This document shows positions 1 through 64,000 of a stretch of DNA of 64,000 nt, in pieces. This DNA comes from Komagataeibacter xylinus (GTDB taxonomy: Bacteria > Pseudomonadota > Alphaproteobacteria > Acetobacterales > Acetobacteraceae): assembly GCF_009834365.1 (NCBI RefSeq), contig NZ_CP041348.1:2393001-2457000 (forward strand), given 5' to 3'. The notes under the pieces are model-generated. The model did no database searches. It worked only from the letters and a program-made list of their open reading frames with translations, and was not told the origin of the DNA. The position numbers were made by a program, and so were the translations under genes. Within the stretch, counting starts at the first letter, position 1. Every line of letters starts with the position of its first letter.

Positions 1-313
1 GGCCTTGGCTGGATAAATCAGCGGCTTGCATCACGTAGTTTTCCGGAGGTGGAGGAACTCTCACATTTGAAAACGGCTCACGATCCATTGCTGCATATAG
101 CTTACTGATCGTTTTTAGCGTTGGATTTCCTCGCAGATGAAGCCATTTACTGACGGTGCTTTCGTCGACGTCGAGTTCGTCTGCCATCTGAGCCTGTGTG
201 AGACCACGTCTCATGGCTTCTTGAGCAAAAGTTTCGCTGATTGCAGCTTGTAATTCCTCTACAAGCAGCCCGTGCACGCGTTGGAATTTATCTAGGACGA
301 TTCGAAAGGACAT
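1..313 (-). CDS. XRE-family HTH regulator, probable antitoxin (partial)
   Basis: About 104 codons are readable from an ATG at 311-313 before the gene leaves the window. A helix-turn-helix of the XRE/Cro type is plain near residues 35-70 (LTQAQMADELDVDESTVSK). The start lies inside the last codons of the upstream gene, which ends at 288, so the two overlap by 26 nt and are almost certainly co-translated. A toxin-like gene followed by an XRE gene is the HigB-HigA order, so I infer an antitoxin that also represses the pair. The AT content is higher than in the chromosomal genes further right. The C-terminus is not visible, so a different regulator role is possible. Confidence 0.75.
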   Translation of the reverse strand, partial: MSFRIVLDKFQRVHGLLVEELQAAISETFAQEAMRRGLTQAQMADELDVDESTVSKWLHLRGNPTLKTISKLYAAMDREPFSNVRVPPPPENYVMQAADLSSQG

Positions 314-872
314 TTCCGGTTGCCGTTCCAGTGATGGGAGTAAGTAAAGGTTCATTCAGAGATTCTAGAAAAGACCGAGCATCCTTAATAAAGGGGTCCC
401 ATTTTTCATCGCCTTCACCGAGGTGTAGCACGTTGGCGTCTTCTCCGGAATGTAAAATAAGATGATTTATTTCTGGGAACCATCCAAATAGTCGAACATC
501 GTTTGTTTTTAGTTCCCATATTGATTCTGTAATAGGGCGTAGGCACCTCAAATCGATTGGGTAGACCATTTTTCTTCCGTCGCAGAAGCTTTTGAACTTC
601 GCATAAACTTGTACTGCGGGTTCGGGATCATCTGGGTCCTGCACCGTTACGCCAGGTAAACCCTGATCGATCCAGCTTATGAATTTGGGCGTGCCCCATA
701 TTTGTCTCCAATGCCCGTCCCTTAATGGAGGATCGAACGAATAAGGTTCGAACCCATGTTTACGCATCGCGTCTACTAAGGTTGCAATATATGGCAAGGG
801 GGCAGGAGGCACAACGTCCATTTGTGATACATTGGCAGGAAGTGCGGGATTAGAATGAGAGGGGACCGGCAA
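288..872 (-). CDS. HigB/Gp49-like toxin candidate
   Basis: This is a 194-residue soluble protein. The segment near residues 117-140 (IWELKTNDVRLFGWF, then LILHSGED) resembles the core of the phage Gp49/HigB branch of RelE-type ribosome-dependent mRNA endonucleases, where a W-E-L-(R/K) strand precedes an aromatic strand. It is larger than classic HigB (about 90-110 residues), with extra N-terminal sequence. The longest frame begins at a TTG (872) preceded by GGAG at good spacing; an ATG at 819-821 is the alternative start. It overlaps the downstream XRE gene by 26 nt, which supports a toxin-antitoxin operon. The toxin assignment is an inference from weak motif similarity plus gene order. Confidence 0.5.
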   Translation of the reverse strand: MPVPSHSNPALPANVSQMDVVPPAPLPYIATLVDAMRKHGFEPYSFDPPLRDGHWRQIWGTPKFISWIDQGLPGVTVQDPDDPEPAVQVYAKFKSFCDGRKMVYPIDLRCLRPITESIWELKTNDVRLFGWFPEINHLILHSGEDANVLHLGEGDEKWDPFIKDARSFLESLNEPLLTPITGTATGNVLSNRPR

Positions 873-983
873 ACGCGACTCCGAAGCACGCTGAATGATG
901 GCGACAAATTAGCTTGTAACAACACAAGCCGCCACTCTTGCTAACGCTCGTTTCCCTAGGTCAGATAGAGACATAAAAAACGA

Positions 984-1168
984 GTGTTCCACGTGTTCCA
1001 CCACGCTAGGCACCTAGAGTAACTGCGGTTTTTCGGAGGTGCAGAGTGGAACACGTTGGAAAATGCGCGGTGTTCCACGTGTTCCACCTCCGGGCCGGTT
1101 AAGTGCGAAGAATGGCGGTTTCCCACCATTTTCTGCAATCGGAGATGAAAGCACTACCCTGGAACACT
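984..1168. repeat. Iteron cluster 1 (9-bp GTGGAACAC elements)
   Basis: Perfect GTGTTCCAC copies occur in head-to-tail pairs at 984-992/993-1001 and 1070-1078/1079-1087. An inverted copy GTGGAACAC lies at 1046-1054, and TGGAACAC at 1160-1167 falls in the 3' end of the acetyltransferase gene. The 1035-1091 part is also a nested inverted repeat, with GGAGGT at 1035-1040 facing ACCTCC at 1086-1091. The same element recurs at 9320-9564 and 15113-15243. The arrangement resembles replication iterons. Short open frames here that read as Glu-His-Val or Phe-His-Val repeats are products of the repeat, not genes. Confidence 0.8.
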
Positions 1169-1753
1169 TTCGTATGCCTGCAGGAAATCCTCGATGTTAT
1201 CGCTCATCAGCAGGGGCATCCGGGCCCGTATGACCTTCTCGGGCCAGTCCCACCATGCCAATGCCAGCAACCGCTCGATGGTTCTCTCAGGGAAGCGGTA
1301 TTTGATGACCCGGGCCGGATTGCCACCGACGATGGCATAAGGCGGTACGTCCTTCGTCACCACGGCCGCCGTGGCGATGATCGCGCCAGACCCTATGGTT
1401 ATGCCGGACATGATGTTGGCCCGCGCGCCGATCCAGACGTCATTACCGATCACAATATCTCCCTTGGTGGAATGGTCATCGGATGCGTCAGCTGCTTCGG
1501 GCCAGAAATTGCACTGGTTCTTGAACGGGTAGGTGGTGATCGTGTCCGTGCGGTGGTTGCCCAGGATCATCAGCACCTCGCGGGCGATCGAGCAGTATTT
1601 TCCGATCTTCAGGCCGGCATATTCGGCCTCTATGATGATGGGAGAGCCCTTGGCGCCATACGTATGGTCCCCGATCTCCCAGCCCCATTCCTCGATCTCG
1701 TGGGCCAGTGTGTAGCGTAGGAGCAGCGAAAAGGCGTTCTTGCCGTAATACAT
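1154..1753 (-). CDS. CatB/Vat-type xenobiotic O-acetyltransferase
   Basis: This 199-residue protein belongs to the left-handed beta-helix acetyltransferases of the CatB/VatD type, which use acetyl-CoA to modify hydroxyl groups on small molecules, including chloramphenicol or streptogramin A in some members. The hexapeptide section is clear ([19 protein letters not shown], then [13 protein letters not shown] and [12 protein letters not shown]). The family's catalytic-loop type sequence ILGNHRTD with an early His is present, and a typical C-terminal WWDWP helix follows. The start ATG at 1751-1753 has GGGAG upstream; an upstream in-frame start would add 30 unconvincing residues. It is a lone cargo gene of the island. 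The substrate cannot be read from the sequence, and resistance is not established. Confidence 0.85.
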
Positions 1754-1937
1754 GGGGCTGCGCTCTCCCGTTCTGGTTGAGGTTATGCGATGTGCGTTTC
1801 TGCATATCGGCTGCCGAAGTGTCAGGCTTTTAACGGCACGCACCCAATGTCCGCAATGAGGCTAAGAAAACCGCAATGTTTCGTGACTTATGAAGGGTTG
1901 ACGGATCTCTCTCTGATCGCAATGTATGGGGGGTCCG

Positions 1938-2013
1938 GTGAGGTGAGAACGGCTACCTCACGCACCTGCTAGCCGCAGGTAACTAACCTGGCACCTCTTA
2001 TGCCGCGAAGAGG
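1938..2013. other. Three consecutive hairpins upstream of the acetyltransferase
   Basis: Three inverted repeats follow each other: GTGAGGT (1938-1944) with ACCTCAC (1955-1961), ACCTGC (1964-1969) with GCAGGT (1975-1980), and CCTCTT (1994-1999) with AAGAGG (2008-2013). They lie 185-260 nt upstream of the acetyltransferase start, in what would be its leader or promoter. They could be operators or a leader structure. No leader peptide was identified. Confidence 0.45.
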
Positions 2014-2051
2014 GCTGGGCCAAGAGATCGGGGATTGCGTCCCGCCCGGAC

Positions 2052-2083
2052 AAAAAAGAGACCGGTTCGCCGGTCTTTTTTTT
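2052..2083. terminator. Rho-independent terminator, usable from both strands
   Basis: The stem GACCGG-ttcg-CCGGTC is flanked by AAAAAA on the left and TTTTTTTT on the right, so it ends transcripts from either side. The stop codon of the nuclease-like gene (2082-2084) sits at its edge, so it terminates the HTH-nuclease operon. Confidence 0.9.
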
Positions 2084-2501
2084 ATGGGCGAACAGGAAGG
2101 CAGAGGCGGCCGGCGGCGCGCCTGGTGGTAATGGTTCGTTCTGGCACACGGTAGGCGGTCTTCACGCGATAAAGCCCGTCTCGGTCCCGTTCCAGCCCTA
2201 CGGCAATCAGGACATATTCGCCTTCCTGCTGGCTTGATCGAAAGCGTATCACAAGTTCAAAATTGTCCGCATGTTTGGGGGCTTGCCCTATCAATCCGGG
2301 CGATTGGCCAACGCGCCGAAGGGCGGACATGCACATGGCATAGTCTTCTGGATGGTCCTTGGCGATATGCCAATGGGCCTGCCGACTGAGGTAAAGTTCC
2401 CCCGGTTCGAGGTCTGTTTGCAATGTGCGGTTAATAAGCTGAACGTCGAGAGAGCCTAATCGGAGCGCAACGCATTGAGCTTTGCTTGTGGGTGCCTCCA
2501 C
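2082..2501 (-). CDS. Phage-type BECR-fold nuclease candidate (PBECR-like), probable toxin
   Basis: This is a 139-residue protein from a GTG at 2499-2501. Residues about 35-120 fit the pattern of the phage Barnase-EndoU-ColicinE5/D-RelE-like domains: GELYLS, a His-containing helix ending in H-P (HIAKDHPED), a Ser-Pro-containing turn, a central strand pair, and a final strand VKTAYRVPE. In such proteins the His and the terminal Thr/Tyr region line the active site. It starts immediately after the stop of the XRE gene (2502), so the two form one operon with the regulator first. I infer a toxin or RNase held in check by that regulator. It may instead be a phage-accessory nuclease. Confidence 0.5.
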   Translation of the reverse strand: MEAPTSKAQCVALRLGSLDVQLINRTLQTDLEPGELYLSRQAHWHIAKDHPEDYAMCMSALRRVGQSPGLIGQAPKHADNFELVIRFRSSQQEGEYVLIAVGLERDRDGLYRVKTAYRVPERTITTRRAAGRLCLPVRP

Positions 2502-2765
2502 CTATTCGCTCTTCCTCAACCGCACCCCAGCCCCACCACCATTCTCAGCGATGAACTCGACTCCAGCCGCCTCCAGGGCGGCGCGGATGGCAGAGATTGT
2601 TGATTTTCTGGGGGCTGTCACTTCATCCTCGAATCGGACGATAGTGCGTTTTGGCACGCCACTGGCCTCAACCAGTCGGTCCCTTGACCACCCCAATAAT
2701 CCTCGGGCGGCGCGAACCTGTGCGGATGTAATGTCCTCCACAGCGCCATTTGTGCTTGCGTTCAT
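2502..2765 (-). CDS. XRE-family HTH regulator paired with the nuclease-like gene
   Basis: This 87-residue protein begins at an ATG (2763-2765) and consists almost wholly of one HTH unit: AARGLLGWSRDRLVEASGVP, then TIVRFEDE and a second helical part, ending in GGGAGVRLR. This GLLGWS...GVP...TI.RFE form is common in alphaproteobacterial phage-type regulators. A longer in-frame reading to 2855 adds 30 residues of poor composition. It lies directly upstream of the BECR-like gene with no gap, and so is the likely antitoxin or autorepressor. It is divergent from the small-gene operon, so it may also control that operon through the palindrome at 2953-2970. Confidence 0.7.
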   Translation of the reverse strand: MNASTNGAVEDITSAQVRAARGLLGWSRDRLVEASGVPKRTIVRFEDEVTAPRKSTISAIRAALEAAGVEFIAENGGGAGVRLRKSE

Positions 2766-2874
2766 CTGCACATAGTGGCATCCAGAAGGACGTTCCGCAA
2801 GGAGCGAACGACCGGACAGGGAGCTTGGACCCTCCCATGCCCGGCCTAACCACAACCGAAGCGGAGTTTCGGCA

Positions 2875-3126
2875 ATGGCTAATCGTGCCTATAGCACGCC
2901 CAGACACACATGGGCATGCTCCCGGCTGGGTACAAGCGTACTCAGCTCCATTTTTCCCAAAGCTGGGAAAGACCCCTTACTTACATCCGAGCATCTGGCG
3001 GCCGGGCTGATCTTCCCCGCGCTGCTCCTGCTCGCCCTGGCCGGGTTCGCCCAGCCGGAGATTCTGCGCTGCGGCAGCGCGAAACCCCACCCCACAGTGA
3101 TCGCGCTGGCGGAGGTGGCCCGATGA
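2875..3126 (+). CDS. Small hydrophobic ORF at the head of the small-gene operon
   Basis: The open frame gives 83 residues, but only the part from about 2990 has the GC-rich third positions of a real gene (GLIFPALLLLALAGFAQPEI). Its stop TGA overlaps the ATG of the next gene as ATGA, the same linkage used through the rest of the operon, which supports expression. The true start is unclear, and the front may be missing or noncoding. The hydrophobic stretch could be a single membrane helix or signal peptide. I do not recognise a family. Confidence 0.35.
   Translation: MANRAYSTPRHTWACSRLGTSVLSSIFPKAGKDPLLTSEHLAAGLIFPALLLLALAGFAQPEILRCGSAKPHPTVIALAEVAR
2953..2970. promoter_or_regulatory. 18-bp operator-like palindrome
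   Basis: TTTCCCA-aagc-TGGGAAA is a perfect 7-bp inverted repeat with a 4-nt centre. It lies between the divergent XRE gene (start 2765) and the small-gene operon (coding from about 2990). Size and position fit a repressor operator; the binding protein is a guess. Confidence 0.4.
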
Positions 3127-3320
3127 GCGAGACACCGAGAGACCGCGTGCATGCCATCGTATGCGATTTGGGGTCTTTGGCTGAAATCTTGGATGCCCTG
3201 ATCTCCGCCTCAGAACCTGTCCCCGTGCAGTGGATGCATGGATGGGTAAAGCGCCTCCACACCGAACTGGATGTGGCATGGCTGGGTATCCCCGATGAGC
3301 GCCGGGAGAGAGCTAAATGA
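3123..3320 (+). CDS. Small hypothetical protein (65 aa)
   Basis: This is a 65-residue acidic/basic mixed helical protein with no known motif. It starts at ATG 3123 with GGAGG upstream. The start overlaps the previous frame and its stop overlaps the next gene (3317), both as 4-nt overlaps, so it is one link of a translationally coupled chain. The composition (Trp, Arg and Glu rich, no membrane segment) suggests a soluble cytoplasmic protein. Function unknown. Confidence 0.6.
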   Translation: MSETPRDRVHAIVCDLGSLAEILDALISASEPVPVQWMHGWVKRLHTELDVAWLGIPDERRERAK

Positions 3321-3577
3321 CCAGCCCCATCCGCAAGGCCACCATGGCCGCCCTTGGCGCTGATCGCCGGTGCTGGAAGGAACCCGCCACCATCGACGCG
3401 GAAACACAGATGCGGCGTTTTGGCGTGGCCTACCGCAAGGTCATCCGCACGCCCGCCCGAACTCTTTCCGATCTACAGGACAAAGCCCGGCTGGTGATGC
3501 TGTGTAATCCGAAGCCCGACACCATAGAGGGCAGCCTTGCCCGTGACATTCTGGCGATGAAGGGAGGGGTGAAGTGA
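3317..3577 (+). CDS. Small hypothetical protein (86 aa)
   Basis: This 86-residue basic protein begins MTSPIRKATMAAL and is Arg/Lys rich throughout. No domain is recognised. It overlaps its neighbours by 4 nt on each side. The basic charge would suit nucleic acid binding, but nothing more specific is visible. Confidence 0.6.
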   Translation: MTSPIRKATMAALGADRRCWKEPATIDAETQMRRFGVAYRKVIRTPARTLSDLQDKARLVMLCNPKPDTIEGSLARDILAMKGGVK

Positions 3578-3807
3578 AAGACCCTTATGATCTCGGCAAG
3601 TTAATCGTAACCACGGAAAATAGCTGTAACGAACTGGACCGGCTTGTGCATGCCCTTCGGCTGATGGGTAGCCAGATGATGGACGCTGCCGACATTCCAG
3701 CGCCCGCGCCTACCAAAGAGGACATTGGAGGATGGGCAGACGGGCCTTATTGGGCAGCCCATACGCTGGAAAAGATCATCGCCGGTCTGCGGAGGGCCAC
3801 GAAATGA
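3574..3807 (+). CDS. Small hypothetical protein (77 aa)
   Basis: This 77-residue protein starts at GTG 3574, which overlaps the previous TGA. It is predicted helical, with two amphipathic stretches (NSCNELDRLVHALRLMG and WAAHTLEKIIAGLR). No family is recognised. The next gene begins 4 nt before its end. Confidence 0.55.
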   Translation: MKDPYDLGKLIVTTENSCNELDRLVHALRLMGSQMMDAADIPAPAPTKEDIGGWADGPYWAAHTLEKIIAGLRRATK

Positions 3808-4052
3808 GCTGTATCCCGAACTTCCCGGAGAGAGGGGAATATGCCCTCAACTGGCAGCAGCACACAGCCCAGCACTTGCGGAATACCCTTCACACCCTCG
3901 CGCATGACATGGACATGACCGATGAGGTCACCATGGAGATCAAGAGTCGGTGGATGGACGTGGTGTTCTGGCTGGCTGACTTCACCGCAAAAATGGAGGC
4001 CACCGCACAGGAGGACGCCGAGGCTGTGAAGGCCGGAGGGTATGCAAAATGA
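3804..4052 (+). CDS. Small hypothetical protein (82 aa)
   Basis: This 82-residue protein starts at ATG 3804, chosen because it forms the 4-nt overlap used across this operon; longer frames upstream are not in keeping with it. The middle is a His-rich helix (QQHTAQHLRNTLHTLAHDMD), followed by an acidic C-terminal helix. Function unknown; probably cytoplasmic. Confidence 0.55.
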   Translation: MSCIPNFPERGEYALNWQQHTAQHLRNTLHTLAHDMDMTDEVTMEIKSRWMDVVFWLADFTAKMEATAQEDAEAVKAGGYAK

Positions 4053-4171
4053 AACGCATCCTGATCCACGCAGCCCTGTGGTTTCTCATCCCGCTATCAG
4101 CCTGGACGATCCGGGCTGGCAACGCGCTGGGTATCCTGACAATGCGCCTGTGGGCGGAGGTAAAACCATGA
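4049..4171 (+). CDS. Very small membrane peptide (40 aa)
   Basis: This 40-codon gene starts at ATG 4049 and ends at TGA 4169-4171. One hydrophobic helix covers residues 4-20 (ILIHAALWFLIPLSAW), preceded by Lys-Arg, so it should insert in the inner membrane or act as a signal-anchor. Both ends overlap neighbours by 4 nt (ATGA), which is the main evidence that it is translated. Candidates are a holin-like or membrane-perturbing peptide, but no family match can be claimed. Confidence 0.5.
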   Translation: MKRILIHAALWFLIPLSAWTIRAGNALGILTMRLWAEVKP

Positions 4172-4467
4172 GCAAGAGCCCGGAAGCCCCGGTCACGCCG
4201 ATCGTGCCGGACCTGCAGTTCATAGGCTGGCAGATAGCCGAACAGACGTTCTCAGACGGGGAAGGAGCGGCAAAGCTGCTCGATTACCTGCAGGGCGCAG
4301 CCTATGCCATTGGCTTTTCCATCTGGAAGGAAGGCGGCGTGCCCCGTGGCCAGATGCATTACGTGGCCGAGACCATCGCCCAGGCGGGGAAAGCCCGTTG
4401 GGTCGAACTGACGATGGACCCGGCTTTCATCGCTTTCCTGTCCGCAGACCCGGAGGGCCGGGCATGA
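4168..4467 (+). CDS. Small hypothetical protein (99 aa)
   Basis: This 99-residue protein starts at ATG 4168 (4-nt overlap with the membrane peptide gene). It has a low-complexity Pro-rich N-terminus and a globular rest (FIGWQIAEQTF, LLDYLQGAAYAIGFS). No known motif. It overlaps the following HTH-like gene by 4 nt. Confidence 0.6.
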   Translation: MSKSPEAPVTPIVPDLQFIGWQIAEQTFSDGEGAAKLLDYLQGAAYAIGFSIWKEGGVPRGQMHYVAETIAQAGKARWVELTMDPAFIAFLSADPEGRA

Positions 4468-4793
4468 GCCGTCCTGCACGCACCTGGTCCGCCCGCGACC
4501 TCCGCCGGATTGAACACCTCCGCAAGGAGGGTCTGTCATGGCGCGAGGTAGGCGAGGCGATGGGCAGCAGTTCCGCGTCCTGCCACCGGGCATGGCGCGC
4601 GCATACCGCGCCATCCAGCCTCGCAACGCCCGACCGGCTGGCCGCCATACAGGCTGCCACCACGGAAATCAGCGTCATGGCCGGGATACTGGCCCGCATG
4701 GTGGAGGGGGACAAACAGACCGACACTGAGCTGGCATGGCTGGCCGATGGGATCGGTCGATATGCCCACGCCATTGAGGACTGCCTGTCATGA
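4464..4793 (+). CDS. Small HTH (SANT/GcrA-like) DNA-binding protein
   Basis: This 109-residue protein is last in the small-gene chain. Residues 6-45 have the tri-helical pattern of Myb/SANT or GcrA-type DNA-binding domains (WSARDLRRIEHLRKEGLSW, then REVGEAMGSSSASCHRAW). Phages and islands of alphaproteobacteria often carry such proteins as regulators. The C-terminal half is helical with no named domain. Position at the end of an operon of unknown genes suggests regulation or DNA packaging/processing, but this is inference. Confidence 0.6.
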   Translation: MSRPARTWSARDLRRIEHLRKEGLSWREVGEAMGSSSASCHRAWRAHTAPSSLATPDRLAAIQAATTEISVMAGILARMVEGDKQTDTELAWLADGIGRYAHAIEDCLS

Positions 4794-4908
4794 AAACAAC
4801 TGCGGGCGGTCCATAAACCAGATTGTGTCCCGGCGTGTCTGGGAATGTCATGCAATACTCGCAAACATGAAGTTTGGGTAACGGCTGTTTGGAACAGGAG
4901 GCTTGTTC

Positions 4909-5577
4909 ATGGCTGATGATGAGGAAGAACTGGGGGTGATTGGTTCCGGATATGGCTGTGGTTATACCCCCAATCATGTACATCGAAAAAAGCACAGAAG
5001 TGCCATGAAATTGGCCGATGAAATCGACAATCCAGTTCTGATGTGGGCAGAAGTATATGATTATCTAGTGCATACCTGTATTTTGGAACTTAACGATGGA
5101 GAAGAAGTCGCGGTCTCTGATGTGATTATTATGCCAGAAATGGCGGATTTCTTTCTGCGGATAGCATATGAGGTTCTTTGTTTGGCAGAAGGCAAGCGCC
5201 GTGCTGGAGAGGTTAGTGATCATAGTGATTTTTTATTTAACTCATCTCCTGTATTACCCAAAGAAGCCATTAAGTTGTTGCCACAGGCCCTAAGCTTTAC
5301 GCGTCGAGGCTACAATGCTTTTGCTGAGCTGGCTGCTATTCGTCAGAAAATCCAAGAAGCCAGATTATATGACTGTCTGCTCGCAGATGGGCTGAGCTCT
5401 CGAGAGGCGCTGGATGCGTTGTCTCACGAGTTTGGGGAACTGGATCATGCCAGGCGTCGTAAGCGCATCAGAGAAGGGCGATATTTCCGAGAACGCCATG
5501 TCTGGTTTGAATCTGATGACGCGACGTTTCGTCATCTGTGCTGGCGCATGAAGATAGGTGACGCCAAGAACCAATAA
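4909..5577 (+). CDS. Hypothetical protein, AT-rich (222 aa)
   Basis: The start ATG 4909 has AGGAGG seven bases upstream, a strong ribosome site. The protein is acidic at the front (MADDEEELGVIGSG), mostly helical, and ends in a Arg-rich segment (HARRRKRIREGRYF) followed by Trp/His-rich residues. There is no membrane segment and no recognised domain. Its third positions are clearly more AT-rich than those of the neighbouring genes, so it has probably arrived separately on the island. It stands alone, about 115 nt after the small-gene operon. Confidence 0.7.
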   Translation: MADDEEELGVIGSGYGCGYTPNHVHRKKHRSAMKLADEIDNPVLMWAEVYDYLVHTCILELNDGEEVAVSDVIIMPEMADFFLRIAYEVLCLAEGKRRAGEVSDHSDFLFNSSPVLPKEAIKLLPQALSFTRRGYNAFAELAAIRQKIQEARLYDCLLADGLSSREALDALSHEFGELDHARRRKRIREGRYFRERHVWFESDDATFRHLCWRMKIGDAKNQ

Positions 5578-5645
5578 GGGATGAAACGTCGGGCCGTCCT
5601 TCTTTCTGGAAACCTGCATGATAATGGGAATATTTCAGAATCCAT

Positions 5646-5663
5646 GACACGCCCTGACGTGTC
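5646..5663. promoter_or_regulatory. Inverted repeat upstream of the AlpA-like gene
   Basis: GACACG-ccctga-CGTGTC lies 26-43 nt before the AlpA-like start codon. It is a plausible autoregulatory operator of that gene. Confidence 0.3.
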
Positions 5664-5688
5664 GCAATGGATATGGAGATTCCCACAC

Positions 5689-5886
5689 ATGCCGATTGCC
5701 TTGACCGACCGTGTCCTCTTGCGGATCGATGATGTCATGCGGGAGACAGGAGCCAGTCGCTCCACCGTCCATCGCCTGATGGCTGCAGGGACACTGGTTC
5801 GGGTGAAGATCGGGCGGGCCACGCGGATTACGGCAGACAGCTACGCCGCATGGATCGCCTCGCTGACGCAGCCCGACAATGCCTGA
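5689..5886 (+). CDS. AlpA-like winged-helix regulator/excisionase
   Basis: This 65-residue protein of AlpA/MerR-like type is the small activator or excisionase family found on P4-type satellites and integrative elements. The recognition unit is clear: DDVMRETGASRSTVHRLMAA, then GTLVRVKIGRATRI as the wing, then a short helix AAWIAS. The start ATG 5689 removes an upstream extension of poor composition and leaves a GGAG upstream. It precedes the replication genes by about 220 nt, so it may switch on replication or excision. No integrase is visible in the window to pair it with. Confidence 0.7.
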   Translation: MPIALTDRVLLRIDDVMRETGASRSTVHRLMAAGTLVRVKIGRATRITADSYAAWIASLTQPDNA

Positions 5887-6111
5887 AATGGAAATCGCCA
5901 GCCCACGATAAGCGGACCGGCGACCCGGAAACACCACACAAACAATGATTGCACAGCGTTTGTAGGGACTGCCGGGTCGATTCGTCCATCTAAATTCGTG
6001 GCTGGCACATAGGAAAGTGCCGATGCCGAGCCTTGAAAAGCGCGGACACCCGGAGTCCGTACAGAATCCGGGAAATTCCCTCCTTCTGGCCGTCTGGCCG
6101 GAGGTGCGCGC

Positions 6112-6384
6112 ATGAGTGGAACCACTGCTTTTGACGCCGCCACGCGCCAGCAGATGGTGCGGGCCATGACGCGCGACTACCTCGATCAGCTGGAACGCTG
6201 CATCGCACAGGACCCGCCCCCCTTGGGTGAGGGACGTAGCATTGCCCAGTGCGCGGCGTTCTCCGCCATGAGCCACCTTCTGGGGCTGGAACTGGAACGT
6301 GCCGGACAGCAGGCCCTTGAGGTGCTGGTCGGTGCCGTAACCATCATGCGCGATGTGGCGCTGGGGCGGGAGTTGCAGCCATGA
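6112..6384 (+). CDS. Small hypothetical protein before the primase genes
   Basis: This 90-residue helical protein starts at ATG 6112 with GGAGG upstream. Its stop overlaps the start of the primase-finger protein by 4 nt, so it belongs to the replication operon. No domain is recognised. A role as an accessory to the primase/helicase is inferred from position only. Confidence 0.65.
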   Translation: MSGTTAFDAATRQQMVRAMTRDYLDQLERCIAQDPPPLGEGRSIAQCAAFSAMSHLLGLELERAGQQALEVLVGAVTIMRDVALGRELQP

Positions 6385-6689
6385 CCCGGCACCGTATCGA
6401 CTTCGAGCGTATCAATCGTGCCGCCCTGGTCGCATTGCCTGCCCTGCTGGGGCGCTGGCTGCCGGACGGCAGGCGCGAAGGCCACGAATGGGTGGCCCGC
6501 AATCCCCGGCGCGGCGACCGCGAACCGGGCTCCTTCAAGGTGAACATGAATACCTGCCGCTGGTCTGACTTTGCCACGGGCGACCGGGGCGGTGATCCCG
6601 TATCGCTGGCCGCCTACCTGTTCAATATCCGCCAGGGCGAGGCCGCAGCCCGTCTGGCGACCATGCTGGGGCTGGGAGGTGACGCATGA
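6381..6689 (+). CDS. Degenerate CHC2-type primase finger protein
   Basis: This 102-residue protein resembles the N-terminal finger module of DNA primases after loss of its zinc ligands: EGHEWVARNPRRGDREPGS, then CRWSDFATGDRGGDPVSLAA, the last matching the GxGGDxISL segment that follows the CHC2 finger. Only one Cys remains, so zinc binding is unlikely. It overlaps the DUF927 gene by 4 nt. The pair probably acts together, this unit aiding template recognition and the next providing TOPRIM and helicase parts. Confidence 0.7.
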   Translation: MTRHRIDFERINRAALVALPALLGRWLPDGRREGHEWVARNPRRGDREPGSFKVNMNTCRWSDFATGDRGGDPVSLAAYLFNIRQGEAAARLATMLGLGGDA

Positions 6690-9283
6690 ACGAAACCGAC
6701 ATGCCCACCGATTACACCGATCCCGCACCTGATCCGCATATCCCCGTGCCTGCCACCTCCGTCGATAATTTCGGCAATGTCACGGACCTTACACCCGGCA
6801 TCGAAACTGCCTTTGCTCCGCTTTCGGAGGTCGAACGGCAGGGAACCAGCCCCGGTGATGATGGCCGCGAGATATGGGAGCCTGTCCGCCCCGCACCGTG
6901 CGCGCCAGACATGCCGCGTGGTGCCTCCGCCATGTGGGTCTACCGCGATGCGGACGGCCAGCCGCTCTGTGCCCGTTTCCGCAAGGATGATGGTGCGGGC
7001 GGCAAGGTGGTGCTGCCCCTGACTTACGGCCGCCGGATCTGGACCGATAACCGTAGCAACCGCCGCGATGCGACGGGCTGGCACTGGAAGCAGGGCGCAA
7101 AGCCGTTGCCGCTCTATGGGCTGGACCAGCTTGCAGCCTTTGGGGATGCTCCCGTGCTGCTGGTGGAAGGCGAAAAGACGGCGGACGCGGCCGGTCGCCT
7201 GTTCTCCGATTTTGTGGTCATGACCTCGCAGGGTGGCAGTAAGGCTGCGGCCAATAATGACTGGTCACCCCTGGCCGGGCGCAGCGTCACCATCTGGCCG
7301 GACAATGACGATGCAGGCCAGTCGTGGGCGGACGATGTGATCCGCCTGCTGCGCGAAGCAGGGGCAGGGATCACGCGCAAGGTCGAACTGCCGACCGGCC
7401 TGCCACCGGGATGGGATCTGGCTGATGACCTGCCGTTTGACATGACGCAGGGCGGGGATGTGCCGGATATGGAGATCCTGCGCCCGCTGCTGGACAAGGC
7501 CCCGCTGGCCGCGCCCAACGTGGAAATGCCTCACGGTTATTACATGAACCGTTTCGGCCTGAACTTCATGCCCGAGGCCACGGGCGACCTGCCACCATCC
7601 CCTGTCTGGATTGCAGCCCCCTTCGATGTGGTGGCTGAAACCAATGACGGCACCGGGCAGGCATGGGGCCTGCTGATCCGCTGGGAAGACCGCGACCACC
7701 GCCCGCACCAGTGGGCCATCCCCAAGAAGCTGGTACATGGCGAAGGCAAGGAGATCGCAGGTGAGCTGGAAGATGCCGGGCTGAACTGCTCCATTTCCGC
7801 CACACGCCACCTCCGTCAGTTTATTGCCAGCGTGAAGACCCGCACCCGCCTGCGCTGCGTGGACCGGGCCGGATGGCATGCCACCAGCAGCGGGCCAGCC
7901 TTTATCCTGCCCGGCGGGGTTACGATGGGCAGCGGTGCGCGTGCCGTGGTGTTCCAGTCCACCCGTGCCGCCATCGGGCAGGAGTTCGCCACAGCTGGCA
8001 CCCTGGCCGAATGGCAGCGTGAGGTGGCGGCCTATGCGGTGGGTAACAGCCGTCTTGCCCTGTTCCTGTCCGCAGCCTTTGCCGGGCCGCTGCTGGACAT
8101 TTCCGGTGAGCAGTCCGGCGGCATCCATCTGGTCGGCAAGTCCCAGTCCGGCAAGTCCACCTCCGCCTATATTGCAGGCAGCGTGTGGGGGCGTGGCGAC
8201 CGTGATGGCCAGATCCGTGCATGGCGCGGCACGGCCAACGGGCTGGAAGGTGTGGCGTCCGAAACCTCCGATACCGTCCTGATCCTTGACGAGATGGGGC
8301 AGGCCGACAGCCGCGAGGTCGGGGACATTATTTACATGCTGGCCAACAACACCGGAAAGATGCGGGCCGGGCGCAGCGGTAACGCCCGCACCCGCAAGAC
8401 ATGGCGGGTGTTCTTCCTCTCGACCGGCGAGGTCACCCTGGCCGCCAAGATGGGCGAGGCAGGCAAGCGCACGATGGCCGGGCAGGAGGTGCGCCTCGTG
8501 AACATCTCCGCCGATGCCGGGGCCGGGATGGGCGCATTCGAGAACCTGCACGATATGGAATCCGGCGGTGCGCTGTCCGACCACCTGCGTGTGGCTTCGC
8601 GCACCTGGTATGGCACGGCGTCACGGGCCTTCCTGTCGCGTCTGGCGCAGGACCGGGGCAATGATGCGGAGGGGCTGCTTGAGGCCATCAAAACCATCCG
8701 TGCCCGCTTTGACGATGCCTTCCTGCCCGACGGAGCAGATGGTCAGGTGCGCAGCGTGTCGGCCCGCTTTTCCCTGATCGCGGCAGGCGGTGAACTGGCA
8801 GCCGGATATGGCGTGCTGCCGTGGCAGGGTGGCGAGGCCTTCCGCGCGGCGGGCGCTTGCTTCCAGTCATGGCTGGCCGAACGTGGCGGGGCAGGGGCCA
8901 GCGAGGACCAGCAGGCCATTGAACAGGTGCGGGCCTTTATCGAGGAGCATGGCGAAAGCCGCTTCACCAACCTCAGCCGTGACACCGAAGGCGAGATGGT
9001 CGCCAACGAGAACATCCGCACCAATTACCGTGCCGGGTTCAAACGGCGTGTTGGCACGCCGGAAGGCGACCAGTGGCAATACCTGCTGCTGCCCGAGATG
9101 TTCCGCAAGGAGGTGTGCAAGGGACTGGATGCCAAGCGGGCGGCCCGTGCGCTGTGTGATGCGGGCTACCTGCTGCCAGATCCATCGGGGCGGCGCATGT
9201 CGCAGTCCGTGCGCATCCCCGATGTGGGCCGGTCGCGCGTCTATGTCGTCAGCAGCGCGATCATGGGGGATGACGATGCGTGA
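6686..9283 (+). CDS. TOPRIM-DUF927 primase/helicase (865 aa)
   Basis: This is the replication enzyme of the island. Residues 156-215 form a TOPRIM-like fold (LLVEGEKT with E161; WPDNDDAG with D206/D208) for primer synthesis. Residues about 283-640 form a DUF927 superfamily helicase domain, with Walker A GKSQSGKST (484-492) and Walker B VLILDEM (531-537). A C-terminal helical/winged part (about 730-850) may bind DNA. DUF927 proteins are typical of phages, plasmids and P4-like satellites. The gene ends 36 nt before iteron cluster 2, the arrangement expected if this protein recognises those repeats; that link is inference. It is co-transcribed with the finger protein (4-nt overlap). Confidence 0.88.
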   Translation: MNETDMPTDYTDPAPDPHIPVPATSVDNFGNVTDLTPGIETAFAPLSEVERQGTSPGDDGREIWEPVRPAPCAPDMPRGASAMWVYRDADGQPLCARFRKDDGAGGKVVLPLTYGRRIWTDNRSNRRDATGWHWKQGAKPLPLYGLDQLAAFGDAPVLLVEGEKTADAAGRLFSDFVVMTSQGGSKAAANNDWSPLAGRSVTIWPDNDDAGQSWADDVIRLLREAGAGITRKVELPTGLPPGWDLADDLPFDMTQGGDVPDMEILRPLLDKAPLAAPNVEMPHGYYMNRFGLNFMPEATGDLPPSPVWIAAPFDVVAETNDGTGQAWGLLIRWEDRDHRPHQWAIPKKLVHGEGKEIAGELEDAGLNCSISATRHLRQFIASVKTRTRLRCVDRAGWHATSSGPAFILPGGVTMGSGARAVVFQSTRAAIGQEFATAGTLAEWQREVAAYAVGNSRLALFLSAAFAGPLLDISGEQSGGIHLVGKSQSGKSTSAYIAGSVWGRGDRDGQIRAWRGTANGLEGVASETSDTVLILDEMGQADSREVGDIIYMLANNTGKMRAGRSGNARTRKTWRVFFLSTGEVTLAAKMGEAGKRTMAGQEVRLVNISADAGAGMGAFENLHDMESGGALSDHLRVASRTWYGTASRAFLSRLAQDRGNDAEGLLEAIKTIRARFDDAFLPDGADGQVRSVSARFSLIAAGGELAAGYGVLPWQGGEAFRAAGACFQSWLAERGGAGASEDQQAIEQVRAFIEEHGESRFTNLSRDTEGEMVANENIRTNYRAGFKRRVGTPEGDQWQYLLLPEMFRKEVCKGLDAKRAARALCDAGYLLPDPSGRRMSQSVRIPDVGRSRVYVVSSAIMGDDDA

Positions 9284-9319
9284 CATTCCCCCGTCCGGCT
9301 CCGGGTCAGTGTTTTTGCG

Positions 9320-9564
9320 GTGTTCCATGTGTTCCACGTGTTCCATCTCTCTGGAACCCGCACAAAACTGCCAGTTATCACATGTTCAGGGTGGAACACC
9401 GCGCAATTTCGCCGGTGTTCCACGTGTTCCAGATGCGGCAAAAACCGGGGTGGTGGAACACGTGGAACACGTTGGCATCTGCTTACGTGTTCCAGCACGA
9501 AGCGAAAAATATGGCTGTTTACCGCCATTAAATCAGCATGGAACACCGGGAACACGTGGAACAC
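9320..9564. repeat. Iteron cluster 2, candidate replication origin
   Basis: The same 9-bp element occurs here about twelve times. Three tandem forward copies at 9320-9346 are followed by one reverse (9391-9399), two forward (9415-9432), two reverse (9453-9470), one forward (9487-9495) and three tandem reverse (9538-9564). The order is mirror-symmetric, and the outer triplets are arms of a 31-bp inverted repeat (9316-9346 against 9538-9568) with three mismatches. It lies directly behind the primase/helicase gene. By analogy with P4, where the alpha protein binds iterons at ori, I call it a candidate origin. Confidence 0.8.
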
Positions 9565-9598
9565 CGCATTTTTCATGTGTCGGGCCGGAATGCGACAT

Positions 9599-10291
9599 AT
9601 GGTGAGCCGTAACCTATCGGACTGGGTATCCGATCTGCTGCCCCAACTGGCACCGGAGCAGGTGCCAGAAATGGCAATGCCACCCGCTAATGATCCGCAG
9701 CCGGTCGAGGTGGTTCCTGCCATGCCGTCACCTCCGGCGGAGGGGATCGACCTGTCCAGTGTCACCCATGCCGAGCGCAGGGCGGCTCTGACCGGCTCCG
9801 CCATGGCGCTGCTGGGGGAGGCCAGGCATTACGGCGTGTCGATCGTCGTGCGGTGCGGGCATCCGCGCCTGTCCGGCAAGCTGCCACCCGAAGCCACCGA
9901 AACCCGTTTCCTGCATCGCCTGGGTGAAAGCCGCCGGGCGGTGGTGATTGCCGCCGATAGCCTGGCACGAGGATGGGCCGTGGAATGGGATGAAGAATAC
10001 ACTGAATCTCGCATCACCCCGCCACGACGGGCAGTGACGGCTGATGTTGAACCCTACGTCGTGGATGCCCGAGCCAATCGCAGGCCCGCGTCATGGGTCG
10101 ATACGGAGGGTAAGCCTGTGCCGGAGGGATCGGTCTGCCAGTGCTGTCGCGGCACGCTGTGGTGGCGCGAGATGATGCGCCCGCAGGGATGGCGCTGCCG
10201 GACCTGCCACCCACCGACCGGGGCTGTGCCGGTCACCGAACAGGATACCCGTGAAGGGGCGGACGGCGCACCGGCAAGGATTGCATCATGA
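9599..10291 (+). CDS. Zinc-ribbon protein behind the origin candidate
   Basis: This 230-residue protein starts at ATG 9599; in-frame ATGs at 9575 and 9590 are alternatives, and longer frames run into the iterons and are not credible. The front is Pro/Ala rich, the middle is globular, and residues about 185-210 form a CxxC...CxxC zinc ribbon (CQCCRGTLWWREM, then CRTCH). Such ribbons bind DNA or proteins. It overlaps the next gene by 4 nt. The function is not known; the position suggests a replication or regulation partner of the primase. Confidence 0.65.
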   Translation: MVSRNLSDWVSDLLPQLAPEQVPEMAMPPANDPQPVEVVPAMPSPPAEGIDLSSVTHAERRAALTGSAMALLGEARHYGVSIVVRCGHPRLSGKLPPEATETRFLHRLGESRRAVVIAADSLARGWAVEWDEEYTESRITPPRRAVTADVEPYVVDARANRRPASWVDTEGKPVPEGSVCQCCRGTLWWREMMRPQGWRCRTCHPPTGAVPVTEQDTREGADGAPARIAS

Positions 10292-10908
10292 GCAACAAGG
10301 ATGAAACGCGCCTGATCCGCAGCGTGAAGGGGCGCACCACAAGGGCCGTCCTGTCACCCGATCTGATCCACTGGCCCTCCGTGCGCTATCTGACGATCGA
10401 GCCGGTCATGGGGGCGGATGAAATGCCGGTGCCCGATCGCTGGCACCTATATTGCTGGTTTCAGGATATGAGCGTGGGACAGATCGCCAGTGCTGGGCCG
10501 TTGTCCGACCAGCGTCGGTCTGCCCTACGCATTGGGGCCATCCATGACGTGATAGTGCTGGATACGTCCCGGCCTTATCCGGCAGGGCCCTCCGTCACCA
10601 ATGAGGACCGGCTCTGGAAGCGCATGCCCGGCGTTTATGGCGGGGAGGTTATGGGCGAGAGGGTGGCAGCCCATATGGCCTACACCCACAATCTCGATAA
10701 CACCCAGGCGATAGAAAACACGTTCCGATACCTCTCCCGATGGGCGGAGGGCATCACGGACGCCCGGCTGAGGAACGAGATCCGGCACCAGAGCTTCTGG
10801 GCTGCCATGGACTACCTGCAGAAGTTCTTCACGCCAGATGATGAAGACAATGGCGACGACCCAGATGCCGATGACACGGGCGGGATCGGTGATAGGGAGC
10901 CGGTATAA
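10288..10908 (+). CDS. Hypothetical protein (206 aa) ending in an acidic tail
   Basis: This 206-residue soluble protein is translationally coupled to the zinc-ribbon gene (4-nt overlap). Its last 30 residues are very acidic (DDEDNGDDPDADD). No domain is recognised in the rest, which contains several Trp and Arg residues (RYLSRWAEG). Acidic tails occur in DNA-mimic or single-strand-binding partners, but that is only a possibility here. Confidence 0.65.
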   Translation: MSNKDETRLIRSVKGRTTRAVLSPDLIHWPSVRYLTIEPVMGADEMPVPDRWHLYCWFQDMSVGQIASAGPLSDQRRSALRIGAIHDVIVLDTSRPYPAGPSVTNEDRLWKRMPGVYGGEVMGERVAAHMAYTHNLDNTQAIENTFRYLSRWAEGITDARLRNEIRHQSFWAAMDYLQKFFTPDDEDNGDDPDADDTGGIGDREPV

Positions 10909-10964
10909 CTGCCATGACGGAGTGGAGTGTCATTTTGTGCAGGCTCGCCTCTTTATCTTAAAAA

Positions 10965-10986
10965 AATGGGGGCCGAAGCCCCCATT
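10965..10986 (-). terminator. Rho-independent terminator of the 59-aa HTH gene
   Basis: The stem AATGGGGGC-cgaa-GCCCCCATT is preceded on the plus strand by a run of A, so on the minus strand the hairpin is followed by a T-tract. It starts 4 nt beyond the stop codon of the minus-strand HTH gene. Confidence 0.8.
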
Positions 10987-10989
10987 CCA

Positions 10990-11169
10990 TTAAACCCGTC
11001 CGTCCCGGATTGTTGTCCGCTTTCCATTCTTGAATTCGGAAAGCCGTCCCTGATTGATCTTGTAGTCTGCGGCAATGAGGTGCTGATGTTCACCAGCACT
11101 GAGGCGCAAACGGATATCAGCCAGTTCAGCAGGGGAAAGGTGACGGATTGGTCGTTTCTGGGCTGCCAT
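10990..11169 (-). CDS. Tiny HTH protein (59 aa)
   Basis: This short gene begins at an ATG (11167-11169) with AGGAGG nine bases upstream, encodes 59 residues, and is closed by its own terminator (10965-10986), three independent signs of a real gene. Residues 11-50 have a helix-turn-helix pattern (LSPAELADIRLRLSAGEHQH, then AADYKINQGRLSEFKNGK). Similar small HTH proteins occur in phages and islands. It lies opposite to the replication genes and may regulate them or itself. The exact role is unknown. Confidence 0.75.
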   Translation of the reverse strand: MAAQKRPIRHLSPAELADIRLRLSAGEHQHLIAADYKINQGRLSEFKNGKRTTIRDGRV

Positions 11170-11762
11170 CGCAGGCCCTCCTGTAACAAGTTTCCACTTG
11201 ACACCAGGACCCCAGACGGTAAAGGCTGCCTTTACTGCGGCGGTGGTGATTTTCTCCTCTTACCGTTTCGGGCCCTAACCCGGTTGTGGCTTACGAGTTG
11301 ATGCACCAGCGTTGGATGGCTTGGGGCTGCAACCCCAGCCATCCGAAACCAATGCATCAGCATCACCAAAATATATCTCGTACTTTCCGCCGGTTTGGAA
11401 GTACTCTCCTTTGGTATTCTTCTATGAATACCAAGCGTTCCAAAATTCATAGAAAATATCAGCGAATTTTCGCAGTCGATTTTTGATGCAAGAATTTTAG
11501 AACTAACTGCGAACAGACCGAATCGACTGTTCACGATTCAATTTCCCTATCTTACTGCGCCTAAACATAAATGTTGTGTCACATACACGAGTCTGCGGAG
11601 AGGACGTCGACAGGTGATGGAGCCGCTAAATGGTGCACCTGAGCGTATGGAATGGTTCTTGGTCATATCTCCCATACAGGTCGTTATGCCGCCCAAAATG
11701 AGGGGCACAAATCTGATTGGTTTGCCGGTTTCAATCAGGTTGAGAGTTCCGAAATCGACTGA
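11170..11762. other. 593-nt intergenic stretch with nested hairpins
   Basis: No convincing gene lies here. The section 11299-11455 is full of inverted repeats. An outer TGATGCA/TGCATCA (11299-11305, 11353-11359) encloses GGATGGC-TTGGGG/CCCC-A-GCCATCC (11314-11343). Then follow GTACTTTCC/GGAAGTAC (11380-11388, 11397-11404), TTGGTATTC/GAATACCAA (11411-11419, 11426-11434), and TTCTATGAA/TTCATAGAA (11420-11428, 11447-11455), which competes with the previous one. The density suggests a structured RNA, a recombination site or a replication element. The remainder (11456-11762) is AT-rich, with no repeat noticed. Confidence 0.6.
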
Positions 11763-12047
11763 TCATCGACCAGACTTCTTTTGTTTTTTACGATCAGCAC
11801 CACTGCGTATGTCCGCACATATTTTCGCTATCAGTTCGTCCATCTCTTGTCGCCTTTCTGCTGCTGCACCAATCCCCATTGTTTCATCAACCTGATGACG
11901 ATCCCATCGCGGCATACGTGGGCCCAGATGATAGGTTGGTTGAGGAATTTTTCCTTCCTGCTGAAGGCGGGCAATGCTGTGATATTTGACGGAGAGGTAA
12001 TCAGCCAGCCCCTGTCGATCCAGCCAGCGTGGTAACGAATCATCCAT
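11763..12047 (-). CDS. Small excisionase/MerR-like HTH protein
   Basis: This 94-residue protein has an HTH in residues 6-45 (RWLDRQGLADYLSVKYHSIA, then RLQQEGKIPQPTYHLGPR as the wing), the pattern of HTH_17/excisionase-type proteins. The C-terminus is a helix followed by a basic tail. It lies 12 nt downstream of the TraK-like gene on the same strand and is probably co-transcribed. Likely roles are regulation of the mobilization genes or a relaxosome accessory function. Confidence 0.6.
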   Translation of the reverse strand: MDDSLPRWLDRQGLADYLSVKYHSIARLQQEGKIPQPTYHLGPRMPRWDRHQVDETMGIGAAAERRQEMDELIAKICADIRSGADRKKQKKSGR

Positions 12048-12059
12048 TGTCGCGTCTCC

Positions 12060-12518
12060 CTACGCACCAAACAAACGGCTGAAAAATCCCTTCCGTTTGC
12101 TTTCACCATTATCGTCGGCAGCCACGTCAGCTTCGGCTGCATCAGGCAATGTCGAATGGTCCGGCATTGGGTGTGCGCTGCTCGCGGACACCTCCGTCAT
12201 GACGTCCGCCTTATCACCTGCCATCGGTATTTCGGTTGGCCGGGCTTCATTATCCTGACTGCTTTGTGCGGGGGCGGCTGATTTCCGTGCCATCGTGGTG
12301 CGCTTGCGATGAATGACCTGTCGCTTCGGCCGGGCCAGTTCATGCTCCTGCCGGACGCGGGCCAGGGTGGTGATGAACGAGCTGAACGTGAGGGAGAGCC
12401 GCTCCTGTTTCCTGAGCATCTCCCAGACGGCTTCCCGGCTGTATCCATCCTGCATCTTGCGCTCGATCCACGGTAGTCGCTTGCGCATCACGGCGACGGC
12501 TTTTCGCTTGATCGGCAT
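12060..12518 (-). CDS. TraK-like relaxosome accessory protein
   Basis: Residues 10-60 of this 152-residue protein (RLPWIERKMQDGYSREAVWE, then a short helix and FSSFITTLARV) resemble the N-terminal DNA-binding part of IncP-type TraK, the protein that wraps oriT DNA. The middle is low-complexity Ala/Asp/Glu, and the tail GFFSRLFGA is a short amphipathic segment. The gene is divergent from a ribbon-helix-helix gene across a 286-nt gap, the same layout as traK-oriT-traJ in IncP plasmids. No relaxase is present in the window, so mobilization would need one elsewhere. Confidence 0.55.
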   Translation of the reverse strand: MPIKRKAVAVMRKRLPWIERKMQDGYSREAVWEMLRKQERLSLTFSSFITTLARVRQEHELARPKRQVIHRKRTTMARKSAAPAQSSQDNEARPTEIPMAGDKADVMTEVSASSAHPMPDHSTLPDAAEADVAADDNGESKRKGFFSRLFGA

Positions 12519-12804
12519 GGGCAGGTCGCTCCGCTCAGGGGATGGGGACTATGTTTCAGGCCATTGTGCTGGGTGGCGGGTGCCTTTTCAAATATGTCTC
12601 CGTTTTGTGTCCTTAATCTGGTCTATACACAATACGCAGTCCTGATGGACTGTAAGGCATTGAAAAACCTATGATAAAAAATCATAGCCGCTCAGAAACG
12701 GAAAAAAGTCTAATACCAGACCGGCATTTTTCCTTGGGAAACTGCCAACGCGGGTAATAATTTTTGACCCGTCCTTTTAGGCAGGTCGAGAACAAGGATT
12801 TCCC
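12519..12804. other. Candidate oriT between divergent accessory genes
   Basis: This 286-nt gap carries two good hairpins: CAGTCC-tgat-GGACTG (12637-12652) and CTATGAT-aaaaa-ATCATAG (12669-12687), within an AT-rich stretch up to the RHH gene. TraK-like and RHH genes diverge from it, as around IncP oriT. TCCTG occurs inside the first hairpin, but I cannot identify a nic site with confidence. The same gap must hold both promoters. Confidence 0.45.
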
Positions 12805-13167
12805 ATGCCAATCATCACCTTCAAAGTGACCGAACAGCAGAAAATGGACCTCGATGCGGTGTGTGGGGCGAACCAGTCCCAATACATCCGCGACGCGGTG
12901 TTCAGGCAGGTGGAACAGAGTGAGCGATTGGACAGGATCGAATACCGGCTGTTTGACCTTGAGCGCACTGTCGGGCGGCTGGCGAACAGGCTGGATAAGG
13001 CTCATGCTAAGCCGGATGCACCCGTGAAAGCGGACGTGTCGCCGGAGGTTATGGGGATGCTGGCCGAAGTGGTGCTGCAGTTGCGTGGCATCATACAGCC
13101 GGGCAAGACGACCTCCGCCATAGCGAGTGTGAAACAGGCGGGCTGGCCTGCGCTGAGTATCCGGTAA
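12805..13167 (+). CDS. Ribbon-helix-helix mobilization accessory protein (TraJ/MobC-like)
   Basis: In this 120-residue protein the N-terminus (MPIITFKVTEQQKMDLDAVC, then SQYIRDAVFRQVEQ) has the strand-helix-helix arrangement of RHH DNA-binding proteins. A coiled-coil-like segment follows (LDRIEYRLFDLERTVGRLAN), then a helical tail. Length and position match IncP TraJ or MobC-type proteins, which bind oriT beside the nick site and recruit relaxase. The assignment rests on fold pattern and context; a simple autoregulator is the alternative. Confidence 0.55.
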   Translation: MPIITFKVTEQQKMDLDAVCGANQSQYIRDAVFRQVEQSERLDRIEYRLFDLERTVGRLANRLDKAHAKPDAPVKADVSPEVMGMLAEVVLQLRGIIQPGKTTSAIASVKQAGWPALSIR

Positions 13168-13632
13168 GCCCCCCCCCTCCCGCGCCACTGGGGATCTGGG
13201 TAGTTGATTTGACCATCCAGGCACGTCCTTGCGCGTGTGCAGTTCGCTTATGGTTCGTCCGTATTTCGGACGATCAGTGCCGACGGATTTCGTCGCCACA
13301 AAGAGCTACCATTTTGATCCGCCGGAACTGGCGAACCAATCCTCGCGCGCGCGTATCTCGCAGCGAAGGCGGTCAGCGGGTCATGGCCCTGTCGCGCTAT
13401 TGCGCGCGTGTGGGCCTGTCTCATGTGTATCACTTCCACCGCTTAACGCCCCCAGTCGGGGTATTTCCCGAGTGACGGATTCCAGCCCATCAATGCTAAC
13501 ATTTGCTAACAGGCACTTTGCGCAGGAATGGCGGAATACAGCCAAAAATAACACAGTCCTTCGCGTGCGCGCGCGTACTGGTCTGTTAATCCCGGCATTG
13601 CCGGGGTAGTTCAGCCCGCAATATGATGCGGC
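13168..13632. other. 465-nt gap with two tandem hairpins
   Basis: No gene is supported here. Two adjacent hairpins of similar build occur: TCGTCCG-tattt-CGGACGA (13255-13273) and CGACG-gattt-CGTCG (13281-13295). Further right is a short direct repeat, GCTAAC with TTTGCTAAC, near 13494-13511. These could be operators for the RHH protein or for the XRE gene at 13633, or a structured leader. Confidence 0.45.
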
Positions 13633-13920
13633 ATGACAGGTATCAAACCCATATCCGAATGGACGCCGCCGGAGGTGGTGGACGTATTCAGCATCAGGCG
13701 AGGCGCACGAAACCCACAAAGGCGCTATTGCCCAATGTCGCAGGCCGCATTTGCCAGGCGGTATGGCTTTACCGCTTCTGCCATGGCCGACTGGGAGCAG
13801 GGACGCCGGAAGCCTGATCCAGCAGCCCGCACCTTGCTAGCGATGATCCAGAAGGATCAGCAGGCCGTGGACCGGCTATTGGGCCACAAAGATGCTGAAC
13901 CAGCCAAGCAACGCCAGTGA
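13633..13920 (+). CDS. XRE/NadS-like HTH regulator
   Basis: This 95-residue protein has an HTH near residues 35-70 (MSQAAFARRYGFTASAMADW, then EQGRRKPD), the HigA/NadS form often seen as the antitoxin next to RelE-type toxins. No toxin-like frame lies next to it, so it appears to be an orphan regulator. It converges with the zinc-ribbon gene on the other strand. Confidence 0.75.
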   Translation: MTGIKPISEWTPPEVVDVFSIRRGARNPQRRYCPMSQAAFARRYGFTASAMADWEQGRRKPDPAARTLLAMIQKDQQAVDRLLGHKDAEPAKQRQ

Positions 13921-13928
13921 ACGGCGTT

Positions 13929-14561
13929 TTAGGCGGCCGGATAGCGTTTGAGAATACGGCTGATAAGTGGTCCGGCGCTGGCCATGAAAGCATCGTCCAA
14001 GTCCATTTCCGTCTGTATGATCTGCTCTTTGATCCGGTCATAAGTGCTGCGCCACATGCCTTTGGGGCGCCTTGGGATGCGGGTATATCGGTCGATGCTT
14101 CCCTTTGCTCCCAATCGCCGGAACAGCTTGCGGCGTCTGATATGCAGACGGTCCTGATCGTCCGTGTTGCGGGTGGCATAGGTCATCCGGAAACAATGGC
14201 GGCAGGCGAGCTGGCGGGCATTGCTGGACAGGTGCAGGGCAGAGACCCGGCGTCCACAGTAAGGGCACAGGAGCCACGGCCTTTGCCCTCCGTAATTGCA
14301 GGGCGACCATGAGATACGAATGGGTATGCTGACGACATAATGCCCATCTTTGTCTTCTGTCTCGACCTTCCATGAAAGCCGGAGGGTGTCCTCAGCATAT
14401 TCTCCACGCATATCTTCACAGGTGGCATCACCCCATGACAGACGGGCTTTCCATCCCTCCGTAAGCGCCCCCATCTTCGCCAGGTCACCGACCTTGACTT
14501 GGCGGGTTACACCCACACGAGGTCTGCCTTCATACGGTCTGCCCGATCCCAAGCCTCCCAT
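13929..14561 (-). CDS. MGGxGSGR-type zinc-ribbon protein
   Basis: This 210-residue protein starts at the ATG of MGGLGSGRP (14559-14561), the standard beginning of this phage/plasmid family; an upstream extension is not needed. A CxxC-x(n)-CxxC ribbon lies near residues 105-130 (LLCPYCGRRVSAL and LACRHCFRMTY), followed by a basic region (RLHIRRRKLFRRLG) and a C-terminal helical domain. The family is uncharacterised. Zinc ribbon plus basic segment suggests nucleic acid binding. The region before the ATG is AT-rich. Confidence 0.75.
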   Translation of the reverse strand: MGGLGSGRPYEGRPRVGVTRQVKVGDLAKMGALTEGWKARLSWGDATCEDMRGEYAEDTLRLSWKVETEDKDGHYVVSIPIRISWSPCNYGGQRPWLLCPYCGRRVSALHLSSNARQLACRHCFRMTYATRNTDDQDRLHIRRRKLFRRLGAKGSIDRYTRIPRRPKGMWRSTYDRIKEQIIQTEMDLDDAFMASAGPLISRILKRYPAA

Positions 14562-14725
14562 AGCTGTCCCCCTTTTGATTTCCGCTGTTGGTATTTCCGA
14601 AATCATTAGGAAAATTATACCATGAACACACGGAAAAATGGCTGTATCCAGCAGAAAACCAATGATTTTTCGGTATGCGTTGTTCTTTGAAAAATAGACC
14701 CTGTTTGGGCAGTGTAACTCTACAC

Positions 14726-14965
14726 CTATTTCTCGTCAGAGATCGTAGAGGCATGACCTGCCAGTTGACGGTGTTTCGTAGCTGATAGGGGATTGTCCCC
14801 CACCTCCGGGCTGAAAAGCAGGATCTCGAGCAACTTGTCAGGAATGGGTTCCGCTGTCACATCCGCGAACTGCTGGGAGAGGGAAGTCTTCACCCACGTT
14901 CCGAAAGGGTCATCTTGGCCTACTGGATGGAGGTGACGACCGGATACGGCGTTCTTCTTGCCCAT
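14726..14965 (-). CDS. NepR-like anti-sigma factor
   Basis: The core of this 79-residue protein (FGTWVKTSLSQQFADVTAEP, then IPDKLLEIL) matches NepR: two short helices around the conserved EP(V/I)PD segment that bind either the sigma factor EcfG or its mimic PhyR in the alphaproteobacterial general stress response. NepR is usually encoded next to ecfG or phyR on the chromosome; neither is visible here. A copy on a mobile island may modulate the host stress regulon. The C-terminal 30 residues are not conserved-looking. Confidence 0.65.
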   Translation of the reverse strand: MGKKNAVSGRHLHPVGQDDPFGTWVKTSLSQQFADVTAEPIPDKLLEILLFSPEVGDNPLSATKHRQLAGHASTISDEK

Positions 14966-15112
14966 TGACCCCGCTCATGCGTTTTTCTCGCTGTATGCAT
15001 AATGGTCGGGTGGAGCGTGTGGTTACATGCGTGCATAGCATACCTGACAGCCGCAGTCCGGAATGGGCATGAAATCCGGATGATATGTCCCGGTGCTTCC
15101 CGGTGCGTCTAC

Positions 15113-15243
15113 GTGTTCCAGAAGGGTATACCGATACGGTGCAACGGAGCGGAACACCTGAATGGCGGCTTTCCGTGTTCCATTAGGGTTGTCTAATTGC
15201 AAATGGAACATTATGGATGAAGGTCTAGACCCAAACGGAACAC
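15113..15243. repeat. Iteron cluster 3 and candidate resolution site
   Basis: Five copies of the island's 9-bp element occur just before the resolvase gene: GTGTTCCAG 15113-15121, GCGGAACAC 15149-15157, GTGTTCCAT 15175-15183, ATGGAACAT 15203-15211 and ACGGAACAC 15235-15243. Two longer arms stand out, 15175-15195 (GTGTTCCATTAGGGTTGTCTA, here split as GTGTTCCATTAGGG and TTGTCTA) and 15226-15243 (TAGACCCAAACGGAACAC), an imperfect inverted pair. A res-type site normally lies directly upstream of its resolvase, so binding by that enzyme is the simplest idea. Shared use by the replication protein is also possible. Confidence 0.65.
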
Positions 15244-15259
15244 TTTTAGGGATCATACC

Positions 15260-15808
15260 ATGCGATACGGATATGCCCGCGTCTCGACCATCGACCAGAA
15301 CGCTGCCACGCAGGAGGAGGCACTCGCCAACGCCGGGTGCGATATGATCCGTGTCGAGAAGAAATCCGGCACGAGCAGGGAAGGGCGGTCCGAACTGGAT
15401 ACACTGCTGGCCTTCCTCCGGACGGGTGATGTTCTGGTGGTGACGCGCATAGACCGGCTGGCCCGTTCCATAGCTGACCTGCAAACCATCATCGCGGAGG
15501 TGAAAGCCAAGGGGGCGCAACTGCAATGCACCGAGCAGCCCGTCAATACCGGGACGGCGGCCGGCAAGGCCTTCCTCGATATGCTGGGTGTGTTCGCGGA
15601 GTTCGAGACCAACCTCCGCAAGGAACGCCAGATGGAAGGGATCGCGGCGGCCAAGGAGCGTGGTGTCTATAAGGGGCGCAGGCCATCCATCGACCGCGAC
15701 CAGATCCATGCCATGAATGCGGAGGGGATCAGCCCGACCGAGATTGCCCGGCGGCTGGGAATTGGTCGCACGTCTGTTTATCGGTGCCTGGGGAAAGTGG
15801 CTGGCTGA
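15260..15808 (+). CDS. Serine resolvase/invertase (Tn3/Hin type)
   Basis: This 182-residue small serine recombinase has the catalytic serine in YARVST (Ser9), the family motifs RIDRLARS and FETNLRKERQMEG, the long E helix, and a C-terminal HTH (GISPTEIARRLGIGRTSVYR). The length matches resolvases and invertases. The ATG at 15260 follows the inverted repeats of 15113-15243, its probable sites. It may resolve multimers of the replicated element or act as an island-specific recombinase. The tRNA-Asn lies about 290 nt downstream. That gap (15809-16099) shows no convincing gene. Confidence 0.92.
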   Translation: MRYGYARVSTIDQNAATQEEALANAGCDMIRVEKKSGTSREGRSELDTLLAFLRTGDVLVVTRIDRLARSIADLQTIIAEVKAKGAQLQCTEQPVNTGTAAGKAFLDMLGVFAEFETNLRKERQMEGIAAAKERGVYKGRRPSIDRDQIHAMNAEGISPTEIARRLGIGRTSVYRCLGKVAG

Positions 15809-16099
15809 TTAGGTCTCATGCACCAGGGCGCAGTCATCCACAGCAAGGCTTCCTTACAATTTTCAACCAGAGCAAAGAGGCTGTCGCCTGTAGGCTGGTG
15901 ACAGCAGGCAGGGCCGCTTGGGATGTGAAAATGATGGGGGTGATTATGAGGGTTTGGAACAGGGCCAAATCGCGTTCAAACCGGTCTGGACGTGTCAGAA
16001 CGTCCCCGGAAAGCGCATCGCTCATCATGGGTTTAATCGTGGGTCCAGATTTCACGAAATCCGTAACCTACTGATTTAACACTAATTTTTAAGGAAAGG

Positions 16100-16175
16100 T
16101 GGCTCCCGAAGTAGGACTCGAACCTACGACCCAGCGATTAACAGTCGCTTGCTCTACCAACTGAGCTATTCGGGA
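16100..16175 (-). tRNA. tRNA-Asn (GTT)
   Basis: A 76-nt cloverleaf with encoded CCA on the minus strand. The anticodon loop CTGTTAATC gives anticodon GTT (asparagine), the T-loop is GTTCGAGTCC, and the acceptor stem is TCCCGAA/TTCGGGA. The 3' end faces the island, the usual orientation for an integration site. Confidence 0.97.
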
Positions 16176-16319
16176 TCAGCGTTGGTGAGCAGCTTATAGC
16201 CACACTGATGGGGGAGCGTAAACCCCCCTTTTGAACTTTTTTAAAAAAAGGGAAAAAAGGGAACCCCGACAGGCTAAAAGCAGGGTAATGCCTTCGCATC
16301 TTGGGAGAAACCGCAGCCA

Positions 16320-17402
16320 ATGGTCGAACAGAACAGGGAAGGCAAGCCACGCCAGTTGCTCCGCCGTGCGCTCGTGCCCATGCTGGTGGCAGGTGGATGT
16401 GCCGTGGTGGGTTCGCAATGGATGCAGAGCCGCCAGCAGGCGCGGATCGTTCGCCGTGATGATGTCCTGCTCGATGGCCAGCCCCATGACATGACGCTGG
16501 CATGGCCCTACGCGCAGTCCTCCACCCTATATAACGTTGCCCTGCGGCAGGATTTCTTTTTGCAGTACCGCCTCAACGTGCAACTGCGCGATAATGCGGC
16601 CAGCGGGCGTGACGCCATTGCCGACCTGCAGACCGGGCGCGCCATGGCGGCGGTAGCCCCCGTGCTGTCATGGCTGCAGGCGTGGCAGGCCAGTCCTGAT
16701 CTGCCGGTGCGGCTGGTCATGGGGTTGCAGGCGGGCACCTTTCGCCTGCTGGTGCGGCGCAAACTGCGCATTGCCAAGATCGAGAATCTGGTGGGCCGCC
16801 GCATTGCCGTGCTCAATGCCGATATGGCCGACCGGCTGTTCTTTTCCATCATCCTGCGCCGCAAGGGGCTGAACCCTGACACCGCGCCCAACTGGGTCAT
16901 CCTGCCGCCTGATGAAATTGATGACGCGCTTGCCGCAGGCACGGTCGATGCCGTGGCCCTGCATGACCCGCTGGCCTGGCGATTGCTGGGTAACCCGGCT
17001 CTTGATGTTGTGGAACTGGTCAATAGCGTGAACGGGCTATATGCCGGGCGCACCAATCTGGCGCTGGGTCTTTCCACCGATGTGCTACGTGATACGCCCT
17101 CAGCCGCCGTAGCCCTCGTGCTGGCGCTCTATAACGCAGCCCACTGGCTTCCCGCCCACATGGCCGAGGCCGCCAGCCTGCTCGACGGGCGCGTTGATGG
17201 CATGCAGCAGGACGCCATATTGCAGATGATGCGCCACGAGGTGCTGGGCATCAGCCCTGTAGGCAATGACCTGAAAACCCAGATCGCGCGATATGTCGAT
17301 GAACTCAAGCTGCTTGGCCAGTTCCCCGACAGCCTCAATTCAGCCAGCTACGCCCGTCGCATCTCGGTCGATATTTTGCATCCTGTCCAGCCCCGGCCAT
17401 AA
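16320..17402 (+). CDS. NMT1/SsuA-like substrate-binding protein
   Basis: This 360-residue protein has an N-terminal hydrophobic segment (residues about 16-30, PMLVAGGCAVVG) that acts as signal or anchor. The body follows the ABC-type aliphatic sulfonate/nitrate/thiamine-precursor binding fold (RDAIADLQTGRAMAAVAPVL, RLVMGLQAGTFRLLVRR, GRRIAVLNAD, then ALAAGTVDAVALHDPLAW). No permease or ATPase of that class is adjacent; the importer on the opposite strand is of another family. It is therefore an orphan binding protein whose ligand cannot be assigned. The start at 16320 has GGGAG upstream at wide spacing. Confidence 0.75.
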   Translation: MVEQNREGKPRQLLRRALVPMLVAGGCAVVGSQWMQSRQQARIVRRDDVLLDGQPHDMTLAWPYAQSSTLYNVALRQDFFLQYRLNVQLRDNAASGRDAIADLQTGRAMAAVAPVLSWLQAWQASPDLPVRLVMGLQAGTFRLLVRRKLRIAKIENLVGRRIAVLNADMADRLFFSIILRRKGLNPDTAPNWVILPPDEIDDALAAGTVDAVALHDPLAWRLLGNPALDVVELVNSVNGLYAGRTNLALGLSTDVLRDTPSAAVALVLALYNAAHWLPAHMAEAASLLDGRVDGMQQDAILQMMRHEVLGISPVGNDLKTQIARYVDELKLLGQFPDSLNSASYARRISVDILHPVQPRP

Positions 17403-17408
17403 GGCTTC

Positions 17409-18347
17409 CTACCGCACGTCGCGGTAATAGGGCTGGGCCAGGGCAGCGGGGGCTGCCATGACCCGGCGCATGCGGTGCCACACCACCACCGGCACGATGA
17501 TGAAGGCCATGGTGCCGATATAGGGCAGCATGTTGAGGAAGGCAGGGTCAATCGGCCAGTTATGGGCCTGTCCCACAAAGGACAGCGCCGTCACCAGCCC
17601 GAACAGAAGCGCCGAGAGGGTGACGATGATGGGCCGGTAGCCCGCAAAGATCACCAGCGCCAGCGCAATCCATCCACGTCCCGCCACCATGCCCTCTGAC
17701 CAGACCGGCACATAGGTCAGCGTCAGGTAGCCGCCCGCCATGCCCGCCATGGCGCCGCCCAGTGTGACGTACCAAAAACGCATGGCCATGACCGGAATGC
17801 CCGCCGCATCCGCCGCCGCCGGGTTCTCACCCACTGCGCGCATGTTCAGCCCGTGCCGGGTGCGGAACATGATGAAATGCACCGCCAGCGGCAGCAGCAC
17901 GTAAATCGGTATGATCAGGATATTCTGCCCGAACAGCGCCGGGCCGATAATGGGGATGGAGGACAGCAGCGGGATGGTGACGTGCCCGAAGGTTGTCTCT
18001 ACCGGCTGGCCGGCATAGCTGTGGCCCAGCGCGGTTGAAAGCCCCAGCCCCATGAAGGTGGTGGCCAGCCCGCACAGCACCTGATTGGCCCGCATCACCA
18101 CCGCGCCAAACGCAAACACCATGCCACCCACGGCCCCAACCAGAACGGCCACCAGCAGCCCGACCCACGGCGAATGAACGGATGAGACGGTCATCACCGC
18201 CGTCACGGCCCCCAGCGCCATGAGGCCTTCCACCCCAAGGTTGGTTACGCCCACGCGCTCGGCCAGCACTTCGCCCAGTGCGGCCAGCGCCAGCACGCCA
18301 CCAGCCAGAACGGCGGTGGCCAGCATGCCTGTCAGCAGCATGATCAT
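17409..18347 (-). CDS. BMP-system ABC transporter permease 2
   Basis: This 312-residue inner-membrane permease of the branched-chain/ribose type (BPD_transp_2) is the NupQ/BmpC-like partner of the preceding permease. Several hydrophobic helices are evident (LAGGVLALAALGEVLAERVG), as is the family signature segment GENPAAADAAGIPVMAMRFW. It overlaps permease 1 by 4 nt. With 18344-22123 it forms a complete importer, probably for purine nucleosides or a related ligand. Confidence 0.9.
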   Translation of the reverse strand: MIMLLTGMLATAVLAGGVLALAALGEVLAERVGVTNLGVEGLMALGAVTAVMTVSSVHSPWVGLLVAVLVGAVGGMVFAFGAVVMRANQVLCGLATTFMGLGLSTALGHSYAGQPVETTFGHVTIPLLSSIPIIGPALFGQNILIIPIYVLLPLAVHFIMFRTRHGLNMRAVGENPAAADAAGIPVMAMRFWYVTLGGAMAGMAGGYLTLTYVPVWSEGMVAGRGWIALALVIFAGYRPIIVTLSALLFGLVTALSFVGQAHNWPIDPAFLNMLPYIGTMAFIIVPVVVWHRMRRVMAAPAALAQPYYRDVR

Positions 18348-19408
18348 GAGGCTTTTCCCCTGGCTTGCGTGGTGGCGACAGGCCGGTAATGGGCCAGTTC
18401 ATCGCCAATGGCGATCATGAACAGGATCAGCCCGGTAATGGCGAGGATGACCGAGGCCGAAAGCTGCTGCGTCTGCATGACAATGCCCGAATCAAGGATC
18501 AGCGCCATCAGCAGCGCTGCCGGGATCACATTCAGGCACGACCCGCGCGCCAGCACGGCCACCACAATGCCCAGATAGCCAAAGTTGTTGGCCATGCCGC
18601 CCTGCAGCCGGTGCACCGTGCCCGCGACCTCGAACATGCCCGCAAGCCCCGCCAGGCCGCCCGAAAGCAGCATGACCGAGATGATGCGCAGGCGCACCGG
18701 AATACCCGCATAACGCGCGGCCTCCGGGTTGGCCCCGCCAATACGGATCTCGTACCCCCACCGCGTGCGTGACAGTATGAGCGCCAGGCCCACTACAATC
18801 ACGATGGCGACGGGAAAACCCCAGTGCACGATGCCCCACATTTCAGGAATGGACACCGGAAGCCGCTGCGTCGAGACCTGCGCCCCGCTGATCCGGTCGC
18901 GCCACGGCCCCGTGGTCAGGTAATAGGTGAGCAGGGAGGCGATGAAGTTGAGCAGCAGCGTGGTAATGATCTCGTTCACACCGGCATAGGCGCGCGCCAG
19001 CGTGGGCACGGTAATCCATGCCATGCCGCCCAGTATGCCCGCAATGGTCATGAGCGGCAGCATGACCAGCACCGGGCCATGCAGGCCGAGGGCTACGCCG
19101 GTCGCGGCAATGGCGCCCGCATAGAACTGGCCCTCCGCCCCGATATTCCATAGCCCGATGGTGCCACATACCGTAACCGCCGCCCCCGTGAGCAGAAGCG
19201 GGCACATGAACAGCGCCAGATCCTCCAGCCCGAAGCGCGAGCCAAGGGTGGAGCGCAGGATCAGTTCCGCCAGCATGGCCGGGCTGTGGCCCGACAGGGC
19301 CAGCACGCCCGCGATGATGCATAGCGAGACCACGATGGCCACCAGCCGCAGGGCAAGAATGCGGCCCGCAGGGGCCGTGGGCAGGCGCTGAAAGGCGTGT
19401 GTCGCCAT
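18344..19408 (-). CDS. BMP-system ABC transporter permease 1
   Basis: This 354-residue permease of the NupP type has a cytoplasmic N-terminus followed by about eight to ten hydrophobic segments. The conserved loop IRIGGANPEAARYAGIPV is the contact for the ATPase. The start codon shares one base with the ATPase gene stop, and its end overlaps permease 2 by 4 nt, so all are in one operon read right to left. Confidence 0.9.
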   Translation of the reverse strand: MATHAFQRLPTAPAGRILALRLVAIVVSLCIIAGVLALSGHSPAMLAELILRSTLGSRFGLEDLALFMCPLLLTGAAVTVCGTIGLWNIGAEGQFYAGAIAATGVALGLHGPVLVMLPLMTIAGILGGMAWITVPTLARAYAGVNEIITTLLLNFIASLLTYYLTTGPWRDRISGAQVSTQRLPVSIPEMWGIVHWGFPVAIVIVVGLALILSRTRWGYEIRIGGANPEAARYAGIPVRLRIISVMLLSGGLAGLAGMFEVAGTVHRLQGGMANNFGYLGIVVAVLARGSCLNVIPAALLMALILDSGIVMQTQQLSASVILAITGLILFMIAIGDELAHYRPVATTQARGKAS

Positions 19409-21003
19409 TACTGCGGCCCTCCCGGCTGGAGGTCGGTTGGTTCACGCCCGCCCATCAGCATGCCAATGGTGGCGATGTCTGCATTTTCTGCATCAATCAC
19501 CGCCATCATGCGGCCGTGGAACATGACCCCGATGCGGTCGGACACGTTCAGCAGGTCTTCCAGATCTTCTGAAATGAACACCACGGCCACTCCCTGGTCA
19601 CGCAGGTCGGTCAGATAGCCCAGCATGGTGGCAATGGCCCCGATATCCAGCCCGCGCGCGGGGTAGGCGGCCACCAGCACCCGGCTGGCAATGCGGATCT
19701 CGCGCCGCGCCACCAGCCGCTGCTGGTTGCCACCCGAGAGGTTGCGGATGGGCATGCCAAAATCGGGAATGCTCACCTGTGCCAGTTCAGCAATGTCATG
19801 CGCCAGCACGCCCGCAGCCCCCGCATCATACAGGCCGTGGCGGCCAATTGGTGGTTCGGCATATTCACGCAGCGCCATGTTGGTGGTGATGGACAGCGAG
19901 GGCGCAAGCGCGCTGCGCAGCCGGTCCTCGGGGATGTGGCCCACGCCTGCATGGGCAAACAGGGCCGGGTCGGCGCGTTCCACCACGCTGCCATCAAGCA
20001 GAATCTCGCCCGATGTGCGGGCCATCAGGCCGGTCAGCACATGGGTCAGTTCGCGCTGCCCGTTGCCCGCAACGCCGGCAATGCCCAGGATCTCGCCGCC
20101 ATGCAGGTCAAGGCTGACATCGCGCAGCGTGTCCACGCCCCGCCCGTCGCGCACGCTCACATGGCGGAGCTGCATGATGGGCTGCGGGGCAATGGGGGCA
20201 GCCCCTTCAGGCCGCGCGCGCATGTTGCGCCGCACGATGTCGCGCCCGACCATGGTGGCCGCGAGCATGGAGGGATTGCAGTCCGCCGTTCTGAACGTGC
20301 CGACCTTGCGCCCGCCGCGCAGGATGCTGACGCGATCAGAGATTTCCATCACCTCATCAAGCTTGTGGCTGATGATGATGACCGCATTGCCCTGTGCGCG
20401 AAAGGCCCGCAAGGCACGAAACAGTTCGCCCGTCTCCTCCGGTGTCAGCACGGCGGTGGGCTCATCCATGATCAGCAGCCGCGCCCGGCGGGCCAGCACG
20501 CGCAGAATCTCCACGCGCTGCTGCTCGCCAGCCGAAAGGTCGGCCACGCGGGCCGCAGGATCGACGGGGAAGCCGAAGCGCTCCGAAATCTCGCGCGTGC
20601 GGGCCTCCATCACGGCGGGCGAGGCGAGGCGGGGGGCCTCATCCCAGCCCAGATGGATGTTCTCGGCTACGCTAAAAGCCTGCACCAGCTTGAAGTGCTG
20701 GTGCACCATGCCAATACCCGCGCGGATGGCCTCCTGCGGGGAAGTAAAGCTCTGGCCGTAGCCATCGAGGATGATCTCGCCTTCCTCTGGCTGGTAGATG
20801 CCGGTCACCACGTTCATGAGCGTGGACTTGCCAGCCCCGTTCTCGCCAAGCAGGGCATGGATCTCGCCCGGCCACACATCAAGGTCCACGTCCTTGTTGG
20901 CGATCACGCCGGGGAAGAACTTGCCAATGCCGCGCAATTGCAGCACCGGCGGCGTACCCGGCGCCATGCCGGCGGGGCCAGCGGGGGAGGCAGGGTTATT
21001 CAA
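19408..21003 (-). CDS. BMP-system ABC transporter ATPase (two domains)
   Basis: This 531-residue protein has two fused ABC domains, as in NupO/YufO and RbsA. The first has Walker A GENGAGKSTL and signature LSAGEQQRVEI. The second has the degenerate P-loop GVAGNGQREL typical of this class and signature LSGGNQQRL. A membrane-associated complex with the two permeases is expected. It overlaps the binding-protein gene by 8 nt. Confidence 0.93.
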   Translation of the reverse strand: MNNPASPAGPAGMAPGTPPVLQLRGIGKFFPGVIANKDVDLDVWPGEIHALLGENGAGKSTLMNVVTGIYQPEEGEIILDGYGQSFTSPQEAIRAGIGMVHQHFKLVQAFSVAENIHLGWDEAPRLASPAVMEARTREISERFGFPVDPAARVADLSAGEQQRVEILRVLARRARLLIMDEPTAVLTPEETGELFRALRAFRAQGNAVIIISHKLDEVMEISDRVSILRGGRKVGTFRTADCNPSMLAATMVGRDIVRRNMRARPEGAAPIAPQPIMQLRHVSVRDGRGVDTLRDVSLDLHGGEILGIAGVAGNGQRELTHVLTGLMARTSGEILLDGSVVERADPALFAHAGVGHIPEDRLRSALAPSLSITTNMALREYAEPPIGRHGLYDAGAAGVLAHDIAELAQVSIPDFGMPIRNLSGGNQQRLVARREIRIASRVLVAAYPARGLDIGAIATMLGYLTDLRDQGVAVVFISEDLEDLLNVSDRIGVMFHGRMMAVIDAENADIATIGMLMGGREPTDLQPGGPQ

Positions 21004-22123
21004 GGCCCGATACTCCCGCCACCGCCCAGTCGGAGTGATAGATTTCGAGATCGCTCAGCGCCGTGCCCGCGGGCACGCGCAGGCGACCATGGTTGTCGTG
21101 TATGGGGCCGACAAAGGGGTTGTGGCCCGCCAGCATGCGCGTGCGCATGTCATCGGCGCGGGCGGCGACATCGGGCGGTACGGTCGGCCCCCAGGCATCG
21201 CGGTCCACGCCGTGGCCCAGGGTCAGGAAATGCCCTTCCGGCTGCCATGTGCCTGCCAGCAGGTTGCGTACCTGGCTTATGTAATACTCGTTGAAGTCGA
21301 GGCACACGGAGCTGACATAGGCCTGCGGCCCGTAATCGAGCATGCCGGTATTCCACATGGCCGCCTTCAGCCCGCGCTGTATGGCCACGCGCAGATAGGC
21401 CGGTTCATCCATGATGCCGCACAGGAAATCACACCCGTTATCGGCCAGCGCGGTGGCCGCCTGGGTTGCCGCCTGCGGGTCGAACCAGGCATTGATGGTG
21501 ATGCTCTGGAGCGTGATGGCCGGATTGACCGACTGCGCGCCCAGCAGCGTTGCATTGGCCGAGGCATAGACCGAGGGGATGGGAAACGCGCCCAGAAAGC
21601 CGATCTTGTTGGTTTTGGTCATGAGGGCCGCGGCAATGCCAATGACGTAGCTGGCATACCAGTGCGCCACGTAATACCAGCCCAGATTGCCGGTCACATT
21701 GGTGCCATCGCATTCCATGAACGCAACATCAGGCGCGCGGTCCGACACATCCTTGATGAAGTCGCCATATTCCGACGTCGCCATGACCATCTGCGCGCCT
21801 TCTGCCACGAACTGGCGGAACAGTCGCGTGGCATCGGCGGAGTAGGGCACGCTCTCCACATAAATGGTGCGCAGCTTGGGGAAGGTGCGGCGCACGGCCT
21901 GCACGCCCCGGTCATGCACCATCGACCAGCCGCCATCGGTAATGGGGCCGGTATGGCCAAACGCCACGATGGCGTCGGATTCAGCCAGTGGCCTGCGCCA
22001 TGCGGGCTGCGCTGCCGCGCGTGCGTGGCGGGGCAGAAGCAGGCTGGAGCCTGCGCCACCCGCAAGGCCCAGCATCTCGCGGCGCGTTGTCAGCAGTCGC
22101 CCCCGCGACCCTGAAACTGTCAT
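20996..22123 (-). CDS. BMP/PnrA-like nucleoside-binding protein with Tat signal
   Basis: This 375-residue periplasmic binding protein of the BMP family (PF02608 type) includes purine nucleoside receptors such as PnrA and BmpA. The start carries a twin-arginine signal (TTRREMLGLAGGAGSSLLLP), so export is through Tat, in contrast to the lipoprotein anchors common in Firmicutes. Body motifs include FGHTGPITDGGWSMVHDRG, EGAQMVMATS and GFLGAFPIPSVYA. It is the first gene of the importer operon. The ligand is inferred from the family; guanine deaminase at 57133 shows purine use in the organism but is not linked. Confidence 0.88.
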   Translation of the reverse strand: MTVSGSRGRLLTTRREMLGLAGGAGSSLLLPRHARAAAQPAWRRPLAESDAIVAFGHTGPITDGGWSMVHDRGVQAVRRTFPKLRTIYVESVPYSADATRLFRQFVAEGAQMVMATSEYGDFIKDVSDRAPDVAFMECDGTNVTGNLGWYYVAHWYASYVIGIAAALMTKTNKIGFLGAFPIPSVYASANATLLGAQSVNPAITLQSITINAWFDPQAATQAATALADNGCDFLCGIMDEPAYLRVAIQRGLKAAMWNTGMLDYGPQAYVSSVCLDFNEYYISQVRNLLAGTWQPEGHFLTLGHGVDRDAWGPTVPPDVAARADDMRTRMLAGHNPFVGPIHDNHGRLRVPAGTALSDLEIYHSDWAVAGVSGLE

Positions 22124-22234
22124 AAGATGTCATCCCCCTGAAAATCCATGCCGCACCCCACTGCGGCGGCCTCGCGTGCTGGTCGGTCTGGTGCTCCCGC
22201 GCGTGTAAGCCCGTGTTCGATTCCGGCATAAATG

Positions 22235-22802
22235 TTACGCGACAGGACCATGCAAGGCCACAGTTATGTTGTGCATCAGGGTGTTGCCTTTTTTCAAAAA
22301 GGCGATGGCTGGTGATCCATCAGGGGAGCATACCCATGCCTCTACAACCGGTTCAGGGTCATCAAAATTGCCCCATGTCCATACCGGGATGACGTCATGT
22401 CTGAGCAGGAGTGCGATCGTGGCCCGGTCATTGATCGTCAGCGCCGCGCCACTTTCGGGTAGGGCGGCATAAAATGCCTGCATGAGGCTTTGTGCCTGTG
22501 TGGGCGTCAGGGCGTGGCACGACAGGAACAGGAAACTGTATCTGCCGATCGAACCGCGCCCACCATGTCCGCCGTGCTGTCCGGACCGCAATACACGATG
22601 CAGGTGGCCAGCCCGTTGCCATGTGCCTCTTCATGCGCACGCTGCCCGGCCACACGGTGTTGCATCCGTGGGCAAGCAGGTCGTGCACTGCAGTCGTTTT
22701 CAGCAGGCTGGAATAACGGCTGATCCGCTTCAGCCTGTGGCGGGCGGGATCGGAGAGGAAGAGGTAATACGCAAGTACCTGCGCCCGGCACAATGCCAGC
22801 AC
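22235..22802 (-). pseudogene. Possible decayed gene, coding signal split over three frames
   Basis: The three minus-strand frames take turns in showing protein-like sequence: about 22802-22660 (VLAYYLFLSDPARHRLKRIS), about 22680-22570 (HGNGLATCIVYCGPDSTADM) and 22555-22235 (LTPTQAQSLMQAFYAALPES). The last frame alone is an open frame to a stop at 22235. This suggests a gene broken by two frameshifts, or sequence errors. The intact parent is not recognised. Confidence 0.3.
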
Positions 22803-22919
22803 TCATGCCGAGGCACGCATGATCACGACCGGCCAGGCAAAGCCTGCTTTCCTATGAAAAATTTTTTCCGCTCAGGCTGGTAAGCTGGCCATACATGTTC
22901 GGGCATGCGTCATGGGCCT

Positions 22920-26816
<3,897 letters not shown>

Positions 26817-26855
26817 GATCGGTTCCTGTTCAGCACGAAGGATCGTTGGCGGAAA

Positions 26856-27740
26856 TCAGAAAACCGAATGCCACGCCCGCTGGAAGACGTTGCGCCCCTG
26901 CTTGTTGTCCTTGCCGTCCACGCCCTTGATCAGGTGATGGGCGCGCAGGTGGATGTAGGCATCTTCGTACCACTTGCTGCTGGGGTAGTTATAGGCCAGC
27001 ACGGAGCCGGTCTTGCGGGCCTGTTCCAGCAGGCCCATGTCCAGATATACTTCTACCAGCCGCTCGAGTGCCTCGGGCACGTGGTTGGTGGTCTGGAAAT
27101 CCTGCACCACGCGCTGGTAGCGCCCGGCGGCAGCGGGGAAGTCGTTCTGCTGCTGGTAGTAGCGACCCACCAGCATTTCCTTGCCCGCCAGATGGTCGCG
27201 GCACAGATCGATCTTGAGCTGCGCATCACGCGCATAAGGGCTCTGGGGGAAGCGGGTAATCACCTCTTCCAGCGCATCCATGGCCTCGATTGTGCCCTGC
27301 TGGTCGCGCTGCACGTCGGCTACCTGCTCGTAATAGCATAGCGCGCGCAGGTAGAAGGCATAGGCGGCATCGGTGCTGGTGGGGTGCAGTTCCAGAAAGC
27401 GGTCAAGCTGCTGCACGGCCTCGGGATATTTGTTGAGCAGGTAGTTGGCATACCCCTCCATCAACTGCGCATTGGCCGTGTACTGGGAGTAGGGATAGTT
27501 GCGCTGAAGCGTGTCAAACTGGTTGACCGACAGCAGGTAGCGGTCCGAGCGCAGGGCATCGACACCGTTATTGTACAGTGTCTCGGCCGAGCCGACACGC
27601 GGCGCGCGCTCGTTGATGGTGCTTGCGCTGTTGCCGCATGCCGCCAGCAGGCCTGCCAAAGGCAGGAACACCAGCCAGCGTGCCGGCTGGCAGGGGCTGC
27701 GCGAAGGCTGCGGAGTTTGATGTGATATGCGTGCGAACAT
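26856..27740 (-). CDS. bamD: Outer membrane assembly lipoprotein BamD
   Basis: This 294-residue TPR lipoprotein of the BAM complex helps BamA fold outer membrane barrels. The signal peptide ends in a lipobox (GLLAACG), and TPR repeats follow (ALRSDRYLLSVNQFDTLQRN, YYQQQNDFPAAAGRYQRVV). The length is slightly over the E. coli protein. It lies between lpxC and recN on the same strand, with GGAAG before its ATG. Confidence 0.95.
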   Translation of the reverse strand: MFARISHQTPQPSRSPCQPARWLVFLPLAGLLAACGNSASTINERAPRVGSAETLYNNGVDALRSDRYLLSVNQFDTLQRNYPYSQYTANAQLMEGYANYLLNKYPEAVQQLDRFLELHPTSTDAAYAFYLRALCYYEQVADVQRDQQGTIEAMDALEEVITRFPQSPYARDAQLKIDLCRDHLAGKEMLVGRYYQQQNDFPAAAGRYQRVVQDFQTTNHVPEALERLVEVYLDMGLLEQARKTGSVLAYNYPSSKWYEDAYIHLRAHHLIKGVDGKDNKQGRNVFQRAWHSVF

Positions 27741-27782
27741 GCCAGCTCTTCCAGTTACGGGAGCTTTATATCATGTGCCGGG

Positions 27783-27822
27783 TGTGGGTGAAGTCTCCGC
27801 GTGCGGATTTCACACTCCCACA
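27783..27822 (-). terminator. Hairpin just after lpxC
   Basis: TGTGGG (27783-27788) faces CCCACA (27817-27822), with a second inner pairing of TGAA-and-TCCGC type segments. It starts at the base following the lpxC stop codon on the minus strand. There is no T-tract, so it may stabilise the message or act as a weak terminator. Confidence 0.4.
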
Positions 27823-28779
27823 TCACGCGGCCTGCGTACAGGGCTGGCCCACGGGCGTGTCGGCAGGGGCGACATGCCAGTTCGCCTTATCGGCAAACAG
27901 CTTGCGCAACAGGCGGTTATTAAGGGTATGGCCTGATTTGTGCCCCCTGAAATGCCCTTCGAGCAGGCCACCGGCCAGATACAGGTCGCCAATCGCATCA
28001 AGCACCTTGTGGCGCACGAATTCATCCGGGTGGCGCAAGCCTGCGGGGTTGAGCACGCTGTCGCCATTGACCACCACGGCGTTGTCGAGCGAACCGCCCT
28101 GTGCGAGCCCGATGGCGTGCAGGTGCTCGATCTCGGGCTGGAGCACAAAGGTGCGCGCCCGGCTCAGGTGCTGGCGGAACAGGTGGCCGTCAACCTGCGT
28201 TGCATAACGCTGCTGACCAATGGCGGCGGCAGGAAAGTCTATGGAAATATCAATGGCCAGCCCCGCTCGGCTCGCGGGGGAGAGTTCGGCAAACGCGTCG
28301 CCTTCTTCCACCCGCACGGGCCGGATGACATGGATATGCTGGCGGCGGGCCGCCTGCGGCCTGCGGCCTGCGCATTCGAGCAGGAACACGAATTCGGCGG
28401 CTGAGCCGTCGAATACCGGGATTTCCGGTCCATCCACCTCGACAAGCACGTTATCGATGCCACAGCCTGCGAGTGCCGCCATCAGGTGTTCCACCGTGGC
28501 AATGCGCGCGCCCTGTGGCCCGTGACCAAGTACCGTGCTCAGCTGGGTGTCCACTACCGTGTCGTAACGGGCGGTGACAGGCGGCATGGCGCAGTCGGTG
28601 CGATGAAAGACGATGCCGGTATTCTCTGCTGCAGGCGAGAGGCGCAGGCTGATTCGCGCGCCGGTATGCAGCCCGGTGCCCACGCTGCTGATCGGCTGGC
28701 TCAGGGTATGCTGCATCTGCCCATCATGGCTGACTGGCGACATGAAGGAAAAATGTGCGGGCGGCACCATGCCGTTCAT
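27823..28779 (-). CDS. lpxC: UDP-3-O-acyl-N-acetylglucosamine deacetylase
   Basis: This 318-residue zinc enzyme carries out the committed step of lipid A synthesis. Zinc ligands and catalytic residues are in view: EHLMAALAG (first His), IPVFDGSAAEFV, HKVLDAIGDLY and GHKSGHTLNN. I prefer the ATG at 28777-28779 because AAGGA lies eight bases upstream; an upstream ATG at 28827 adds 16 residues. It follows ftsZ in the dcw order. Confidence 0.95.
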   Translation of the reverse strand: MNGMVPPAHFSFMSPVSHDGQMQHTLSQPISSVGTGLHTGARISLRLSPAAENTGIVFHRTDCAMPPVTARYDTVVDTQLSTVLGHGPQGARIATVEHLMAALAGCGIDNVLVEVDGPEIPVFDGSAAEFVFLLECAGRRPQAARRQHIHVIRPVRVEEGDAFAELSPASRAGLAIDISIDFPAAAIGQQRYATQVDGHLFRQHLSRARTFVLQPEIEHLHAIGLAQGGSLDNAVVVNGDSVLNPAGLRHPDEFVRHKVLDAIGDLYLAGGLLEGHFRGHKSGHTLNNRLLRKLFADKANWHVAPADTPVGQPCTQAA

Positions 28780-28901
28780 TGCCTGTATCCTTGACGGAAA
28801 TGTGGGAGAACTCGCGGTAACTGGCATGGTCTCATGCTAGCGCCTTGTTTCCCGTTGGAACAGTCAAGGATTATTGCCTATTGTTACCTGTCTGCAAGGA
28901 A

Positions 28902-28929
28902 CTGGCGTGGTCCGGCCGGACCACGCCAG
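28902..28929. promoter_or_regulatory. Perfect 28-bp palindrome between ftsZ and lpxC
   Basis: Two 14-bp arms, CTGGCGTGGTCCGG (28902-28915) and CCGGACCACGCCAG (28916-28929), meet with no spacer. The site begins 8 nt past the ftsZ stop. No T-run follows in the direction of transcription. It could be an mRNA end stabiliser, a terminator without U-tract, or an operator. Confidence 0.7.
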
Positions 28930-28936
28930 GGTTGTG

Positions 28937-30442
28937 TCAGTGCGAGCGCCGACGCAGGAAGGCGGGAATATCAAGCCCCCCATCATCAGGCGGCGTGGTA
29001 TTGCCCGGCGCAGGCGGGGCTGGAGGCTGTGCCATGGGCTGCTGCTGCACCGAAGGCTCGGTGCGCTGGGGCTGCGGCGCCTCGGGCTGCGGCGGGGTGG
29101 AATGGCGGCGCAGCGCCCCGGTCACGATGCCGAACAGGCTACGGGGGGCGGCCTGTGGCTCAGGCGCCTGGGACCGGGCATTTTCCGTAAACAGGGGCGA
29201 GCGGGGCGAACTGCGCTGCGCCTGCGGTGGCACGGCATTGGGGGAGGGTGCGCGTGGTGCGCCAAGCGGGCGTTGCCCGGCACCGGGAGCCGGAGCATGA
29301 CCGGGCCGGGGCGGTGCGGCGTGCTGTAGCGGTGGCGCGGGCGGAGACTGCGGTGCGGCCTGGGCCGTGTTGGGGGCCACAGGCTGCGGTGCGGCCGCTT
29401 CGGGCGCGGGCTGCGGCGCGCTTGCGGGTTCCGCTGCCTCGGCAGGCTGGGTGGTGCTCCGGCCCGCGGGCGGGTTGTCGATGCCAGTGGCCACGACCGA
29501 GACGCGGATCTTGCCATTGAGCGAGGTGTCGATGGCGGAACCGAAGATGATGTTGGCGTCTTCCGCCACTTCCTCGCGGATGCGGTTTGCCGCCTGGTCC
29601 ACTTCGAACAGCGTCAGGTCTTCGCCACCCGTGATGTTGATGAGCAGGCCCTGCGCCCCCTTCATGGAGGTATCTTCAAGCAGCGGGTTGGAGATCGCGG
29701 CCTCGGCGGCGGCAATGGCGCGGTTATCGCCTTCGGCGTCGCCCGTGCCCATCATCGCCTTGCCCATTTCCGCCATGATGGTGCGGATATCGGCAAAATC
29801 GAGGTTGACGAGGCCCGGCGCCATCATCAGGTCGGTCACGCCGCGCACACCCATGTACAGCACGTTGTCCGCCATTTTGAAGGCATCGCGCCAGCTCGTG
29901 CTTTCATTGGCCATGCGGAACAGGTTCTGGTTCGGGATCACGATCAGCGTGTCAACGAACTGCTGCAACTCGGCAATGCCCGCCTCGGCCGACTTGGTGC
30001 GGCGCATGCCCTCGAACATGAAGGGCTTGGTCACCACGCCCACGGTCAGGATGCCGCGCTCGCGTGCCATGCGTGCAATGACGGGCGCTGCCCCCGTGCC
30101 GGTGCCGCCACCCATGCCCGCGGTGATGAACACCATATGCGCGCCATCAAGGTGGCGGGAGAGTTCATCGCATGCTTCTTCCGCCGCGGCGCGACCGATT
30201 TCGGGCTTGGCGCCTGCGCCAAGGCCCTGCGTCAGGTGCGGGCCAAGCTGGATGCGGCGGTCGGCCTTGCTGTGCGAAAGCTGCTGGGCATCAGTGTTGG
30301 CGACAATGAATTCCACACCCTGCAACTGCGAGTGGATCATGTTGTCCACCGCGTTGGTACCACCACCGCCAACCCCGATCACTGTAATGCGGGGGGTGAA
30401 ATCGGAATGATTCTGCTGCGGGATGGTCAGGTTGAGGGTCAT
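28937..30442 (-). CDS. ftsZ: Cell division GTPase FtsZ
   Basis: This is a 501-residue tubulin homologue that forms the division ring. The GTP loop [14 protein letters not shown], the tubulin signature [13 protein letters not shown] and the T7-loop region are intact. After about residue 320 a Pro/Ala/Gln-rich linker of some 170 residues leads to the conserved C-terminal peptide [12 protein letters not shown], which binds FtsA and ZipA-like partners. The long linker is usual in alphaproteobacteria. The ATG at 30440-30442 is preferred over a frame extending 13 residues further, as GGGAG lies upstream. Confidence 0.98.
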
Positions 30443-30520
30443 GCTGGGCTCCCGATGGATGGGGGGTAGGCGTGCTGGCATACTAACGGCAAAAGTACAA
30501 TAAAGGGTTTCCGTGCAAGA

Positions 30521-31927
30521 TCATACCCTATCACGTATGAAATCCACAAAACGTCTTACAAGGCCGCCGGGGCGGGCATTGCGCGTGTCGGGTTCGCCCA
30601 TTTCATCGGCGGCGCCCGCAGCCCAGGCCAGTAATCCGGCCGATGTGGAGAACATGGGCCAGGTGGCTGAGTTTTCAGGCAGGCCCACAATGCGGCGGGG
30701 GCGGCCAAGACGCACCTGCCGGTTGAGGATGCGCGCCGCCATCGGCCCGATTCCCTCAAGCAGAGAACCACCGCCGGTCAGGATCACGCGGCCGTCGGCT
30801 GCAGGCCCTACGGCTGCCATTTCCAGCCTGTCACGTATCATTTCCAGGGTTTCCTCCACGCGTGGATGTATGATCGAGACAATCTTTGAGCGTGAAATTC
30901 TGACATAATGATGGTCGTTATCGCCAATCAATTGCACGAGGATGGGATCGTGATCATCGCCCGCGAGCAGTTCGGCCGAGCCATACATGGTCTTGAGCCG
31001 CTCGGCGCTGTCGATCGAGGTGGAAAGTCCCTGTGCAATATCGCGTGTGATATGCAGCCCCCCCACCGGAATCGTGGCCGTGTGCAGCAGCCTGCCCTCG
31101 CCAAACACGCCGATTGAAGTCAGTCCGCCGCCCATGTCCACCACGGTTGCGCCAAGGTTGCGCTCGTCCTCGCTCATCACCGCAAGCCCCGAGGCCAGAG
31201 GGGAGGACACCATGCCCGCGATCTTGAGTTCCACGCGTGACAGCACGGCCTCGAGGTTGCGCAGCGCCGTGGTGTTGGCATCGATCACATGCAGCCGTGC
31301 GGAGAGCAGGTCGCACAGATGCCCGCGCGGGTCGAGCACTTCCTGCGTATCATCCACCGCATAGTCGAGGGGCAGGGTATGGATGGCCGAGCGCCCTTCA
31401 GAGATGGCGCGCAGCCGCCCTTCGGCAATGATGCGACTGACATCGCCCTCGGTGACCTCGCGCCCGCCAATGGGCCAGCGTGCGTTGATGTGACGGCTCT
31501 CGGGGTGGCCGCATGACAGGTTGACGAAAATCGAATCGCGCCGCTCGGTCGCCATGTCTTCTGCCTGCGCCACGGCGTTGCGTATGGCCGATTCCGCCTC
31601 GCGCAGGTCCACGATACCGCCCGAGCGCACCCCGTGCGAGCGCCGCCAGCCATGGCCAAGGATGCGAATGGTGTTGTCAGGCTCGCCCCGCCCGATCAGG
31701 CAGACGATCTTGGTCGAGCCGATATCAAGCACGCTGAACGGCCCGGTGCGCAGCTTGCGCGTGGGCATGCGCTCGGCGGCGGGCACAAGGGTTGCGGGCG
31801 CGCGCGGGCGGGGCACGCGGGCTGGCACGGCAGGGCCACGGATGGCTGGTACCGCAGGGGTTGCCGGTGTGGTCGTGCGTGTTGCGGGAAGGGTCGTCCC
31901 GACCGGTCCCGGCACTGGATAGGTCAT
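30521..31927 (-). CDS. ftsA: Cell division protein FtsA with an N-terminal extension
   Basis: This 468-residue actin-like protein links FtsZ to the membrane. The actin-fold begins near residue 63 (FSVLDIGSTKIVCLIGRG). Further motifs are VVDMGGGLTSIGVFG (phosphate 2) and ILTGGGSLLEGIG (adenosine). The C-terminal amphipathic helix LVRRFVDFIRD is intact. The first about 55 residues are Pro/Ala/Thr/Arg repeats not found in E. coli FtsA. The ATG overlaps the ftsQ stop by 4 nt. Confidence 0.96.
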   Translation of the reverse strand: MTYPVPGPVGTTLPATRTTTPATPAVPAIRGPAVPARVPRPRAPATLVPAAERMPTRKLRTGPFSVLDIGSTKIVCLIGRGEPDNTIRILGHGWRRSHGVRSGGIVDLREAESAIRNAVAQAEDMATERRDSIFVNLSCGHPESRHINARWPIGGREVTEGDVSRIIAEGRLRAISEGRSAIHTLPLDYAVDDTQEVLDPRGHLCDLLSARLHVIDANTTALRNLEAVLSRVELKIAGMVSSPLASGLAVMSEDERNLGATVVDMGGGLTSIGVFGEGRLLHTATIPVGGLHITRDIAQGLSTSIDSAERLKTMYGSAELLAGDDHDPILVQLIGDNDHHYVRISRSKIVSIIHPRVEETLEMIRDRLEMAAVGPAADGRVILTGGGSLLEGIGPMAARILNRQVRLGRPRRIVGLPENSATWPMFSTSAGLLAWAAGAADEMGEPDTRNARPGGLVRRFVDFIRDRV

Positions 31928-32859
31928 GCCCGCCTCCGTTTCAGGCCGTTATCGGGGGAAAGCCATGGCCGCGTGGGTACCTGCTCGCCCGTGGGGGCTG
32001 CCTGTGGCGGGCTGTCGCCCTGGTCGGATCCATTGCTGTTGTCATTCGGCGTCACGGGGTTCTCACGGATGATCAGGCGGTCTGGCAGGCGCATGTCTAT
32101 GGCGATAACGGGCCGGTCGAGTATTTTTATGGTTTCCTGCATTTGTGCAAGACGCTTGAGCGCTGCAGCTTCCTGCCCTTCGGGCAGCAGGATGGTCGTG
32201 CCGTTGCGCAATGTCAGGTTCCACCGGCGCTGCCCCACGCGGGCTGCGGCCACGACATGGCTGCTCACCTCGGGCTGGGCCGTGAGTTCATCGATCATGG
32301 CGGCGGCGGCGAGATTGGCGTCGGGTCCAACCACAAGCGGCAACTGGCGGAAGGCCTCGGCATCCTTGCCGGTCATGCCCTTGTCACGTACCTGGTTGCC
32401 CGCCCGGTCGATCAGCATGAAATGTCCGTGATTCTGCCACACGGCAAAAGGCTGGCGCTCGAACAGGTGGATGAGGATGGTGCCCGGCAGGTGGCGCTCG
32501 ACCACGGAATGATCGACAAAGGGCAGCGCGTCGATGCGCTCACGCGCGGCCTTGACCGAAAAGCCGAGAATGAAATCTCCCGTGCGCACGCCCAGCGCTT
32601 CCTGCAATGCGCTTTCGCTGGTCAGCACGCAGCCGGTCACGTCAATCTCGGTAATGCGCAGCGGCAGCATGTTGATGATCCGCCCCCTGAGTGTGGCAAA
32701 GCGCGGGTCCGAGCCGACATGGCGCAGCACCGTGATGCCGCCCGCCACCAGCGCCCCCAGCACCAGCACCAGCAGGGCCGGGCGGATCAGGCGTTTCTGG
32801 CGGCGCAGGAAGATCGAAAGCCTTGATGGGCGGTCGCCGCTGTCGGTCGGTCGCCTCAT
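31924..32859 (-). CDS. ftsQ: Cell division protein FtsQ
   Basis: This 311-residue bitopic protein has a basic cytosolic N-terminus, one membrane helix (PALLVLVLGALVAGGITVL), then the POTRA domain (ITEIDVTGCVLTSESALQEA) and FtsQ beta domain, with a Pro-rich tail. The start ATG at 32857-32859 overlaps the ddl stop as ATGA; a longer frame into ddl adds 12 residues. It forms the core complex with FtsB and FtsL. Confidence 0.94.
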   Translation of the reverse strand: MRRPTDSGDRPSRLSIFLRRQKRLIRPALLVLVLGALVAGGITVLRHVGSDPRFATLRGRIINMLPLRITEIDVTGCVLTSESALQEALGVRTGDFILGFSVKAARERIDALPFVDHSVVERHLPGTILIHLFERQPFAVWQNHGHFMLIDRAGNQVRDKGMTGKDAEAFRQLPLVVGPDANLAAAAMIDELTAQPEVSSHVVAAARVGQRRWNLTLRNGTTILLPEGQEAAALKRLAQMQETIKILDRPVIAIDMRLPDRLIIRENPVTPNDNSNGSDQGDSPPQAAPTGEQVPTRPWLSPDNGLKRRRA

Positions 32860-33797
32860 GTACGGCAGGTCGCCTGGTCGATCATCCACTGGCACAGCGT
32901 GGCGTAGTCCATGCCGCAGGCGGCGGCCTGCTCGGGCAGCAGCGATGTAGGCGTCATGCCCGGCTGGGTGTTGGTTTCCAGGATCACGAGGCGGCCGGGC
33001 AGGTCGGCGCCCGCCGTGTCATCATAACGGAAATCGGTGCGGCTCGCCCCCCGGCAGCCCAGCGCGCGGTGGGCGGCAAGGGCGAGGTCGCGTGCCTGTT
33101 CAAAGGCGGCGGGATGGATGCGCGCGGGCAGTTCGTGGCATGAGCCGCCTGCGGCATATTTGGCCTGATAGTCATAAAAGGTGGGGCCGCTGCCGGTGGG
33201 CGTGATGTCGGTCACGGTCAGGGCGCGGTCATGCAGCACGCCCACGGTCAGTTCGCGGCCGGGAATGTATTCCTCCACCAGCATGTGGGTGCCGAATGTC
33301 CACCCCCTTGCCACCTCGGCGCGGCGGTTGCTGCCTGCGCGGATGATCTCCACCCCCACCGATGACCCCTCATTGAGCGGCTTGACCACGTAGGGCGCGG
33401 GCAGCGGGTCGGCGGGTTCGAGTTCGGCGGGAGTGATGCACATGCCGGTGGCAATGGGCAGGTCCGCCGCGGCAAACACGGCGCGGGCGGCATCCTTGTC
33501 CATGGCGGTGGCCGAGGCCCGCACGCCGGAATGGGTGTAGGGAACGCCCATCCAGTCGAGTATGCCCTGAATTGACCCGTCCTCGCCAAAGCGGCCATGC
33601 AGGGCGTTGAACACGGCGTCGGGCCTGCTTGCCTGCAGGTCGCCCACCAGGGCCAGCAGGTCGGCAGTGGGGTCGATGGTGTGTACGTCATGGCCAAGGC
33701 TGCGCAGCGCGTCCACCACGTTGCGCCCGCTATCAAGGCTGACGTCGCGCTCGGCGGAGAGACCGCCCATCAGCACGCAGATGCGGCGGCGTTTCAT
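32856..33797 (-). CDS. ddl: D-alanine--D-alanine ligase
   Basis: This 313-residue ATP-grasp enzyme makes D-Ala-D-Ala for the peptidoglycan stem. Motifs are MGGLSAERDVSLDSG, HGRFGEDGSIQGIL, VVKPLNEGSSVGV and LVILETNTQPGMTPTSL. The start ATG at 33795-33797 overlaps the murB stop by 4 nt; the longer frame adds unrelated residues. Confidence 0.97.
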   Translation of the reverse strand: MKRRRICVLMGGLSAERDVSLDSGRNVVDALRSLGHDVHTIDPTADLLALVGDLQASRPDAVFNALHGRFGEDGSIQGILDWMGVPYTHSGVRASATAMDKDAARAVFAAADLPIATGMCITPAELEPADPLPAPYVVKPLNEGSSVGVEIIRAGSNRRAEVARGWTFGTHMLVEEYIPGRELTVGVLHDRALTVTDITPTGSGPTFYDYQAKYAAGGSCHELPARIHPAAFEQARDLALAAHRALGCRGASRTDFRYDDTAGADLPGRLVILETNTQPGMTPTSLLPEQAAACGMDYATLCQWMIDQATCRT

Positions 33798-34765
33798 GTG
33801 TCTTCTCCCGTGTGATGGGGGGCGGGCCGCCCGATGCGCCTGATCTCCCACCGGAGCGTGACAGCAGTATGGTCATGCACGCGCTGGCGCACGAGATCAC
33901 CAAGCTGCTCAAGGTCGGCGGCGGTTGCGGTGCCGGTGTTGAGCATGAAGTTGCAGTGCTTCTCGCTGATCTGGGCACCACCCACCACAAGCCCGCGGCA
34001 GCCTGCGGCGTCGATCAGTTCCCACGCCTTGCGCTCCGATTCGTCAGGGGCGGGATTGCGGAAGGTGGAACCACCTGTGCGGGCACGCACAGGCTGGGCG
34101 CCCTCGCGAGCAGTGCGGATCTCGTCAATGCGCTGGCGGATGACCGCAGGCGGCGCCTCCTGCGCGTTGAGGCGGGCGCGCACCACCACGGCGTGGGGCG
34201 GCAGGCTGGCATGGCGGTAGCCAAAATCAAGCGAGGCGGCGGGCAGGCGCAGCATTCCGCCATCGCGGGTCACGATCTCCACCCAGTCCAGCACGGTCGC
34301 CATGTCCGAGCCGTAAGCGCCCGCGTTCATCGCCACCGCGCCGCCGATCGAGCCGGGAATGCCCGCCAGGAATTCAAGCCCTGTCAGCCCGGCTTCAGCA
34401 GCATGCTCGGCCACCGTCATGTCCAGGCAGGCCGCCCCCACGATCAGGCCATCGCCATCGCGGCGGATGGTTGAAAAACCACGGGCGAGGCGAATGACCA
34501 GCCCGTCAATCCCGCCATCGCGCACGATCACGTTCGAGCACGCGCCCAGTGGCAGCACCGGCACCTCAAGCGGCAGGCGGCCCAGCACCTGGGCCAGATC
34601 CTCGGCGCTGGCGGGCTGGAACAGCAGTTCGGCCGCACCGCCCACGCGGAACCATGTACGCGGACCCAGGGCGGCCTGTGGGGTCAGGCGGCCACGGGGG
34701 CGAAAGCCCTCCGTGTCCAGACACTGCGCCCATTGCGGCAGGGTAGGGGCAGGATCAGCGGTCAT
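33794..34765 (-). CDS. murB: UDP-N-acetylenolpyruvoylglucosamine reductase
   Basis: This 323-residue FAD enzyme reduces UDP-GlcNAc-enolpyruvate to UDP-MurNAc. The FAD-binding stretches are [17 protein letters not shown] and [20 protein letters not shown]. The C-terminal domain has GSTFRNP with the catalytic serine and [13 protein letters not shown] (type I/II features). The start is set at MTADPAP (34763-34765), which overlaps the murC stop by 4 nt. Confidence 0.97.
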
Positions 34766-36210
34766 GAATGGGCATCCGCCTTCTGGGCGGGGGCATGGGC
34801 AATGCCCTGCAGTTCTGCCAGCTGGGCAGGCAGCGCCTGCGCCCAGTTGGTGATGCTGCCCGCGCCAAGGCACACCACGAAGTCACCGGGGCGGGCAATG
34901 GCGTTGATCATTTCCGCCAGGTGCTCCGGCCCCGGCAGCGGCACGACCGAGCGGTGCCCGCGCTCGCGCAGGCCCTCGACCAGCGCATCGCGGTCAATGC
35001 CCTCGATCGGCTGCTCGCCTGCGGCATACACATCGGCAATGATGACCGTGCCCGCGTCGTTCATGCAGGTGCAGAACTCGTTGAACAGGCTCTTGAGGCG
35101 CGAATAACGGTGCGGCTGCATGACTGCAATCACGTTGCCAGCGCCTGCCTGCCTTGCGGCCTTCAGCACGGCTGCGATCTCGACGGGGTGGTGGCCGTAA
35201 TCATCGATGATGGTGATGCCCCCGGTCTCGCCCGTGCGGGTGAAGCGGCGCTTGACACCACGGAAGGCGGCAAAGGCCGAGCGGATGGTGGCGTCGTCGA
35301 TTTCCATCTCGGTGCCGACTGCAATCGCCGCCAGCGCGTTCTGCACGTTGTGGTGGCCCAGCATGGGCAGGCGGAACGGCCCCGCCCGGCGCGAGCGGTT
35401 GCGGTTGCGGTTGGTGATCACGACCTCGAAGGTCGCGCCCAGCTTGTCGGTAATCACTTTCTCGGCGCGCACATCGGCCTGCGGCGAGAAGCCATAGGTG
35501 ATGATGCGGTGGTCGGACAGGCGCGGGATCATCTGCTGCACGGCGGGGTGGTCGATGCACAGCACGGCAAAGCCGTAGAACGGAATGTTCGAGACAAACT
35601 GGTCATAGGCCGCCTGCATCGCCTCTTCCGTGCCCCAGTGGTCGAGGTGCTCGGGGTCCATGTTGGTCACGACCGTAATGACCGAGGGCAAGCGCAGGAA
35701 AGAGCCATCGCTCTCATCGGCCTCGACCACCATCCAGTCGCCCGAACCCATGCGGGTGTTGGTGCCATAGGCCTCGATAATGCCGCCATTGATGACCGTG
35801 GGGTCAAGCTTGGCGGCCTCGAGCACGGCGGCAACAAGGCTGGTGGTGGTGGTCTTGCCATGCGTGCCGCCAACGGCAACCGACCAGCGCAGGCGCATGA
35901 GCTCGGCCAGCATCTCGGCGCGGCGCACCACCGGGATCAGGCGCGCGCGTGCGGCCACCACCTCGGGGTTGTCGCGCTTGACGGCGGTGGAGGTGACCAC
36001 CACCTGCGCGCTGCCAAGGTTGGCCGCGTCATGGCCAATTGTGACGGGAATGCCGGAAGCACGCAGGCGCGCGACATTGGCACTCTCGGCAATGTCGGAG
36101 CCCTGCACCGCATAGCCAAGCATATGCAGCACTTCGGCAATACCGGACATGCCAATTCCGCCAATGCCGACGAAATGAATGGTGCCAATCGAAAGGGGCA
36201 GGGCTCTCAT
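34762..36210 (-). CDS. murC: UDP-N-acetylmuramate--L-alanine ligase
   Basis: This 482-residue Mur ligase adds the first amino acid to UDP-MurNAc. The front has [19 protein letters not shown] (nucleotide-sugar binding), then the ATP loop [24 protein letters not shown] and the C-terminal [12 protein letters not shown] segment. It is separated from murG by 33 nt, the largest gap in this part of the cluster. Confidence 0.98.
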
Positions 36211-36243
36211 CTACTCAGGTCTCCGTATTCGCGCTGCCGGGAA

Positions 36244-37359
36244 TTAAGCGGTGCGGGGCATGTCAGGCAAGCGGGCTTCTATCATATCGGCCAGAAGGTG
36301 GGCGGCATCGGGGCGGCCAAGGCGGCTCGCGGCCTGCGCCGTGCGGACCAGCAGGTCGCGGTCAGCCAGCAAGGTGCTCAGGCGCTGCGTGAGCGCGGGT
36401 GCGCTAAACTCGGGCTGGCGGATCATCCACGCAGCCCCCGCATCGACCAGCGCCTGCGCGTTTGCCCCCTGTTCATCGCGTGCGGCAATGGGCAGCGGCA
36501 CCAGCACGGCAGGGCGGCCTGCAACCGTCAGTTCCGCTACCGATGAGCCACCCGCCCGGCCAATCACCAGGTGGGCTGCGCGCAGCAGGCCGGGCACGTC
36601 ATCAAGAAAGGGGGCTATGGTGGCGGGAATGCCAGCCGTTTTATAAGCCGCCTGCACGCGTTCGACATCCTCCGCGCGGGCCTGCTGGGTCACCTGCAGC
36701 CGCGCGCGCAGCGCAGGCGGCAGGGCGGCAAGGGCGGGCGGCACCACGTCGCTGAACACACGCGCGCCGAGTGATCCACCCCACACCAGCAGGTTGAGCA
36801 CGCCATTGGAGGGTTCATAGCCTTCCCCCGCCAGTGCCGCGATGTCAGGCCGCACCGGCATGCCGGTCAGCGTGGTGGGCACGCCTGTCGGTACGCCTGC
36901 CACCGTGGGGAAGGAGGTGGCGATGCCATCCATGCGCGGGGCCAGGAAGCCATTGGCCTTGCCCAGCACTGCATTGCCTTCATGCATGAACAGCAGCGGG
37001 CGGCGGCTTTTGCCCAGCAGGCTGCCGCCAAGCAGCGGCGGCACGGAGGGGTAGCCGCCAAAGCCGATGATGGCGGCAGGGCGGATGCGCCCGATAATGC
37101 CGCGTGCCTGCAGCGTGCCCCGCGCCAGCGCGAGCGCAGCCCGGCTGGCCCGCACCAGTCCACGCCCGGCAATGCCTGCGCCAGGCAGCACGAATTGCGG
37201 GCGACCGGCAAACACGCCACTGTCGCGCCCGCCTGCGCGCTGGTCGGTCATGAGGATGATGTCATGCCCCCGGCGCACCAGTTCGCAGGCCAGCGCCTCG
37301 GCGGGGAAGAAGTGGCCGCCGGTGCCCCCGGCTGCGATGGCAATGCAGTGTTGGGTCAT
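36244..37359 (-). CDS. murG: Lipid II synthase MurG
   Basis: This 371-residue GT28 glycosyltransferase adds GlcNAc to lipid I on the inner face of the membrane. Motifs are AGGTGGHFFPAEALA and the C-terminal VIGRAGGSSVAELTVAGRPA. The ATG at 37357-37359 overlaps the ftsW stop; upstream frames are not conserved. Confidence 0.96.
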   Translation of the reverse strand: MTQHCIAIAAGGTGGHFFPAEALACELVRRGHDIILMTDQRAGGRDSGVFAGRPQFVLPGAGIAGRGLVRASRAALALARGTLQARGIIGRIRPAAIIGFGGYPSVPPLLGGSLLGKSRRPLLFMHEGNAVLGKANGFLAPRMDGIATSFPTVAGVPTGVPTTLTGMPVRPDIAALAGEGYEPSNGVLNLLVWGGSLGARVFSDVVPPALAALPPALRARLQVTQQARAEDVERVQAAYKTAGIPATIAPFLDDVPGLLRAAHLVIGRAGGSSVAELTVAGRPAVLVPLPIAARDEQGANAQALVDAGAAWMIRQPEFSAPALTQRLSTLLADRDLLVRTAQAASRLGRPDAAHLLADMIEARLPDMPRTA

Positions 37360-38522
37360 GACGATACTCTCTGTGCGGGGGAAGGAGCTGGCGTAAACTG
37401 CCCGAAGCGGGTCTCGTTGGGCCGGTTGCGGGTCAGCGCCAGCACCAGCCCGATGGTCAGCGCCACCGACATGGCCGATGAACCGCCATAGGAAATGAAA
37501 GGCAGCGTCATGCCCTTGGTCGGGATGAGGTGCAGCGTCGAGCCCATGTTGACAAAGGCCTGCAGCCCGAAGCCCGTCACCAGCCCCGCGGTTGCCACCG
37601 CAATGAAGGGATCGTTCTCGCGCAGCAGCTTGAGCAGCGTGCGGATGACGATGGTGGCGAACACGCCAATGATGAACAGGCACACCAGCATGCCGAATTC
37701 CTCGCCCGCCACCGCGAACACGAAATCGGCATGCGCATCGGGCAGCAGGTCCTTCACCCGGCCTTCACCCGGCCCGCGCCCCAGCAGGCCGCCATTGCCA
37801 AAGGCGCGCAGCGCGGTATCGATCTGGTAGTGGTCACCCACCGCCGGGTGCAAAAACCGCTCCACGCGTGAGCGCACATGCGGAAACACCATATACGCGC
37901 CAATAAATGCCGCCACCATGCTGGCCACACCCGCGCCCACCAGGAACAGGCTCAGCCCATCAACAAAAAGCTGGGCCAGGAACACGGTGGTGATGACGCT
38001 CAGCATGCCGATATCAGGCTGCGACTTGAGCAGCAGCAGCACGAGCGCGAACAGCCCCAGCGCCACCAGCAGGCCGGGAAAATACGTTCGCACCCTGCGC
38101 TCGGTCAGCAGCCAGGCGGTCACCACGGCAAAGAAGGGCTTGAGGAATTCGGATGGCTGGACCGACATCATCGGCAGTGCGATCCACCGCCGCGCGCCCT
38201 TGATCTCGATGCCATGCACAAGGGTCAGGAATGTGGCACCCAACGCCAGCACGAAGCCGATCCACCCCACAAGCCGCACCCCGCGGAGCGAAAGCAGCGA
38301 GGTGGCGCACACGATCACCGCTGCGAGCACCAGAAAGACGACCTGCTTGAAAATGAACATATCGCGCGAGGCGCCAATGCGCACCGCCACCGCCGGGCTT
38401 GCCGCCAGCATCAGGATATAGCCGAACCCGATCAGGATGCACACGCAGATCAGCGTGACCCGATCGATGCTCCGCCACCATCGCGCCAGATGCGAGGTGT
38501 TTATGCGCGACAGGCCACTCAT
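37356..38522 (-). CDS. ftsW: Septal peptidoglycan polymerase FtsW
   Basis: This 388-residue SEDS family protein has about ten membrane helices. It polymerises lipid II together with FtsI. Conserved stretches are IALPMMSVQPSEFLKP, LLGRGPGEGRVKDLLPDAHA and the C-terminal FISYGGSSAM. It overlaps murD and murG by 4 nt each. Confidence 0.96.
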   Translation of the reverse strand: MSGLSRINTSHLARWWRSIDRVTLICVCILIGFGYILMLAASPAVAVRIGASRDMFIFKQVVFLVLAAVIVCATSLLSLRGVRLVGWIGFVLALGATFLTLVHGIEIKGARRWIALPMMSVQPSEFLKPFFAVVTAWLLTERRVRTYFPGLLVALGLFALVLLLLKSQPDIGMLSVITTVFLAQLFVDGLSLFLVGAGVASMVAAFIGAYMVFPHVRSRVERFLHPAVGDHYQIDTALRAFGNGGLLGRGPGEGRVKDLLPDAHADFVFAVAGEEFGMLVCLFIIGVFATIVIRTLLKLLRENDPFIAVATAGLVTGFGLQAFVNMGSTLHLIPTKGMTLPFISYGGSSAMSVALTIGLVLALTRNRPNETRFGQFTPAPSPAQRVSS

Positions 38523-39919
38523 TGGGCGCGGGTAGCCTCCGGCCCGGCGGCAAGGGTCTGCACAAGGGCTGCGAAGCGCGCGCCACGGGCCTCGAAACCG
38601 CTGAACTGGTCAAAGCTTGCGCAGGCGGGCGAGAGCATCACCACGTCCACGCCTAGTGCGCGAGCGGTTTCGCGCGCCTCGGGCACGGCGCGCTCAAGGG
38701 TTTCAACAATGCGGTAGGGCACCCTGTGCTGCGCAAGGGTGCGGGCCAGCACCGGCGCGTCGCGTCCGATCAGCAGAGCCAGCGCCACGCGCCCGAACAG
38801 GGGCGCAAGCGGTTCGATCCCGCCCGCCTTGGCCGTGCCGCCCGCAATCCACACCATGCGCTCATGGCAGGCCAGCGCGCGGGCCGTGGCATCGGCATTG
38901 GTGGCCTTGCTGTCATTGATGAAGCGGATGCCCTCTACGCTGCCTACCGTTTTCTGCCGGTGGTCCAGCGCGCTGAAGCTGCGCAGCGCACCTTCCACCG
39001 CAGCCCGTGGCAGGCCCAGATGCAGCGCCATGGCGGTGGCGGCGGCCGCGTTCTCGCGGTTATGGGTGCCGGGCAGGTCTGGCACATGGGTCAGGTCGGC
39101 AATCATGCCGTGGCGGTCGCACAGCGCATGCGGCGTGCAGTAGAAATCACATTGCGCGATGTCCGCGCCGCTGATGCAGGCCACGGTGGCGCGGGTAGGC
39201 GCAAGGTAGCGGTTCAGGCTGGCGTAATCGGGCAGGGTCGCGCCCAGAACGGCCAGATCACCCGGCCCCTGATGGTCGAATACATGCATCTTGGCCCGCG
39301 TGTAGCCGGTCATGTCGCCATGGCGGTCGAGGTGGTCGGGCGTCAGGTTGAGCAGGCAGGCGGCATCGAAATGCAGCTGCTCCAGGCGCTCGAGCATGTA
39401 CGATGACATTTCCAGCACATACACGCCATCATCCGGCAGCAGCGGCAGGCTGAGGGCGGCGGGGCCAAGGTTGCCGCCAGCGGCTACCGGAATGCCACCA
39501 CATGCCAGCATGTGCGCCAGCAGTACGGTGGTGGTGGACTTGCCATTGGTGCCGGTAATGCCTGCAAAACGCGTCCGGCTTCCCGCTGTCCGCACGGCGC
39601 GGAACAGCAGTTCGGCATCGGACAGGATTGGCACGCCCGCATCCATCGCCATGGTGGCCAGCGGGTGCGGGCTGGGCAGATGGTGCGGAATGCCGGGCGA
39701 AAGCACGAGGGCGGCAAGCCCCAGCATGTTGGTAAAGGGTGCGAGCTTAAGGTGCGGGTGGGCCGCGAGGGCCGCGCGCGCTTCGGGCCGGTCATCCCAT
39801 GCCTGCACGCTGGCACCCATGGCCAGAAGGGCGTGAACGGCGGCATTGCCGTTGCGACCCAGACCGGCCACGCCATAATGGTGGCCCGCGAACAGGGTGA
39901 GGGGGAAGGCGGCGCTCAC
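38519..39919 (-). CDS. murD: UDP-N-acetylmuramoylalanine--D-glutamate ligase
   Basis: This 466-residue Mur ligase carries the ATP loop GITGTNGKSTTTVLL and the D-Glu site segment FINDSKATNADAT. The front YGVAGLGRNG is the nucleotide-sugar binding loop. I place the start at the GTG 39917-39919, which overlaps the mraY stop (GGTGA); longer frames lie inside mraY. Confidence 0.95.
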   Translation of the reverse strand: MSAAFPLTLFAGHHYGVAGLGRNGNAAVHALLAMGASVQAWDDRPEARAALAAHPHLKLAPFTNMLGLAALVLSPGIPHHLPSPHPLATMAMDAGVPILSDAELLFRAVRTAGSRTRFAGITGTNGKSTTTVLLAHMLACGGIPVAAGGNLGPAALSLPLLPDDGVYVLEMSSYMLERLEQLHFDAACLLNLTPDHLDRHGDMTGYTRAKMHVFDHQGPGDLAVLGATLPDYASLNRYLAPTRATVACISGADIAQCDFYCTPHALCDRHGMIADLTHVPDLPGTHNRENAAAATAMALHLGLPRAAVEGALRSFSALDHRQKTVGSVEGIRFINDSKATNADATARALACHERMVWIAGGTAKAGGIEPLAPLFGRVALALLIGRDAPVLARTLAQHRVPYRIVETLERAVPEARETARALGVDVVMLSPACASFDQFSGFEARGARFAALVQTLAAGPEATRAQ

Positions 39920-41007
39920 CGCAGTTTCAGCGTGGCCAGACCACACAGCCCCAGCACGATGGACACGATCCAGAACCGGATCACGATCTTGGATTCCGCC
40001 CAGCCCTTTTTCTCGAAATGGTGGTGCAGCGGCGCCATCAGGAACACGCGCCGCCCGGTGCGCTTGTACCAGAACACCTGGATGATGACCGAGAACGTTT
40101 CCACCACGAACAGCCCACCCACGATGCACAGCACCAGTTCATGCTTGACCGCGACCGCCACCGCACCAAGCGCGCCACCAAGGGCGAGCGAGCCGGTATC
40201 ACCCATGAACACGGCGGCAGGCGGTGCGTTGAACCACAGGAAGCCCAGCCCCGCGCCCACAAGGGCGGAGCAGAACACCCCAAGCTCGCCCGTGCCGGGC
40301 ACGGCGTGCAGTTGCAGGTAATCGGCAAACACATGGTTGCCCACGAGGTAGGAAATCAGCGCGAACACGAGGGCCGCGACAATGACCGGCACGATGGCCA
40401 GCCCGTCCAGCCCGTCGGTAAAGTTCACGGCGTTGCCAAACCCGGTGATGGTGATCATGGCGAACAGCGGAAAGGCGTAGCCCAGCGGCAGCAGCAGGTC
40501 CTTGACGAACGGAAAGGCGAGGTGGTTGGCAAGATCGGGCGGCATCATGTGCTCGAGCCAGATGCCGCCAATCAGTGAGGCCCCGAACTCGCAGCCCAGC
40601 CGCATGCGCTTGGACACGCCATCGGTATTGCGGCGCGACAGCTTGAGGTAGTCATCGGCAAAGCCCACCGCGCCAAAGGCCGCCGTGGTGAGCATCACGG
40701 CCCAGACAAAGCCGTTGGTCAGGTCCGCCCACAGCAGGGTGGAGCCGAATAGCGAGAGCAGGATCAGCACGCCGCCCATGGTGGGGGTGCCGACCTTTTC
40801 AATCAGGTGACGCTCCGGCCCGAGCTTGCGGATGGGCTGGCCCCCGCGCTGGATGCGGCGCAACTGCGCGATCAGCGGATTGCCCAGGCACAGGCTGATG
40901 ACCAGCGCGGTCAGGCACGCGGCCCCCGAGCGGAACGTGATGTAGCGGAACAGGTTGAGCACGGAGGTATGGGCCGTGGCATGGTGCTCGAACAGGTCAT
41001 AGAGCAT
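39916..41007 (-). CDS. mraY: Phospho-N-acetylmuramoyl-pentapeptide transferase
   Basis: This is a 363-residue polytopic enzyme that makes lipid I on undecaprenyl phosphate. The catalytic aspartates are in FADDYLKL and NFTDGLDGLA. GDTGSLALGG and the histidine motif PLHHHFEKKGW are intact. It shares one base with the end of murF. Confidence 0.98.
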   Translation of the reverse strand: MLYDLFEHHATAHTSVLNLFRYITFRSGAACLTALVISLCLGNPLIAQLRRIQRGGQPIRKLGPERHLIEKVGTPTMGGVLILLSLFGSTLLWADLTNGFVWAVMLTTAAFGAVGFADDYLKLSRRNTDGVSKRMRLGCEFGASLIGGIWLEHMMPPDLANHLAFPFVKDLLLPLGYAFPLFAMITITGFGNAVNFTDGLDGLAIVPVIVAALVFALISYLVGNHVFADYLQLHAVPGTGELGVFCSALVGAGLGFLWFNAPPAAVFMGDTGSLALGGALGAVAVAVKHELVLCIVGGLFVVETFSVIIQVFWYKRTGRRVFLMAPLHHHFEKKGWAESKIVIRFWIVSIVLGLCGLATLKLR

Positions 41008-42398
41008 CAGGCCGGTCCCACCCTGGCATCATCTTCGCGCAGGGCGGCAACGACATGGCGCATGCGGCTGCCAAGGCTGCCCTTGACCATGACCGTGTCG
41101 CCCGCGCGCAGGGCAGTGCGCACCAGGGGGGCAAGCGTGGAGGAATCCGGCGTCCATGCTCCGCGCAGGGCAGGAGGCAGGCTGTCAAAAAGTATTTTCA
41201 TATTCGGGCCGCAACAGAAGACAACATCCGCGTTTGCACGGACGGCAGGGAGAAGGGAGGCATGCTCATGCCGCGCAAACGCGCCGAGTTCAAGCATGTC
41301 GCCCAGCACGGCGATGCGCCGCCCCGTGGCAACCAGCCCGAGCAGGTCGAGTGCGGCGCGGACAGAGGCCGGTGAGGCATTATAGCTCTCATCGAGCAGG
41401 GCAACATTGTCATGCATCACCTTTGCAAGCGCACCCCGCCCGGCACCGGGGCGGAAAGTGGCAAGACCGGCCACGGCAAGGTCCATGTCAGCGCCCGCCG
41501 CATGGGCCGCAGCCAGTGCCAGCATGGCATTGACGGCCATGTGCCGCCCCGGCGCGTTGACGCGCACCACACCCTGCCAGTCTGGCAGCGTAAGGCTGAA
41601 GGTGCTGCCATGTGCATCCTGTGCCACGTCACCCGCTTGTGCGGTGCAGTCCGGTGTGGTGCCCACGCGGCATAGCGTGGCTTCTACGTGGGCGGCATTG
41701 CGCTCAAAATGATCATGTCCCGTAATGTCGGCGGGCATGACGGCGGTGCCCCCTGCGGGCAGGGCCAGCAGGAGTTCCGCCTTTTCGAGCGCGATGGCGT
41801 CGATGCTGCCCATGAGCCCCAGATGCGATGCGGCGACCGTGGTCACCACCGCCACGTCAGGCCGCACCATGGCGGCGAGCGGCGCGATCTCGCCTGCGTG
41901 GTTCATGCCGATCTCGCACACGCAATAGGCACTTGCCGCGGGCAGGCGGGCCAGCGTGAGCGGCACGCCCCAATGGTTGTTGTACGACGCCACGGCGCAG
42001 TGGGTCGGCCCGCACGCGCCAAGTGCCGCATGCAGCATGTCCTTGACCGAGGTCTTGCCCACGCTGCCGGTCACGGCCAGCATGCGGCCCGCAAAACGCG
42101 CGCGGGCGAAGCGGGCCATGCCCTGCAGGGCGGCCAGCGTGTCATCCACCATCATGATGCGCGGATCATCACCACAGGGTTCATGCGCCACCACGGCGGC
42201 AGCCCCCGCGGCAAGGGCGGCGGCGGCATGCGCATGCCCGTTGCTGTTCTCGCCAATCAGCGCAATGAACACATCGCCGGGCTGAAGCGTGCGGGTATCG
42301 ATCGAGACGCCGGAGCCTGCAATAGCTACTGCGCTGGAGGATGGGAAACGCCCCGATGTCGCGGCCTCAAGGTCCGCGCGGCTCCATAGCACTGTCAT
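41007..42398 (-). CDS. murF: UDP-MurNAc-tripeptide--D-Ala-D-Ala ligase
   Basis: This 463-residue Mur ligase has the ATP loop AVTGSVGKTSVKDML, the aspartate/glutamate-rich SYNNHWGVPLT and CEIGMNHAGEI segments, and the C-terminal LLDESYNASPASV. It overlaps murE by 4 nt. Confidence 0.97.
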   Translation of the reverse strand: MTVLWSRADLEAATSGRFPSSSAVAIAGSGVSIDTRTLQPGDVFIALIGENSNGHAHAAAALAAGAAAVVAHEPCGDDPRIMMVDDTLAALQGMARFARARFAGRMLAVTGSVGKTSVKDMLHAALGACGPTHCAVASYNNHWGVPLTLARLPAASAYCVCEIGMNHAGEIAPLAAMVRPDVAVVTTVAASHLGLMGSIDAIALEKAELLLALPAGGTAVMPADITGHDHFERNAAHVEATLCRVGTTPDCTAQAGDVAQDAHGSTFSLTLPDWQGVVRVNAPGRHMAVNAMLALAAAHAAGADMDLAVAGLATFRPGAGRGALAKVMHDNVALLDESYNASPASVRAALDLLGLVATGRRIAVLGDMLELGAFARHEHASLLPAVRANADVVFCCGPNMKILFDSLPPALRGAWTPDSSTLAPLVRTALRAGDTVMVKGSLGSRMRHVVAALREDDARVGPA

Positions 42399-43876
42399 TC
42401 AGTCCCCGTCAGGCCACGGATCACCGTGGCGTCATCAAATGGCAGCACCGCATCACCCACGATCTGCCCCTGTTCATGGCCCTTGCCCGCCACCACCAGC
42501 ACGTCGCCCGCGCCCAGCATGTCCAGTCCTGCCGCAATGGCCTGTTTGCGGTCGCTGATCTCGATGGCGCCGGGGCTGGCCACCATGATGGCCGCGCGAA
42601 TGGCGGCGGGTGGCTCGCTGCGGGGGTTGTCATCGGTCACGATCACGGTGTCGGCCAGTTGGGTGGCGGTGGCGCCCATCACGGGGCGCTTGCCCCGGTC
42701 GCGGTCGCCGCCAGCCCCCATCACAATCACCAGCCTGCCCGGCGTGTGGGGGCGCAGCGAGTGCAGCAGGCGGGCGATGGCATCGGGCGTGTGGGCGTAA
42801 TCGACATAGGCAGCGGCCCCATTCGGCAGCACGGCGGCGCGTTCGAGCCTGCCGCGCACGCCATGCAGGTGCGGCAGGAGGGCGAGGGCGCGCGCGGGCG
42901 CATCTTCCGCACTGCCTGACAGGGCTGCGGCCATGAGCAGGTTATCGACCTGAAAGCGCCCGACCAGCTTTACGCTGATCTCGCTTTCTCCCGCAGGGGT
43001 GGCGATGCGCAGGTCCTGCCCCATGGGGGTGGCGTGGGTGGAGAGCAGGCGCAGGGTCTCGCCCTGCGTGCCGATGGTGCGCAGCACGAGGTTACGGCGT
43101 TGGGCAATGGCGCGCATGGCGGCACAGGTCTCGGCGTCCATGTCCGCATTGAGGGCGGCAATGCCACCTTCGGGCAGGATTGTGTCGAACAGGCGCAGCT
43201 TGGCGGCACGGTAATGCGCGGTGGTGCCGTGATAGTCCAGATGGTCGTGGGTGAGGTTGCTGAAACCCGCGGCATAGGGCGTGATGCCATCCAGCCTGCG
43301 CTGTTCCAGCCCGTGCGATGATGCCTCGATGGCGACGTGCTCTACCCCGCCCGCCGCCATCGCGCCAAGCAGGCGCATCAGGCCCACGCTGTCTGGCGTG
43401 GTGAGCACGGGGCCGCAATCGGGCAGCGGGCAGGGGGCAACCGCGCCCAGCGTGCCGATGGTGCCTGCCTGCAGGCCCTGCAGCACCCAGATCTGACGCA
43501 GGAATTCTGCCGTGCTGGTCTTGCCGTTGGTGCCGGTTATGGCCGCGATATGGGCGGGCAGGCGGGGAGCCAGCGCGCGCGCGATCAGGGCCGTCGCGCG
43601 GCGTGCATCGGCCACCTGCACGCAGGCCACACCCGGTGGCGGCACGAAATCGGGTTCAGCCTGCACCAGCACGGCCACCGCACCATTGGCCACGGCCTGC
43701 GGAATATAGGCCCGTCCATCCACCCGTGTGCCGTGCAGGGCAGCAAAGATCACGCCTGGGCCGGTGGCGCGGCTGTCTGCCGTAATAGCGGTAACGGGGC
43801 CGGTTGTGGCAGGCAGGGGCTGCACGGCGTCCACACCCGCGCGGTGCAGGAGTTCGGTCAGGTCCATGTCGGTCAT
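42395..43876 (-). CDS. murE: UDP-MurNAc-dipeptide ligase, meso-diaminopimelate type
   Basis: This 493-residue Mur ligase has the ATP loop AITGTNGKTSTAEFL. The DNPR motif in the C-terminal domain (VTDDNPRSEPP) is the signature for meso-diaminopimelate over lysine. SSHGLEQRRLDG is the UDP-sugar contact region. It overlaps ftsI by 4 nt. Confidence 0.97.
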   Translation of the reverse strand: MTDMDLTELLHRAGVDAVQPLPATTGPVTAITADSRATGPGVIFAALHGTRVDGRAYIPQAVANGAVAVLVQAEPDFVPPPGVACVQVADARRATALIARALAPRLPAHIAAITGTNGKTSTAEFLRQIWVLQGLQAGTIGTLGAVAPCPLPDCGPVLTTPDSVGLMRLLGAMAAGGVEHVAIEASSHGLEQRRLDGITPYAAGFSNLTHDHLDYHGTTAHYRAAKLRLFDTILPEGGIAALNADMDAETCAAMRAIAQRRNLVLRTIGTQGETLRLLSTHATPMGQDLRIATPAGESEISVKLVGRFQVDNLLMAAALSGSAEDAPARALALLPHLHGVRGRLERAAVLPNGAAAYVDYAHTPDAIARLLHSLRPHTPGRLVIVMGAGGDRDRGKRPVMGATATQLADTVIVTDDNPRSEPPAAIRAAIMVASPGAIEISDRKQAIAAGLDMLGAGDVLVVAGKGHEQGQIVGDAVLPFDDATVIRGLTGTE

Positions 43877-45876
43877 CCCCGCTCGCGCTGGTGGTGGGTG
43901 GGCGTGCGCCCGGCTTCATTACCGGCATGCAGGGCGTGGCTTGCGGGCGTGGCCTCCGTTACGTCACGCGCGGCATGAGTGCGGGGGGCGTGGGGGGCTG
44001 TTTCATGCTCGTGCTCATGCAGCCTGGCCGTGCCGGGGTCGTAGCCCGGCCCCAATGCGCGGTAGCCACGCGGTATGGCAGGCCGCATGGGAATGGCCAG
44101 CGAGGCTTCAATCGCGGCTTCATGCTGCGTATCGGGAAACAGTCCGAGCATGGGGGCGATGCGCGTGATCATGTGTGCCGCAGTAGGGGCGGCGTTCCAC
44201 CCCGCCGTGGTCCAGCCATGGGTCTGGGCGGTGGGCTTGGGGCTGTCGAGCATGACGTAAATGGCATAGCGCGGCGCATTCATGGGGAAGATGCCGGTAA
44301 AGGCCGAAACGTTGACATGCTTGAGGTAGCCGCCATGCGCGCCGATCTTTTCTGCCGTGCCGGTCTTGCCGCCCACGTAATAGCCCGGTGATTCCGCCTT
44401 CTGCCCCGTGCCCTTGGCCACGTCGAGGCGGAGGATCTTGCGCAGGATATCGGAATTGGCAGCCGAGATCAGGCGCTCCGCATCTGCGGGCATGGCCGCA
44501 TCGGCATCGGTGGGGGCATCCGCCGCCGTGGCGGGGCTCTGGGCCGCGACAAGCGTGGGCCGGAGCAGGAAGCCGCCATTGGCCGTGGCCGCCGTACCCC
44601 GCACGATGGAAAGCGGCGGCTCCGCCACGCCATGGCCGAACGCCACCGTCATGGTGGTCGAAACCCCCCAGTTATGCACGGAAGGGATGATGGGCCGCCC
44701 GGCCTCGGGCAGTTCGATCGGCACGCGCGAGAAGAAGCCCATGTGCCGCAGCCACTCCTGCTGGCGGGGCGCACCCGCATCGAGTGCGATATGGGCGGCA
44801 GCGGGGTTGGAGGAATAGGCCATGACCTCGGGCAGCGAAAGCCACGGGGAGAAGTGGTCGTTCTTCATGTCCGAGATGGTAAAGCGGCCGATCTTGATGG
44901 GCGTGCTCGAAAAACTGTCCCAGATATGGGCAACGCCTTCCTGTAACGCCATGGCCACGGTCTGGAGCTTGAAGGTTGATCCGGGTTCGTACATGCCCGT
45001 CACGGCGCGGTTGAAGCGTGCATCGGCGGCAGCGCGGCCAAAGTCGTTGGCGTCATAATCGGGCAGGCTGACCATGGTGATGATCTCGCCGGTATGCACA
45101 TCCATCACGATGGCGCAGGCGCCGATGGCCTGGAACATGTCCATCGCGGACTGGAGTTCGTCATGCACCACGTTCTGCACGCGTACGTCGAGCGACAGGC
45201 GCAGGGGCTGGCTGTCACTGTCGAGGCGCTTGTCAAAATACCGCTCGATGCCGGCCACGCCGTGGTCATCGATATCCACCCCGCCCAGAATATGAGCGGC
45301 CACGCGGCCCATGGGGTAGCGGCGGCGCTCGCCGGGTTCGAAATAGATGCCGGGAATGCCAAGGTTGTTGATGGCAAGTTCCTGCGCGGGTGAGATGTCA
45401 CGCGCCAGATAGACGAACTGCTTGTTCAGCGACAGGCGGCGCTTCGTCTCGGCTTCGTCCAGGCTGGGCAGCGCATGCTTGAGGCGGTGGGCGGCATCGG
45501 CTGCGTCGATCATTTCCTGCGGGTTGGCATAGACCTGGGCGACAGGCAGCGACATGGCCAGCACCTGCCCGTTGCGGTCGGTGACCGAGGCCCGGTGCAC
45601 CTGCGGCAACACCACGTCGCCCGCGATCATCCCCTTGGGGTCGCTTTTGGGGATGGGGGGCACCTGCGGCGCGATCTGCTGCTGCTGCGGCGGCAGGGGG
45701 TTGATGATCGTAGCCAGCGTCAGCTTGAGCGCAATGGCAGAAAACAGCAGGCAGAACCCCCCGGCCACAACCACCAGCCGCGCATGCATGCGGTCCTGCG
45801 CCATAAGCGTGCGCAGCCTCCCCCCGGGGGGAGGCTGGCCACCGCTGTCTGGCTGGTTACGGAAAGGGTTTTGCAT
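43873..45876 (-). CDS. ftsI: Septal transpeptidase FtsI (PBP3)
   Basis: This 667-residue class B penicillin-binding protein has a cytosolic stub, one membrane helix (VVVAGGFCLLFSAIALKLT), a dimerisation domain, and a transpeptidase domain with STFK (active serine, in EPGSTFKLQT), SSN (AYSSNPAA) and KTGT (GGKTGTAEK). A His/Arg/Thr-rich tail of about 50 residues follows the domain. It works with FtsW in septal wall synthesis. A 40-nt gap separates it from ftsL. Confidence 0.96.
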   Translation of the reverse strand: MQNPFRNQPDSGGQPPPGGRLRTLMAQDRMHARLVVVAGGFCLLFSAIALKLTLATIINPLPPQQQQIAPQVPPIPKSDPKGMIAGDVVLPQVHRASVTDRNGQVLAMSLPVAQVYANPQEMIDAADAAHRLKHALPSLDEAETKRRLSLNKQFVYLARDISPAQELAINNLGIPGIYFEPGERRRYPMGRVAAHILGGVDIDDHGVAGIERYFDKRLDSDSQPLRLSLDVRVQNVVHDELQSAMDMFQAIGACAIVMDVHTGEIITMVSLPDYDANDFGRAAADARFNRAVTGMYEPGSTFKLQTVAMALQEGVAHIWDSFSSTPIKIGRFTISDMKNDHFSPWLSLPEVMAYSSNPAAAHIALDAGAPRQQEWLRHMGFFSRVPIELPEAGRPIIPSVHNWGVSTTMTVAFGHGVAEPPLSIVRGTAATANGGFLLRPTLVAAQSPATAADAPTDADAAMPADAERLISAANSDILRKILRLDVAKGTGQKAESPGYYVGGKTGTAEKIGAHGGYLKHVNVSAFTGIFPMNAPRYAIYVMLDSPKPTAQTHGWTTAGWNAAPTAAHMITRIAPMLGLFPDTQHEAAIEASLAIPMRPAIPRGYRALGPGYDPGTARLHEHEHETAPHAPRTHAARDVTEATPASHALHAGNEAGRTPTHHQRERG

Positions 45877-45916
45877 ACGGGTTCCGGGCTACAGGGCCGG
45901 TAGGAAAAGAACGGGA

Positions 45917-46696
45917 TCAGTTGTTTACGGGCACTGGTGGCGGCAGGCTGGTCACATGCGGCGTGCCCAGCGAACTGCCCCCCATGCGGGGCGGAGCGGT
46001 GGGGTGCCATGCCGCCTCGGCTATGTTCTGGCTGCGCGGGCGGTCGCTCGCGGCCATGCGGGCGGGGGTGATCATGCTCTCACGCGGGCTGGGCGGCAGG
46101 TGCACGGGCTCGGCGGCCGCCATGCGTTCGGGCTGGCGGGCATGCTCGGGTGCGGCATGCACGGGCGCGCGCGGCTCGATCTGGGCCATGGCGTGGGCCA
46201 GCCCGTCATGCTGGGCTGCCGGTTCGCTGTGGCGGGGGGAGGGAGCCGCCATGGCATGCTCGACATGGGCAGGCGTTGCTGCGGGTGCGGCTATTGCGGG
46301 CAGGGCGGCCACGGCCTCATGCACGGGGGCAGGGGCTGCATGATCGGCGGCAAGGGTGGCTACCATCGTCGCACGGGGGGCGGGCACGGGGTGGTGCGAG
46401 GGCATGCCAACAGGCGGCAGGTGGGCGCTGAGTGCGGACATCTGCACGAACTGCGTGGGCGCGACGGGCTGCAGTGCCTTGTCGTAACGGCTGGCCAGGG
46501 TGCCCAGCCGGTCGGGCTGGTTCAGCATGGCCCATTCAGCGCGCAGCATGGCGGTCTGCGCACGGGTGCGCTCGGTCTGCTCCACGATCTGGGCAATCTG
46601 GTGGTCGAGTGCTGTGGTCTGCTGTTTCTTGTTATAAAGGAACAGACCGGACACGGCCGCTACCATGGCAAAGAAAAGCGTTACAAACCGACTCAT
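45917..46696 (-). CDS. ftsL: FtsL-like divisome protein with long His/Pro/Ala tail
   Basis: This 259-residue protein starts at MSRFVTLFF (46694-46696), overlapping the rsmH stop by 4 nt. A membrane helix covers residues 3-20, followed by a heptad-like coil ([20 protein letters not shown]) and the FtsL-type [14 protein letters not shown]. Position between rsmH and ftsI is diagnostic. A periplasmic tail of about 180 residues, rich in Pro, Ala, His and Met (repeated MPxP-like and HAxxP segments), is far beyond the usual 90-120 residues of FtsL. Confidence 0.85.
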
Positions 46697-47694
46697 GCGG
46701 CAGGTTCCGATGCTGCGATGGATGGGGGGGCAATGCATTCCATCGCGCGCAGTCTTGCGCTGCGTGCACGTGGATTACGGTGGGTTTCTTCCGCTCCCGG
46801 CCGGATGGGGCGTCCGGTCAGGAGCCTGAAGCCGGTGGGCCCCGCACGCTCGGTCATGGCGCGTGGGTCATGGCGGGAGGGGGCGGGCACGCGGCCTGCC
46901 GCGCGCAGCATGGCCTGCTTGACCAGCCTGTCCTCCAGCGAATGGAACGAGACGACAACCAGCCGCCCGCCGGGCGCCAGCAGGCCGGGGGCCTGTTCCA
47001 GCACGGCGCGGATCTGGCCAAGCTCGTCATTGACGTGAATGCGCAGCCCCTGGAACGTGCGCGTGGCGGGGTCGATGCCCGAACGGTCGGGGCGCACGAC
47101 CGAGCGCACCACATCGGCAAGCTGGGTGGTGCGCAGCAGCGGAGCCTCGGCGCGGGCCGTCACGATGGCGCGCGCCACCCGGCGTGACAGGCGTTCCTCA
47201 CCATAATGGTAGATGATGTCGGCCAGTTCCTCCTCGGGCAGGGTATTGACCACGTCGGCTGCTGTCGGCCCGGTGTCATTCATGCGCATGTCCAGCGGAC
47301 CATCCATGCGGAAGGAGAAGCCGCGCTCGGCCTCGTCGATCTGGTAGGACGAGACGCCAAGATCGAGCACGATGCCGTCCACCTTCGTCACGCCACTTTC
47401 GGCCAGCAGGGCCGCCATGTCGGCAAAGCCACCATGAAGCAGGTGCAGCCGCGTGCCGTCCTGCCCGGCAGGGAAGGTGGGGGCAAGGGCCTCGCCGCGC
47501 GCGATGGCGGTGGGGTCGCGGTCGATGCCCCACAGCTGGCAGTCGCAGCTCGCCAGGATGGCGCGCGCGTAGCCGCCGCCGCCAAAAGTGCCATCGACGT
47601 AACGACCGGCATCATGCGGGGCGAGGTAGTCCATCACCTCGGCCAGCATCACGGGCACATGGCCGGGGTCGTGTGGGGGGAAGGGGCCGTTCAT
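46693..47694 (-). CDS. rsmH: 16S rRNA m4C1402 methyltransferase RsmH
   Basis: This 333-residue SAM-dependent enzyme (MraW) methylates N4 of C1402 in 16S rRNA. Motifs are [42 protein letters not shown] and [11 protein letters not shown]. The ATG overlaps the mraZ stop by 4 nt. Confidence 0.97.
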
Positions 47695-48167
47695 GATGGT
47701 GTGCCCGTGGTGGGGAGCGTGCCCCGGCCTGTTGTGAGGCTGCGGGCGCGCACGCGGGCATCGGCGCGGCGGGTAGCTGCTGCCTGTGGCTCCCAGATCT
47801 GGAAGGTGCGGCCCAGCCCCATGAAGGTGACCTGGTCGGTCAGGCCCGCGTGGGCGCGCAGGGATTCCGGCAGCAGGATGCGACCTTCGCGGTCAGCCTC
47901 GAACGGATAGGCATCGGCATAGAGGGCGGTGGCCAGGTCGTCGTGATCTTCAGAAAAAATGTCCATTTCATCCAGCGGGCGGGTCAGTGCGGCAAAAGCA
48001 TCAGCGGGCCATGCCTCGAGGCAGGGATGCAGATGGGACGGACGCAGGATGGCCAGCGGCTCGCCCGATTTGGCCCGGGCACGCAGCGCGGCACGGAATG
48101 CAGAGGGAATGGAAACGCGCCCTTTTGCATCCAGCCGGTTCTGGTGTGTGCCCAGGAATACACTCAC
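47691..48167 (-). CDS. mraZ: Transcriptional regulator MraZ
   Basis: This 158-residue protein, first gene of the cluster, starts at a GTG (48165-48167) that gives the standard beginning [19 protein letters not shown]. It has two AbrB-like half-motifs ([10 protein letters not shown] and [13 protein letters not shown]) that form the ring-shaped DNA-binding protein. GGAGGG lies upstream. MraZ binds repeats ahead of its own gene, seen here at 48263-48287. Confidence 0.95.
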
Positions 48168-48262
48168 GCTGCGCGATGCCCTCCCTCGGCAAATTTCGAA
48201 AACCCAGTGCTCAGCCCCCGTGGCGCCTGTTACCGCGCCCCTTTCTGAATCTGGTGTGAGCA

Positions 48263-48287
48263 TGGGATAACATGGGATTTTATGGGG
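48263..48287. promoter_or_regulatory. MraZ operator (three TGGGR repeats)
   Basis: TGGGA at 48263, TGGGA at 48273 and TGGGG at 48283 occur with exact 10-bp spacing, about 96-120 nt upstream of the mraZ start. This matches the TGGG-N5 direct repeats bound by MraZ in E. coli. It should repress the cluster promoter. The surrounding gap 48168-48490 shows no gene. Confidence 0.85.
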
Positions 48288-48490
48288 GGTCAATTAAAGA
48301 TGCAGGAAAGATGGCCAAAAAATACAGTTATTGCAGCACAGGTGAGTGATGCGGCATGTAAAACCGTACCGAGCGCATCCAATATGGCAGGAATGTGCCT
48401 TGTTTATGATTTGTTCTTCGGCGTTAATACTTGTAAACAACTCTGGGTAGAGTGCCTTGCCCAAAGCGGTCGAATTCTGGAAATGGGGAA

Positions 48491-48906
48491 AATGCCAGAC
48501 GGTCTGTAAGCCGGGTTCTGTCCGCCCCTTGCGGGGCGGGACGATCATTCCTCTGCGATGCGCATTGCTACGCACCTGACGCGACCAACCCGAACGACAG
48601 GGCGGAAAAACCCCTGATGGCGCCTTGCGGCCCATCCGCCGTTCCTATTCGGTCTTGCTCCCGGTGGGGTTTGCCCTGCCATCCATGTTACCATGCATGC
48701 GGTGCGCTCTTACCGCACCGTTTCACCCTTGCCCCCAACGTCGCCCGCATTGCTGCGCGCGCCGCCGTGAGGGCGGTCTGTTTTCTGTGGCACTGTCCCT
48801 GGGGTCGCCCCCGCCGGCCGTTAGCCGGCACCGTTTTTCCGTGGAGCCCGGACTTTCCTCCATCACGCGTATGACCACGTGGCAGCGACCGTCCGACCGT
48901 CTGGCA
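48491..48906 (-). ncRNA. rnpB: RNase P RNA (type A)
   Basis: The catalytic RNA of RNase P lies on the minus strand. The P1 stem is formed by TGCCAGACGGTC-type sequence at 48906 and its complement CCGTCTGGCA at 48491. The conserved 5' block GAGGAAAGTCCGGGCTCC (seen reversed at 48842-48861), the universal ACAGAAAACAGACCGCC segment and the 3' GAACCCGGCTTACAGACC are present. Ends are estimated from P1 to within a few bases. Confidence 0.95.
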
Positions 48907-48998
48907 TGCGGAAACTGGCGGTGCATGCGCGCAGCGTCAAGCGATAAATGAGGGGGCCTGTGTTCTTTCAATCCGTTTTTCAGCCTGAAAGGCGCTCC

Positions 48999-49955
48999 AT
49001 GCCCGATTCAACCGCCGCCTCCCGCCCTGGCCTGCTCACCCGCACATTGCTGGGCGGCATGCACTGGTGGCACGCGCGGCGGCGTAACGTCGAGCCCCAT
49101 ACGCTGGAGGATATGCGCCGCAAGCTCGACCGCCCATGTTTTCCCATGGGGCTGTCTGCGCTGCAGGTGCGGCGCGTGATCAACTGCCGCGTGCCGGGGC
49201 GTGACGGCCTGCTGGCCGCCCGGCTGTATGTGCCCTATGGCCGGGTGCATGGGGTGGTGCTGTTCATGCATGGGGGCGGGTATGTGCATTGCGGGCTGAA
49301 CTCGCATCACGGCATATGCTGCAGGCTGGCGCGGCAGTCAGGGGCGGCAGTGCTGTCCATTGATTACAGCCTGGCCCCCGAGAACCGCTTTCCCCATGCG
49401 GTGGAGGATTGCTGGGCGGCGTTGCAGTGGCTGGCGGGCGAGGCGCATCGCTGGGGCGGCCCGATTGCGGTCGCGGGTGACAGCGCGGGCGGCACGCTGG
49501 CCGCCGTGCTGGCCCAGATGGCGCGTGACCGGGGCGGCCCGGCACTTGCCATGCAACTGCTCTATTATCCCTCCCTGTATGGGGATCGTGACGTACCCTC
49601 CCGCGAGACCTATGCCACGGGCTACATGCTCTCCACCAAGCTGATGGAATGGTATGCCGAGCAGTATATCTGCACGCCGGCCGACCTGCATGACCCACGG
49701 CTTGCGCCCATTTTCGCGCCCTCGCTCGCTGGCCTGCCGCCTGCCGTGATCGGGCTGGCGCAATGCGACCCCCTGCATGATGAAGGCACCGGCTATGCCC
49801 ACGCCCTGCAGCAGGCAGGAGGCCAGGCCGAGACCCGCACCTGGCGCGGCACGGTGCATGGGTTCCTCAATTTCTACGCCTTCCTGCCTGCGGGCCGCGC
49901 GGCCATAAAATATGGCGCCCATGCCCTGCGGCGCGTGCTGCGCGGGCACGCCTGA
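48999..49955 (+). CDS. HSL-family alpha/beta hydrolase
   Basis: This 318-residue protein is close to the hormone-sensitive lipase-like esterases. The oxyanion loop is FMHGGGYVHCG, the nucleophile GDSAGGTLA, and the catalytic Asp/His lie near ALCDP-like LAQCDPLHDEG and TVHGFLNF. It has a short membrane-like front only. The start ATG 48999 is chosen over a frame 17 residues longer. It probably hydrolyses carboxylic esters; the substrate is unknown. Confidence 0.88.
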   Translation: MPDSTAASRPGLLTRTLLGGMHWWHARRRNVEPHTLEDMRRKLDRPCFPMGLSALQVRRVINCRVPGRDGLLAARLYVPYGRVHGVVLFMHGGGYVHCGLNSHHGICCRLARQSGAAVLSIDYSLAPENRFPHAVEDCWAALQWLAGEAHRWGGPIAVAGDSAGGTLAAVLAQMARDRGGPALAMQLLYYPSLYGDRDVPSRETYATGYMLSTKLMEWYAEQYICTPADLHDPRLAPIFAPSLAGLPPAVIGLAQCDPLHDEGTGYAHALQQAGGQAETRTWRGTVHGFLNFYAFLPAGRAAIKYGAHALRRVLRGHA

Positions 49956-49963
49956 AAAGCAGG

Positions 49964-50005
49964 AAAAGTTTTGGGTGAAGCTTTTTTAAAAAAGCTGCCC
50001 TTAAA
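49964..50005. repeat. Extragenic A/T-palindrome, copy 1
   Basis: AAAAGTTTTGGGTGAAGC precedes the perfect palindrome GCTTTTTTAAAAAAGC (49980-49995), then GCTGCC. The same core recurs at 53640-53678 and 57036-57102. It lies behind the hydrolase gene and may end its transcript. Confidence 0.75.
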
Positions 50006-50092
50006 GGCGCCAGAAAATCGCGGATATCGTCTGCTGCGGGGGCTTTGGCGGAGCGCTTAGATCAGAATATCCAGACTGTATCAGGCAAGGCA

Positions 50093-50221
50093 TCAAGGTT
50101 TCTTTGTAATAACCTTTTTTACCTTATATGTGCCTTTTATTTTAATTTCAGTATCGCTTCTTATATTATTCATGAATGCATCGAAGCTTTGAGCGATCCT
50201 TGATGTTGCGTCATTACCCAT
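50093..50221 (-). CDS. Small AT-rich ORF (42 aa)
   Basis: A 42-residue frame starts at an ATG (50219-50221) with GAGG upstream and reads MGNDATSRIAQSF, then a Lys-rich tail ending ITKKP. The stretch 50006-50329 is AT-rich against the rest of the chromosome. A second frame in the same stretch also starts at an ATG (near 50287) but ends early. The ORF may be the remnant of an acquired gene or a real small protein. No other gene is seen in the gap 49956-50329. Confidence 0.3.
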   Translation of the reverse strand: MGNDATSRIAQSFDAFMNNIRSDTEIKIKGTYKVKKVITKKP

Positions 50222-50329
50222 ATAGTCGCCTCAACTTCTGATATTTCCTTTTGAGACGGCAAAGCTTTTACATTTCTGATATTGATCATGTCCCGACCCT
50301 GCTTGATTGGCTGCTACACCCCCTGCGCC

Positions 50330-50782
50330 TTAAGGCAGCGGGTGGAACATGCCGGGCGACTGCCAGTCGGTCAGGGCCTTCTGGTCCAGCCGGTCGATGC
50401 GCAGCGTGAACAGTAGCGGCAGCGTATTGCGGTCACCGGGGCATTTGCCGGAATGTTTTTCCATGACCTGAATGCGGGTGGCATCGGCCGGGTCGTTGCC
50501 ATTGACCACAAAGAGCAGGCAGTCCTTCGCATCCGCCGTCATGCCGTTATGGGTGACGATGGTGCGAAAGTGCTCGACAAGTGCCGTGTTGTCGAACCAG
50601 CTCGTGCGCGAGAAGGTCAGCTTGTCGGCGGCCTGGTCCAGCCACCCCATGCGGCCCACGAGGATGACGAGGGCCGCCATGGGGATGAGCATGAGCACGC
50701 GGCGGATGATGCGCTGCTTCAGCGTAACCGGCGCGCGCCTGCGGCTCAGGCGCGGGGGGGAGGGGGATGTGTCATTGCTCAT
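50330..50782 (-). CDS. Hypothetical membrane-anchored protein (150 aa)
   Basis: This protein has a Pro/Arg-rich cytosolic front, then one membrane helix near residues 29-44 (LMLIPMAALVILVGRM), then a periplasmic domain with two Cys (DCLLFVV and GKCPGD) that might form a disulfide. No family is recognised. It follows zwf on the same strand, 7 nt after it, so both are likely on one transcript. Confidence 0.6.
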   Translation of the reverse strand: MSNDTSPSPPRLSRRRAPVTLKQRIIRRVLMLIPMAALVILVGRMGWLDQAADKLTFSRTSWFDNTALVEHFRTIVTHNGMTADAKDCLLFVVNGNDPADATRIQVMEKHSGKCPGDRNTLPLLFTLRIDRLDQKALTDWQSPGMFHPLP

Positions 50783-50789
50783 GCGGCGG

Positions 50790-52271
<1,482 letters not shown>

Positions 52272-52525
52272 CGAACGTGGGCCTCCTGCCTGTATCTGGT
52301 GCCCCGCATGGCCGGGCGGGCATGCTTGACGTATGCGGACATGACGCGAAAGCGGCATATGGGGTGCAGCTTCGATTACGGCCCGGCTCTCTGGCCTGTC
52401 AAGTTGGCATTGACCAGCGGGCGGTGGCGCGATAATCCCGCCGTTCCATCCCGTCGCCTAGTGACATTCCCTTCATGTGTGCGCGGGCGGGAACGGCGCA
52501 ATCACGATATCTGGAGAAACCTGCC

Positions 52526-52801
52526 ATGAATGCTGACAATTTCGAGGCGGACGACAACCCCGCCGCAGTTGGTGGTATCGCAGCCGATCGCCTGCGCAGC
52601 ATCATCGAACGCGTTGAGCGGCTGGAAGAAGAGCGCAAGGCGCTCGCGGGCGATATCAAGGATATTTTCACCGAGGCGAAGTCGGCAGGCTTTGATGTCA
52701 AGGTGATCCGCCAGATCATCCGCCTGCGCAAGCAGGAACCGGCGGAAGTGGAAGAACAGGAAACCCTGCTCGACATCTATCGTCGCGCGCTTGGCATGTA
52801 A
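52526..52801 (+). CDS. DUF2312 family protein
   Basis: This 91-residue protein is of the alphaproteobacterial DUF2312 type. The core is helical (ERVERLEEERKALAGDIKDI, then FTEAKSAGFDVKVIRQIIRL). It is related in pattern to GapR, a DNA-binding coiled-coil protein that recognises overtwisted DNA. The start ATG 52526 with GGAG upstream removes 17 unrelated residues. Confidence 0.85.
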   Translation: MNADNFEADDNPAAVGGIAADRLRSIIERVERLEEERKALAGDIKDIFTEAKSAGFDVKVIRQIIRLRKQEPAEVEEQETLLDIYRRALGM

Positions 52802-52907
52802 CCCGCGCAGGTTGTAGGATCGTCCCCTCCAACGCCCTTGCCGGCCGGTGCGTGGTGGCTGGCCATGGCCGTGCCGGGGCTCTCTGTCCGTTCAGGTTGC
52901 ACGCTGC

Positions 52908-53597
52908 ATGATGTCGTCGCTTTTTCCACAATGGATGCCCGCGTGGACGCAGGCCGTGCTGCTGGTGGGCGGCATGCTGTTTACCCTATTGTGGATGCTG
53001 GTGCCGTTTGCCGTGTTTGGCGTAAAGGGGCGGCTTGATAACCTGGCCATTCAGCTTGATGACCTGCAGGCCGAGCTGCGCGTGCTGGCGCTGGGCCTCA
53101 ACGGCCAGTCAGCACAACAACAGCCCCCCGCTGTGGCGGATGCGCTGACCGAGCGGGTGCCCGCGCCCACGTCAGGGGATGCGTCGGTGTGGGAGCCTGC
53201 GCCACCTGTGGATATGGGGCCGGAGGAGCGCAGCGCGTCGCGTGATATCCCCGCCTATGAACGGCGCGTGCCGCGTGCCCGGCCTGCGCCATCGCCCTCG
53301 TGGCCTGCTGCGCCTGCGCCCGTGGCTCCCGCACCACACAGGCCGATGGAAGAGGATGCCTGGCCCCCAACCACGCCGTCGCGTGAGCCATCGCCCGCCC
53401 AGCCTTATGTCCCCCGCCGCCCCGAGCCGTCCTATGATGCGGGGGCAGAACCCGGCCTGGCGGACTGGAGCCGTGAACCGGTGCGGCCTGCCGCTCCGCG
53501 CGTGACACCTGCGCGCCCGGTCCGGGCTTCGGTCTGGCCCCCTGAGCGCCGGACGCGCGCCGAGCCTACCCTGCGCTGGCCGCCGCGCCCAGAGTGA
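52908..53597 (+). CDS. Membrane-anchored Pro-rich protein
   Basis: This 229-residue protein starts at ATG 52908 (a second ATG follows directly). One membrane helix (AVLLVGGMLFTLLWMLVPFA) is followed by a short coil (LDNLAIQLDDLQAELRVLAL) and a Pro/Ala/Arg-rich tail of about 150 residues without a fold pattern. The function is not known. Similar anchored low-complexity proteins can act at the cell envelope. Confidence 0.6.
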   Translation: MMSSLFPQWMPAWTQAVLLVGGMLFTLLWMLVPFAVFGVKGRLDNLAIQLDDLQAELRVLALGLNGQSAQQQPPAVADALTERVPAPTSGDASVWEPAPPVDMGPEERSASRDIPAYERRVPRARPAPSPSWPAAPAPVAPAPHRPMEEDAWPPTTPSREPSPAQPYVPRRPEPSYDAGAEPGLADWSREPVRPAAPRVTPARPVRASVWPPERRTRAEPTLRWPPRPE

Positions 53598-53639
53598 GCG
53601 CGGCGCGAGGGCATCCTTTTTTTAAAGGTGAGAAGGGTT

Positions 53640-53678
53640 CTGAAGCTTTTTGAAAAAAGCTTCATCAAAAACTTTTGT
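53640..53678. repeat. Extragenic A/T-palindrome, copy 2
   Basis: In inverted orientation, GAAGCTTTTTgAAAAAAGCTTC (53640-53661, palindromic) is followed by ATCAAAAACTTTTGTTT. It lies between two convergent genes (ends at 53597 and 53684), as expected of a two-way terminator or REP-like element. Confidence 0.8.
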
Positions 53679-53683
53679 TTGTA

Positions 53684-55987
<2,304 letters not shown>

Positions 55988-56023
55988 CAATTCGGGTAAT
56001 CCCGTAGTGATAAGGCGTATGCC

Positions 56024-56293
56024 TTATTCCGCTGCCAGCGGCAGGGCTTCCACGGAAACGTGCACGCGGCCTTCAGCGCGGCGCACGAACTTCACATGGC
56101 CATCTACCAGGGAAAACAGGGTGTGGTCGCGGCCAACGCCAACATTCACACCCGGCTTCATCTTCGTGCCGCGCTGGCGCACGATGATGTTGCCTGCGAT
56201 GACGCTCTCGCCACCAAACTTCTTGACGCCAAGACGACGCCCGGCGCTATCGCGCCCGTTACGGGACGAACCGCCTGCCTTTTTTTGTGCCAT
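56024..56293 (-). CDS. rpmA: Ribosomal protein L27
   Basis: This is an 89-residue L27. The front [20 protein letters not shown] is typical, as is [20 protein letters not shown]. It sits at the peptidyl transferase centre. It is 65 nt downstream of rplU. Confidence 0.98.
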
Positions 56294-56358
56294 TGCCTGA
56301 ACTCCTTAAAACTGAAATCTCTGATCTGACCTGCCCGGACCAAAGGCCCGGAGAGGGA

Positions 56359-56673
56359 TCAGGCGGCGTTGATCGCGGAGATGCGCACCACGGTCACCGG
56401 CTGGCGGTGGCCATTCTTGCGGCGGCTGTTCTGCCGGCGGCGCTTCTTGAAGATGATGACCTTGGCCAGACGGTCCTGCGCGATCACGGTTGCCGTGACG
56501 GTCGCACCCTTGACGGTCGGCGCACCAATGGTCGTGCCGCTTTCGCCGCCAACGGCGAGAACCTGGTCGAAGGTGATGGTGGCGCCGGCTTCGGCTTCCA
56601 GCTTCTCGACCTTCAGGACGGCATCTTTCGCAACGCGGTACTGCTTACCGCCGGTACGGATAACTGCAAACAT
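56359..56673 (-). CDS. rplU: Ribosomal protein L21
   Basis: This is a 104-residue L21. [20 protein letters not shown] and the basic [20 protein letters not shown] are the family marks. It is the first gene of the L21-L27-ObgE-ProB group. The gap 56674-56917 holds its promoter and shows no gene. Confidence 0.98.
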
Positions 56674-56917
56674 TCTCTATCTATCTTTCCGATCTCTTGG
56701 CGTGCGCGGCATTGCGGGAATGCAGGCGGCACGGCCCAGTCGCTTTTTTATATTGGCCACATTGCAGCGGCGCCCCGTCCGCGCGGGGTGAATGCGGGCT
56801 TTTACTGGCTGCGGGAGGCGAGGTCAATATTTTTATGGCGCCGTCGAATAGCTAAAAAAGACCCCTTGCGCGGGGGCGCGTGCCACCCTATAAGCCGCTG
56901 CATCACCGCGTGCAGTT

Positions 56918-57007
<90 letters not shown>

Positions 57008-57035
57008 CTGCATCGCGTGTGTTCTTCCCTGAAAA

Positions 57036-57102
57036 ACAAAAGTTTTTGGTGAAGCTTTTAAAAAAAGCTTCAGAAAACGGCTGCCTTTTTTAAAAAGACA
57101 GC
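57036..57102. repeat. Extragenic A/T-palindrome, copy 3
   Basis: ACAAAAGTTTTTGGTGAAGC leads to GAAGCTTTTaAAAAAAGCTTC (57051-57071). A second hairpin, GCTGCCTTTTTT/AAAAAGACAGC (57080-57102), follows. The core matches the copies at 49964 and 53640. It lies between tRNA-Ser and the end of guaD. Confidence 0.8.
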
Positions 57103-57132
57103 ACTCCGGAACTTTTGTTGTCAGGTCACCGC

Positions 57133-58476
57133 TTAAAGTGTGACCCCCTGTTCACGGTCATGCACCTTTATGCCGCCTGCATAGGTTGCACGTATGCTGC
57201 GGTCATCGCCCAGCATCATCAGCGTGAACAGAAGGTCGGCCGTGTTGTCGCACATTTCCGTCCGCAGGGCCTGCAGGGGCGTGGCCTTCGGGTCGAGAAT
57301 GCACAGGTCGGCGTCCATGCCTGCCGCTACCGTGCCGATCCGTCCATCAAGGTGCAATGCGTGCGCGCCGCCCTGCGTTGCCAGCCAGAAGGCCTGCACA
57401 GGGTGCAGGCGGTGGCCGTTCATCTGCGCGATCTTGTAAGCCTCGTTCATGGATTGCAGATGCGACAGGCTGGTGCCCGCGCCAATATCGGTGCCCAGCC
57501 CCGTGCGCACCGGGCGTTTTGCGTCCATCACGTCAAACAGCCGGAAAGCCCCGCTGCCCAGGAACAGGTTCGACGTGGGGCAGTGCGCCAGCGCGCAGCC
57601 GCTTTCGTGGCAGCGGCACAGGTCCTGCTCGTCCACATAAATGCCGTGGCCCATCACGCTGCGCGGGCGCACCAGGCCCGCGCGGTCATATACATCAAGG
57701 TAAGAGCGGCTGTTGGGAAAGAGTTCGGCCACCCAAGCCACCTCTGCCCGGTTCTCGGCCAGATGGGTCTGCATGAACAGCGTTTCGTCCTGCGCCAGCA
57801 GCGCACCTGCGAGTTCAAGCTGCTCGGGCGTGCTGGTGGGGGCGAAGCGGGGAGTAACGGCATAAAACTGGCGGTTTTTGCCATGCCAGCGCTCGATCAG
57901 CGCGCGTGATTCATCATAGCCACGCTGGGCGGTATCGCGCAGGAAGTCGGGCGCATTGCGGTCCATCAGCACCTTGCCCGCCACCATCAGCGTGCCGAGG
58001 CGGGAGGATTCGGTAAAGAACGCATCGACCGATTGCGGATGCACGGTGCAGTACACCGCCGCCGTGGTGGTGCCGCAGCGCAGCAGTTCGCGCAGGAACG
58101 TGCGCGCGATTGTTGCGGCATATTCCCCATCGGCAAAACGGCGTTCGGTGGGGAAGGTGTAGCGTTCCAGCCATTCCAGCAACTGCTCGCCATAGGCTGC
58201 GATCATGGGCAGTTGCGGGTAATGGACATGCGTATCCACAAACCCTGCCGAGATCAGGCATCCCCGGTAATCGGTGACGTCGGTGCCGGGGGGGAGGTGG
58301 GCCACGGTTTCGCCGTAGGGGCCGACATGGGTGATGCGCCCGTCGGTGATCACAACCAGCCCGTCAGGTTCCTCCACCAGCGCATCGGTGGCCGGCATGA
58401 GAAACGGGTTGCCCCGAAAGGTTACGATATGGCCGCGAAGGGCTGCGTGGGCCAGGGGCGTGGGGGCAGGGGTCAT
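57133..58476 (-). CDS. guaD: Guanine deaminase
   Basis: This 447-residue amidohydrolase converts guanine to xanthine. Metal ligands and neighbours are GFVDTHVHYPQL, LRCGTTTAAVY, QTHLAENRAEV, VMGHGIYVDEQDL and LGTDIGAGTSLS. GGAG lies before the ATG. Confidence 0.94.
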   Translation of the reverse strand: MTPAPTPLAHAALRGHIVTFRGNPFLMPATDALVEEPDGLVVITDGRITHVGPYGETVAHLPPGTDVTDYRGCLISAGFVDTHVHYPQLPMIAAYGEQLLEWLERYTFPTERRFADGEYAATIARTFLRELLRCGTTTAAVYCTVHPQSVDAFFTESSRLGTLMVAGKVLMDRNAPDFLRDTAQRGYDESRALIERWHGKNRQFYAVTPRFAPTSTPEQLELAGALLAQDETLFMQTHLAENRAEVAWVAELFPNSRSYLDVYDRAGLVRPRSVMGHGIYVDEQDLCRCHESGCALAHCPTSNLFLGSGAFRLFDVMDAKRPVRTGLGTDIGAGTSLSHLQSMNEAYKIAQMNGHRLHPVQAFWLATQGGAHALHLDGRIGTVAAGMDADLCILDPKATPLQALRTEMCDNTADLLFTLMMLGDDRSIRATYAGGIKVHDREQGVTL

Positions 58477-58511
58477 GTTGGCTCCATTTCCCTGCCGGTC
58501 CGGGCGTTGTG

Positions 58512-60623
58512 TCAGGACATCTCGCTGGTGCGGTAAGGCTGGGAGGCATCAAGGAAAGCGGCGTTGGCGCCAAGTTCATAGGAAATGACCAGCAGATACG
58601 CAATGGCGCGGGTGATCTCGATGCGCGACGTAATGTTGCCTTCCGCCGCCTCAAGCCGGCGCAGGCTGCGCGTGGCCCCGCGCGCGACCCGGGCCGTGCG
58701 GCCAAAGCGCCCGTAGCGCCCGCTGAACTGCGACATGCGATTGAGGAACAGTTCAATGGCGCGATCCGCCGCAGGCGGCAGTTGCCCGCGCTCAAGTACC
58801 GTGCGCAGCCGGATGATGTTCAGCCCGATGGTCATGGCCGAGAGCGTGCCCTGCAGATAGGCCTCGATGGTGGGCGTCGGCGTAGGGCCTGCATGGCGGA
58901 TCAGGCGAGAGAAACGGTCGGTATTGCGCCCGATCCACGATTGTGTGCGCGGCATGGGCTCGGCGGAGGCGAGGTGACGCAGGTCATGCAGTGTGCGGTT
59001 GCGCATGCGCCAGCGCTCTTCGTCATTATCGAAGGGCAGCACCGCGCGGAAGATCAGCACGGCAAAGCCGATACTGCACAGCAGCGCGAAGGAGGCGTTG
59101 AAATACGCAATCTCGTTCAGGCGCGTCTGGTTGCCCGGCCCCACGAGGTTGGGCAGGAACAGGCAGTACGAGGCCGCTGCCCCCGCCGTGGCCGGGTTGC
59201 GCGCGGCAAGTCCGCCCGCAATCATGGGCAGGGCGAGTACGGCTGCCAGCATCTCGAATTCTGCCGGTCGCGGCATGACCAGCATGACCAGAAAACCCGA
59301 TACAAGAACCGCCCAGCACGCCCCGCGCAGGAAGTTCATGGTGCCTACCACCGGGTTCTCGCGCGTGGCGAACAGGCCGCATGTCACCGCGACCATGGTG
59401 ATGAAGCCGATGCCGTTGGCCCAGGCCGTGACCTCCCATATCAGTGCGGATGCGCCAATGGCCACGGCGGCGCGGATGCCGTTATAGGCGGCTTCCTTGA
59501 AGTCGCGGTGCGCCTCGATGCGGAAATGGAAGTGATCGCCACGGATCTCGTGCTGGCTGGCGTCGAACTCGGCAATGGCCTGTTCCAGTTCACCCAGCAG
59601 TTCATCGAGCGCGTTGTGCAGGATGCGGCAGTTCAGCAGGTCGTCCACCTCGGCCGTCTCGGTGCTGGGCTCCATGCTGATTTCATGGCTCAGCGCATCA
59701 ATGATGCGCTGGCGGCATACGCCGCGCAGGTCCTGCAGGTCCTGCTGGATGTGCGGAATTTCGGAATCATTTTCCAGCCGCGCGGGCACGCCGAGCAGGA
59801 AGGTGCGGGTGAGTAGCGAGGTCTCGGTAAACTGCTCGTTGGTGGTTTCCAGCGCCTTGATGCGCGCCATCATGCCCAGACCGCGTGAGAGCAGGACTGA
59901 CACGGCAGCAAGGGCCGCGCGCGCGTGGTCGCCTTCATGCCCGTGCGGGCCCATCTCGACTTCACTGAACTCGATCTGGTCATTGATGCTCAGGATGGTG
60001 CCAAACAGGGCGCGCGAGCGCACGAAGGCCGCGTCATCGCCCGCAAGCAGGTTGGCCACCGCCTCGGTGGAACTGCCCAGCGCCATCTGGATCTTCTGGC
60101 GCATGTTGCGCCGCGCGCTCGAGGCGAGGTTATGCGCGAACAGCACCGCCACCAGCGTCTCGCACGTAATGCCCAGCACGATATAGGATGTGCGCGACAT
60201 GGTGATCATGAAGATGTTGTCAGGGTCGCGCGTCGCGGCAAGCGCAATGATGGCGCAGGTATAGCCCGAAAGCACCAGCGCATAGGAGCGGAAGTTGCGC
60301 ACCAGGGTCGCGCACATGCAGCACAGCCCGATCCACATGCTGATGGCGGGAAAGAACAGCCATGGCGCCTGCGGAAACGAACAGACCAGGATCACCGCGC
60401 TGATCGCCCCGATGGCGGTGCCCACCAGTCGCCACCGCGCCTTGGAAAGGCTCTCCCCGCGTGAGCCCTGGGCCACGATCCACACGGTCATGGCGGCCCA
60501 TGGCGGGTCGTCAAGTTCCATCCACATGGCGATGGTCAGCGCCATCAGGGCCGCGACCGTGGTGCGCACGGCAAAGCCAAGGGCTTCTGGCGTGGGGGCG
60601 TAGAGCCATTTCAGGCCGCTCAT
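58512..60623 (-). CDS. FUSC-family aromatic acid exporter-like protein
   Basis: This inner membrane protein of about 703 residues is related to AaeB/YccS. Two membrane blocks are separated by a long cytosolic domain: helices near residues 15-140 (RTTVAALMALTIAMWMEL, YALVLSGYTCAIIALAAT), a soluble part (about 150-350), and a second set (ALIWEVTAWANGIGFITMVA, ACWAVLVSGFLVMLVM). The front PPWAAMTVWIV is a family mark. The start at MSGLKW (60621-60623) is favoured; a longer frame to 60761 is possible. Likely export of weak organic acids; the substrate is unproved. Confidence 0.85.
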   Translation of the reverse strand: MSGLKWLYAPTPEALGFAVRTTVAALMALTIAMWMELDDPPWAAMTVWIVAQGSRGESLSKARWRLVGTAIGAISAVILVCSFPQAPWLFFPAISMWIGLCCMCATLVRNFRSYALVLSGYTCAIIALAATRDPDNIFMITMSRTSYIVLGITCETLVAVLFAHNLASSARRNMRQKIQMALGSSTEAVANLLAGDDAAFVRSRALFGTILSINDQIEFSEVEMGPHGHEGDHARAALAAVSVLLSRGLGMMARIKALETTNEQFTETSLLTRTFLLGVPARLENDSEIPHIQQDLQDLRGVCRQRIIDALSHEISMEPSTETAEVDDLLNCRILHNALDELLGELEQAIAEFDASQHEIRGDHFHFRIEAHRDFKEAAYNGIRAAVAIGASALIWEVTAWANGIGFITMVAVTCGLFATRENPVVGTMNFLRGACWAVLVSGFLVMLVMPRPAEFEMLAAVLALPMIAGGLAARNPATAGAAASYCLFLPNLVGPGNQTRLNEIAYFNASFALLCSIGFAVLIFRAVLPFDNDEERWRMRNRTLHDLRHLASAEPMPRTQSWIGRNTDRFSRLIRHAGPTPTPTIEAYLQGTLSAMTIGLNIIRLRTVLERGQLPPAADRAIELFLNRMSQFSGRYGRFGRTARVARGATRSLRRLEAAEGNITSRIEITRAIAYLLVISYELGANAAFLDASQPYRTSEMS

Positions 60624-60821
60624 GCGCGCATAGCCTGGCGCGCGGATGGTGGGGAAATGCTTTCCGCTGAAAAGGCGGGTCAGGAAAGAGGGCAGAAGAT
60701 TGAGGTCTGCAGGCACGATATACGGCTTCCGGCGGCAAGGGGCCCCATACCCATAGCCCATCTTGGCATGACGTAATGGTGTTGCGAGCGCATATCAGGC
60801 ATCGGCTTTCCTCGTGACGGA

Positions 60822-62042
60822 TTATGTCACGACAGGGCCGAGGCGGCCTGCGGCCAGGCGCAGGTCATTAACAAAGCGGTCATATTCGCGCGCCCGCGCC
60901 GCTTCATCTGGCAGGCGCAGCAGGTATGACGGGTGAACCGTTACGAGTCCGTCCGATCCATCTTCCATGGTGATGATGCGCGAACGCTCCCGGCTGATGG
61001 TGACGCTGCGCCCCAGCAGCGCCGAGGCCGCCGTGACACCCAGCATGACCACGACCGCAGGGCGGATGATCCGCCGCTCGGCGGCAAGCCATGGGGCGCA
61101 GGCCGCAATTTCCGCCGGGCCTGCCTTTTCATGGATGCGGCGCGTGGGCGTGCGGCGGAATTTGAAGTGCTTGACCGTGTTGGTCACATAAGTGTCATCA
61201 CGCCCGATTCCGGCTTCCTGCAGGGCGCGGTCGAATAACTGCCCTGCCGGGCCGACAAAGGGGCGGCCTGCGCGGTCTTCAATATCACCGGGCTGTTCGC
61301 CTACGAACATCATGCGCGCTGTTTCCCGGCCTTCGCCAAACACGGTCTGGGTGGCATGGGCCGCCATGGGGCAGATCAGGCATGTTTTTGCCGCCAGCGC
61401 CACCGCGCGCAGCGATGTGATGCGGTCAATATCAAGGTCGGGCACCATGGGCATGGCGGGCGGCGGCAGGCTGGTCGGGTCAAGCGTTTGCGGGGCCTGG
61501 CCGAGGGGTTCGCGCAGCATCTCGTGGCCGGTCCAGCGCAGCGTGCGGTCCGGCATGTCAAGTTGCCAGGGGGCGAAGGAACGTTGCAGGGTCAGGAACC
61601 GCGCATTGCTTTCGGGCACAAGGCTGAGCGTATCCACGCGGCCCTGACAGGGGGCTGTGGCATCATGATGGGAAAGGGCCTCGCGGATTTCATCACGCAG
61701 GTGCCGGGTCTGCGCGATTACGTCTTCCTTCGCCGCGGCCATGCGGTCTGCCACATCCTGGCCAGTCGGCATGTCCATGACATGGTCATAAACCAGCATA
61801 TAGGCGAGGGCGAAGCGGTCGGGCAGGGCGGACTGCACCATGGTGGCCGCAAGCTCCATCACCGCGCGCGACACGGTAAATCGCGCGGCGGCCGGGTCTG
61901 GTGCGGGCAGGGCTGCGGATTCGGTTGCGATCCGCCATGTAATGTCGGCAGGCGGGGCGTGGCGACCGGCAAGGCTGCGTGTGGCCAAGCGCCAGCCCGC
62001 GAAGTCGGCAGCATGGGCAAGGGTGACGGTTATGTTCGGCAT
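60822..62042 (-). CDS. udgX: DUF4130-UdgX uracil-DNA binding protein
   Basis: This 406-residue fusion has, in residues about 1-190, a diverged DUF4130 domain (with MPDRTLRWTG, similar to the family's end strand). Residues about 210-400 are a family-4-like uracil-DNA glycosylase of the UdgX branch: CLICPMAAHATQTVFGEG (Fe-S cysteines), GEQPGDIED, a loop RRIH in place of the general base region, and HPSYLLRL. In mycobacterial UdgX the His of the RRIH loop forms a covalent bond with uracil-site DNA. The same residue is present here. Confidence 0.88.
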   Translation of the reverse strand: MPNITVTLAHAADFAGWRLATRSLAGRHAPPADITWRIATESAALPAPDPAAARFTVSRAVMELAATMVQSALPDRFALAYMLVYDHVMDMPTGQDVADRMAAAKEDVIAQTRHLRDEIREALSHHDATAPCQGRVDTLSLVPESNARFLTLQRSFAPWQLDMPDRTLRWTGHEMLREPLGQAPQTLDPTSLPPPAMPMVPDLDIDRITSLRAVALAAKTCLICPMAAHATQTVFGEGRETARMMFVGEQPGDIEDRAGRPFVGPAGQLFDRALQEAGIGRDDTYVTNTVKHFKFRRTPTRRIHEKAGPAEIAACAPWLAAERRIIRPAVVVMLGVTAASALLGRSVTISRERSRIITMEDGSDGLVTVHPSYLLRLPDEAARAREYDRFVNDLRLAAGRLGPVVT

Positions 62043-62093
62043 GATGGCAGTCTCATCGCGGTGGCAGGCAGGCCCAGTAGCGCCCGCGTGGTG

Positions 62094-62882
62094 TCAGACA
62101 AGGCCCATGGCCTGCGCGCTGCGCCACATCATGTAGAATGCCACGATAAAGATCAGGCATGCAAAGATCAGCCGCAGGCGTTGCGGCTGGCGGCCCAGCC
62201 TGCGTGCTGCCAGCGTGCCGCCCAGGCCGCCTGCCATGCCGCCTGCCACCAGTATGGCCGCCATGGGCAGGTCAACCATGCCTGCCGTGGCATAGCTGAC
62301 CGATGTGGTCAGCCCGAAGGCGCACACCGCCACCAGTGAGGTGGCAATGGCGTTGAGCATGGGCATGCCTGTTGCCGCCAGCAGCGCAGGCACGATCAGG
62401 AAGCCGCCGCCAATACCGAAGAAGCCCGAGCAGAATCCTGTCGCCACGCCATAGAGCAGCACCGGCGCCATGGTGGTGCGCTCGGTCGGGACAGGGGCCT
62501 GCGCATCTGTGCTGCAGCCACGCGCCATCAATCCGCCAACGCCCAGCATGACCAGCGCGAACAGAAACAACAGGTGCTGCCCGTTGATGATCTTGCCGCA
62601 TGCAGCCCCCACCAGCGCGCCCCCCACGCCCGCGCTGGCGAACAGACCGGCGCATTTCCACCGCACGTTGCCAGCCCGGGCATGGCTGGCAAGGTTGAAC
62701 AGGGCATTGACCGTAACGGCAACCGCACTTGTGCCGATGGCGCGGTGCGGGTCGGTCATGCCAGCCACGTAAAGCAGCAGCGGCACGGCCAGGATGGAGC
62801 CGCCGCCGCCCACAAGCCCGAGCGTGAAGCCGATAACGCCACCGCAGCCCAGCCCGAGGGCGACCTGCACAAGATCAGTCAT
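62094..62882 (-). CDS. TauE/SafE-family exporter
   Basis: This 262-residue membrane protein with about eight helices belongs to the TauE/SafE family of sulfite or organosulfur exporters. Both repeat signatures are visible: GFTLGLVGGGGSILAVPLLLYV and GFCSGFFGIGGGFLIVPALL (each shown in part). It is divergent from the ArsR regulator at 63105, a gene pair common in sulfide detoxification loci. Confidence 0.9.
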   Translation of the reverse strand: MTDLVQVALGLGCGGVIGFTLGLVGGGGSILAVPLLLYVAGMTDPHRAIGTSAVAVTVNALFNLASHARAGNVRWKCAGLFASAGVGGALVGAACGKIINGQHLLFLFALVMLGVGGLMARGCSTDAQAPVPTERTTMAPVLLYGVATGFCSGFFGIGGGFLIVPALLAATGMPMLNAIATSLVAVCAFGLTTSVSYATAGMVDLPMAAILVAGGMAGGLGGTLAARRLGRQPQRLRLIFACLIFIVAFYMMWRSAQAMGLV

Positions 62883-62954
62883 GGAGCGTGCTGCCGGGCA
62901 TCGGGCGCTGGCGTGAGCGGCTGGAGGGTCATGCGGTAAGTCCGGTTTGCAGCA

Positions 62955-63030
62955 TATGGGGCCTGATAAATGGTTTATCTTTTTATTATATTATGTATGT
63001 ATTTTATCAAGCGCTATATTTCCCTCGCGC
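62955..63030. promoter_or_regulatory. AT-rich divergent promoter between TauE and ArsR genes
   Basis: The segment around TTATTATATTATGTATG is far more AT-rich than its surroundings and lies between the divergent genes. BigR-type proteins bind such AT-rich palindromic operators. No exact consensus could be checked. Confidence 0.35.
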
Positions 63031-63104
63031 GGCAGGTTGCTGTTGTGCGGGGCATGAATATGGTACAGCACGCGCATAAACCGCCAGCTGAGAGGGAAAG
63101 CTCC

Positions 63105-63506
63105 ATGCCCAAAATGCCGAGAACACGCGAAGTGGCTGAAAGCCTTGTGCAGCGCTTGCGGCTCCTGGCCCAGCCACAGCGGCTCATGGTGCTGGCCTGC
63201 CTGCTCGATGGTGAAAAGAGCGTGGGCCAGATCGAAAGCGAGACCGGTATCGGCCAGCCAACCCTGAGCCAGCAGCTTGCGGAACTTCGGCGCGCCGAAA
63301 TTGTTATAACCCGCAAGGAAGCCCGGCAGGTCATTTACAGTATTAAGGATAGTATGGAGGAAATGCGCGTGCGTCTGATCTGTGCTGTCTGCGATCCTGA
63401 TTTCGACATGGAGCGCCTGGCCGGACTGGTGCGCCGGGGCGCAGCGGGCCCAAGCCCGGCCAAGGATGAGCCAGCGGCCTGCTTCGCCCGTATATATGAA
63501 TCGTGA
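63105..63506 (+). CDS. ArsR/BigR-like transcriptional regulator
   Basis: This 133-residue protein starts at ATG 63105 (AGAGGG upstream); longer frames into the promoter are not credible. The winged HTH is QIESETGIGQPTLSQQLAEL, then RRAEIVITRKEARQVIYSI. Cysteines in MVLACLLDG and in RLICAVCDPD are placed like the pair in BigR/SqrR/YgaV that forms a tetrasulfide bond on contact with reactive sulfur. The neighbouring TauE/SafE gene supports such a role. Confidence 0.8.
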   Translation: MPKMPRTREVAESLVQRLRLLAQPQRLMVLACLLDGEKSVGQIESETGIGQPTLSQQLAELRRAEIVITRKEARQVIYSIKDSMEEMRVRLICAVCDPDFDMERLAGLVRRGAAGPSPAKDEPAACFARIYES

Positions 63507-63896
63507 TGCGCGATTGAAGGCGTATTTCAGAACAACATATTGATAAAACTAATAAAAGTTTTTATGGCATGCCGCCTTTGTTCAAAATGGCGGCATGATT
63601 TCAAAGCGTCCTGAAAAAATCGTCCCCAAAAAAACGGCCATATGATGGCGGGTGACCTGCTGCAGGGTGTTTCAGGCGCATATTTGAATCAATTTTATAC
63701 AAATAGTTGCTTTTTGTGGTCGGCATTATTTAATACTGGATGTTCCATATAATATAAGAGGTATAGGTAATCAGAATAAGCGTAGTTGGTTCAATGTTCA
63801 GTATTGTATTCAGCGTTCTGTCCGTATATGTAGACGTAATGAGGGATCGTGAATAAATCACGAAATTTTATTGTAAGTTAAAGAGGCGCAAAAACC
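63507..63896. other. 390-nt AT-rich gap before the MucR gene
   Basis: A 9-bp hairpin CATGCCGCC/GGCGGCATG (63568-63576, 63589-63597, loop 12) lies 60 nt after the ArsR gene and probably ends its transcript. The rest (63620-63890) is AT-rich without a gene and should carry the mucR promoter, which is autoregulated in known members of that family. Confidence 0.55.
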
Positions 63897-64000
63897 ATGT
63901 CTGATACTGAACAGGATTTCTCATGTCTGGAACTGACCGCGCAGATCGTGTCGGCACATGTTTCCAATAACAGTGTTGGCGCCGATGTGCTGCCTGACCT
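63897..64000 (+). CDS. MucR/Ros-family regulator (partial)
   Basis: Only the first 34 codons are in the window: MSDTEQDFSCLELTAQIVSA, then HVSNNSVGADVLPDL. The LTAxIVSAHVSNN segment is the family mark of MucR/Ros, zinc-finger DNA-binding proteins of alphaproteobacteria that control surface polysaccharide, motility and cell-cycle genes. AGAGGCG lies before the ATG. Confidence 0.85.
   Translation, partial: MSDTEQDFSCLELTAQIVSAHVSNNSVGADVLPD

Follow-up and report, generated by a model that had tools for sequence, protein, structure and literature searches.

The question raised by this locus is what function a dense, mirror-ordered array of short repeats may have directly behind the gene of a DUF927 helicase, and whether its layout carries meaning of its own. 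The window, i.e. the whole stretch of 64,000 nucleotides that was analysed, was scanned for the 9-bp unit GTGGAACAC. Twelve sites of this type were found spanning 9320-9564, six without mismatch to the unit, five with one mismatch and one with two. With the sign giving the strand that reads GTGGAACAC, sites 1-6 are located at 9320 (-), 9329 (-), 9338 (-), 9391 (+), 9415 (-) and 9424 (-), and sites 7-12 at 9453 (+), 9462 (+), 9487 (-), 9538 (+), 9547 (+) and 9556 (+). The complete strand string is ---+--++-+++. It consists of a left half-module (9320..9432, minus strand) of six sites in the order ---+-- with spacings of 9, 9, 53, 24 and 9 bp, and a right half-module (9453..9564, plus strand) of six sites in the order ++-+++ with spacings of 9, 25, 51, 9 and 9 bp, which is the left one mirrored; the spacing across the centre is 29 bp. 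The plan of a half-module is thus three tandem sites, approximately 53 bp, one flipped site, approximately 24 bp and two tandem sites. The dyad was placed at 9442, and the six mirror pairs deviate from it by 0, 0, 0, 2, 1 and 1 bp.

The whole array, the proposed ori, covers 9316..9568 (no strand assigned) including an outer inverted repeat of 31 bp (9316-9346/9538-9568), the arms of which are 90% complementary. The helicase stop codon ends at 9283, and 36 nt separate it from the first array site. The array, its geometry and its position were established by computation, and a recount agreed with the sequence-only reading, which had described about twelve copies in a mirrored 3-1-2/2-1-3 order, a 31-bp imperfect inverted repeat formed by the outer triplets, and a start 36 nt behind the primase/helicase gene. 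The array is not due to chance, since 11 sites with at most one mismatch were observed in 9200-9700, compared to a mean of 0.25 and a maximum of 2 in 500 dinucleotide shuffles. Because the unit GTG-GAA-CAC is itself near-palindromic, only its middle GAA/TTC tells in which direction an iteron points. The spacer around the dyad (9433..9452, centre 9442, no strand assigned) is not AT-rich: the AT content was 36% in the centre gap and 34% in the gene, and 50% and 57% in the long gaps within the halves.

The gene in front of the array (6686..9283, plus strand) encodes an 865-aa protein with DUF6371 and DUF927 domains, a replicative helicase with a primase-like N-terminal part and the proposed initiator. 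Pfam assigned DUF927 (PF06048) to residues 297-571 (E=4.4e-76) and DUF6371 to residues 142-206 (E=1.1e-6); a PHROG match to DNA primase was obtained at E=9.1e-89. Sequence matches in the PDB were 5dgk and 8tch, and by sequence the relatives among solved structures are SCCmec Cch and SaPIbov1 Rep. A separate 102-aa ORF (6381..6689, plus strand), which overlaps the helicase start by 4 bp, seems to be a split-off N-terminal part of the primase: it matched positions 18-105 of NCBIfam PRK07078 (E=3e-5, far under the cut-off), and the 865-aa protein matched positions 128-284 of the same model. Helicases 98% identical to the window protein were found on two Komagataeibacter xylinus contigs (L007 and L010); searching viral sequences with the window protein alone gave no relative.

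Computed comparison of the C-terminal domain revealed a resemblance to SaPIbov1 Rep, SCCmec Cch and the DNA-binding protein TcpK. Foldseek on its own gave no match at E<=0.001, the best being 8tch at 1.5e-3. At E<=0.1, the Pfam family HTH_56, the HTH of Cch, was matched by 10 of 48 relatives, the window protein not being among them. Covariation between protein residues and iteron bases was weak and scattered over the protein; a small excess fell on residues 836-844, which account for six of the 30 highest-ranking rows (p 2e-5, kinship not corrected for). By Z, TcpK is no less close to the C-terminal fold than SaPI Rep, and TcpK is described as binding nine-nucleotide tandem repeats (PMC6137059); both points would suit arrays that are accessory sites of a relaxosome in an oriT, similar to TcpK boxes. 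No relaxase was recognised among the scanned element proteins (a subset of the element ORFs) and the arrays track helicase genes, so that this explanation is considered most improbable.

The array is part of an integrated element of approximately 18 kb beside a tRNA-Asn gene. The element size of approximately 18,044 bp was obtained from a 24-bp exact direct repeat at both ends, with the right copy at 16070..16093 and the left copy beyond the window at -1950..-1927 (17551-17574 of L084); no strand was assigned to the right copy. The tRNA-Asn gene at the right end occupies 16100..16175 on the minus strand. The element ends also have a longer imperfect repeat in common, so that the cut point can be placed only approximately. 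A tyrosine integrase with the domains Arm-DNA-bind_3, Phage_int_M and Phage_integrase is encoded at the left end of the element, just left of the window (17795-18988 of L084, corresponding to -1706 to -513). Further element genes code for an HTH_17 or excisionase-like regulator (5581..5886, plus strand), a serine resolvase (15260..15808, plus strand; Pfam Resolvase E=3e-39) and a protein that matches StbA weakly, far under the cut-off. At 2082-2855 on the minus strand, a PBECR3-like nuclease gene adjoins an HTH_3 gene, possibly as a toxin-antitoxin-like pair; both matches are weak and under the Pfam cut-offs. Matches spanning the junction of the joined flanks were obtained in 12 of 18 congeners. 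An empty site in congeners is only suggested by this, as the own genome also gives one such match at the right end, where the long imperfect end repeats lie. In congener G789 (C14, 14109-32289), two element-type ends approximately 18 kb apart at a matching tRNA-Asn site suggest another insertion.

A second, smaller array, absent from the sequence-only reading, is located in the same element at 984..1087 (minus strand), approximately 8 kb from the main one. It is a five-site half-module --+-- with spacings of 9, 53, 24 and 9 bp, i.e. the left half-module of the main array minus its first, outer site. Its counterpart on the Komagataeibacter contigs L002 and L004 has six sites, ---+--, with spacings of 9, 9, 53, 24 and 9 bp. 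When the own genome was searched with the 18-mer GTGTTCCAYGTGTTCCAY (at most two mismatches), all eight matches fell in the main array or in 984-1087. The second array is proposed as a crr-like site. A function as integrase arm sites was judged unlikely, its position being approximately 1.5 kb past the end of int.

The association of the repeat with DUF927 genes was analysed by an exact search of genome contigs for a three-copy run, which yielded 23 stretches in 20 genomes (L010, L018 and L020 come from the genomes of L004, L016 and L007, respectively). A DUF927 gene was present in 10 of the 20 genomes. In nine of these ten, the gene was located on the contig of the array and at most 14 kb away (at most 5 kb in eight of them); in the tenth it was on another contig. 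The frequency of DUF927 in wider genome draws, which overlap each other and include known carriers, was 48/398, 13/240 and 27/369. Random placement of the repeat relative to DUF927 genes, the outcome against which the sequence-only reading had set its proposal, is rejected on these counts.

Four of the ten DUF927-free genomes belong to Erythrobacteraceae (L008, L011, L014, L021), with 8-22 matches each to a 17-mer. In L011, L014 and L021, and also in L013 and L022 among the remaining six, the repeat lies inside possible ORFs with repeated tripeptides; in L008, no such ORF was found at the repeat. Coding repeats may explain part of the DUF927-free occurrences. L015 (Pseudomonas neuropathica) has the same layout as L012, yet no DUF927 match was obtained in its genome. 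Among ten proteins scanned, the same repeat word was found behind helicases other than DUF927: a VapE-like one in L025, 14 bp from the array, and helicases of the D5/DUF5906 kind in L034 (16 bp), L030 (31 bp), L056 (0 bp; also with a weak VapE match) and L036 (42 bp). Arrays adjoining integrases were present in L009, L018 and L023. The viral contigs L059 (5036-5343), L032, L061 and L068 carry arrays of approximately 13 sites of the same word, and tblastn of the contig stretch found no DUF927 relative there. In Azomonas agilis (L001, 3256-3381), fourteen 9-bp copies stand head-to-tail in a locus where a phage capsid gene is encoded as well; the run looks like an expanded iteron triplet.

A survey was carried out independently of the repeat word. 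From 195 DUF927-like ORFs with a stop codon (ORFs without one in the locus were dropped), 133 were retained after removal of near-copies at 80% identity; they were drawn from DUF927 relatives, array loci, the best 80 of 115 viral places, and 16 picked of 120 phage and plasmid records with matches. A repeat was taken as significant if the count of a 7-mer within 500 bp was reached in 0 of 100 shuffles. Significant repeats were found downstream of 67/133 ORFs, upstream of 4/116 and within 2/133 genes; at least five copies of a 7-mer were found in 68/133, 3/116 and 3/133 cases, respectively. The remaining 66 of the 133 ORFs had no array by the 7-mer test, and some of these are separate primase ORFs. 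From the excess downstream over upstream and in-gene positions it follows that iterons directly downstream are a general feature of DUF927-like genes, the window being one case.

Analysis of layout was done with 68 arrays defined by at least five copies and p<0.035, a cut slightly different from that which gave the 67. The iteron words vary between elements. The 68 aligned consensus words have approximately YTGTNNCM in common, with conservation of 93% for the third-position G, 92% for the fourth-position T and 78% for the seventh-position C. Iteron orientation relative to layout was inconsistent among the 68 arrays, for which the near-palindromic form of many words is part of the reason. A code similar to that of RFX, with the iterons as half-sites of the eukaryotic X-box (consensus GTNRCC), was also considered. 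The Pfam RFX domain was found in none of 48 DUF927 C-termini and, among 30 neighbour proteins, only in the D5-type helicase of L034; TcpK is the closer listed fold, and this candidate was reduced to a mere resemblance of DNA words.

The arrays might also serve partition, copy control or transcription control through another DNA-binding protein of the element, e.g. the HTH_17 protein, instead of initiation. Plasmid iterons can also work in copy control, and the excisionase-like HTH protein and the protein weakly matching StbA would be at hand. Against this stands that the arrays track the stop codon of the helicase gene over many different elements, and occur behind VapE-like and D5-type helicases as well; such a function is regarded as very unlikely.

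The recurrence of the geometry was established computationally. The strict half-module was present in 17/68 arrays, compared to a mean of 0.12 and a maximum of 1 in shuffles, and in 5/13 held-out rows; the gaps of the half-module keep helical phase. The sequence-only reading had regarded the mirror layout as more ordered than usual plasmid iterons; as a correction, the layout is not peculiar to the window element, its geometry recurring beside related helicase genes. In L332, half-modules of the word CTGTAACG at 560-649 and 2475-2564 flank the helicase gene in mirror orientation, one behind a primase ORF and one behind the helicase. The richest gap exceeded the AT content of the gene in 32/33 arrays of at least ten sites, an outcome that is favoured by picking the richest gap. 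A 9.8-kb linear plasmid record of Photobacterium toruni (L114, pCECT9189-4) encodes a DUF927 helicase, a protelomerase and a ClpP-related head maturation protease, and its array has 13 sites.

These data bear on whether the layout has a stoichiometric meaning. Alternatively, the arrays may be origins in which iterons merely concentrate the initiator and one hexamer loads, the mirror having arisen by inverted duplication of an ancestral cluster. Many arrays depart from 6 or 12 sites and from the mirror, which would agree with this: the strict half-module was absent from 51/68 arrays, a symmetry of p<=0.01 was not reached by 27/43 larger arrays, and with strand-only shuffling 0/43 of these reached 0.01 and 7/43 reached 0.05. 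Many arrays have 7-11 or 13-16 sites, numbers that vary with the calling threshold. In L033, which has the same iteron as the window, the half-modules stand in direct order and not mirrored, and L093 and L180 have a single half only. On the other hand, elements with different iterons keep the 3-1-2 geometry, and one recent duplication cannot explain this. Furthermore, sites are better conserved than spacers, and the gaps keep helical phase. In an alignment of the array with that of L076 (protein 72% identical over residues 385-865; a third sequence was also aligned), 89/108 site bases and 70/145 spacer bases were identical. An origin without stoichiometric meaning of its layout is therefore considered unlikely.

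The preferred reading, an origin of the SaPI/P4 type with one initiator hexamer per half-module and two opposed hexamers prescribed by the mirror, is held as a whole to be probable. Its part that the array is the replication origin of the ~18-kb element is well supported by comparison. The DUF927 protein encoded directly upstream would be the initiator and a self-loading helicase, and its C-terminal winged-helix domain would read the 9-bp iteron, probably by the beta-wing. We infer that on each six-site half-module one hexamer docks with its six C-terminal domains, all along a phased face of the DNA, and that the mirror order of the two half-modules makes their hexamers point opposite ways, which would allow two forks to start. 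As a half-module has six sites, the sites are helically phased and the halves mirror each other, the simplest model assigns a single hexamer to each half and an opposed pair to the origin. The half-module at 984-1087 may provide a third place for docking, acting in cis from afar, in analogy to the separate ori and crr of P4. Melting might start in the long gaps within either half, given that the array centre shows no AT enrichment, which is a guess.

Extended to DUF927-type initiators in general, the reading becomes tentative and falls somewhat short of an even chance. Origin geometry and not sequence would be conserved; the phased six-site half-module would template exactly one hexamer and be used singly, mirrored, swapped, in tandem or at a distance. 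The word would drift around YTGTNNCM together with the residues of the wing, so that word and template evolve separately.

How self-loading hexameric helicases open duplex DNA, and if an opposed pair is needed for the start, is a question common to SaPIs, P4, SV40 and MCM systems. Origins with a geometry suggestive of two opposed rings, each on six sites, offer a natural, countable test system within a genus that is harmless. Whatever the repeat word, the half-module also provides a signature by which mobile-element origins next to DUF927 helicases can be recognised.

Among known systems, P4 was the model named by the sequence-only reading, and this comparison was supported, with corrections. 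A P4-like initiator/iteron system is supported by the co-location of arrays and helicase genes, by the P4 ori, which has six type-1 iterons in the strand string ---+-- as in the window half-module, and by the second array, as the crr of P4 is also separate from ori and starts 45 nt downstream of alpha. The type-1 iteron of P4 with its flanks is mostly CTGTTCACC, close to GTGTTCCAC. The P4-type combination of a six-iteron module and a distant second iteron region in cis is found in the window. The gaps of the six-site module of P4 (10, 11, 22, 43 and 10) have the order of long and short gaps reversed compared to the window. In P4, moreover, the six-site module lies away from alpha and the array beside alpha consists of two five-site repeats, whereas the main array of the window adjoins the helicase gene; in P4 terms, this array corresponds to crr by position and to ori by its six-site modules. 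The protein fits P4 less well, its relatives by sequence among solved structures being SCCmec Cch and SaPIbov1 Rep. The P4 alpha family carries D5-type helicase domains. In the 865-aa protein, Pfam at E<=0.001 gave DUF927 and DUF6371 only and no domains of the alpha type.

SaPIbov1 Rep and SCCmec Cch have a DUF927 helicase and a related C-terminal domain, as in the window; the window protein differs by the primase-like part fused in front. Short iterons directly downstream of rep are known for SaPIs by description, the comparison covering their position (36 nt in the window). Binding of two hexamers has been proposed for SaPI Rep in the literature. In PICIs of Gram-negative bacteria, according to PMC6092414, iterons lie immediately 3' of rep, autonomous replication was shown for EcCICFT073, and a plasmid can be maintained in E. 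coli by a rep-ori segment. The PICI ori is described as an AT-rich region with a set of iterons on either side. The window shares with PICIs the position of the putative ori directly 3' of rep. An AT-rich centre between two iteron sets was not found in the window array, in contrast to PICIs, the richest gap (57% AT) being inside a half-module.

Mirrored six-site half-modules were not described among the titles and abstracts listed, nor mirrored 3-1-2 half-modules in the literature text on SaPIs that was consulted; further detail may be present in the PICI figure and in the original publications on SaPI and P4. The conserved, word-independent geometry of the half-module is apparently the new part, as judged from literature text and abstracts. 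The combination of a DUF927 initiator and an iteron origin has its precedent in SaPIs, and PICIs, too, have the origin located behind rep.
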